From assembly GCF_040054535.1 (NCBI RefSeq), contig NC_090780.1:296501-360500 (forward strand): a stretch of 64,000 nt of DNA, read 5' to 3'. How positions within the stretch are numbered: the first letter of the stretch is position 1; each line of letters opens with the position of its first letter. Source of the stretch: Antennarius striatus. Lineage: Eukaryota > Chordata > Actinopteri > Lophiiformes > Antennariidae. Below the pieces are notes generated by a model. It saw nothing but the letters and a program-made list of their open reading frames with translations. It did no database searches and had not been told where the DNA came from. Below, piece by piece: positions 1-64,000 of the stretch. The position numbers and the translations under genes are program-made.

Positions 1-506
1 AAATAAAGTTTTTTGAATTTGAATGGCCTGCTGCAAATGAGACGAACATCTAGACGTCCTCCTTCAGCAGATTTCCTGTGTCTGAGGGGGAAACGTCACC
101 GGGGGCTCCTCCTCCTGACAGAGTCCGTGCGGGGGGGTCTCTGTAGAACGCCGTTAGAGCTGTAACCTGACGGTCGTGAACGTCTCTCGTGCTTCTGTGT
201 CAGCAGTGATTTCTGAATGGAGCCCTGACGTACTTTAAGGTGAGTCTGTGTGGTTGGTGCATCTGATTTCTAATGTGTGTCATCAGGATGAATCCATGAG
301 GTGAATCACACTCATGTTACCGTGGTAACATTCATATGAAGTTCGGAGATCACGGCTGTAACACTGAACGTTCTCTAAACAAACCTGCAGTACTCGCTTC
401 TATCCAAACAGAACACAAACATTATTTTGTGTCAGGAAACAAACATTTTCGGGTTAATAATATTGTTTCTGACTAAAACGTCTCAACGTGCAGCGACGCG
501 TCGCAC

Positions 507-4304
<3,798 letters not shown>

Positions 4305-4857
4305 CTTCTACAGATTGAAGAACAGAACGCACACATGAAGCTGATATCATTTTTCTACTGCTGTTTTTATTTTACTTTCCAAATTGTCCACTAAACATAC
4401 AGTTTCATTCATTTAGTTTGGTGATTTGATCCATTTGTTCTTACCTGTTTGGTATCTGGTCTGTATAAAACATTAAAGTAATGGCTGTGTCTTGTCTCCC
4501 ACTACTTCTGCTAAAGCCATTGTGTAGTGTTTTCCACGTGTGGCTGTAGGAACACACACCACACATTAAAGATTTGAATAGTGTATACACAGTTTAATAC
4601 GTTCATTCATTTTCTTTCCCCGGGTCACAGGGATCTGTTTATTACAGTTAAATTAAAAATATGTTCCCTATAAGACGAGGAGTTATTTCTTAATCTATTG
4701 TCACTTCTGTTTAAAAAAGCATTTTTTGACTAAAGTTCATTTCAATTTATATCTTATGAAGCCCTCTGAGCTGCATTCCTTATGAAAGGTGTTATAACAC
4801 AACTCCTACAGGTGAGAGTTTCTCCGGAATTCTTCATGGAATTATCTGTATTTAGCA

Positions 4858-5107
4858 CATCGTTTATTTATTTAACACATTGTTTGTTTATTTAACACAT
4901 TGTTTATTTATTTAACACATTGTTTATTATTTAACACATTGTTTTTTATTTAACACATTGTTTATTTATTTATCACATTGTTTATTTAACACATTGTTTT
5001 TTATTTAACACATTGTTTATTTATTTAACACATTGTTCATTTATTTAACACATTGTTTATTTATTTAACACATTGTTTGTTTATTTAACACATTGTTTAC
5101 TTCATAA
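4858..5107. repeat. AT-rich minisatellite, about 20-bp unit
   Basis: About a dozen copies of a unit close to tttatttatttaacacattg, with some shortened to 16-17 bp by loss of a ttta step. It sits upstream of the hgh1 start codon. Confidence 0.9.
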
Positions 5108-5124
5108 ACATTGTGTTTATTTGT

Positions 5125-5500
5125 TGTTGTCACAAACCGGAAGTGTCGTCCTGCTCCAGTGAAACATGAACGCGTCATTCTAACGTCAATGAACAGGATT
5201 CATATCGATTATGTTACGGAAATAGAACTATGGATCAACTTTACTGTTTGTCCAACTGTCACGTGGATTTGCAGGTGTTGCTAACGTTAGCAACACCTGC
5301 TAACGTTAATTCCCGACGGGCTTTGCGACAAACAGTCACATGTCAGAGATCGGTGTCTTACCTTTAAATGGATCGATTCATTTCAGGTGATTTCTGTCTT
5401 CAAGCCGCAGCTACGAACAAACACAATCAGCTTCCGATCAACACGTGGGCACGCAGCTCAAACACTTCCGGGTCACCCTCCGACTCTTCCTCGAAGGTCA
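5125..5500 (-). promoter_or_regulatory. Probable hgh1 promoter / 5' UTR region
   Basis: ETS/NRF2-like sites are present: accggaagtg near 5136 and cacttccggg near 5465. A 14-bp inverted repeat (gttgctaacgttag / ctaacgttagcaac) lies near 5276-5303. Inference from position 0.8-1.2 kb upstream of the hgh1 start codon; no transcription start can be fixed. From 5500 to 6137 I see only non-coding DNA with CCAAT-type motifs (ccaatcac near 5605). Confidence 0.4.
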
Positions 5501-6137
5501 AACCGTGTAGTTAACAGTACTGACCTCTAGTGGTCGCAGCAGAAAACCACCTTTAACACCCTGAAGCACCAAACACCACCTGAACCTCAGAGGACCTCTC
5601 AGCCAATCACAGCCTTTCATTAAATCTGTGTGGGCGTGTTTCCTACCTTGTTGTCTGTGGAGATTCTCATTGGTCCAGAGCAGTGCTGAATAGGTCCAAT
5701 GGACCTGTAGGAAGAGACTGGATTACCTGTACGACTGAATCCCATCAACCTTCAGTGAAGATGAGTCCAACGGGTTTGTTCCAGGAGCAGGAAACGGAAT
5801 CCGATGTTTTTGGGGCGTTACGCTTTCAGACGTGAAAACGAGTCAGGCGTCTGCTGCGCTAAAAGCTCGACGTTCTTTAATACGTGTGAAGACAAAAAAT
5901 TAAACAACAGAAGAATCACAGGTGAACACGTGACAGGCAGCAGTTTCAGATTAAAATCCACAGAAACTCCAATGTTACAATAGAAGCAGCTGGTTTCTAT
6001 CCAACCTTCATGTGTGTTACAGACGTGATGACCCCCATCAGCCCCCCAGAACTGAAGAACCCTCTAGAACGAGAGGAAATGTCTTCAAACTCCTCCAGCA
6101 TGTCCACTACGCTAATAATAAACAATAATACCCTGAC

Positions 6138-6450
6138 ATGACTTCCTGTACCTGTGGAATGACTTCCTGTACCTGTGGAATGACTTCATGTACCTGTGGA
6201 ATGACTTCCTGTACCTGTGGAATGACTTCCTGTACCTGTGAAATGACTTCCTGTACCTGTGAAATGACTTCCTGTACCTGTGGAATGACTTCCTGTACCT
6301 GTGGAATGACTTCCTGTACCTGTGGAATGACTTCCTGTACCTGTGGAACGACTTCCTGTACCTGTGGAACGACTTCCTGTACCTGTGGAATGACTTCCTG
6401 TACCTGTGGAATGACTTCCTGTACCTGTGGAATGACTTCCTGTACCTGTC
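6138..6450. repeat. 21-bp minisatellite, about 15 copies
   Basis: Each unit contains gacttcctgtacctgtgg; variants are gaatg/gaacg and ctgtgg/ctgtga. Because 21 is a multiple of 3, reading frames stay open on both strands (MTSCTCG repeats on plus, QVQEVIP repeats on minus). No gene context supports translation. Confidence 0.95.
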
Positions 6451-6685
6451 CCTTGGACAGCGGAGCTGTAACAGTCTGTTGGAGAAGGAGCTCTGCTGTC
6501 TGTCCAGTGTGGTGGAGATCGGGGTGATCGGGGTTCTCCATGATGGATTAGTTTGTTAGAGGAAGTAATGCAAAAAATGCTTAATGAACAGCAAGTTCTT
6601 TATGCAGGATTTAAAAACCCAGTTTTTAACATCAAGAACATTTTTGTGAGTAAAAATACGCATCACCTTTAATCTTTCAAACTAC

Positions 6686-6691
6686 TTTATT
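6686..6691 (-). terminator. Candidate tmem263 polyadenylation signal
   Basis: AATAAA on the minus strand, about 1.1 kb downstream of the tmem263 stop codon (7773). It would give a 3' UTR covering about 6670-7772, which shows no other feature. Confidence 0.5.
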
Positions 6692-7772
6692 GATATATCC
6701 AAAAAACACATAACAAACATTGAAATAGTTTAATCCCATTAACAACAGCTCCCGAACACTCCATAATTTGCATTGAAATGCTGATATTGCATATAAACGG
6801 TCATGATTGTTGCCTGCACACCACTCATTATCTAATAAAAAGACAGTCCAACCTTCACTAACTCAAAGTTTGAGGCAACATGGGGGAGTTTTCCCTAAAG
6901 CAACCTTGAGCAGGGCTGCAGAATGTTATATTTCTCAATCTGTAAAAACGAACACTCAAGGCTAAACGGAGCATTTCACACATACTAAGAAAAACTAGTT
7001 CTGCAATGTTGATGCTGCAGGAGAGGCCTGAACCAGTCATTATATTTGAGTCTATCTGAAGTCTGCAAACATTTCAAAGTGATGTAGATCCAAGCCTGGA
7101 GAAAACGACACCTCTGGCTCATCCAAAATGTTACAGGAAATAAAACCCAGAGAAGGTCAGAACCTCAACAAAGTTGCTCTTCCTTCCATCTAAATATTGA
7201 AACTGAATTTTACCCCAAACAAACTGCTGTCAGACATATCAATAGGAGACCAATAACACTTGCAAACAAAAGTCTTAACTGGGAGATGTAACCAAATATG
7301 TGTGATTTGGAAAGAGGGAAAAAACTGCAACAAAGTCAGTCTAGATTACAGGTAAAACGTTAAAGTTACAGTTACAACAGATAAAATATTGATGAAGTCG
7401 TCCCCCACATGGCGATTGGTCAGTGCTTGGAATCTTTCTGGGGACAGACAATTACTTCAACACACAAGACCCACATTGTTCAGGAGAGGACCATTGCATG
7501 AATTGTTTCTGGGACTCAGTGTCTGGGTTGCTTTGATATTGTTGGACTACTGAATGTTTCGGCTCTGAATGTCCAGTCAGTCTAGATCCCAAACGACCGC
7601 CGTCAAGAAGAGACGGCCATGAAAAGGCACTGTGGAGTCTGATTGGAAGGCAGAGATCAGCTGGCAGCCTCTCTGTTGGCTCAGGGTGGGGTCAGTCCAT
7701 CATCATCTTCGTCATCATGAATCATTATCTACAGTGTAGATGGTGGATGTCGATTCTACACCGTTCTCCTCT

Positions 7773-11326
<3,554 letters not shown>

Positions 11327-11516
11327 TGTTCACGGTGCTCCTCCGACACAAACCTGTTGGCGCTCCGAGCTGTCCGGGGGTCAGGGGCGCGGCTGACGCG
11401 CAGCGGCCGCTTCTCGGGGGCTTTGGCGGGGCTTGAAGTCACCGACGAGCCGCGGAACAACTTCTCCACTCCGCTTCCACTGCGCTGCTTCTGCCGACGT
11501 GGCGCCTTCGCCGCTC
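11327..11516 (-). promoter_or_regulatory. tmem263 5' UTR and GC-rich promoter region
   Basis: A CpG-rich block (gacgcgcagcggccgc, gacgagccgcgg) lies directly upstream of the tmem263 start codon. It contrasts with AT-rich flanks and is bounded by a (CA)n tract at 11517. A transcription start is inferred here, not mapped. Confidence 0.55.
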
Positions 11517-11526
11517 AGACACACAC

Positions 11527-11592
<66 letters not shown>
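11517..11592. repeat. (CA)n microsatellite
   Basis: About 37 CA units with one gcac interruption, directly upstream of the tmem263 CpG-rich region. Confidence 0.95.
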
Positions 11593-11594
<2 letters not shown>

Positions 11595-11795
11595 ATTCAA
11601 ATTACACAACAACTCCAGGAACTTCCGTTACGGACCTTCAAAATAAAAGCACCTACAGGTCAGGTGTACAGCTCATCGTAAAACAGGTAATGAAGCAAAA
11701 CTGATTCTGTAAAAACATGAAGAATCAAATATTATATAATTTCTTTTAATGTTTGTGTGTGTTTGTGTGTGTTTGTATGTGCTGTGCTACCAACA

Positions 11796-11801
11796 CACAC
11801 A

Positions 11802-11841
<40 letters not shown>
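11796..11841. repeat. (CA)n microsatellite
   Basis: About 22 CA units, preceded by a (GTTTGT)-type stretch at 11751-11780. Confidence 0.9.
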
Positions 11842-11844
<3 letters not shown>

Positions 11845-13679
11845 TGTATATATGCATGTAAAACAGGAGTGTAAAGATAATTTCCCTGTTTGTGTGGACA
11901 ATAAAGTGTACTTTCATCTTTAATCTTGAATCACGTAAGTTTTTAACTTTCATTTCTAGGAAAAATTTGAATGTTTGGAACAGAAAAAAATGTAAATTTC
12001 TACTGCATGAGAGAGAAATAAAGAACCCCGAGACAATACTCGATTTTTTCAGGGAACTTTTCCTCTGCATTCTGACCCATCCCTACTGAGCCACTGGCAG
12101 CCCTTATTGCCCTTGGGGGCGCAGTTGGGTCCAGATGTCTTGCTCATGGATACATCAGCACACAGGCTGGAGTTCTGGGATTTGAACCACTTCCCTCCTG
12201 ATTCTCGTACCATCAACGTCCCAATCGCTCTCAGTTACATCCAGGAAACCATTTTATTCCATAAACCCTACTAACTCGTAACCATGGAAATGCAAGACAT
12301 AAAATTTACAAAAATATCAAAAAGCTGATGACACAAATATTATATTTGGTATATATAAGGTTTTGAAAAAAAAAGTTGAAACAGACTTAATTTACTTATC
12401 TAAATTCTTCCAATAGAAAAAAACATTTCAAGACAGATATGTATTAGATATTTTTAATAAATTATAATAGCTATGAGTTCATGTGTGGCCTTGTGATGAA
12501 CTGGCGACTAGTCCGGGGTGTATCCTGTCTCCTGACCAATGTCATCTGGGATAAGTGGAATTCACGTCATTTCGTGATTAAAAGAAATAATGGATTTATT
12601 TTTGATTAGCCGTGAAATAGCAAATTATCTGGATCTTAAAAGGTTTCATTCTCTGCACAATGATTTTATTTTTTTTTTTTTTTCATTTCCAGCTTTTGGC
12701 TTGACTTGGAAAAGCAATATGTTTAGGAACACATTAAAATGATTTATCGTGTAGTATTTTACTTTTTCTTTCTATTTATTATTGACATATTCATGATTTA
12801 ACTGCAATAAAAGAGATGCAGTATTCTCTGCAGGGTTGCCGCATGAAATACTTAATTTGTATATTCTGTAATTTGAGAATATTTTAAAATAGTTTTCCTG
12901 GGTTTGCAAGTTCAGGTTTATTTTAGGCATTTACACAATGTCTAGACATTAGCAGATCCATTAGAGGTCACCAAATCAATGTTTTAATAGTTTTATTAGT
13001 TTTCTATTGCTGCCCAAAGACGTCATTGTTTTACCTGTGTGGTATTTTGTACTTTTATTGTGAAGGCAGGAAGTTGAGGCTCCACATCCTCAGTAGCTGG
13101 TTGTGACGCGTTTGCAGGCTGGATGACATTCCTGTCAGTGTGTTTGTGGCTTTACTGGAGACTGACGTGCAGACTGTACTCTGTCTGGTCTAAAGACATG
13201 AAGGCTCATGCAGTCCAGATCTGTGCATCTTCAACCATAAAATCTTTGCACTTTTAAAAGTCAAGTTAGAATTCAAATTGCAGGAACTCTATATGCAAGA
13301 CTGGGGTGGACAGGTTGGTGCACAAATAAAGATTTCAATACAACAAAGTCCAGAATGGGGGTGTAATTCATGGTATTTAATCCCCATTAGTACCGTAATG
13401 CTCTCACTCTTCTCATATGGGAGTGGGTTTACAAGAGACAGCAGTTCACTTTTTCTTTTGCCGGTCTTCTGAACATTTGCCTATGGTTCGGGAGAACGCT
13501 TCTAGAATTCAGAGGTGCACAATTTTAACTTTTCAACTATTCTCAGCAGTAAAATAATCAACATTTTACCTCATCAGTCACACAATGTCTCCTAACTCAA
13601 GGAGAAGGTCCAGAGGTATTTGTGTCCCCAAAAACATCAACTCCACCTTGTGGACTAACACGGTACTGACCCATCAACA
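11842..13679. other. Gene-free AT-rich stretch with old repeat fragments
   Basis: No coding region recognised. 12085-12240 (around cccttattgcccttgggggc) and 12480-12560 (around gatgaactggcgactagtcc) resemble old interspersed repeats of fish genomes. The latter matches the tail type seen at 45190-45260. Confidence 0.4.
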
Positions 13680-14135
13680 TTATAACAGAATGAGTGTCCC
13701 GTTTCTTTGAGGGGGGGAGGGCAGACTGCTGAGTCCTGTCCTGATGAGTTGTCTCTTCTGTGTTGATCCATGCTCCTGTGTAGTGGTTGTTTGGTTACCC
13801 CCATTAGACATCTGAGCATCCCTCGTTGCATTTAACTGCATACACCAGATTGCTCTTCTGACTGTGGTGGGGGGTATTTTTGGTGGTGTGGGGTCTTTTG
13901 GGTGGACCAGTATTTGTTGGAGGGTGTTGCCCGGCTTAAAATACACAGGAACCTGGTGTTTGTTGAAGATCCTCCTCATCGTCTTAGACACTCCAGACAC
14001 AAACGGATCACTATACCATTGTTTGTTCTCTTCCGTCCTCACTGGTTGTTCTCCTTTCTGGATCTTGTGTGGGCTTTCACGAAGGTCCAGTCAGGATATC
14101 CACAGGTTTTCAGTGCCCCTTTCAGGTGTTGGTGT
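13680..14135 (-). mobile_element. Penelope-like retroelement fragment
   Basis: The minus-strand frame reads FKPGNTLQQILVHPKDPTPP and then AIWCMQLN, matching the linker and GIY-YIG nuclease start of Penelope-like elements. The same block (VHPKDPTPHSQKRHP) occurs in the larger copy near 52300. The frame is degraded after about 13800. Confidence 0.6.
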
Positions 14136-14149
14136 TCTTTCACCTGGTC

Positions 14150-14875
14150 TGGCGTACTGGTTTGTACCCCAGCTGAACCAGCTCCAGCTCAACGTCTCCA
14201 AGACCAAGCAGATGGTGCTGGATTTCCGGCAGGCACCTCCCTCTCCACAGCCAGTGATCATGGAGGGCAGTGAGGTGGGGGTGGTAGAAACTATCAGTAC
14301 CTGGGACTGCAGCTAGACAGCAGACTGGACTGGTCACTCAACTGGGACTGTGTACAAGAAGGGGCAGAGCAGGATGTACTTCCTGAGGAGGCTGGCCTCC
14401 TTCAACATCTGTCCTAAGCTCCTTCTCATGTTCTATCAGTCCGTAGTCTCCAGTGTGCTGTCATACGCCATTGTGTGTTGGGGTGGGGGGGCCAGGAAAA
14501 GAGATATGGACCGTCTGAACAGACTCATCCGCAGAGCGGGCTCAGTGGTCGGGCTGAGCCTGGACTCTGTGGAGACAGTTCTGGGGAGCAGGACCATGTC
14601 TAAAGTTAAGGCTATCATGAACAACACCAGCCCCCCCTACACACCACCTTCTCCCAGCAGAGAAGCACCTTCAGCGACAGACTGCTGTCACACAGCGCCT
14701 CCACAGAGAGGCTGCTACAGTGTAGTGGGGCCAAGGTGTTGTGATTTTTACAGTGACATTGGGACGATTTCGCCTGTAAGTCACGAGTCCTACAGTGTGA
14801 GAAGGACGTACCCCCCAGGTGGCCTCCTGCTGTCTGTCAGTTCATTTCATCCATTTTATACTCTTTGTACTTCTG
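14150..14875 (+). mobile_element. L2-type LINE fragment: reverse transcriptase C-terminus
   Basis: Broken frames give LNQLQLNVSKTKQMVLDFRQ, then MYFLRRLASFNICPKLLLMF, CWGGGARKRDMDRLNRLIRR and VVGLSLDSVETVLGSRTMSK. The same protein blocks occur in the LINE copies at 42488 and (minus) 55660-57245. The fragment is 5'-truncated at about 14150, right after the Penelope-like fragment, and frameshifted near 14300. Its 3' end is found only at 19926-20047, beyond the satellite array. Confidence 0.8.
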
Positions 14876-15580
14876 TTAGGTAGTATATGTTCCGTTAGGT
14901 AGTATATGTCCTGTTAGTGTAGTATATGTTCTGTTAGGTAGTATATGTTCTGTTAGGTAGTATATGTTCTGTTAGTGTAGTATATGTTCTGTTAGGTAGT
15001 ATATGTTCCGTTAGGTAGTATATGTTCTGTTAGGTAGTATATGTTCTGTTAGTGTAGTATATGTTCTGTTAGGTAGTATATGTTCTGTTAGGTAGTATAT
15101 GTTCCGTTAGGTAGTATATGTTCCGTTAGTGTAGTATATGTCCTGTTAGTGTAGTATATGTTCTGTTAGGTAGTAGATGTTCTGTTAGTGTAGTATATGT
15201 TCTGTTAGGTAGTATATGTTCTGTTAGGTAGTATATGTTCCGTTAGTGTAGTATATGTCCTGTTAGTGTAGTATATGTTCTGTTAGGTAGTATATGTTCT
15301 GTTAGTGTAGTATATGTTCTGTTAGGTAGTATATGTTCCGTTAGGTAGTATATGTTCCGTTAGTGTAGTATATGTCCTGTTAGTGTAGTATATGTCCTGT
15401 TAGTGTAGTATATGTTCTGGTAGTGTAGTATATGTCCTGTTAGTGTAGTATATGTCCTGTTAGTGTAGTATATGTCCTGTTAGTGTAGTATATGTCCTGT
15501 TAGTGTAGTATATGTTCTGTTAGGTAGTATATGTTCTGTTAGTGTAGTATATGTTCTGTTAGGTAGTAGTTAGGTAGTAG

Positions 15581-16017
15581 TTGGGGCGGCAGTGGCTCAG
15601 CGGTAGAGCAGAGGTCTTGAAGACAGATCGCCCAGCCATCAGTGGATCGATTCCCGCTCCCGCCAGAACATCTCCTGAGTGTGAGCTGACGGTGGGAGGC
15701 GTCAGCTCACCTCCCGGCCACTGCCGAGGCGCCCTTGAGCAAGGCGCTGTCCCCCTTACAAGCTGTTCTATTGGGGCGCACTCCAGGAAGCTGCTGCCCG
15801 TCACTCTGCCTCCCGATGTACAGCTTGATGTTGTGTTTGTATACTAACTGCATGATTACAGGCCCCTTTGTGTGCTGTGGTTGTTTCAGGGGCCTGTACA
15901 TACACAGTGTGTGTGAAAAACTAACACAAAAAATGTAACAAATGTACACCTGAGTGACAAATGTAATTTCCCCTAGGGGATCAATAAAGTGTATCTTCTT
16001 CTTCTTCTTCTTCTTCT
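15581..16017 (+). mobile_element. tRNA-derived SINE, copy 1
   Basis: The head starts ggggcggcagtggctcagcg with an A-box-like tggctcagcggtagagc and a B-box-like ggatcgattcccgc. The tail is cccctaggggatcaataaag followed by (CTT)n. About 437 bp. It is a retroposon, not a functional tRNA: the head does not close into a normal tRNA end and is fused to a long unrelated body. Confidence 0.85.
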
Positions 16018-17521
16018 AGTATATGTTGTGTTAGTGTAGTATATGTTGTGTTAGTGTAGTATATGTTCTGTTAGGTAGTATATGTTCCGTTAGGTAGTAT
16101 ATGTTCTGTTAGTGTACTATATGTTCTGTTAGTGTAGTATATGTTCTGTTAGTGTAGTATATGTTCCATTAGTGTAGTATATGTCCTGTTAGTGTAGTAT
16201 ATGTCCTGTTAGTGTAGTATATGTCCTGTTAGTGTAGTATATGTTCTGTTAGGTAGTATATGTTCTGTTAGGTAGTATATGTTCTGTTAGTGTAGTATAT
16301 GTTCTGTTAGGTAGTATATGTTCCGTTAGGTAGTATATGTTCTGTTAGGTAGTATATGTTCTGTTAGTGTAGTATATGTTCTGTTAGGTAGTATATGTTC
16401 TGTTAGGTAGTATATGTTCCGTTAGGTAGTATATGTTCCGTTAGTGTAGTATATGTCCTGTTAGTGTAGTATATGTTCTGTTAGGTAGTATATGTTCCGT
16501 TAGTGTAGTATATGTCCTGTTAGTGTAGTATATGTTCTGTTAGGTAGTATATGTTCTGTTAGTGTAGTATATGTTCTGTTAGGTAGTATATGTTCCGTTA
16601 GGTAGTATATGTTCTGTTAGTGTAGTATATGTCCTGTTAGTGTAGTATATGTCCTGTTAGTGTAGTATATGTTCTGGTAGTGTAGTATATGTTCTGTTAG
16701 GTAGTAGATGTTCTGTTAGTGTAGTATATGTTCTGTTAGGTAGTATATGTTCTGTTAGGTAGTATATGTTCCGTTAGTGTAGTATATGTCCTGTTAGTGT
16801 AGTATATGTTCTGTTAGGTAGTATATGTTCTGTTAGTGTAGTATATGTTCCGTTAGGTAGTATATGTTCTGTTAGTGTAGTATATGTCCTGTTAGTGTAG
16901 TATATGTCCTGTTAGTGTAGTATATGTTCTGTTGGGTAGTATATGTTCCGTTAGGTAGTATATGTTCCGTTAGTGTAGTATATGTCCTGTTAGTGTAGTA
17001 TATGTTCTGTTAGGTAGTAGATGTTCTGTTAGGTAGTATATGTTCCGTTAGGTAGTATATGTTCCGTTAGTGTAGTATATGTCCTGTTAGTGTAGTATAT
17101 GTTCTGTTAGGTAGTAGATGTTCTGTTAGTGTAGTATATGTTCTGTTAGGTAGTATATGTTCTGTTAGGTAGTATATGTTCCGTTAGTGTAGTATATGTC
17201 CTGTTAGTGTAGTATATGTTCTGTTAGGTAGTATATGTTCTGTTAGTGTAGTATATGTTCTGTTAGGTAGTATATGTTCCGTTAGGTAGTATATGTTCCG
17301 TTAGTGTAGTATATGTCCTGTTAGTGTAGTATATGTCCTGTTAGTGTAGTATATGTTCTGGTAGTGTAGTATATGTCCTGTTAGTGTAGTATATGTCCTG
17401 TTAGTGTAGTATATGTCCTGTTAGTGTAGTATATGTCCTGTTAGTGTAGTATATGTTCTGTTAGGTAGTATATGTTCTGTTAGTGTAGTATATGTTCTGT
17501 TAGGTAGTAGTTAGGTAGTAG

Positions 17522-17958
17522 TTGGGGCGGCAGTGGCTCAGCGGTAGAGCAGAGGTCTTGAAGACAGATCGCCCAGCCATCAGTGGATCGATTCCCGCTC
17601 CCGCCAGAACATCTCCTGAGTGTGAGCTGACGGTGGGAGGCGTCAGCTCACCTCCCGGCCACTGCCGAGGCGCCCTTGAGCAAGGCGCTGTCCCCCTTAC
17701 AAGCTGTTCTATTGGGGCGCACTCCAGGAAGCTGCTGCCCGTCACTCTGCCTCCCGATGTACAGCTTGATGTTGTGTTTGTATACTAACTGCATGATTAC
17801 AGGCCCCTTTGTGTGCTGTGGTTGTTTCAGGGGCCTGTACATACACAGTGTGTGTGAAAAACTAACACAAAAAATGTAACAAATGTACACCTGAGTGACA
17901 AATGTAATTTCCCCTAGGGGATCAATAAAGTGTATCTTCTTCTTCTTCTTCTTCTTCT
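17522..17958 (+). mobile_element. tRNA-derived SINE, copy 2 (duplicate)
   Basis: Appears identical to the copy at 15581 throughout, with the same flanking array units. It was therefore copied as part of the 1941-bp duplication rather than by a second insertion. Confidence 0.85.
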
Positions 17959-19925
17959 AGTATATGTTGTGTTAGTGTAGTATATGTTGTGTTAGTGTAG
18001 TATATGTTCTGTTAGGTAGTATATGTTCCGTTAGGTAGTATATGTTCTGTTAGTGTACTATATGTTCTGTTAGTGTAGTATATGTTCTGTTAGTGTAGTA
18101 TATGTTCCATTAGTGTAGTATATGTCCTGTTAGTGTAGTATATGTCCTGTTAGTGTAGTATATGTCCTGTTAGTGTAGTATATGTTCTGTTAGGTAGTAT
18201 ATGTTCTGTTAGGTAGTATATGTTCTGTTAGTGTAGTATATGTTCTGTTAGGTAGTATATGTTCCGTTAGGTAGTATATGTTCTGTTAGGTAGTATATGT
18301 TCTGTTAGTGTAGTATATGTTCTGTTAGGTAGTATATGTTCTGTTAGGTAGTATATGTTCCGTTAGGTAGTATATGTTCCGTTAGTGTAGTATATGTCCT
18401 GTTAGTGTAGTATATGTTCTGTTAGGTAGTATATGTTCCGTTAGTGTAGTATATGTCCTGTTAGTGTAGTATATGTTCTGTTAGGTAGTATATGTTCTGT
18501 TAGTGTAGTATATGTTCTGTTAGGTAGTATATGTTCCGTTAGGTAGTATATGTTCTGTTAGTGTAGTATATGTCCTGTTAGTGTAGTATATGTCCTGTTA
18601 GTGTAGTATATGTTCTGGTAGTGTAGTATATGTTCTGTTAGGTAGTAGATGTTCTGTTAGTGTAGTATATGTTCTGTTAGGTAGTATATGTTCTGTTAGG
18701 TAGTATATGTTCCGTTAGTGTAGTATATGTCCTGTTAGTGTAGTATATGTTCTGTTAGGTAGTATATGTTCTGTTAGTGTAGTATATGTTCCGTTAGGTA
18801 GTATATGTTCTGTTAGTGTAGTATATGTCCTGTTAGTGTAGTATATGTCCTGTTAGTGTAGTATATGTTCTGTTGGGTAGTATATGTTCCGTTAGGTAGT
18901 ATATGTTCCGTTAGGTAGTATATGTTGTGTTAGTGTAGTATATGTTCTGTTAGTGTAGTATATGTTCTGTTGGGTAGTATATGTTCTGTTGGGTAGTATA
19001 TGTTCCGTTAGGTAGTATATGTTGTGTTAGTGTAGTATATGTTCTGTTAGGTAGTATATGTCCTGTTAGTGTAGTATATGTTCTGTTAGGTAGTATATGT
19101 CCTGTTAGTGTAGTATATGTTCTGTTAGTGTAGTATATGTTCTGTTAGGTAGTATATGTCCTGTTTGTGTAGTATATGTCCTGGTATTGTAGTATATGTT
19201 CTGTTAGTGTAGTATATGTCCTGTTAGTGTAGTATATGTTCTGTTAGGTAGTATATGTCCTGTTAGTGTAGTATATGTTCTGTTAGTGTAGTATATGTTC
19301 TGTTAGTGTAGTATATGTTCTGTTAGGTAGTATATGTCCTGTTAGTGTAGTATATGTCCTGGTATTGTAGTATATGTTCTGTTAGTGTAGTATATGTCCT
19401 GTTAGTGTAGTATATGTTCTGTTAGGTAGTATATGTCCTGTTAGTGTAGTATATGTTCTGTTAGTGTAGTATATGTTCTGTTAGGTAGTGTATGTCCTGT
19501 TAGTGTAGTATATGTCCTGGTATTGTAGTATATGTTCTGTTAGTGTAGTATATGTCCTGTTATTGTAGTATATGTTCTGTTATTGTAGTATATGTTCTGT
19601 TAGTGTAGTATATGTCCTGTTATTGTAGTATATGTTCTGTTATTGTAGTATATGTTCTGTTATTGTAGTATATGTTCTGTTAGTGTAGTATATGTTCTGT
19701 TATTGTAGTATATGTTCTGTTATTGTAGTATATGTTCTGTTAGTGTAGTATATGTCCTGTTATTGTAGTATATGTTCTGTTATTGTAGTATATGTTCTGT
19801 TATTGTAGTATATGTTCTGTTATTGTAGTATATGTTCTGTTAGTGTAGTATATGTCCTGTTATTGTAGTATATGTTCTGTTAGTGTAGTATATGTTCTGT
19901 TATTGTAGTACATGTCTTGTGGTCT

Positions 19926-20047
19926 GTTCTGCCTGTGTTTCTTTTAACTCCTGGTGTTTAATATCTAGATTTATGTACATTTCATGTCTGAGCAGTGACT
20001 ATTTGTAATTTCCTCTGTGATTAATAAAGTATCCTTCCTTCTTTCTA
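19926..20047 (+). mobile_element. 3' end of the L2-type LINE
   Basis: ttctcctggtg-like text (ctcctggtgtttaatatcta), then tgtctgagcagtgactattt and gattaataaagtatccttcc. This is the same 3' terminal text as the LINE copies ending at 43347 and, inverted, at 55320. It closes the element that begins at 14150. Confidence 0.8.
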
Positions 20048-20254
20048 GTTAATAGTGTACTACCCAACTACCTTGATTTTTTGTTTTTATTGACGTGTTT
20101 TTCTCACAAATTCTGTTTATTCTGTAACTCTTAGTTTTTATGCTGTATTTTAATGACTTTGGTCCTCCTGAATGGAGGCTCCATTATTATCATTGACAGC
20201 AAAGGAAAGTCCTTGGATGCGTTTTTTTTGTTACCTTTTTCCCCGCCCACTTCT

Positions 20255-20374
20255 CCGATAAACCTCTGTGATTGGACAGGATTCTCAATGACGGATACCG
20301 ACTAGCTGATGACTGAGCTGATTGGCTGAAGGGCCGTCAGTCCAGTCAGCGTCTCGCTACGGTAGAGGACAAAC
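20255..20374 (+). promoter_or_regulatory. pdhb promoter / 5' UTR
   Basis: Two inverted CCAAT boxes (gattggac near 20271, gattggctg near 20318) lie within 110 bp upstream of the start codon, an NF-Y-type housekeeping arrangement. The LINE tail ends only about 330 bp upstream of the ATG, so the promoter must be compact. Confidence 0.55.
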
Positions 20375-25869
<5,495 letters not shown>

Positions 25870-26441
25870 GACTCGTCCTGCTGACGCTTCTCTCTGGAGT
25901 CGTGTATAAATACAGTCAGCAGGCCCTTTAAAATAATCCAGATTAACGGTTCCCACCAGATTTTGGGCAGTGAAACGAACCGCCGCCTGTTTTTTGGGCC
26001 CAAATTGGAACCAGTCTGTGCCACTTTTTTTTAAACCCAAAACAAAGCAAGATTGTGTTTATGAACTACACTGCTGAGCCACATGAAACTGCACAGCTAC
26101 ACTCCAGAACCCCCCCCAATCAGGAGCGTTTATCAACTTCAGTTGAGTTTTTATTTTGGCCAAGACATTATTTGACGCGCCAAAGCAAATGGCTTAATTG
26201 GCCTCAAACATGTTAATCTCTATTAAATAGTAAAAATCCTCAGATTACAGTTCTTCCTGTGTTCTGTCTCTTGACTGTCAGTAACATTTTATGTTCATAA
26301 GTTTTATTAATAAATTAATATTATTAATAGATTCCCATATTCTCTACCAAACATTGTTTCAGTGAAGAACACCTGCTGGAGGTTTGGTGTTTCTGACTAT
26401 TATTATGTTGTTTTTCTTGTTGCTATCAATGACTGTTACTA

Positions 26442-26447
26442 AATAAA
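26442..26447 (+). terminator. pdhb polyadenylation signal
   Basis: AATAAA followed by a gttttgtgcg GT-rich stretch, about 575 bp after the pdhb stop codon. Confidence 0.7.
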
Positions 26448-26499
26448 CTTTCAGTCCATGACGTTTTGTGCGTCCTGTCTGTCAGGCTGGGTTCAGTTC

Positions 26500-26824
26500 T
26501 GCCGCCTTGATTCATGGTTCTGTTGAGACGGGACAGTGGATCTTCAGAGGGTTTACTGCTTGATCTTTTGTGTTTAATATTCTGAATATTAAGGAAGCAC
26601 AAGCAGCAGCTTCTTGCATTTTTTCCTCAATGAGTTTCTTCCTCATTGAGGAAGAAACTCCGAGCAGGACCCAGACTCTGGTCCACCTTGGCCAGTTGGG
26701 TGGAAAAGAAAGGGAGATAAGGACGGGGCAAGAGAAAGATAATGGGAGGTAGGCCAGATAGTCTCGTTTAGATCCAGCTGCTGAAGGGATTTTCAGAGCG
26801 CACGCACTGAATTCTGGGTTACCT
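26500..26824. repeat. Interspersed repeat fragment with near-perfect palindrome
   Basis: Contains the palindrome gagtttcttcctca / ttgaggaagaaactc (26632-26660). The text gttgggtggaaaagaaa ... aggccagatag is shared with 40950-41075. Not assigned to a family. Confidence 0.45.
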
Positions 26825-27155
26825 CCCGCTTCAAAGCGGTGATGTAATGTCAGGTTGGTGTGTCCGTCCGTCAGTACGCCAAGTATCTTCACAACCGTTC
26901 AGATGGAAAGATGAAACAAAAAGCACATGACTCAGGCAGCAGAGGGGATGAAGATGAGATGATGACCTTGAGAAAACGAGGTCAAGGTCAAATTTTAACT
27001 TTGGTACACTCAGGAACCAGATAAGATAGAAAGACGAGGAAGAAGGCCAGTGTGAGTAAGACCATAGATCAAAGCTAGTGCTTTGATCAATGACAGTAGG
27101 TCAGGGTAAGATTTTGAATTCAGGGGTGTCGCGGGATGTTGCAGTCTGACTGCAT
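26825..27155 (+). mobile_element. Dispersed repeat shared with 47700-48385
   Basis: Shares caaagcggtgatgtaatg, gatgaaacaaaaagcacatg, ttgagaaaacgaggtcaagg and tcgcgggatgttgcagtctg, in that order, with the longer copy at 47700-48385. No coding capacity seen. Confidence 0.6.
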
Positions 27156-27774
27156 TGGTTCTAGTTTATACTGGTTTCCCACCTGAGCACATGGACGGCA
27201 GCAGAGTCTTTCAAGCAGGCGGAGGGCCAGTGTGTGAGCAGGAAAAACAAAAAGTATGGGAGAGACAGAAAATACCCTCAGCAGCCTAGGCCTACAGCAG
27301 CTGGTAGGGTAGAACCTGTCATTTCTGACTGTAGGCTCTATCAAAGAGGAGGGTTTTTAGTTTACTCTTAAATGAGCTAAGGGTGTCTGCCCCCCAGACC
27401 GAGGCTGGGAGATTGTTCCAGAGTAGAAGGGCAGATAGCTGAAGCTTCTGCCTCCTGTTCTGACGGGTTACCAGAAATCCTGCATCCTCAGACCCTCAGA
27501 AGAGTCCTGGGAGGGTGATACACCCGAGAGAGATCTTACAAGGTGCCCCGTCACCACTAACTTTTAGCTCTAGCTCCGAGACAAAATCAAGACACCAGAG
27601 GGATTGAATGAGCAGGATGGGAACAAAGTTTCCCTTTACACCGAGGATTCGCTCTTGTTCCCGTCTCAACCGTCTGTCAGCCTTCCTGAAGTAACAGTCT
27701 GACCAGAAAAATTTGGTAAAACGCCTGAACACAAGGTTAATATTCAGAAAAGCGAGCTAATGCCTGTTGGCACG
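27156..27774. other. Unclassified repeat-like stretch
   Basis: No gene recognised. 27340-27560 has the texture of a fish LINE 3' segment (ggctgggagattgttccaga); I could not place it in a family. Confidence 0.35.
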
Positions 27775-28105
27775 AATACAATGCGCCCTCGTGCATTCAC
27801 ACATCAACGCTCTCCACTTCACCTCATCGCGAAGTTTTGGTAGTCACGTGATATCGTACGCGCAATTCTATTGGCTGACAGCATCCGAACGTGCGCTTGT
27901 TCCGTGAGACACAAAAGTGTTTTAAACAGTCTATCAGAGTGTTTTAAAGGTGATAGATAGAAGGTGGTTTAGTATCAGTGTGGGGGGGTTCATAAACATT
28001 TAAATTACCATAAATAATAATATAGTTTGTCACTATTGTGGAAATCGTTAATTGCGTGTGGTTCCTGGAACGCATTAACCACAAAGAATGAGGGCGCGCT
28101 GTGTT
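27775..28105 (+). mobile_element. MITE-like DNA element with terminal inverted repeats
   Basis: The left end acaatgcgccctcg pairs with the right end gagggcgcgctgtgt. The body includes tacgcgcaattctattggct, agaaggtggtttagtatcag and gtggttcctggaacgcatta. Shares its full length with 30525-30905. Confidence 0.7.
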
Positions 28106-28109
28106 TGTT

Positions 28110-28905
28110 AGATTTATTCCCCTTTAAAGTTGGTTCCAAGAAATTAAAATACGTAGGGACATGGATTACACATAATTACAAACATCTCTATGTTGTCAAT
28201 TATCTGCCCCGACTATCTAAACTTTCTCAGGGCATTGAACGCTGGGACCACCTGCCATTGGGCAGAAGAATCAGTAAAAATAAATGTTTTTCCTACATTT
28301 TTACACATCTTCTGTGCTTTCTAATCAACTCTTTTTTTACCAAGCTAGACAACCAAATATCAAGCTTTATTTGGAATTAAAAAACACCCCGTATCAAAAG
28401 CAGTATACTTCAAAGTCCTTGTTCAATGGGCGGGAGGGCACTTCCAAACTCACTACATTATTCCTGGGTTAGGGTTAGTCGTGTCACAAACGTATTACAC
28501 TGATGGGTAATCATCACATTTGTGATATTGGACGGGCAACAATGGAGGTTGCTTCTGTGTCACTTCCTTAAAGGTTTAGGGTGTCGGAAGCTTCTATTTA
28601 CACACCCGGTCTGCTTTAAACCTGTTCTTACACATTCAATCCAAATTTGGAATCAATTCAGAAGATCTTTTGACTCAGACACCACAGGCTTCACCAATTG
28701 CTAAAAATCCTGTTTGCCCCTTCAGTCATGGACAAGGTCTTTGACAGACGGTCTGAAGGGGAACGGTTTCTCTCTGATCGCTGTATTGATGGGATGTTTG
28801 CCTCCTTCCAGCAGTGGGTACAAACATTCCAGATTTCTTAACACTTCTGTGGATATTTGCAACTATGAACTTTTGTTATTTCAGATTCAAAATGTTTAAC
28901 CCTTT
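28110..28905 (+). pseudogene. L1-type LINE ORF2 remnant
   Basis: The frame includes KLKYVGTWITHNYK, LPRLSKLSQGIERWDHLPLG and NSFFTKLDNQISSFIWN. These match the post-reverse-transcriptase region of vertebrate L1 ORF2 proteins. It continues degraded to about 28900 with stops and frameshifts. It lies between pdhb and the minus-strand gene at 29139. Confidence 0.75.
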
Positions 28906-28979
28906 CTGAACAATTTGTCCAGCAAGCCTGAGATTAAACAGCATTAAGGTTCAGACCGATAATCAGCTGATCAATAGGG

Positions 28980-28985
28980 TTTATT
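28980..28985 (-). terminator. Candidate polyadenylation signal of the unknown gene
   Basis: AATAAA on the minus strand, about 155 bp after the stop codon at 29139. Confidence 0.55.
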
Positions 28986-29138
28986 GTCTGTTTCAGTGGA
29001 GCAGCTTTATGTTTACAGGATATATTCTGGTCCAACTGATCAAAACTGATTTCTGTCACAATCATAGACTAAACCCACGATGGTGACCTCTGACCTGCTC
29101 TGTGATTGGACACAGGGTTCATTGAGCTCTAAAGAGTC

Positions 29139-30327
29139 TTAGGGAGCTGAAAGCTCAGATTGTTCAACCTGTGACTGACCCTTCAGCAGGTCCAGCCTCA
29201 CCACCACCACCTGCCTCTTCTTCTGCCCCACCTCCTCCTCTTCCTCCTCTCTTTCCTTCAGCTTTCGTTTTCCTCTCTGTTTCCTTTTTTCACTCTTCCT
29301 CTGCTTCTTTACCTTCTTCCTTCTCCTCTTTTCTATCACTGCTTCCTCCTCTGCTGCTTCATCCTCCTCCTCTTCTTGTGCTGTGTCTTGCAGTTCTTCC
29401 TCTTCAGTCTCCGTTTCATCCTCCTCATCCTCCTCCTCAGCTGCCTGTTCTCCTTTCATCGGGTCTTGTTGTATCTTTAACCTCTGCCCATTCTGAGTGG
29501 GAGACAACATAAAGCTGGTCAAAGAACCACGACGCTACAGTTCATTAACGAACAATCAAATGAATTCAACTCTGTTCTCTGCCATTGAATGATTGATGGA
29601 GAACTAGAACGTCTCCAGGTGGACCAGCAGCAGCATCGCTGCAGTAGATCAGTCCATGATGGATGCTGGATGTCTGCCAACAGAACCAGGTCTGCTGCAT
29701 TAAAATGGTCGTATCCAGTGCTGATTGATCAGTCACCATCTGGCAAAACGTTCTTTTAACAATAGTTTCATTCTATTAAGTGTCACATTTACATAAATAT
29801 TTTTCCACAGCATTGACAGCCCCGTTTTATGAGAAGAAATATTATGAAAATCTGTGTTCTTCAAAACTTAAAGGATTCCTAAATCAGTCAGAGGACAAAT
29901 GATGGCTTTATGTTTGCTGGAAGGCAGCAGGGTGAAACAAAGAGTTAAATCTTATTTGTTGTGGGCAAGATTAATGTTCTCTACGCTTAGACCCTCAAAC
30001 CAGAAAAATAAAAACTCCGCAAAAAACAAAACCTATTCAAGGAAAAGAGAAGAAACCAGTGGAAGATGAGATTGGTCTCCTGACGGAGGAACGCCAGAGA
30101 ACAGTCACATCCAGGATTAAGAGCTTCTTCTTCCACTATAACTCCTTCTGCCGTCAATCCGGGAAGCATTCTCATTGGTCTAAACTGTTTTATATTCATC
30201 CCAACATCTGTTATAAATAATCAGAAACTAATTTGATTTTCCTGTTTGCAGAAAATACGTTGCAAAATTGAGATAATTTTTAACCACGACAACAGTTGAA
30301 CTGTTTGCTGAACATTGTTTGTAGGTT

Positions 30328-30383
<56 letters not shown>

Positions 30384-32484
30384 TGATCTCGCCTGTAGTC
30401 AGCTGGGAAACTCCAGCGACACCTGCTGGCTGTACTTTGTTAAAGCAGCTGATTATGAGCGTCTCGGCCTTGAGGAGGGGGATCGATTAAAATCCGCTGA
30501 TAAGTGAAAACCGTCATCTATGCAATTAATGCGCCCTGGCACGATTGCACATCAAAGATTGTGACTCCACCTCATCACAGATTTTAGGTAAGCAGTCACA
30601 TGATACCGTACGCGCATTCTATTGGCTAACGGCATCCAGAAGTGCGCTACTTTCCGTGAGTCTCTGACTTCCGTGAGACACTAAAGTGTTTTGAACAGTC
30701 TATCAGAGGGTTTTAGAGGTGATTCAGATAGAAGGTGGTTTAATATCAGTATGGGGGGGGGGGTTCAGAAACGTTTAAATTACCATAAATAATAATATAG
30801 TTACCGTAAATAATAAGATAAATAAATTGCGATCTCGATCGCGTATTCCTCCGTCGCGTGTGGTTCCTGGAACACATTGACTGCAAAGACCGAGGGCGCA
30901 CTGTATTCCCTGTATTCACTGCATTAACTGTATTCACTGCATTAACTATATTCACTGCATTCACTGTATTCACTGCATTCACTGCACAAGGATTCCACAA
31001 AACTTGATGGATGTGAGAGTGAAGCACGAAGGCTAAGCTAGTAACTTGGGAATGTGTGTTGGAAGTAAAGTATGTTAGGGTCAACTGGTCTGACGTTACT
31101 TAGTTTCGTCTGAATCAGCTCTTCACTGTAAGGTTCTGTCTACATTGAAGATCTCACTGAAGTGTATCACCCCCCAGGGCTGTTTGCACTGAGGATGCAG
31201 GATTACTGGTGACCAGTCAGGCCTTTAGAGTAGAACAAATAGGACCAAATAGGATTTGAGGAACGCACTTCCAGCACTGCCAGTGAAGATACTCACGGTC
31301 TTTTTCCTGTTCCGGAGTCTCTGCAGCAGCAGCCTGACCGTGTCCTTGTTCTGACACAGGCCCATGGTGTTCAGGGCTTCCAGAGCAGAACTAGAGCAGC
31401 CCTGGAGGCGGAGCTCTGCTCCGAGAGCGGCCTGCAGGAAGTTGTTCTTCCAGATGTTTCTAGTGAACAGTGGGACCGACAGGGCCACCACAGCCCGGCG
31501 CTCCAGCAGAGCCTGGGCCTGTTCCTCCGACAGCTGGCTGCCACACAAACAGGCGTTCACCACGACTCACAGCCACACGTTATCAATATGAACTACAGTT
31601 CAGGTCACTGACCCATTCTGATTGGCTGAGCCAAGCCCAGTCACACTTACTGACTGCTCTTGGAGAGGGTACCAATGTCAGGAAACAGCGAGGTGAGGCA
31701 GGTGATGACCAGTGGGGCTTTCTCCTGGGCCCAGTTCAGACATCGGTGCCAGGGGAAGGACGACAGCGGCTTCCTGCTCGTCACCTTCTGATGGAACGGA
31801 CTGTTTGGCTGCCGAGTCAGCGCTTTCATCTACACCACCAGCAGAAAATATGACACACACACACACACACAACATAGCCCTACCAGCACCTGGTGGACCA
31901 CCCAGTGACACCACACGTTCTCACCTCTTCTTTCAGCTGTTTGCTCCAGAACTCCATCATGGGCTTTCGGGCCCCTTTGGCAGACCACAACATCTTGAGA
32001 GCTGCCTTGTAGCACGATTTGCTCACTAGTAGAGCTGCTTTGCTCTTTTTCCCCATCCTGCGGCCTTTCTTCTGGTCTTTCACCTCTGACTGCAAAAAAC
32101 AGAAACATCTTAATGCATGTCAGTAATCCAGACGTCTCACGATTGTAATAGTAGTTCTGCATGTTCTAAGAATATTACACCAAAGTCACGTATGTCATTA
32201 ATCCATTAATTTTGACATTTACACACTTTTTTTTAAAAGACACTTGTTATTGTGAACTGAATGTCAGGATTGAGCATCTTTAGGATGTATTAGAACATCA
32301 CACCAACCGACGTACGTCTTTGTTCAGTGGATATTGTAGTTGAGTGTGAACTCTGGTGAACAGAGAACGTAATGTCTTCACAAGTCATTCCTGAGTAGCT
32401 ACTGTCAAATCACAGTATATATTATATTATAAATGATAACACATACATTATTTACGTCATTGGTGGTTTCCATTATTGGGCAAC

Positions 32485-32527
<43 letters not shown>

Positions 32528-33191
32528 TCCGGTGGAGCTGCCGTCGGTTCCAGGGGAACCCCCACCGCACCTCTCTGACCGCGGGGGGCTTCAGCCACAC
32601 GGACCGCTTCCCGCTCTGCCGGCGCCGACATTTGCTCCTGACGGTCTGCGCGCAGGTCTCACACAGGAAGGACCTCTCGTTCACGGGGGAGTCCGGGAAG
32701 ACCCAGAGCACGGTGTCCGGGGTGGTGAAGGTGTGCACCGCCCTCCGGTTGAAGCTGCGGCCGGTCCGCTCGAACTCCAGCCGGCAGCAGGAGCAGTTCC
32801 GGTCCTCCGGCCTCACGGAGCCCCGGCGGCCGCCACGAACCGGACCGGCAGCTCCACAGCCCGGTGTCTGCCCGGAGTCTCCCCCGGCCCGTGTCAGCAG
32901 CGGGGCCGAGTCCGCGGCATTCCCACCGGGACAGTCCACCTCCGCGCCCACGGCCGGGCCGGGGATCTCCACCGACAGCGGCTGCTCCGGGACGCTCTGC
33001 CCGGGGTCGAACGGGGAAATGAAGCTCTGCAGCGCGGGGACCCGACCGCCAGCCCCCGGGGGCCCCGCGGACACCTCCGGGCTGAAGACACCCGCAGCGG
33101 CGGAAGCGTAGTCGTGTTCGTTCGGCTCCGAAGGGGAACCACTTTCCTCCTCGGCCCCCGCTTTGGGCTCCGTGTTTACACCCGCCATCAT
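29139..33191 (-). CDS. Uncharacterised 519-aa protein with Cys-pair region and charged tail
   Basis: I do not recognise this gene. Five coding exons on the minus strand, 33191-32571, 32089-31925, 31829-31651, 31537-31297 and 29492-29139, join in phase at GT-AG sites and total 1560 nt (519 aa plus stop). Residues 1-130 are Gly/Pro/Ser-rich and probably disordered. Cys133, Cys135, Cys136, Cys177, Cys180 and Cys188 form CxxC pairs (NCSCC, CETC), suggesting a zinc-binding module. Residues 208-402 look folded and helical: LKMLWSAKGARKPMMEFWSK, LSSFPWHRCLNWAQEKAPLV, PLFTRNIWKNNFLQAALGAE, NTMGLCQNKDTVRLLLQRLR. Residues 403-519 carry long Glu runs followed by a Lys/Arg block, a likely nuclear signal. 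The first exon lies in a CpG-rich block. Two adjacent ATGs (33191 and 33188) could start it. The C-terminal exon assignment rests on phase and a clean acceptor. Confidence 0.75.
30329..30382. repeat. (TG)n microsatellite
   Basis: About 26 TG units in the last intron of the unknown gene. Confidence 0.95.
30525..30905 (+). mobile_element. MITE-like DNA element, second long copy
   Basis: The left end aatgcgccctggcacg and right end cgagggcgcactgtatt are inverted relative to each other. The body matches 27775-28105 (tacgcgcattctattggcta, gaaggtggtttaatatcagt). A short tract ccataaataataatatagtt is partly duplicated near 30785-30815. Confidence 0.7.
30902..30990. repeat. 18-bp tandem repeat attcactgcattaactgt
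   Basis: About five imperfect copies starting at the right end of the MITE (ctgtatt). They may have expanded from its terminal bases. Confidence 0.7.
32487..32525. repeat. (CA)n microsatellite
   Basis: About 19 CA units, 46 bp inside the first intron of the unknown gene. Confidence 0.9.
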
Positions 33192-33320
33192 TAACGGAGT
33201 GAATCCGGTTTAAGTCAGTCAACAGCAGGCAGTCAGGAGGAAACGGTTTGTGGTCATAACGAGATGTGTTCTGGGTAAATTCACAGAAGACCGCTCCGAA
33301 ACACTGTCCCTGTAGCTGTC
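33192..33320 (-). promoter_or_regulatory. Probable promoter / 5' UTR of the unknown gene
   Basis: Directly upstream of the start codon and next to a CpG-rich first exon. No TATA box seen. Short ctgtcccctgaat repeats lie at 33305-33378. Inference from position. Confidence 0.4.
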
Positions 33321-33617
33321 CCCTGAAGCTGTCCCTGAATCTGTCCCTGAATCTGTCCCCTGAATCTGTCCCCTGACTCAGGATGAAGAGTCTAACAAAG
33401 TGAACTCCCCCCCCCGGTCAATAGAAGCTCTGATCAAACGCAAACCGGAAGAGGAATTACCAACAGGAAGGACATCACTAGTATTCATGACAGCTTCCGT
33501 CCTTGTTAAACGGTACCTATCGGTGGCGCCCCCCAGTGGTGAGAGGTATGCAGGGCAGGGCAGGTCTTCAGGGCTGACTCGCACTCGGACAGTGAAACAA
33601 ATCCCTTAGTGTGTTAG

Positions 33618-33712
33618 CCTACCTACCTACCTACCTACCTACCTACCTACCTACCTGCCTACCTACCTACCTACCTACCTACCTACCTACCTACCTACCT
33701 ACCTGCCTGCTT
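33618..33712. repeat. (CTAC)n / (ACCT)n microsatellite
   Basis: About 22 tetranucleotide units with a few tgcc variants. It borders the LINE fragment that begins near 33720. Confidence 0.95.
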
Positions 33713-33719
33713 CCACTAC

Positions 33720-36358
33720 AGTCAGAGCGGATCGCGAAAAGCGCAGCTCCTCTAAATGATCGGAGGAGGTCTGTGTGTGTTTGTGGACAACAGGCCACAC
33801 AATTCTACATACCAGAGCCAGTGTGCACCCCAGACTATGAAATATTAACTGTTTCTTTCAGACCCGTTTACAGTTCAGGGGAATTTGGACAGATTACGAT
33901 TATTCTCACGCATGTCCCTGGTCCAAATTATGAGGCTGCAGGGGAGAGAATAGCCAAGAGTTATAACAATGCTCTCACTCGCTCTGCAGACCAAGCGATC
34001 TTGGCTCTCAGGGATTTTAACTCATGCAACCTATTTGAGCACTTGCCAACCCTCGAGAAATATGTAGACTGCCCCACTCACCTAAATAGGACTATTGACC
34101 AATGCTATGGAAATGTCCCCATGCCTATAAAAGCGTATGCTGACCCCCGCTCGGAAAATCGGACCATAACATCATTCATCTACTTCCCAAGTACAGAACT
34201 GTGGTGAAGAGAACAAAACCTGTCTCCAAGGAGATACTGGTGAGGTCTGAAAGGAGCAGAAAACAACTTAGGGACTGCCTCGAGGACACTACTTGGGACA
34301 CCTACTTCGAGTCCTGCCAGGATGTTCATGAACTGACTGATACTATCACATCATATGTAACCTTCTGTGAAAACACTGTGTCTGAAAAGAAAACTATCAC
34401 AATTTTTCAGAACAACAAGTCCTGGGTGTCTAAAGAGCTGAAGGGCTTCATTAATGAAAGGAAGCTTGCTCTCTGTGCTGGCAACATGGATTTGGTCCAT
34501 GAGAAAAGGAGGAAGCAAAGAGGAGCCATCCTTAAGGCAAAACTAGATTTTAAAAACAAAATAGAGAGCAAGTTTGTAAATGGAAATGTGAAACAAGCTT
34601 GGGAGGGGCTAAACACCCCAAGCTCAGCCTTTTTGGGGGCAGACCCCCCAAAAAGGCTGAGAGTCCTAGTAGTCAAATCGATGTCAGTGATCTAAATAGA
34701 TTCTACTGTAGATTTGACACTTTGAATGACACTATGGAATGTAATGAAATATGTAATAACCGTCCAACAGCAACCCCCATAGTCATCAAGGAGGATGAGG
34801 TTGCTTCCTGTCTCTTAAGACTCAAGCCAGACAAGGCCCCGGGCCCTGACAGGCTGAAGCCTAGGGTTCTTAAAGATTGTTATTTCCAACTTAAGGGAGT
34901 GTTAACCAGGCTGTTTCAGCTTCTCTTAGACAGCAGCACAGTGCCACTATCATGGAAACACTCTATAATCAGGCCTGTGCCCAAGAAGCCAGGCGCAAGC
35001 TCACCTAATGATTTCCGGCCTATTGCCTTAACCTCTGTACTATGTAAATCTATGGAACGAGTCCTGGTTAACCTCCTAACTGCATCGGGGTCAATGAGAA
35101 TGGACGATGCATTACTGACCATGCTTCATGCAGTCACACAACATCTTATGCACCCTAAAGGATATGTTAGGGTCTTATTCATAGATTTTAGCTCAGTTTT
35201 TAATTCAATGAAGATCCAAATCCTTTTGAAAAGGGCTGCTGATCTTAAAGTACATCCCAGTCTAATCTTGTGGTTTAGGGATTTTCTTTCGTGTCGCCCA
35301 CAAAGGGTTTGTGCCAGGGAGAACACATCAGAGGTGATCACTGTGCGCACAGGTTGTCCACAGGGAAGTGTATTGTCCCCTGTTATTCTCTTTTTACTAA
35401 TGAATTTATAATCAATGAGCAATATTTCAAACTATTTAAGTATGCAGATGATATGGCCTTAGTTGCCCTGTTACTTAAATCAGACCCCTGTGGTGTAGAT
35501 GCCTATCTTGCTCACACCGTAGCACTTGAAGGGTGGTGTCACACCAGCCAGCTAGAAAGCAACGTAGGCAAGACAAAGGAATTAATCATGCTTAAACCAG
35601 ATATTACTATACTGCCAGTCTCGCTGGATGGCCAACTTATAGAATCTGTGGAGGACTTCAAATACCTAGGCACAGTCCTAGACTCCCAGATGAGCTTCTC
35701 TGGTAACACAGAGTATATTTACAAGAAATGTTCCCAGCGACTTTATCCACTCAGAAAGCTGAATAGCTTCTGTGTTAGTCAGCAGGTCTTAGAACGTGTG
35801 TACAAGACCATGATTGAGAGTGTTTTGACATTTCATCTTTCTGCTTGGTTTGGTCACTTAAACTGTAAATTCCTGAACAAACTGTCTAGGATTGTGTCAA
35901 TGGCTACAAAATCATTGGCAAGCCCCAAAAGGCCTCGAGCCCACTGTACAAGGAGAGGGTGAGGAAGAACGCTCTGAGCATCACAGCCGACAGCTCCCAT
36001 CCTCTCTCCAGAGAGTTTGTGCTTCTGAACTCTGGTAGGCGCTACAGAGTTCCCCAAGCGACCAAAATATTTATAAGAAGTCTTTTGTCCCCAGAACAGT
36101 CAACATTCTTAATTTGACAGAATGACCTACTGCATGACGGTGGTGGTGATGGTAATGGTGGTAACAATGGTGATGATGATGATGATGATGATGATAATGA
36201 TGATGATGAAGCAGGTTTTTTAATGTTGGACTATCTCTTCTTGGTGCTGTTGTCTTATCTTTCTATGGTGTGATCCTCACTGCTGTATTGTGTCTTAAAT
36301 GTCTTGTCTGTAAGTCTGGTGAGCCAAAGATGAATTTCCACCCCGGTGGACGATAAAG

Positions 36359-36432
<74 letters not shown>
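33720..36432 (+). pseudogene. Rex1/CR1-type LINE: endonuclease and reverse transcriptase remnant
   Basis: A decayed non-LTR retrotransposon. 33720-34180: endonuclease C-terminal half (CTPDYEILTVSFRP, then LRDFNSC where the family has GDFN). 34200-34690: linker (SWVSKELKGFINERK). 34780-35411: reverse transcriptase with RLKPDKAPGPDRLKPRVLKD, FIDFSSVFNS (first catalytic Asp) and TGCPQGSVLSP. After a frameshift near 35395, 35400-35962 carries KYADDMAL (catalytic YADD) and FKYLGTVLDSQM. The 5' part is truncated at the (CTAC)n tract, and the 3' end is the (ATT)n tail at 36359-36432. Stops and frameshifts make it inactive. A (GATGAT)n patch lies at 36160-36210. Confidence 0.85.
36359..36432. repeat. 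(ATT)n tail of the LINE at 33720
   Basis: About 24 ATT units directly after ggacgataaagat, the expected simple-repeat 3' end of the preceding LINE. Confidence 0.9.
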
Positions 36433-37453
36433 GCCATTTGCTTTTCGCATAATGATAATACAGTACTGTGTGATTATGTAAAATTTCATGTCTACCATTT
36501 AGGAGAAGGTAGGAGAAGGTAGGAGAAGGTAGGGCACAAAGTAAATATAATATTTGCAAGATTGCTTTCATTAGTTAATATTCATTGTTACCTGTCATTT
36601 ATCATTTTTTGTACCATACTGATTGTGAAGGCCAGCACCACCACAGGAACTGAACTGAACACATTTACACTGGTGGCACCTAAACTAAAAACAATAATGG
36701 ACAATCCCACCCACATCTCTCTCCAAAATGCAGAACTGAGCAAGACAGATACACACATTAAAGGGACAGTAAAGTTAATTTTAAGTGAAATGTATGGTAT
36801 TCATCATTATGAAAAATAAAATAAAAAATAAATTTTATATGTGTAGCATCATCCCTTTGCTCAGAAAACATTAAAATCTGGGACATTATAACTAGTTAAC
36901 AATATTAGAAGTGATGGACAGGTCATTTGATTTGAATTGAAATAATGTTGTTGTCATTGGAAACTGAAGACAATTTCCCAGTGAACCCACCTGGGGGGTA
37001 ATTATCCCCTATAATTACCACCCGATGTACAAGGAGGATGAGAGTTTGGACATCTAGCGACTCATCCCAGGTGTCTTCACCTGAATCACATTCTGAAAGA
37101 GATATCAACTCGTTATAATGTCCTGTTTGGGTTTACTGTGTGTACGGAAAAGTTAATTGTGCTACCAATGCTAATGCTTTTGCGTCAATGGGATTTTCTA
37201 TATTATGTTAGCATAGAGCTAGCCGCCATTCGTTACTGGTGGACTGTGTGGAGTTAATAACAACTCTAGTTTATATTAATATGTCTTGTATTTTCTAATG
37301 TATCAGGATCAGGGCCTGACATGATGTTTGTGTGTTTTATTTCAGTGTCACAGATCTTCTCAGTAAAATCACCCGTTTATCACTTTTGATATAGTTTACT
37401 TTTCACGCGTGCCGTAATCACGTGATAATCTGGTCATTAAAACATTTATACTG

Positions 37454-37493
<40 letters not shown>

Positions 37494-37800
37494 TACATAT
37501 ATATATGTATATATAGTCTATAATCAGAGCTCTGAGAACGTCCGTTTTTATTTAAAAAATCCACAAGGAAGTGACCAATGAGTTTTTATGGTCCAAAAGG
37601 TTTTTAGATTAAAGAAACAAATGACAAAAGTAAAAAGGATGATTGTGGAGAATGGTTAGTTGGTTTATGAATTTTGTCTCCTTTTTTTAGCCTGTGTTTT
37701 TAAGTTTGATAATTGTTAAAAGATTGGATGTTTTCTTTCTTCAGGAAACATACAGTACTGTATGTTTTTGTGCTGTCAACCATGACGGAGGTAGAACCTT
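36433..37800. other. Gene-free AT-rich stretch
   Basis: No coding region recognised. Three to four copies of gtaggagaag lie at 36500-36532, and a (TG)n then (TA)n microsatellite at 37457-37516. Confidence 0.5.
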
Positions 37801-37827
37801 AGAACCTGTGCTTCGGAACTAGGGGAC

Positions 37828-38627
37828 TGTCATGATCCTGTTTGTTAAGTGTTTTTTCCCCCCATGTTTCATGTCTTGTCTTCCTGTTTTACTTTTTTGT
37901 GATCACTCACCCCTGTCTCTGTTCCAGGTTCCTGTCTGCCCTGCCCCCTCCCCTTCTGCGTGCACCTGATCCCTGATTGTGTTTCCCGCACATGTTTCCA
38001 ATCACCCCCCATCAGTCCTGCATACATTCCCCCTTTGTGTCTTGTCTTTTCGCCAGTTCGTGGTAGGGAGTCATGTTCTTTACAGTGAATACAGTCTACT
38101 GCCCTCAGGAAGGAGATACAAGGTACTACCTTTCAAGAAGGTTAGACTAAAAAAGTCCTTCGTTCATCAATCCACTTTAATGCTCAACCAGGAGCAAAAC
38201 CGGAGATAGGCCAAGTGGGGGACAAGTGCTCTCAACTGCTGTATGTTTCTATGTTGTCAATATGTGTCATGTAAATGTGTGTGATATGTGTGTGATATAT
38301 GTTCTCTGTTGCATAAAACGGCTGCTGGGTTGCAAAACAAATTTCAGCACGGCTGAAAAATAAAACTCATGTTATTTTATGTTCATGTTATGTTTTGTAG
38401 TTCATAGCTCACATTCCAGCCTTGTTTCATTGCTCTTGTTCTCGTTATCGTGTTTGAACCTTGCTTGTATTTTGACCTTGCCTTTTTGCCTACCGCCTTG
38501 GATACCTCTACCTGGATTGACTGCTTTACCTGTGTACCGAACTTTGCCTGGAAAAAGCTTTGTTCTCTCATTTTACCGCTCAGTGTAGTACACTTGAGTC
38601 CTGCCTCCCTGCGCTACGTTCATGACA
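37828..38627 (+). repeat. 5' LTR, interrupted by a LINE fragment
   Basis: 800 bp against 462 bp for the 3' LTR. The excess (about 38065-38390) is a separate insertion; the remaining text aligns closely with the 3' LTR. Confidence 0.85.
38065..38392 (+). mobile_element. Truncated LINE 3' end inside the 5' LTR
   Basis: The frame reads YSLLPSGRRYKVLPFKKVRL, the usual C-terminus of fish CR1/Rex-type LINE proteins. It is followed by a 3' UTR ending aaaataaaactcatgttatt. It is absent from the 3' LTR, so it arrived after the LTR element. Confidence 0.7.
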
Positions 38628-38643
38628 GAACCAACTGGCCAGA

Positions 38644-38760
38644 ATGGACTCAGCCGACTCTGATCCAGTTCGTAACACCCTTCGACTACAGGGAGAAAAG
38701 CTGGCTCAACAGCAGGAGCGGCTTACGTCCCTGTGCACCGCTCTGCACATCGTTAGGTGA
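38644..38760 (+). pseudogene. gag N-terminal segment, stopped early
   Basis: ATG 17 bp after the 5' LTR opens a 38-codon frame (MDSADSDPVRNTLRLQG...), ended by a TGA at 38758. Gag continues in another frame from about 38773, so a small change near 38757-38775 (around cgttaggtgacgttagg) has split gag. Confidence 0.65.
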
Positions 38761-38772
38761 CGTTAGGTTCTG

Positions 38773-39690
38773 ATGACATCGTTAGGCTCACAGGTTGGTC
38801 AATTACTCAGTCACCTGCCTCGAGAGGCACCTGCTGTGGCGGCGTCTAACCCGGCCACTCTTCCGGGTTTTGCCTTTGACTCTCAGTCACCGACCAGCGC
38901 CGCTTCTTCCTGCCTCCAGCTCTCCCGTCCAGAGCGATTCTCCAGGGAATCAGGTGACGTGAGATCATTTCTGACCCAATGTGAACTACATTTTGAACTG
39001 CAGGCTTCGGCTTTGCCTACAGACCGAGCCAAGGTTGCGTTTATCATTTCCCATCTCACTGGACGGGCAGAGACGTGGGCCACCGCCAAGTGGAACCACA
39101 GGTTGGCAACCCGCTCTTCTCTCGCCAGCTTCACGAGAGCCCTTGAACAGGTGTTCCAACACACCTCACCAGGCAGGGAAGCCGCCTGCTCGCTGCTTAA
39201 ACTGAGGCAAGGCAACCGCAAGGTTTCAGACTATGCTATAGACTTTCGCATCCTCGCCTCAGAGAGTGAGTGGAATCCGGCGGCTATGACGGATGCTTTT
39301 TTTCAAGGACTTTCTGAAGCTCTGAAGGACCAGTTAATTTTTATCGATCTGCCCGAGAATTTAGATTCTCTCATAGCTTTGGCCATCAAGATTGACAAGA
39401 GACTCGCCGAACGGAACAAGGAATGGGGACGACTTCGAGCTCGCTCATCGCCACACCGCAGATGGAGGAGCGACTCCAAGGATCGGCCGAGTCACATTCG
39501 TCCACCGGCACCCAGCTTGGTTCCCATCAACCACCCCACGGAGGAACCCATGCAGCTGGGTCGGAACCACCTGCCCATTGAGGAGCGTCTCCACCGACAA
39601 AAGGACGGCAGTTGCTACTACTGTGGACAGCTGGGACACTTAGTGAAGGTTTGTCACGTCAAGGGAGCCGGGGCACAGACTAGAGAATAA
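38773..39690 (+). pseudogene. gag polyprotein of the Ty3/gypsy element
   Basis: A 305-codon frame. Residues about 45-215 are the retrotransposon gag (capsid-like) domain (FLTQCELHFELQ, AETWATAKW, DFRILASESEWNPAAM). The C-terminus has a CX2CX4HX4C zinc knuckle (CYYCGQLGHLVKVC). The frame stops at 39690, just before the protease. The N-terminus is separated by the break near 38760. Confidence 0.85.
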
Positions 39691-39696
39691 TTTAAG

Positions 39697-40140
39697 GTGA
39701 GCAGAAGTTGTGTTATTGGCAATCCTGCCCAAATCCAGCCTCTGGTTGAAATCATTTCCCACTCTAATTCAGTTCGGTTATCTGTGTTCATTGACTCTGG
39801 GGCCGACGCTAATTTTATGAACTCTTCCCTCGTCAGAAGACTGAGGTTAAGAAAGTTTGCTCTCCAATGCCCTCTTGAGGGTAAGGTCATAGATGGTACT
39901 CCCCTGGGCAGGATAACTCATTGTGCTCAGTCTGTTGAACTTATTTTCCCGGACACTCACACGGAGAGTGAATGTTTTCACGTTTTTAATGCTATGGCTC
40001 ATCAGGTAATTTTAGGGCACCCATGGCTGAAGACGCACAACCCGAATTTTGATTGGGATAGTGGGAGGATTACCTCCTGGGGACCGAAATGTGTGGATTC
40101 CTGTCTTCCCAAGTCTTACAGTTTTTTTCTCTGTCACTGA
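39697..40140 (+). pseudogene. Retropepsin-like protease segment
   Basis: Contains LSVFIDSGADANFM with the catalytic Asp-Ser-Gly and the flap-side AHQVILGHPWL. It follows gag after a stop. The frame ends in a stop at 40138-40140, with the reverse transcriptase N-terminus in another frame. Confidence 0.8.
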
Positions 40141-40434
40141 TTCCTCAAACCCTGACATTGTTAGCATGCCGCCATGTTACCATGACCTCGCTGACATTTT
40201 TAGTAAGACTAAGGCTATGTCTCTGCCACCGCACCGCCCGTATGACTGTGCTATTGACTTTTTGTCTGGTAGCACCCCACCCAAAGGTAGATTGTATTCT
40301 TTCTCTGCTCCTGAACGCAGAGCCACGGAGGATTATGTTAAGAACTCTCTCAGGGATCATCCGTCCCTGCATAGACTATTGCGGCTTCAATAACATTACG
40401 ATTAAGAACAGGTACCCTCTTCCCACTTTATTGC
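40141..40434 (+). pseudogene. Reverse transcriptase N-terminal remnant
   Basis: Reads [20 protein letters not shown] and then, after a frame change, [19 protein letters not shown], the first blocks of gypsy reverse transcriptases. The catalytic YxDD block and RNase H are missing; the sequence passes directly into the integrase near 40435. Confidence 0.75.
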
Positions 40435-40956
40435 TCTTCCCAAACTTCCCTCGGCCAAAGAAAAAGCTGAGGTCATGATGTTGAACGTTTTCCGGATTCA
40501 TGGTTTTCCCAAGGACATCGTCTCGGATCATGGCCCTCAGTTTATATCACAGTTTTGGAAGGAGTTCTGCAGCCTGCTGGGCGCCACAGTCGGTCTCTCC
40601 TCTGGATTCCATCCGCAGACCAATGGGCAGGCTGAGCAGCTCAACCAGGAACTGGAGACCGGCCTACGCATTACGGCATCTCAGAACCCCGACACCTGGT
40701 CACAGAAGCTGGTTTGGGTTGAGTTTGACCACAATACTCTTCCGTCTGCTTCCACTGGTTTGTCCCCCTTCCATATTTTTCCTGGTCATCAACCATCTCT
40801 GTTTCCCTCTGTGAACTTGGAGTCTTCGGTGCCCTCTGCATTGACCATTGTGAGGTGCTGTAGGAGAACCTGGGAGCGGGCCCGCCAGAATCTCCAACGG
40901 CAGTCCGCTATCTACAAAGCAGCCGCAGACCGAAAGAGAACATCTGCTCCGGTTGG
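40435..40956 (+). pseudogene. Integrase catalytic core remnant
   Basis: FPKDIVSDHGPQFISQFWKE carries the second catalytic Asp and FHPQTNGQAEQLNQELE the catalytic Glu of the DDE core. The first Asp and the HHCC zinc domain are lost with the upstream deletion. Confidence 0.8.
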
Positions 40957-41690
40957 GTGGAAAAGAAATCAAAGGAAGATAAGAACAGCATCAGAGAGAG
41001 AGACAGAGAGAGAGAGACAGAGAGAGAGAGACAGAGAGAGAGAGACAGAGAGAGAGTGAGACAGGCCAGATAGAGACAGTATCAATATGGTTAAGGTTGG
41101 TAAAGTCAAGGCACAATTATAGCTGCGTGGATGACTGTATGGAGGAAGGAGGAAGAAAGGAAGCAGGACCCCAGCCGATGGATAGTTGAGGGGTGGTACT
41201 GGTGGGCTTGGAGGAGAAGGTCCACAGCACATGGAGAGATGGGGGTGATACTGGTGGGCTCGGAGGTGCAGGAGTCCACGGCGGCTGGGCGGATGAGGGG
41301 TGGAACAGTAAGATGACACCAAGGAAGAGAGGCAGCAGGACCCCAGTCGATGGTTAGGTGAGGGGTGATACTGGTGGATGGGAGGTGCAGGTCCACAGCA
41401 GATGGTCCACAGCGGATGGGTGGATGAGGGGTGGAACAGTATGGTAGCGTGGAGGAAAAAGGAAGCCGGACCCCAGCTGATGATTAGTTTAGGGGTGGTA
41501 CTGGTGAGATGGGAAGAGCAGGTCCATAGGATGGGTGGATGACGGGTGAACCTGAGAAAAACCTGTGAGGACATAGAGCACAGACTCCAGGGAAGAAGAA
41601 CTTACCACTTCGGGTAGAGTCCAAGAACTCGCTCCCAGGTTCGTCGGTCCGTTCCCCATCGCCAAAGTAGTTAATCCGGTCACAGTCTAG
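40955..41690. repeat. Foreign repeat inside the gypsy integrase region
   Basis: Starts with gttgggtggaaaagaaa (as at 26695), then a (GAGA)n tract (40992-41057). Three imperfect units of about 130-170 bp follow, each with aggaccccag and gtggatgaggggtggaacag (near 41165, 41335 and 41465). Its removal would place integrase core and chromodomain side by side. Confidence 0.65.
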
Positions 41691-42011
41691 CTGAAGCTCC
41701 CAAGGTCAATGCGAGTCCACCCCACATTTCATGTAAGCCATGTCAAGCCTGTCAGGACCAGTCCTCTCGTCCCTCCGGCCAGACCCCCTCCACCCACCCG
41801 GTTCATTGATGGTGATCCGGTGTTCACCGTACGTCGACTCCTGTCTGCTCGCTGTAGGGGCGGGGGGGTTCAGTACTTGGTCAACTGGGAGGGCTATGGG
41901 CCTGAGGAAGGCTCCTGGATCCCATCCCGGTTTGTCATGGACCCCTCCCTCATCCGGGATTTTCATGCCGCCCACCCTGACGCTCCTGGGCCTTCAGGGG
42001 CCGGCCCTTGA
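41691..42011 (+). pseudogene. Integrase C-terminus with chromodomain
   Basis: [12 protein letters not shown] is the usual integrase C-terminal block. [20 protein letters not shown] and [17 protein letters not shown] form a chromodomain, placing the element with the chromodomain-bearing Ty3/gypsy group. Confidence 0.85.
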
Positions 42012-42023
42012 GCCGGAGGGTAC

Positions 42024-42485
42024 TGTCATGATCCTGTTTGTTAAATGTTTTATTCCCTATGTTTCATGTCTTTTCTTCCTGTTTTATCTTGTGATCACTC
42101 ACCCCTGTCTCTGTTCCAGGTTCCTGTCTGCCCTGCCCCCTCCCCTTCTGCGTGCACCTGATCCCTGATTGTGTTTCCCGCACCTGTCTCCTATCACCCC
42201 CCATCAGTCCTGCATATATTGCCCCTTTGTGTCTTGTCTCGTCGCCAGTTTGTTGTAGTTCATAGCTCACGTTCCCACCTTATTTCATTGCTCTTGTTCT
42301 CTTTATCATGTTTGAACCTTGCTTGTATTTTGACCTCGCCTTTTTGCCTACCGCCTTGGATACCACTGCCTTGATTGGCTGCCTTACCTGTGTACCGAAC
42401 CTCGCCTGGAATAAACTTTGTTCTCTGATTTTACCACTCAGTGTCGATCACTTTAGTCCTGCCTCCCTGCGCTACGTTCATGACA
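42024..42485 (+). repeat. 3' LTR
   Basis: 462 bp from tgtcatgatcctg to gttcatgaca, followed by the ggggac duplication. Upstream, a purine-rich gccggagggtac lies just before the LTR, as expected for a polypurine tract. Confidence 0.85.
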
Positions 42486-43476
<991 letters not shown>

Positions 43477-43484
43477 GTGGCTGA

Positions 43485-43725
43485 AGTGTTCTACGTTCCG
43501 TGAGTCTCGAACTTCTGTGAGACACAAAAGTGCTTCAACAGTCTATCAGGGTGTTTTAAAGGTAATACAGATAGAAGGTGGTTTGATATCAGTATGGGGG
43601 GGTTAAGAAACGTTTAAGTTACCCTAAAAAATAAGATAAATAGTTTGTCACTCTATGACGGAATTCGTTATTCGCGTGTGGTTCCTGGAACGCATTAACC
43701 ACGAGGAACAAGGGATCACTGTATT
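43485..43725 (+). mobile_element. MITE fragment, same family as 27775
   Basis: Shares agaaggtggtttgatatcag, gaaacgtttaagttacc and gtggttcctggaacgcatta, and ends caagggatcactgtatt. Confidence 0.65.
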
Positions 43726-44650
43726 TGAATGAGGAACCTGGGGACGGCACATATGAGGTTGCTCTCTGGATCTCCGGGGCCTGTCTGGCTCTGGCGCCAG
43801 CTTGGGCAGCTTTTATGTCTGGGCCCTGGGGGTGCTGAGTTCCTGTGGTCTCCAGGGATCTCGGGGGTGGCTGTGCCTGTCTCCTCTGGGGCGCTCTGGC
43901 TGGTTTTCAGGGTGCGGGGTGGGGTGGCCCTCCTGTTGATCCCATCTCCCTTCTCGGCTTTCCTCCTATTCCCTCATCTCCTTTCTGCCCACCCCTTCTC
44001 ATCCCTCTCCCTTCCTGGGCGGAAGGGGGGGGGGGGGGGCTCCGCTTCTTGAAGGTCAGCTGGGGGGCTGGGTGTTCCCTTTTGGAGTGGGGTATGGGGG
44101 GTGGGGGATGTGGGTTGCGCTGGCTGACCGATTTGTAGGGGTCGAGGTCAGTTATGCGGCCCTGCCCTGGATTGGGGTAGGGGCTGCGATGGCTGAGGAC
44201 GTGCAGCCTAGATCTCGCTGCCGCTGATGCCCCGGGTGTGGGCTTGGCAGCTCTCCGCGTGTCGGTCTGGTTTCCCGTGGGTCTGGGGGGCTGGAGGCGG
44301 GGCCTGTATTAGCTGTGGTTGGATGTGTGCAGCTCTCGGTGCCCCCGGCGGCTCTTCAGATGCTGGCTTCTGGATGCCCCCGGCTGTCCGGGATTGGGGG
44401 TACTCAGCTGGCGTGGCCCTGTTGGGTTCTGGTAGCCTCTCTGGGCATTGGTTTCATCACACATGCATGTTGGTTCAGGTTCTACCAGCTCCTCTCGAGT
44501 CCAGTTATTGAGAACCGTTGGGTCCGTCAGAACGTGATGAGTCTCTCCAGACATCACACCTACCTCAGGTCCTCTGTCTCCCTCCTACACTGTTTCCCTC
44601 TGGTGGTCTACTCTATACTGTCAGGACCTCCACTCCTCTCGGGTGTTATA
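43726..44650. other. GC-rich unclassified repeat-like block
   Basis: Strikingly G-rich on the plus strand (ggggggggggggggg at 44025) with long but unconvincing open frames. No protein family recognised; probably an old GC-rich interspersed element. Confidence 0.35.
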
Positions 44651-44767
44651 CCACTGGGTATTAAGGTGTTGGTTGTGAAAGATGATGAAACAGCTCAAAT
44701 TTCTTCCCCTCCAGCAGCACCGTCTGTCTGTCCACTACCTGGTTTGTGTCATCTCTCCCTGTCTTGT

Positions 44768-45694
44768 TATGGCACACACGTCAAAGTCACGGCCCGCGGT
44801 CCAGATCTGGCCCGTGACGGATTATTTATGGCCTGTGGGATGATTTTAAATTGCTATTAGAACCGGCCCGCAGGCCCCATCGGCCTGCTGGTGTTATGCA
44901 CTCACCAAAACTACATTCCCCACAATGCACTGCAGCGCAGCAAGCGGGATTCATTGTTTATCAGCAGGGCGGCGTCATGGTGCAGTGAGCAGCGCTGTCG
45001 CCGCACAGCAAGGCAGTTCCGGGTTTGCGTCCCGCTCTGTGTGGAGTTTGCATGTTCTCCCCGTGTCTGGGGGGGTTCTCTCCAGGTTCTGCGGCTTCCT
45101 CCCACCACCAAAAACATGCTTCAGGTTAATGGCCGTTCCATATTGACCATAGGAATGAGTGTGTGCGTGGCTGTCTGTGTCTCTGTGTCGCTCTGCGGGG
45201 CACTGGCGTCACGCCTGGAGTGTCCCCCGCCTGACGCCCTAAGCCAGCTGGGATAGGCTTCAGCTTCCCGTTACAGCAGATGAAGCAATCATGACAATGG
45301 ATAGATGTTCATCAGCGGTCACAGTGGAGGCTGAATTTAGCCACTCCCCTCCTCAAAACTGGCTCAAAGGCGGGTGGACACTTTCAGTTTATAATGCATA
45401 CAATTTCATTTATACATTTATCTTGATATTAAGGAACATATTTTCTTTTTGAAGGACATTTACTTATTTGCTGTTTGCCTGTTGAAAAGGTTTCCCCTTG
45501 AAGTTACTGACAGAGCCAAAACAGAATAATGCTTTATTTATTTATTCATTAAATAACATACACTGTGTTAGCTCTTGGTTCAACACGCTATGTTCATTTC
45601 AAAATGTTTTAATAAACACTGAACCAGTCCAGCCCTCGGCTAGGAGCAAATTTGTTTTTTTGGCCCACAATGTATTTGACTTTGACACCCCTGC
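44768..45694. mobile_element. hAT-like nonautonomous DNA element
   Basis: The left end ggcacacacgtcaaagtcac and right end tttgactttgacacccctg form imperfect terminal inverted repeats of the CAGGGGTGTCAAA type common in hAT elements. No transposase is visible. It contains a SINE at 44965. Confidence 0.5.
44965..45290 (+). mobile_element. tRNA-derived SINE inside the hAT-like element
   Basis: The head ggcgtcatggtgcagtgagc has a B-box-like ccgggtttgcgtcccgc. It is followed by the common fish text gcatgttctccccgtgtctg, and the tail ctgggataggcttcagc ends near gatgaagcaatcatgac. Confidence 0.6.
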
Positions 45695-46074
45695 CTTATG
45701 GTTTACCCCTAAACTCACATAATTGCAGGACTTCCCTCTCTGGCTCATAATATGTCATTCTAATAAAGATTGAAAACGTCCCAGAGAGGTCACATGCAAT
45801 AAAATATTTAAAAAAAAAAAAAAGATTTTGCTGCAAGATTTAAACATGCATTGATCTCATAAAAAATTGACCCTCCTTTTGTAAATTAAACTGACAATAC
45901 ATGCAGACAAAAAAACAAGAAATCTACCACACCACTGTTTAACAAGATAGGAAAGGGAGTCATGACCACTGCTCAAGGACTACAGCCAAGCTGGTCTCCA
46001 ATGGTCAGCTGATTTGACATTGAAAAGCCGTATACATTCCTTATACAGGCATACCTTGGCTTACGTTAGTAAAT
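45695..46074. other. No recognised feature
   Basis: AT-rich; an A-run lies at 45813-45825. No coding region seen. Confidence 0.4.
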
Positions 46075-46252
46075 GGTTCGACAGTCAATACGAATGTGGG
46101 AAAAGATAATACAGACAGAGGGTGGTTTAATATCAGTATGGGGAGGGTTCAGAAACGTTTAAATTCCCGTAAATAGTAATATAAATGGATTCCGATCTCG
46201 ATTGTGGATTCCTTAATCGCTTGTGATTCCTCGAACGCATCAACCGCACTGT
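46075..46252 (+). mobile_element. MITE fragment, same family as 27775
   Basis: Contains agagggtggtttaatatcag, gaaacgtttaaattcccg and ttcctcgaacgcatcaaccg, and ends cactgtac. Confidence 0.55.
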
Positions 46253-46255
46253 ACA

Positions 46256-46466
46256 TATGTGTGTGTATGTGTGTGTGTGTGTGTATATATGTATAATTAT
46301 TATTATATATTATATTATATATATTTATACATATACATATATATACATAAACACACATACATATACAGTATACAGTATATTATTACAGTATATTATTATA
46401 ATATATATATATATATACAGTATACATATATATACTGTATATATATTGTATATATGTATATGTATA

Positions 46467-46531
<65 letters not shown>
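46256..46531. repeat. (GT)n/(TA)n compound microsatellite
   Basis: GT then TA-rich; about 35 perfect TA units lie near 46460-46530, with tacagtatac motifs inside. Open frames here are repeat artefacts. Confidence 0.9.
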
Positions 46532-46532
<1 letters not shown>

Positions 46533-46849
46533 CAGTTCGAGTTTGCCTCACAAATGGTTTTCTGTGTCGTTCCTGCTGTTCGGACTCACTGCTCAAAAAC
46601 ATGAAAATTGTTGGAACAGTTCTGATTGTAGAACGATGTTAACTGGAGTCCATGTAGAGGTACTTCTTCCCCTAACAGAGCAGATGCATTACGCCACATT
46701 GTTCACGTGATTCCTTCTGGCAGATGGCCGTGATTGGTTGGGTGCTTGATTGACAGGTGGTGGGTGGAGTTGGTGACAGCGTGACTGCATGAGACGTTTC
46801 AAGTGAGTTTATTCACATATGTAAGTGGGGAGATTATACATATATAGGT

Positions 46850-46853
46850 ATGT

Positions 46854-46919
<66 letters not shown>

Positions 46920-46920
46920 A
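46850..46920. repeat. (GT)n microsatellite
   Basis: About 32 GT units. Confidence 0.95.
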
Positions 46921-46999
46921 CATACTGTATATACATACAAACACACACAATATATAATTATTTGGGTTTTGGTTGGAAAATGATCGTTTTCAGGTCATT

Positions 47000-47180
47000 T
47001 TCCAGCTGGTTGTGCCCCCCGCCCCCCGCCCCCCCACCCCGCCGGGTAAAGCCCGCCCCCTTCCGTCTCCCCGGTGACTCCGCCCCTCCTGCCCGTCACT
47101 CAGCCCCGTTGTTGCGGCCATTTTACGGCTGGTTGTCGGGCCAGCGGACCGGAGATGCCGAACCAGCAGCTCTAGAAGGT
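47000..47180 (+). promoter_or_regulatory. GC-box promoter and candidate non-coding first exon
   Basis: GC boxes (ccccgccccccgcccccc, ctccgcccctcc) lead to gcggccattttacgg, a YY1-type initiator. A consensus donor follows (ctagaag at the exon end, gtaagt from 47179). A second YY1-type site aagatggcgacg lies at 47366. The exon holds only a short upstream frame (MPNQQL). This fits the start of a plus-strand housekeeping gene whose next exon I cannot find before 64000. Inference; it could also be an unlinked CpG island. Confidence 0.45.
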
Positions 47181-47694
47181 AAGTCCAGTGTTTAGCTGAT
47201 CTTTCTGGGGTCCGGGAGCGTCCCGGCGGTGAGGCTCGGCGGGGCGGGTCTGTGGCTCATACGGGGGCAGACCGGCTGGGGGTGGGGGAGGCTGGCCGGG
47301 GACTGGCGGCTCAGACGGGCTCAGCGTTCGGCGTCGAGGCTGAAGGCTGCCCGCTCTCAAGTCTGGAAAGATGGCGACGCTTTTCACCAAACGTCCCAAA
47401 GTTGTAGTGAGGCTCACGGCCCGATACACGGTGGTACCCGCAGTGTTAGGGCTGGGGGGTAGCGGTGTCTCTATGTAAAGTATCCGCGTTATGGGGGGGC
47501 TGGGTGAGGGAGGGGGCGCTAATGAGCTAATGAACGACGTAGGCTTAACCCCAGCTAGCCTGTCTAATTATATGTTCATGTCTTAATTAACAGTGTTTTT
47601 CTTCTCATTAGCCACGTAAACAGACGTGTTTGCATGTCGTGGGAGTCTTTATTGGCTGTGGATATTTCTTTGTTTTGATAAAAAATAGTCTGGT

Positions 47695-48385
47695 TACGTC
47701 CCGCGAAGCGGTGATGTATTGTGATCGTCAGTGTTCGTCCACCAAAAATCTTCACACCGTTGCAGACAGAACGATGAAACAAAAAGCATGTTACTCAGGC
47801 AGCAAAGGGGATGAAAATGAGATCTTGACCTTGAGAAAACTAGGTCAAGGTCAAACTTTTGTAAATTTTTTTTGCATATATCTCAAGAACCGACGATAGA
47901 AAGACGACACAAAAGGCGTTACATTCAGGGAGACAAGGTGAGGAAAATTAGATCACAACCTTGACCTTGAAAAACTAGGTCAAGGTCAAATGTTCACTTT
48001 TATACCTTTTTAGGTACACATCCCTGAAACCTGATGAGATATAATCACAAAACAAAAAGCAACATCTTCAGGAAGTCAGAGGCACAAGCTGTGATGATGA
48101 CCTTCACCTTTGAAAAACTTTGAAAATGGAGCAATCCCCTGGGATAGACTCCAGCAACCCTGCGACCCACGACTGCAGAGGAAGTGGGGGCTGAAGGTGC
48201 ATGTATGTTTGAGTTTTTGGATAACTTATTGAACAATGAAATTATTTAAGTTAATGAGTTAGGGGTTAATTTTATTGTCATATTGTGCCACTGAGTTTTA
48301 AGGCTGTTTAACTGCTGCAGTCGTAGAGAACTTGTTGTTAAATCCCGCGACGTGTCGTGGGATATTGCAGTCTCTGACTGCCTTG
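47695..48385 (+). mobile_element. Dispersed repeat, longer copy of the 26825 element
   Basis: Starts cccgcgaagcggtgatgtat and ends gtcgtgggatattgcagtct. Internal direct repeats of ttgaccttga...ctaggtcaaggtcaaa occur two to three times (47825, 47960, 48100). It contains an insertion-like patch at 48130-48195 (cagcaaccctgcgacccacg). Confidence 0.6.
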
Positions 48386-48624
48386 TTTGCTTTGGAGAAG
48401 ATGTGGACTATCAGAGGTGAATAGATGGTAAAACAGGGCAAAGTAAAATGGTGTCTTGTACAAAGCTCTGCTAGAGAAATCTCTAATGGTGTTGGCATTA
48501 TAGATTTTTCATCGACAAATAAATTATTTTACGTTGAAGTATGAAGCCATTCAGTGAAGTATATTTATGCCCTTGCTGTTGAGTATAAGAAAGGCATTGA
48601 ATTTTCAGTTCACCGATTGTGACA

Positions 48625-48735
48625 AGGGTGACACGGTGGTGTTATGGGTAGGACTTTCGCTTCCCAGCAAGAAGCTTCCGGGTTTGAGTCCTTGCTCCAG
48701 CAACCCCTGTGACCCATGAAGTTGAAAAAGTGACT
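48625..48735 (+). mobile_element. tRNA-derived SINE fragment
   Basis: tRNA-like head with cacggtggtgttatgggtag and a B-box-like tccgggtttgagtcc, then cagcaacccctgtgacccat. Confidence 0.5.
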
Positions 48736-49527
48736 TGGAAAATGAATGAATGAACAAATGGTGACAAGGTGCATCTGGATGTCTGCTTGCCTGGTTGACT
48801 GAGGAGGTGGCACTGCAGTATTTCATACCACAACACTGCAGTGCCATATGGGCATTTGAACGTTTGTAGATGGGAACAACCGCGGGTGCCATGTTCGACT
48901 ACTGTACTTTCACTTTCTGCCGAAACCCACGCTGAGCAATGAAACATTAAACATTACAATTTCACATGTCATGTCAAAATAACTGAGCAAATGAGTGAAC
49001 ATTTCCTCTGATGCCGGTCTACACATGGCTTTCCTGTCGACGTGTGGATGTCCTTCTTTTATCCACATCCCTGATGTACTTCTGAGCAGGGCTATCCAAA
49101 GTTTTATGAATCAGTCCACTGGACGTTTCACCTCTTATCCTATAGACTTCTTCAGTTATAGTGGTGGCTGGTCTTGTCTCGGTTTCTTAACCCCATGAGG
49201 TGGGGTCAGTGCTATTCATATTCAAATGACTTTAGTCATACCTGTCTGCCTTCTCAAAAAATGGTTGGTGGTTATGTGAAGTGGCATCAAAAACGGGTGG
49301 TTGAAATGCGAGTTTCACCTAGCTTTTGTATACTAATGACGGTTATTAGCATGTCTCACTTCAACTGGGTCAATCTGCTGAGTACTTCTTTTGTGGAGTT
49401 TTGAAAGTAAGTCGGCGAAAGATAATGTCGCAGACCACCATTCATTCAGACCACAACCTGTTCACTGATTGCAAACCTTTACGCTACCTGCGAAGTTGCT
49501 GTCTGTTGCTCAGGTAAGACCATACAA

Positions 49528-49705
49528 TAATCCCTTGTTACTCACGGTTAATGCGTTCCAGGACCACCGGCAGAAAAACGAAATTCCGTGATATAGCGAC
49601 AAACTATTTCATTATTTAGGGTAATTTAAACGTTTATGAACCCTCCTCACACTGATATTGAACCACCTTCTATCTGTATTACCTTTTCCCACATTCTGAT
49701 AGACT
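49528..49705 (-). mobile_element. MITE fragment, inverted, same family as 27775
   Basis: Starts aataatcccttgttactcac, with gcgttccaggaccacc and gaaccaccttctatctgtat, the reverse of the plus-strand copies. Confidence 0.65.
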
Positions 49706-50555
49706 AGAAAAATTTTTCCTATAATACACAGACTGGTCTTGCACTAGGAGCTAGTGTGACTAAGCCACTGTGGCTCAGTGTAAAAGAATAGAGCAAGCCA
49801 CAAAAAGCCACATTCGGTGTCCAAGACAGCGGCGCAGTGCGCGGATGACCGACGCTCGTTGCAGGGGGCGTGGGGGGGGACACCCTGGGGAGTTAAGTTC
49901 AGCATTCGCTTTAATGATATCTGACGCCATCTAGCGTTTTGAATGGTTATAATGTCTAGACCCCGAATGTAAGATGACCCCCACTTTTTCATTCTTATTT
50001 CAGTGCAAAAAACACCGTCTCATATTCGGGCCAATACGGTATTTCACAGGCCTCAGGAAAGTAATCATCCTGAGATGATATAGACACTGGAAATGGACTT
50101 TCAGCAGGTCAATGGTCATTGGCCTCTCGTACTGTAGTGAGCCCAGTTGAAGTTCTTTGGGGGGCCTGGTACAATTTAAGTGGTTAGCAGCCTCAGATGG
50201 GTAATCTTGTTCTTCAGATAAAAGTCATCAGTCTTCTGTGATTTGTAGTGGATACATTAGCAGAGTTGTTGCAGACCTTTACGCTACGTGCCACGTGGTA
50301 GTCTGTTGCTCAGGTAAGACCATACATCTGTGAGTCAGGAACCGTCCCAGACCACTTCGCCTCCACATCAGAAATTTAGTCTGCAGCATCACATATGATC
50401 TGGACAGATGTTGGTTGAATCATGATCCAGTCTTTAAAGGCTGAGTCCTGTCCTGATGAATTGACTCTTTTATGTTGAACAATTTGCTTGTGTAGTTGTT
50501 GTTTAGTTTCCCCTATGTAAACATCTGAGCAGTCCTCGCTGCATTTAACAGCATA

Positions 50556-52278
50556 CAACTCCGAGCAAAAAGTATGGAATCATCAGTCTTGGGCAAACAC
50601 TCACTCAGACATTTTATTATGTAGCGCAAACTCGGATAAAAAGCATGAAAAAATAATGAAGTTTTTCAGAAGTGCAACTCCTTGGCATTCAGAAACACTA
50701 AAAGAAATGAATAAAAAACATTGTGGTGGTCAGTAAATGTTACTTTTATAGAGCAAGCACAGGGAAAAAAATATGGAATCACCCAAATCTGAGAAAGAAA
50801 TATGGAATCATGAAAAACAGACAAAGAAATAACAATCAAAACACATCATTAGTATTTAGTTCCCCACCTCTGGCTTTTATGACAGCTTGCAGTTTCTGAG
50901 GCATGGACTTGGTGAGTGACAGACAGTATTCTTCATCAATCTGGTGCCAACTCTTTGATTACAGTTGCCAGATCATCCTTACAGGTCGGAGCCTTGCTCT
51001 GGACCATTTTTTCAATTTCCACCACAGGTTTTCAGTTGGGTTGAGATCTGGGCTATTTGCAGGCCAAAACATTGACTGGATGCGTCTTTCTCCAAGGAAT
51101 GCTTTCACAGTTTTTGCTCTGTGCTATGATGCGTTGTCATCTTGGAAAATTATTTCATCATCCCCAAACATTTTTTCAATTGAAGGGATAAGGAAGCTGT
51201 CCAAAATGTCAATGTAAACCAGTGCATTTATTGAAGGTTTAACCACAGCCATCTCCCCAGTGCCTTTGCCTGACATGCAACCCCATTCATCAAGGACTGT
51301 GGGAATTTTGATGTTTTCTATAGGCAGTCCTCTTTGTAAATCTCACTGGAACGGTACCAAACAAAAGTTCAAGCATCGTCACCTTGTCCAATGCAGACTC
51401 ATGACTCATCACTGAAGATAACCTTCATTCAGTCATCCACAGTCCATAATTGCCTCTCCTTAGCCCATTGCAGTCTTGTTCTTTTCTGTTTAAGCGTCAG
51501 TGATGGTTTCCTCTCAGCTTTCCTTTAAGAAATAGCTTTCCTGTAAGAAAATCTCATTTCTTTTAGGTGATTTTGCACAGTTCTGTCATATACATTGATT
51601 CCAGCTTACTCCCATTTCTTCTTCGTTTGTCTTGTTGTACATTTTCTGTTTTCAAGACATATGGCCTTTAGTTGTTTGTCTTGACGGTTAGATGTCTTCG
51701 TTGGTCTGCCAGTATTCTTGTCTTTTAACAACCTTCCCATGCTGTTTGTACTTGGTCCAGATATTTCTTACAGCTGACTGTGAACAGCCCACGTCTTTGG
51801 CAACCATACGTCTAGAGTTACCTTTTTCAAGAAGTTTGATAGTCCCGTTTTGGTCTCGAGACATCTCTCTTGTTGGAGCCATGATTCTTGCCAGTCCACT
51901 TGGTCCAGCAGCCCTCCAAGGTGTGTTAACGGCACTGTTTTTAACTGCTGACTAACAAGCAGAGGCAGGTGCCCAATGAAGGAAAGGAAATTGACTGGGT
52001 CTTATTTTCTCCTCAAAATAGAGTGATTCCAAATTTCTTTCCTCAGAATTGAGTGATTCCATATTTATTTCCCTGCACTTGCTCTATAAAAGTAACATTT
52101 ACTAACCATTGCAATGTGTTTCTTAATTTCTTTTAGTGTTTTTGAATGCCAGAATTTTGCACTTTTAAATGACCTTACGATTGTTTCATGTTTGTGATCT
52201 GAGTTTTTTCTACATAATAAAATGTCTGAGTGAGTGTTCGCCCAAGACTGGTGATTCCATACTTTTTGCTAGGGGTTG
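50556..52278 (-). mobile_element. Tc1/mariner-like DNA transposon (inactive)
   Basis: Inverted ends caactccgagcaaaaag and caacccctagcaaaaag, flanked by TA on both sides (50554-50555 and 52279-52280). The transposase is on the minus strand. Start at 51882 with a helix-turn-helix region (KLLEKGNSRRMVAKDVGCSQ, AVRNIWTKYKQHGK). A catalytic-core remnant FQDDNAS is followed directly by a stop near 51135. 1723 bp; inactivated by stops and frameshifts. Confidence 0.85.
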
Positions 52279-52799
52279 TACACCGGGTGTCTCTTCTGAC
52301 TGTGTGGTGTGGGGTCTTTTGGGTGCACCAGTCTTTGTCTAAGGGTATATGTGGATATAGTGCATGAAAGAAGTGGAACACAGGGCCTTGACCTCATTCA
52401 AAAGAGCAACTCCCAAGCCACTGGCTCCAGTACGTGGATGCGAGTTGGTTCTGTCGCAGAGTGCATCAGATCTGTAGAGTAGGAGAAATTTGGGTTGTTT
52501 AGACAAGATGAAAACAGTCTTTCCACTCGGCGGCTTCCTGCTGCTCACCTAAAATCTTATTGTCAACAACATGAATAATCTGCCCCACAAAAGGCATGTC
52601 CTTTTTTTTAATCTTTCTGATTTAGGCTGGTTGGTTCTGGGCCGTCTGATGCAGTTCCGAATTCTACTTTCGACATAACATTTGCAAATGGTTGCTGGTC
52701 ATAAACAGAAGCACGAAATGTCTCTGTAGAGAATTGTGGCTAGCTCTGGAGGCGACTTGAAGCTCCATTGTGCCCTTTACAACTCTGGCACTTTTTTAA

Positions 52800-53226
52800 T
52801 CCAACTTTCCAACTATAAAATAAGATAATCCTTAATTTGTCCCATTGTGGGGAAATTTTTGGGATTGCAGCAGTATTCAGAGAGAGTAGAATAGGATAGA
52901 CTGGCATAGGATAGAGTAGTAGAGCGATTCAAACATACATACAAGTATAGATATAGTTATAGGAATATAGAATTTACAATGAACAAGCTACACTGGTCAT
53001 ACGGATTGTGAGAGTGATTGTCTCTCTGTGGTCTAGTGGGAGCAGTGCTGGTTATGTAGTCTGACAACCACAGGAAGGAAACAACTGTGATGGTGCTCCT
53101 TGTGAACCAGGTGGGAGCTGTTCTCCATCCTGGATGACAGATTGGCCATCATGCTCCTGTCTCCTGCCACCTCCACTGAATCCAGGGGGCATCCTACGTG
53201 AGAGCTGGCTCTTAATCAGTTTATCA
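52800..53226 (-). mobile_element. 3' end of an old LINE
   Basis: The reverse of caatgggacaaattaaggat followed by ttatctt lies at 52815-52850, the common fish LINE 3' terminus. Upstream (higher coordinates) a degraded protein C-terminus is readable on minus. It probably belongs to the same old element as 53640-55300. Confidence 0.55.
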
Positions 53227-53458
53227 TGGGCGGCAGTGGCTCAGCGGAAGAGCAGGTCGTCCAATGTTCCCAAGATCGGCGTTTCAATTCCCGCCCAGCC
53301 ACCTGGAGTGAGAGCTGACAATGGGAGGTATCAGCTCACCTCCTCAGAACTGCCAAGGCACCCTTGAGCAAGGCGCCGTCCTCCTTACAAGTTGTTTATT
53401 TGGGCACACCAAGCAAGAGCTGCCCACCACTCTACCCCCTATTACATGCTTATGGGCC

Positions 53459-53541
<83 letters not shown>

Positions 53542-53640
53542 AGGGGCCTGTACAGAACATATGCATGTTTGACTTACTAACACTAAAGTGAGTTATTATT
53601 TCCCCTAGGGGGATCATTCCAGTGTATTAAATTTAAAAAA
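53227..53640 (+). mobile_element. tRNA-derived SINE, diverged copy of the 15581 family
   Basis: Head gggcggcagtggctcagcgg, B-box-like gtttcaattcccgcc, shared body text ttgagcaaggcgccgtc and ggggcctgtaca, and tail tcccctagggggatcat. It contains a (GT)n tract absent from the 15581 copy. Confidence 0.8.
53461..53538. repeat. (GT)n microsatellite inside the SINE
   Basis: About 39 GT units. The 15581 copy has only a short unrelated stretch at this point. Confidence 0.95.
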
Positions 53641-55305
53641 AAAATCTAGTCTCCTTTCAGGCGTTGTGATGCTGCTCCCCATAAGACCACTCCTTAAAAG
53701 ATGGCTAAAGCCCCATGATGTCATTAAAGGTCTTCACAAGTGCCCTCTGCACTCCTAAAGACCTCGGCTTCCTGAGCAGATCGATTCAGCTCTTAACCTT
53801 TTTTGTAGAGTGCATTGAAGTTGTGAGTCCAGTCCTCTTACTTTTCTAGTTGGAGACCCACTTGTAAGATGTCACCAGCTCAGCTCGATGTTGTTGAGGT
53901 CCTTGGGGTGCGGAGTCTTGGGCACAGGTACCATGCAGGTTGTTTTCCACAGCTGTGGCACCTTCCTCAGCTTCAGACTCATGTTGAAGATGTGTTCAAC
54001 AATCCCACTCAGCTGGTCTGCGCAGGATTTTTGTAGCCGGGAGCTGATACTATGTGGACCTACAGCCGTCCTCGCCTTGATCCTCTGGAGCTAGTGTCTC
54101 ACCTGGGATTCAGTGAAGAACAGTTAGGACCAGGAGGACTGTGTGCTGGGGGGTGGGTTGATGAGGTGAGCAATGGGGGGTGGCTGTGTGCATATTGTTG
54201 TTGAAAGGGAGGAGAAGGGGTGAAGAGGTGTTAGAGGGGGGCAGAGGGAGGGGGCTGCAGCATGGTTGGGGGAGGGGGCCGATAGCTGATCAAATCTATT
54301 GAAGGAGTTGTTCAGGCCATCTGCCCACTTTTGGTGGCCAGCAGCCTGGTGTTCGGTGTCTTTGTGGCCAGAAAAAGTTTTCAAGCCTCTCCACACCCCA
54401 CTGACGTTGTTCTGCTGCAGCTGGTCCTCCATCTTCCTCCTGTAGATGGTCTTCCCCTCTCTGATTATCCTCCTCAGCTCCAGCCTTCAGCTCGTCCTTG
54501 TTCGCTGACTTAAAGACCCTTTTCTTCTCCTTAAGAAGATGTCAGGAGTAATCCATGGTTTACTGTTGGGATAACACCGTACAGTCCTGGTAGGTACAGT
54601 GTTATCCACACAGAATTTGATGTAGTCAGTGACAGTGTTTGTGAGATCGTTGTTCTCCCTGTGAGATTCACAAAATTCATCCCACGTAGTTCTCTCGAAA
54701 CAGTCCTTCAAAGCCTCGTCAACCTCGTCAGACCATCTCACTGTGCAGGACACAGCTAGTGGTCTGTGTTCGAGTGGTCTGTAGACAGGCAGGAGATGAA
54801 CCAGGTTGTGGTCTGATCCTCCCATGGGAGGGAGGGTTGGTGGAATATAGGCCTCCCTAGTGTTGGCTAAACACAAATCCAGTATTGTCTGTAGTGCATC
54901 GTGTCACATACTGAGTGGAGGTGAGCAGAGTGGAGAATGGAGAGGTCTGATTGAAATCCCCGGTGATAAGAATAAGTTCCGGTGGGTCTCTGTCTGCAGC
55001 CTGCTTGTTAAAGAGTGGAGGATGTCGCAGGCTACATCGGCGTAAGCAGAGGGGGGAATATACGCAGTTATCGCGATAACATGCGAGAATTCCCACTGCA
55101 GGTAGTATGGCCGCATACTGACCGCTAACAGTTCCATGTCCCTACAAAAGTGTTGTTCCCTAGCAGTGATGTGCCCAGGGTTACACCACTTGTTGTTCAC
55201 AAACACTGCCAGACCTCCTCTATCTGCTCTCCCTCGTCCCTCCCTTTGCCCACATCAGTTGAATTCTGTCTGGTATGGCAGCCTTGTCTGGAGTCATCGT
55301 GATTA
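53641..55305 (-). pseudogene. Old LINE: reverse transcriptase start, linker and endonuclease
   Basis: On minus, from high to low coordinates: endonuclease (AVFVNNKWCNPGHI, ELILITGDFNQTSPF, MGGSDHNLVHLLPVYRPLEH), linker (NSKPWITPD), then a decayed reverse transcriptase start to about 53880. GDFN and SDH are kept, but stops and frameshifts break the frame. Its endonuclease N-terminus lies on the far side of the younger LINE, at 58845-59140. Confidence 0.75.
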
Positions 55306-55862
55306 AGATAGATAGATCGATAGACAGATACTTTATTAATCCCGGAGGAAATTGTATATATCCACTGCTCAGGCATTACATAACGAATAATACTGGATAA
55401 ACACCAGGAGAAAAAGAAACACTGACATCACAGGACATACCACAAGACATACACTACACTAACAGACACATGCAGCAATAACAGGACTTATATACTAAAC
55501 TATAACTAAAATATAAACAGTATAAAATTAAAATATAAACAGTATAAAATTTAAAAAATATAACAGTATTAAATTAAAATATAAACAGTATAAAAGTAAA
55601 ATATAAACGGTATAAAATTGAATTAAAATATAAAACAGTACAAAATTAAATTAAATCCATTCAACCCCGTGCTGACCTCGCCACCTCACCCCCGCTCCTC
55701 CTGAGCGAGTCATTGTACCCCCTGGAGGCACAGGGCACGAAGGAGGACCTCAGCCTCTCTGTGGAGGCGCTGTGTGACAGAAGTCTGCCGCTGAAGGTGC
55801 TCCTCTGCTGGGAGAAGGTGGTGTGTAGGGGGTGGCTGGTGTTGTTAATGATAGCCTTAACT

Positions 55863-57245
55863 TTAGACATGGTCCTGCTCTCCAGAAGCATATCCACAGA
55901 GTCCAGGCTCAGCCCGACCACTGAGCCCGCTCTGCGGATGAGTCTGTTCAGACGGTCCATATCTCTTTTCATGGCCCCCCCACCCCAACACACAATGGCG
56001 TATGACTACGGACTGATAGAACATGAGAAGGAGCTTAGGACAGATGTTGAAGGAGGCCAGCCTCCTCAGGAAGTACATCCTGCTCTGCCCCTTGTAAACA
56101 CAGTTCGAGTTGTGTAACCAGTCAAGTCTGCTGTCTAGCTGCAGTCCCAGGTACTTATAGTTTTCTACCACCTCCACCTCACTGCCCTCCATGATCACTG
56201 ACTGTGGAGAGGGAGGTGCCCGCCGTAACTCCAGCACCATCTCCTTTGTCTTGGAGACATTGAGCTGGAGCTGGTTCTGTTGGCACCACTCCACGAAGTC
56301 AGCCACCAATGCCCTGTACCCCCCCTCATCACCCTCCCGGATACATGCCACTATCACGGTGTCATCGGAGTACTTCTGTATGTGGCATGTATCCGAGTTG
56401 TACTTGAAGTCTGATGTGTAGAGGGTGAAGAGAATGGGGGAGAGAACGGTCCCCTGTGGCGCCCCCGTGCTGCTGGTCACCATAGAAGACAAACAGTCCC
56501 CCATACGGACGTACTGGGGTCTGTCCGTTAGGTAGTCCGTAATCCAGCTCACGAGGTAGGGGTCCACAGCCATGGAGGTCAGTTTATCCTGCAGGAGCCG
56601 GGACTGGATGGTGTTGAAGGCACTTGAAAAGTCAAAGAAGAGCATTCTGACGGCACAGCCCCCGGCGTCCAGGTAGGAGAGTATGCGGTGGAGGAGGTAC
56701 AAGACAGCGTCGTCAACCCCAACCTTGGCCTGATAGGCGAACTGGAGAGGGTCCATCGCACCCTGCACCTGTGGACACATGAGCTCCAGGACCAGTCGCT
56801 CTAGGGTCTTCATTACATGGGAGGTAAGAGCGACCGGTCGGTGGTCGTTGAGCTCAGTAAGGCGTCCTTTCTTGGGTACAGTGACAATGCAGGAGGTCTT
56901 CCACAGTGACGGGACCCACCCCAGCCGCAGACTGAGGTTGAACAATTGTTGCAGGGGGTCCCCTAGTTCCGAAGCACAGGCTCGGAGGAGTCTTGGGGAG
57001 ACCTTATCTGGTCCAGCTGCCTTATAGGGACGGAGCCTCCTCAGCGTTGTCGTCACCAGGTCTGCAGTGATGACGATCTCCGTAGTGGTGAGAGCAGGAG
57101 GTTGTGGCGAGGTTGGAAGTCCAGTAGTTGTGGTGGGGCCGTTGAGCTTCGCAGTTCTTGGAGTGGGCTCGGGAGAAGTGGCAGGGGTGGAAGGAGAGTA
57201 AGCACAGGAGGGAGCATCCACTGATGCTCCCTCCCCAGGGAGCAT
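55863..57245 (-). pseudogene. LINE reverse transcriptase ORF
   Basis: 460 codons open, one frame off from the endonuclease ORF and overlapping it by 224 bp. Domains in order: RRLRPYKAAGPDKVSPRLLR, NDHRPVALTSHVMKTLERLV, FFDFSSAFNTI (catalytic Asp), GAPQGTVLSPILFTLYT, QKYSDDTVIV (YSDD in place of the usual YADD), NYKYLGLQLDSRLDW. The final part is shifted near 55990 and continues in another frame to 55661. Confidence 0.85.
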
Positions 57246-58347
57246 CAGTGGAGCGGTTTGCAGGACCGGAAGAGGCCTGGGATGAGGAGCCGGGAGTGGT
57301 GGGGGAGCTGAACCGATTGAAGAAGCTGTTTAGTTCATTCGCTCGTTCAATATTCCCCTCCACAGTGCTGCGCCCTTTCCCATGTCCGGTGATGATTCTC
57401 ATCCCATGCCAGATCTCCCGCACCTGGTTGCGCCTCAGCTGCCTCCCCAGCTTCCTCCTGTACGCCTCCTTGGCTTCCCTCAAGCAGAGTCTCACTTCCT
57501 GCTGGGCCTTCCTCATCTCCTCCTCGTTCTTGCTCCTGAACGCCCGCTTCTTCCTGTTCAGGACAGCCTTGACTTCCTTGGTTACCCATGGTTTGTTGTT
57601 GGGGTAACACCTGATTGTCCTGACAGGGGCCACGGTGTCCACACAGAAGTTCATGTAGTCTGTAAAACACTGAGCTGCCCCCTCAATGTCCTCCCCATGT
57701 GAGCCCACAATAACATCCCAGTCGGTGGTCTGGAAGCAGTCCCTCAGCATCTCCTCTGCTTCCGGGGACCACTTCCTGACCTGTCGTGTTGTTGCTGGCA
57801 GCCGTTTCACCAGCGGGATGTAGGTGGGCTGTAGGTGCACTAGGTTATGATCTGATTTACCTAGTGGAGGGAGGGGGGTGCCGGTGTATGCCTCCTTAGC
57901 ATTAGTGTAGAACAGATCGATGGTTCTGTTCTTCCGTGTGGGACAGTCTACACACTGGACCATTGTGGGGAGAGATGAGTCCAAGGTGACGTGATTAAAG
58001 TCACCAGTGATAATGACGAGCGCCTCCGGGTGCCGGGTCCGAAGAGCAGAGGTGGTCCCACAGATGGTTTCTCGTGCCGTCTCAGGGTCCGCCCGTGGAG
58101 GGATGTAGACGGCGAGGACGATGACGTGTGAGAATTCACGCGCCAGGTAGTAGGGTCTGATGCTAACAGCTGTTAGCTCCTGATCGCGGTTACACAGTGT
58201 TGATTTCACCGTCACATGTTCCGGATGGCACCATCTATCGTTGGTATAGATGATTAATCCACCTCCTTTCCTCTTACCGGCGGTGTTCGTGTCCCGGTCC
58301 CCTCGTACGGAGGAGAAGCCGGTTAGTCTGACGTTAGCGTCTGGCAC
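57022..58347 (-). pseudogene. LINE endonuclease and linker ORF
   Basis: 441 codons open. Apurinic/apyrimidinic-type endonuclease C-terminal two thirds: GGGLIIYTNDRWCHPEHVTV, EALVIITGDFNHV, LGKSDHNLVHL with the catalytic Ser-Asp-His. Then the linker (CYPNNKPWVTKEVKAVLNRK, EAKEAYRRKLGRQLRRNQVR). The N-terminal part of the endonuclease (MGNVNSLPNKLDELT, about 58480-58440) is cut off by a stop and the 16-bp duplication. Confidence 0.85.
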
Positions 58348-58844
58348 GTCGCCAGTTAGCCACGTCGCCAGTTAGCCACGTCTCTGAGAACACCAACAAG
58401 CTGGTCTCCCGCTAGCACTGTTCAGTCCTGCACAGCACCGTCAGTTCGTCCAACTTGTTGGGTAGCGAGTTCACGTTCCCCATGATGACGGAGGGGACGG
58501 AGGGCTTGACTCTCCTCCGGTTAGTGGCTCTAGCCGTTAGTCTAGTCCTTTCAACGCGACCCGCTCAGCATCCGCGATATCTCCGTCTGAGCTCAGCGGG
58601 GATGAGATCGCGTGTTGCTGGGTCTCCTTTGACCCTCATGGACATCAAGTCCTCCCTGGAGTACACTAGCATATTAATATACATTATCTAAATTTACGTT
58701 AAAAAAATACACATGCAGAAACAGAAAAAAACGCAAAATTATGCATAACAAACTCGCTCTGAGCAAAGGAAACTGCAGCTTGCTCGCGCATGCGCAGATG
58801 AATTAACCCTATATATAATAAGCCCTATACAAATAAAGATTGAT

Positions 58845-59140
58845 ATTTGTCAGCCGTGTTTCTGTAAAGAACATGATGCTGCACTCCTGAGATTCCCTCT
58901 GGTGCCAGATCAGCGCCATTAACTCGCCCATCTTATTGGAGACAGATCGTACATTCCCCATGATGATGGACAGGAGGACGGGTTTGTATCTCCGCCTCTG
59001 GGTATGGCAAACAGCTCCAGCACAATTCCCCGCCTCCTTCCCCTCAGCTCGTGGGGGATGTCGGGTTTCTCATGGGGCAGCACCGCAGTGTTACGTAGTG
59101 ACAACAGCTGATCCCTAAGCTCTGTGAGATCCAGCAATCA
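58845..59140 (-). pseudogene. Old LINE: endonuclease N-terminus
   Basis: On minus: MGNVRSVSNKMGELMALIWH, then ECSIMFFTETRL, the conserved start of the LINE endonuclease. It continues, after the younger LINE, at 55300. This shows the two outer pieces were one element. Confidence 0.7.
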
Positions 59141-59239
59141 TACTGGTTGGTACTTATCATTTCTTAAAATGCAAATTAATTACTTAAAAATCCTATGATA
59201 TGATTATGTGGATTTATGTTTCAGATTCAGATTCTCACA

Positions 59240-60115
59240 GTTGAAGGGTGCCTGTAATTAAAAAAATTACAGACCTCTACGTGCTTTGTATGTGTGAAAA
59301 CCAGCACATTCAGCAGTGTATCAAACAATTGTTCTCCCCCAATGTTATGACTGCAGAAGTCCCATTTATCAAACAAAACCCACACTTGGCTACGAAGTTC
59401 CACACGGATCAGAATTGGGCCCAATTGGTTCCATTCTTTACGCTTCTTCCTCTAATTTTCACCAGATATGCAGATGACACCCAGCTATATTATCAATCAA
59501 GCCCAATGACACCAATCAACCAACTAAAATTTAGGTCATTCTTAAAGATGTTAAAGTGGATGGCCTGCAAGTTTTTGCTGGCCAGTCCCGAATAACCTCA
59601 AATTATTGTCTTTGGCCTTACACACCTCAGAATAAATTATTGAATGACATTGTAATCTGGACAGTATCTTTTAAACCTCTACTAATACTATGAGATCTGG
59701 GGCTGGTCTTTGAAAGAATATTGGTCCATGGATTTTCAACTTACAAGCTTGACTGTTGTACTGTGACTCATCAAGTTGCACTAATAAGTCTATAAAACCG
59801 CTGATCCAAAATGCTTTTTTGTGTACTGAGTGGAACAAGAAAGCGCACGTTTCTCCTGTTATAGTGTCACTTCTTCAACTTACAGTGAAATCCTGAATGG
59901 AGTTTGAAGCTCATCCACTTACTTACCAAGCCCTTCAGTCAGGTAACTCCATAAGGGATTTTTAGTGCCTTATCACTCAACTAGAAGGCTATACTCCAGA
60001 AATAAAGACCTGCTGGGAGTTTGCAAGATCTAATAAGTAATCTTAGACGAAGAGAACTAGCTCTGAATGTCTACATTCAAGAGCATACGTTCAGCTTCAG
60101 ATATGGGTTTTGTCT
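59240..60115 (+). pseudogene. CR1/L2-type LINE reverse transcriptase remnant
   Basis: RYADDTQLYYQSSP (catalytic YADD block) and KMLKWMACKFLL, then heavily decayed text including TKPFSQ-like and LYSRNKDLLGVCK blocks near 59930-60030. Many stops. Confidence 0.65.
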
Positions 60116-60124
60116 TGGCTGACT

Positions 60125-60960
60125 GCATTTATAGTTAAAGATGTCACCAAAATGAAAACCAGAGAGCTGTCTGTGGGTGGAAAACAAGCAGTTGTGAACC
60201 TGAGAGTAGAGGAAAAATCAATCAGTGCGATTGCAAAAACATTGGCCATAGCCTATACAGCCAATCTGGAATGACCTTAAGAAAGAAACTGTTCGCAGAA
60301 AAAAATAAATCAGGGAGACCATGGAAAAGAGCAGTGCTATTTTCCATAGCAGTGCTATTTTCCATGGACCCTAAAACAACAACCCATGACATCAGCACCA
60401 ACCTCCAGTGGTCAGGAGTGAATGTATCACAATTGACTATTCACGGATAGATTCGGGAACAAAAGTACAGAGGCCATGCCAGTAGATTGCAAACTTACTT
60501 TTTGAAAGAAAATTAAGAAAGCCAGGCTGGCATTTGTCAAAAAGTAATAAGATAAGCCTCAAATATTCTGGGACAAAGTTTTGTGGACCAATGATACAAA
60601 GATCAACCTTCATCAGTGATGGAAAGGCTGAAGTGTGGAGAAGGAAGGGATCTGCTCACGATCCCAGATTTCTCATCTTAAGCTCATCTGTGAGATGCTG
60701 AAGTTATTGTAGTGCTGTAGGCTTCCATGTAATCTACTGGGACAGGCTCATTTATCTTCATTGATGATGTAACCAGAGTTAGCAGAAGGAAAACTAAAAA
60801 GTCTACAAAAATTTTTTAGCTACCAAAAAACTGCAACCAAACTGGGAGATCCTTCATCACCTGGCAAGTTAATGACCCAATATAACAAAGAAGTTCATTG
60901 GGTGCAGAAAGATCTAGGTTGTCCAGTCAGCATATTGATATGCCAGAACTGTTAGGTAGG
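60125..60960 (+). pseudogene. Tc1-type transposase remnant
   Basis: Reads TRELSVGGKQAVVNLRVEEK, then AFVKK and VLWTNDTKINL (remnant of a catalytic Asp block). Stops throughout. No clear inverted ends found. Confidence 0.65.
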
Positions 60961-61985
60961 ATGGACTATCTTGACAAAGAAGTGCTCACTAACACAGCTT
61001 AAGACAGATTTTAGAGAAATTGCCATTTGTTTATATCGAAGATGTTTTAGACCCTTAGGAGAGAGGTCAATATAGTTCACGAATACAAGAAAAAACCTCC
61101 ACGTTTGGTCTTACCTCTCCGGTAACATCCCATGTTTTTCTATAGACTGTGTTAGCTCTCTCATTGTCCGTGACATTGTCCGTCACCTCCTGTCTGTAAT
61201 TATCCACTGTCTCGTCTGATTTCTGTCTCATTTACAAACACTGAGTCTTTTCTCCACAAATCCTCCGCGATGCTGACTGGCTGGTCTCAGTTTGATCATC
61301 GATCATGTATACACAATGAGCTACAAGCTACGTGGTTGAGAAAGCAGCTCCACGCTTAGCGCAGAAAAATTAAGTTATATCATAGAAAAGAGAGAAAAAC
61401 AGGAGACAAATATGAGGGAAATATGTAGTAACCAAGTCACTGAAAGTTAAAAAATTTCCAGACTGGTAGATAGGATGGTAGCTCGCCTGTTCACATTGAG
61501 CATGTAAACAAAACGCACATGAATCTGAGGGGAGAGGGGATGCTGATAGAGGGGCAGAAGTGATTTTATCAATATTTAATCAAAAATGTTGAGGACTACG
61601 GATCAGTTTGGGGCAGGACGTTTCAAATACAGTGTAACTGGAAATCTGGCAGCTGAATTTAAAAAAAGCCTAGTATGGAACCTGTTAAAGTCGTGAATCA
61701 GGCTTATAATGTGAATTGGCAGAATGAGTTTTGTAATAATGGAAGTAATAGTTGAAAATGTTTCTTCCATTAGCAGCCTTTTTGTGCCCACATGATATAA
61801 ACTGATTTCTGATTGAGTACATAGTCTCACCCTGCTACAGCAAACAATGATACATTGTGGAAAGTTTGGGGAAGGCTTTGCTGATTTTAGGGAAATTCTT
61901 CCTGGTACAACAGGAGTTGCTAATTCTCTGAATACAAATTCAGTGTGATGAATAATATCTCTTTAAAAGAGACAGCAATTTGAGA
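60961..61985. other. No recognised gene
   Basis: AT-rich with no family similarity that I can see. Confidence 0.4.
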
Positions 61986-61989
61986 GTGA

Positions 61990-62462
61990 CTCTGAGGCCG
62001 TGTCCACACAATGACGGATTTTTTTGAAAAAGCAAAACACATCAAACGATTCGCTTCCACACAACAGTGTTTTCAAAAAAAATCTCCGTACACACGTAAA
62101 CGCACCAGTGCATTTACGAAGATGGCTATAAGCATGCCAAACCATGTGGCAGTAGTGAGTCAAATTTTATCCAATAGGAATCCTCCGTGTTTTGTTGTCA
62201 CAACACACAGGCCCATAAATATGACATCACAGAGGTTTTTGTCGCAGGCAAGACGTCAGTGTTTTTAAAAAGTTGCGGATACACCGTCCACACGACAACG
62301 CAGACCCAGCATTTTTAAAAAAAATTCACCTAGGCCAGCGTTTTCAAAAAGTTGCGTTTTCGTTCCGGTTATCTGCCTTGTTGTGTGGACGCAAGGCGTA
62401 AACGCAACAAAAAAGTTGCGTTTTAAAAAAGTTCCGGCATTGTGTGGACGGGGCCTGACAAT
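61990..62462. mobile_element. MITE-like element with long inverted ends
   Basis: Left ggccgtgtccacacaatgac and right cattgtgtggacggggcctg are inverted copies. Inside, aaaagttgcgtttt and cagcgttttcaaaaag recur in both orientations. About 470 bp, no open frame. Probably a nonautonomous hAT-type element. Confidence 0.65.
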
Positions 62463-64000
62463 TAAAAAAACTTATACGCCTTTAAGCCCACCCCAACAAC
62501 ATATGGGCAGCACTCAGATGTTCCACCACCTAGCTTCCTGGAAGGGCTATCAATTTTGACCATCTGCTGAAAAGGGCCCTTTTTAGGGTCAGTAACTTGC
62601 CCCTTACTGAGCTCAGGCTGTAATAAGTGCCTTGGATTACATATAAAAGTTGTTTTAGGGTGCTGCAGTTGAAACTATCTGTCCATAAATAATAAAAGCA
62701 GGACTTCTTGCTCCCACGCTTTACCATGGTAGCAGAAACAAAAGATGATGGCCTCTGATTTAGTTGTTTTGGAGAATGTGTATTGAGTCATGATCGCTTT
62801 GTTTGACATACAGTAGAAATAAATAGCCAAATTGGGTTTACCAGTTCTAATTGCTGGGCCTACAGTGTTTCTTAGAGAATCCACCGCCTAATGTTAAAAG
62901 GAATTGGGAGAATTCGGCTGTGACAGCAGTGCATTTCACATACTACTACTGATATGCTCAAAACAAAAACATTTTTTGAAGATTGTAAAACTTGAGAAAA
63001 ACTTAAAAAATTGAAACTAAATAGGACCTAGATAGCAATAATATTTGGTAAATTACAAACAAAGATGTCATGTTTGTTTGAAAAAGAACAAGATTAACTT
63101 GCTGTCAACTGAGAATAATTAGTTATAATTCGTTATTAGATAAATAATTAGTTAAATTTCAAATTTCCACCAAACTTTGAATGAGTGCCAGTAAAAAGTC
63201 TGCTGTGACTGTTATTGCCAAGAATTCTATGTTACACTCTTCAGAGCTAAAAGGCAACTGCATGGACATCCATTGCAATGTCTTGTGTTACTACATTAGA
63301 CCACTTGTAAATGGAAGTTGGTATCAGGGTCCCACAAGCTCAAATGTCAGTTGTTGCAGAATGTAGTAGAAGAGTGTCAGATCACACACAGATTTTGTTT
63401 TAGGCATCAATCTGCATAAGATGCTGCTGTAGGCACAGTTTAAAATGGGAGTCAAATCCAATGTTAAGGTACCTTGAGGCTGGTACCTCTATTGGAGGTC
63501 TGCTCCTTGGTGTGATCTTTACCAAACGTAATGTCTCGGTTAAGGGTTCTACCCTGAAGACTCTCACAGGTTAATATGCATTTAGCAATGGCACTTTTTT
63601 GACACACATCTTTACATAGTATGGTTCATATCATTGACTTGGGTTACAATGATTGAATGTTAGGTAATCACACTGCTATTGACAATAAACTGTCTCATTT
63701 GTGTCTTCATCTACCCATTGGAAACTTTAAACTCGTCTTTTCAATGCCACAGTTCACCTTAACATTTTTATTTTCAGGTGACCATTACTCCTTGCAGTGC
63801 TTTGAGCATTCCTAAGATTCTCTATAATATTAAATACATAGCACAGAGGTCAGGGCTCAAGGTCACAGTAACCAGTAAAGATCAGGATAGGAATTCTACT
63901 GACATTTTATTTTTTAAATAGAATCAGTCATTCATAAGTCTTGCTTATGAATGACTGGAACATGTCCAATAGCAAATCAAGCACCAATCAACAGTAAACA
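62463..64000. other. No recognised gene to the window end
   Basis: AT-rich DNA without convincing exons. The short inverted pair tcataagtcttgc / cttatgaatgactg lies near 63930-63955. Confidence 0.4.

What the first reader, a model, noticed from the sequence alone, without database searches (positions are those of the whole stretch)
14150..20047. A roughly 5-kb satellite grew inside the 3' UTR of a LINE copy
The protein end of an L2-type LINE lies at 14150-14875 and its own 3' terminus at 19926-20047. Everything between is an array of 19/20-bp units plus SINEs. In two other copies of the LINE in this window (43160-43347 and, inverted, 55320-55500) the same place holds only about one or two unit-like stretches (tagtatatgtcctgttagtg, gttagtgtagtg). 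The array therefore seems to have arisen by local expansion of LINE 3' UTR sequence, a direct path from mobile element to satellite DNA.
Basis: seen in the sequence. Interest (0 to 1): 0.75.

Follow-up and report, generated by a model that had tools for sequence, protein, structure and literature searches.

The report
Tandem array grown from LINE 3' UTR
A 5-kb block of 20-base repeats grew out of a short repeat already present in the tail of a common jumping gene, and other copies of that jumping gene show the same growth at earlier stages.

Summary
Observation confirmed, coordinates corrected. The array (14871-19915; 209 whole 19/20-bp units, two SINEs) lies inside one LINE 3' UTR: its left (14715-14870) and right (19905-20037) flanks are the two sides of the same UTR in other copies in this genome, with 1-4 units between them by script. 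A two-unit pattern matches 119 times in 548 Mb (reversed control 0): 79 in the window, 35 in fetched LINE loci, 5 unexamined. All 9 listed outside places have LINE UTR flank on at least one side, with 2-17 units. Units are more alike within loci than between; the 19-bp variant dimer occurs only here (33 of 33). So the array grew locally, and other copies expanded independently. A young-family SINE landed in it and was copied in a 1,941-bp duplication.

Correction: the ORF piece (14169-14714) is 95-99% like LINE copies without this UTR type, so the copy is a mosaic. This is one 5-kb minisatellite, not a dispersed satellite. Tandem repeats born from 3' UTRs of mobile elements are known; this is a new, well-graded member.

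The parts
14169..14714 (+). C-terminal RT-ORF fragment of the LINE
   Evidence: 95-97% to 39 other places among 40 scored of 1957 candidates; 94.9-98.6% over its last 285 bp to 20 of 20 fetched copies that lack the old-type left flank; frame 14320-14880 matches PF09004
14715..14870 (+). Left part of an old-type LINE 3' UTR, left flank of the array
   Evidence: 69-74% full-length matches elsewhere; in fetched copies it is followed by units and the LINE tail
14871..19915 (+). Tandem array of 20-bp (129) and 19-bp (80) units
   Evidence: genome patterns
15583..16018 (+). SINE copy 1 inside the array
17524..17959 (+). SINE copy 2, identical to copy 1, carried by the 1,941-bp duplication
15080..16973 (+). 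First copy of the exact 1,894-bp duplicated segment
   Evidence: identical to 17021-18914
17021..18914 (+). Second copy of the exact duplicated segment
19905..20047 (+). Right part of the same old-type LINE 3' UTR and LINE 3' terminus
43072..43361 (+). Window LINE copy: 22-bp AT-rich repeats plus 2-3 unexpanded unit-like stretches
55327..55650 (-). Window LINE copy (inverted): 22-bp AT-rich repeats plus unexpanded unit-like stretches

Best explanation
A LINE with a reverse-transcriptase domain (L2/CR1-like; clade name recalled) carries in its 3' UTR a degenerate seed of two to three 20-bp repeats. Shown: the unselected copies examined keep 0-2 script-counted units. Shown: some other copies hold 2-17 units with locus-specific variants, and the window copy holds 209. 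Inferred order: an old LINE inserted; unequal exchange or replication slippage lengthened the seed; a 19-bp variant arose inside the array and spread through its 5' and middle part; a SINE of a young family inserted; a 1,941-bp block with the SINE was duplicated very recently. The adjoining ORF piece comes from, or was overwritten by, a younger LINE (gene conversion or a fusing deletion; not settled). No function is shown; neutral growth is most likely.
For: Both flanks stand on either side of units in L059, L061, L062, L063 and L064, five of seven copies fetched for the left flank (script counts 1, 3, 2, 1, 4). Of the other two, L060 breaks off in the first unit, and L065 has the first 37 bp of the left flank, 2 units and the tail. 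20 of 20 further old-type copies have 1-2 units at 6 mismatches or fewer; 48 of 48 earlier LINE ends have 0 (7) or 1 (41) at 5 or fewer. Two-unit pattern: 119 genome matches, reversed control 0; 9 of 9 listed outside places have LINE UTR flank, five on both sides, at E about 5e-11 or better on each side counted. Units differ by 2.95 of 20 positions within loci and 4.55 between; 0 of 300 label shuffles as large. 19-bp dimer: 33 of 33 matches in this array, reversed control 0. Exact 1,894-bp duplication with the SINE. 38 other scored SINE copies are 96-99% identical.
Against: Five of 119 pattern matches were not examined, and the listing showed only 100. Four of the 9 outside loci show flank on one side only (L066, L073 tail; L068, L070 left). 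The window's UTR has no close relative over its whole length (tail best 85%, mostly 76-80%; left flank best 74%, though its first 37 bp reach 95-97% in many places), so no near-identical unexpanded copy is at hand. The baseline copies were found with a query that itself holds 2-3 units, which favours similar counts. The shuffle test treats units as independent. ORF and UTR disagree in affinity. Array length and the exact duplication rest on one assembly.
Confidence: 0.9

Rival explanations
1. Capture: a satellite existed first, and LINE copies picked up pieces of it in their 3' UTR and dispersed them.
For: The unit occurs in many LINE copies; this is one of two scenarios weighed for Ogre satellites (PMC7004042, passages seen).
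Against: No LINE-free array among the 9 listed outside places. The seed is at the same UTR position in unexpanded copies of two UTR types. The 19-bp dimer is confined to this array (33 of 33).
Confidence: 0.04
2. Not exclusive of the best explanation: two separate LINE insertions, in which a young LINE ORF fragment landed beside an old LINE UTR and a deletion fused them.
For: The ORF end is 94.9-98.6% to 20 of 20 fetched copies without the old-type left flank and has a near-zero private branch, while the UTR's tail is at best 85% and its left flank at best 74% over full length. The junction at 14714/14715 lacks about 112-118 bp and by eye has a possible GCTG microhomology.
Against: The join is nearly colinear in LINE coordinates. 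Other old-UTR copies also carry ORFs close to the window's (L064 94.1%, L065 93.2%; L067 95.8%), so mosaics or fast UTR turnover may be general. It concerns the ORF only; the array's flanks remain one UTR.
Confidence: 0.35
3. Assembly artefact: the array, or at least its exact 1.94-kb duplication, was created or lengthened by assembly.
For: 1,894 bp identical over two copies including the SINE; no reads available.
Against: The array has its own variants, a 13-unit block also repeated outside the large duplication, and a distinct 3' rim; smaller arrays exist on other contigs.
Confidence: 0.1
4. Expansion happened during reverse transcription of the LINE, so each insertion was born with its array.
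For: Seed number varies among copies; the 22-bp AT-rich repeat in the same UTR varies from 0 to 8 over 48 LINE ends.
Against: Duplication of a SINE inside the array must be a later DNA event. No other place has the 19-bp dimer.
Confidence: 0.08

Closest known systems
PisTR-A and Lathyrus satellites from Ogre LTR-retrotransposon 3' UTR tandem repeats (Macas 2009, cited in PMC9659126; PMC7004042, passages seen)
   Same: Short tandem repeats in an element's 3' UTR that occasionally expand to long arrays; stages of expansion seen
   Different: Plant LTR element, expansion mainly in primary constrictions; here a LINE with one 5-kb array and several small ones
Common cetacean satellite (L1 3' end) and chicken HinfI satellite (CR1 3' UTR and partial ORF) (PMC9659126 passages)
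   Same: LINE 3'-terminal sequence turned into tandem repeats
   Different: There the passages describe monomers similar to parts of the element; here the seed is an existing 20-bp repeat in the UTR and the array is still flanked by its UTR
Minisatellites inside human transposable elements (PMC3389668; search listing, and the review's table)
   Same: Tandem repeats within element copies
   Different: Here recurrent at one UTR position of one LINE family, with a copy-number series

Membership tests
Transposable-element-3'UTR-derived tandem repeat | Array unit homologous to a UTR segment of the element | tested here: met
Transposable-element-3'UTR-derived tandem repeat | Array flanked on both sides by that element's UTR | tested here: met
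   14715-14870 and 19905-20037 both occur in single short copies L059, L061, L062, L063, L064
Transposable-element-3'UTR-derived tandem repeat | Intermediate copy numbers elsewhere | tested here: met
   2-17 script-counted units in 9 outside loci
Satellite DNA (classical) | Long, abundant arrays at many sites | tested here: not met
   one 5-kb array; 40 of 119 genome pattern matches lie outside it
Minisatellite | Unit of about 10-100 bp, array up to about 20 kb (size class recalled) | tested here: met
   19/20 bp, 5.0 kb
Minisatellite | Length polymorphism among individuals | not testable with these tools
   no reads or second genome of the species
L2/CR1-type LINE | Reverse-transcriptase domain | tested here: met
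   PF00078 E 1.1e-27 in the 55-57 kb copy
L2/CR1-type LINE | Endonuclease domain | tested here: inconclusive
   Exo_endo_phos_2 19.8 bits, cut-off 27.4, in the neighbouring frame 57025-58371
L2/CR1-type LINE | RT tree places it in the L2/CR1 clade | not tested
   clade name is recalled
L2/CR1-type LINE | 3' end running into short microsatellite repeats | tested here: met
   (TATC)n and variants after the AATAAAGTAT tail in many copies

The most novel reading that the evidence does not exclude
The 3' UTR of this LINE family is a built-in tandem-repeat nursery. It carries two separate seeds (a 20-bp repeat and a 22-bp AT-rich repeat), and its insertions (1,077 first-look candidates for the old UTR type) act as independent trials that grow at different rates. 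The window locus is the furthest-grown case seen, an incipient satellite with nested duplications and a passenger SINE. If so, array growth as a function of seed purity and place could be measured within one genome.
Probability: 0.4. Interest if true: 0.6.

Novelty: new member of a known kind. Interest (0 to 1): 0.47.

Why it matters
Satellites derived from mobile elements are mostly inferred from finished arrays. Here one genome holds the unexpanded seed, small independent arrays and a 5-kb array, all at the same position of the same LINE, so the early steps can be ordered and their frequency estimated. The array also ends 460 bp before a putative start codon of pdhb, a central metabolic gene, so length variation there would be worth typing.

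Tried and rejected
Rejected: that 14715-14870 is an unrelated insertion flanked by a CTACAGTGT direct repeat (noticed by eye). It is old-type LINE 3' UTR found in other copies. An early shuffle test of that flank against mostly young-type UTRs was weak (best score reached by 1, 13 and 4 of 200 shuffles for three stretches); the genome search supersedes it.

Rejected: that the tail's divergence from the window copies (about 75%) refutes the finding. It shows another UTR type, not another origin of the array.

Led nowhere: a target-site duplication around 14169 and 20047 (best exact shared word 7 bases, in a T/C-rich stretch). The sequence upstream of 14169 looks like a Penelope-type element (recalled; no Pfam match); its genome search did not complete. 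Literature: five answered searches; from titles and abstract starts alone none of the listed papers reports this array. Open-licence papers only, so that is no proof of absence.

Full report
WHAT IS THERE. The window lies at C5:296501-360500 of a 548-Mb assembly with 42 contigs. A peptide at about 24.4 kb is pyruvate dehydrogenase E1 beta (E 3e-37 to PDB chains). The array spans 14871-19915. Splitting it gives 129 units of 20 bp and 80 of 19 bp, plus two interruptions by one SINE. The commonest units are TTCTGTTAGGTAGTATATG (50), TCCTGTTAGTGTAGTATATG (46) and TTCTGTTAGTGTAGTATATG (39).

IS THE LINE LINK MORE THAN CHANCE. With the array masked, 5,882 80-bp windows (step 20, both strands counted) were scored against the unit. 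Read by eye, the same place in these copies holds two to three degenerate units.

BOTH FLANKS BELONG TO ONE UTR. LINE coding homology ends at 14714. A genome search with 14712-14872 scored 40 of 92 candidates, itself included; full-length matches are 69-74% identical, and its first 37 bp reach 95-97% in many places. Seven places were fetched. Five of the seven (L059, L061, L062, L063, L064) hold this left flank, then units, then the LINE tail seen at 19905-20037. Script counts of units are 1, 3, 2, 1 and 4; by eye, with degenerate ones, about 2-4. L060 breaks off after the start of the first unit. L065 matches only the first 37 bp of the left flank and has 2 units and the tail. So 14715-14870 and 19905-20037 are the two sides of one old-type LINE 3' UTR. 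The window copy lacks about 112-118 bp that L061, L062, L064 and L065 have between ORF end and this UTR piece.

COPY-NUMBER SERIES. Baseline: 20 further old-type copies, the best-scoring of the 40 places leaving out L062 (the query itself) and L064 (already held, 4 units), have 2 (13) or 1 (7) units at 6 mismatches or fewer. The query held 2-3 units, so this sample favours such counts; in two rows (L083, L090) the tail mark was misplaced by the script. Among earlier loci, 48 LINE 3' ends have 0 (7) or 1 (41) unit at 5 mismatches or fewer. A pattern spanning two neighbouring units, with up to 3 mismatches, matches 119 times in the genome; read backwards it matches 0 times. Of these, 79 are in the window, 35 in L061, L063, L064 and L066-L074, and 5 were not examined; 100 of the 119 were listed. 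All 9 places listed outside the window were fetched. All 9 show LINE UTR sequence on at least one side: both sides in L067, L069, L071, L072 and L074; tail only in L066 and L073; left only in L068 and L070. Script counts of units: L066 17, L070 9 (more, degenerate, by eye), L068 7, L073 7, L074 7, L071 5, L067 3, L072 3, L069 2. L061, L063 and L064 were fetched for their LINE flank, so they are not independent evidence for the flank.

LOCAL, INDEPENDENT GROWTH. For the 8 loci with at least 4 script-counted units (76 units; the window sampled down to 20), units differ by 2.95 positions within loci and 4.55 between; 0 of 300 label shuffles reached the difference (the shuffles treat units as independent). 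A 19-bp dimer pattern matches 33 times in the genome, all 33 in this array, with reversed control 0. The 19-bp form was most simply born here and has not spread.

RECENT HISTORY. Bases 15080-16973 equal 17021-18914 exactly (1,894 bp, offset 1,941), SINE included. Older blocks repeat too: a 13-unit block at 14909 recurs at 16224, and again at 18165 through the large duplication. The last bin of the array (from 19655) has only 20-bp units and 9 of the 13 units with TTATTG. The SINE belongs to a young family: 38 other scored copies at 96-99% among 3,723 candidates. Its tail resembles the LINE tails: scores 40, 28 and 31 against the copies at 14, 55 and 43 kb, with maxima of 27, 26 and 25 in 500 shuffles each. 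That the LINE mobilised it is inference.

THE MOSAIC. Over its last 285 bp the ORF piece is 94.9-98.6% to 20 of 20 fetched copies (L009-L028), none of which matches the old-type left flank, and it has a near-zero private branch on the ORF tree. Some of these 20 (for example L009, L020, L022) have lost most of their UTR. Among copies with old-type UTR the ORF piece is 79.8% (L061), 80.6% (L062), 93.2% (L065), 94.1% (L064) and 95.8% (L067). The window's own UTR is at best 85% (tail, L030) or 74% over its full length (left flank) to anything scored. The ORF therefore looks younger than the UTR. Gene conversion, a fusing deletion or a recombinant LINE would all do; I cannot choose. None of these touches the array's origin, since both array flanks are UTR.

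THE SAME UTR HAS A SECOND SEED. Many copies carry a 22-bp AT-rich repeat just before the 20-bp seed, with 0 to 8 copies over 48 ends.

WHAT IS KNOWN. A review lists 3' UTRs and 3' ends of Ogre, HeT-A, L1 and CR1 as sources of satellites (PMC9659126, passages seen). PMC7004042 shows stages of Ogre 3' UTR array growth and weighs expansion against capture (passages seen). The present case is of that kind in a LINE. It does not meet the usual meaning of satellite DNA (many long arrays); it is a minisatellite-sized, possibly incipient satellite.

FUNCTION. None is shown. The array ends 460 bp before a putative start codon at 20375, taken as that of pdhb because the pyruvate dehydrogenase E1 beta peptide follows on the same strand (the exon link is inferred). 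The most likely reading is neutral growth by unequal exchange; an effect on pdhb is possible and untested.

Noticed in passing
window 6138-6449: A 21-bp tandem array (14.9 copies) on the minus strand continues an open frame that resembles the C-terminal end of the 55-kb LINE protein (14 of 31 identical), so another LINE end seems to have bred an in-frame repeat (RYRKSFH).
   Followed up: partly
window 43072-43164 and 55507-55650: A 22-bp AT-rich tandem repeat sits in the LINE 3' UTR and varies from 0 to 8 copies over 48 LINE ends.
   Followed up: partly
G000 C6:20368987-20378643: Five copies of the same SINE lie in one orientation, three of them about 1.6 kb apart, which suggests another tandem block carrying this SINE.
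   Followed up: no
L073, first 340 bases of the minus strand: An expanded unit array is joined head-on to an inverted young-type LINE end, possibly a 5' inversion or a nested insertion.
   Followed up: no
L066, last 200 bases: A second, unrelated tandem repeat of about 53 bp (by eye) lies downstream of the 17-unit array.
   Followed up: no
window 13680-14168: Minus-strand frame resembling a Penelope-type element (recalled; no Pfam match) directly before the LINE piece.
   Followed up: partly
window 23028-23609: A clean 20-bp tandem array (29 copies) of different sequence, not seen to lie in a LINE, a reminder that minisatellites may be common here outside LINEs too.
   Followed up: no
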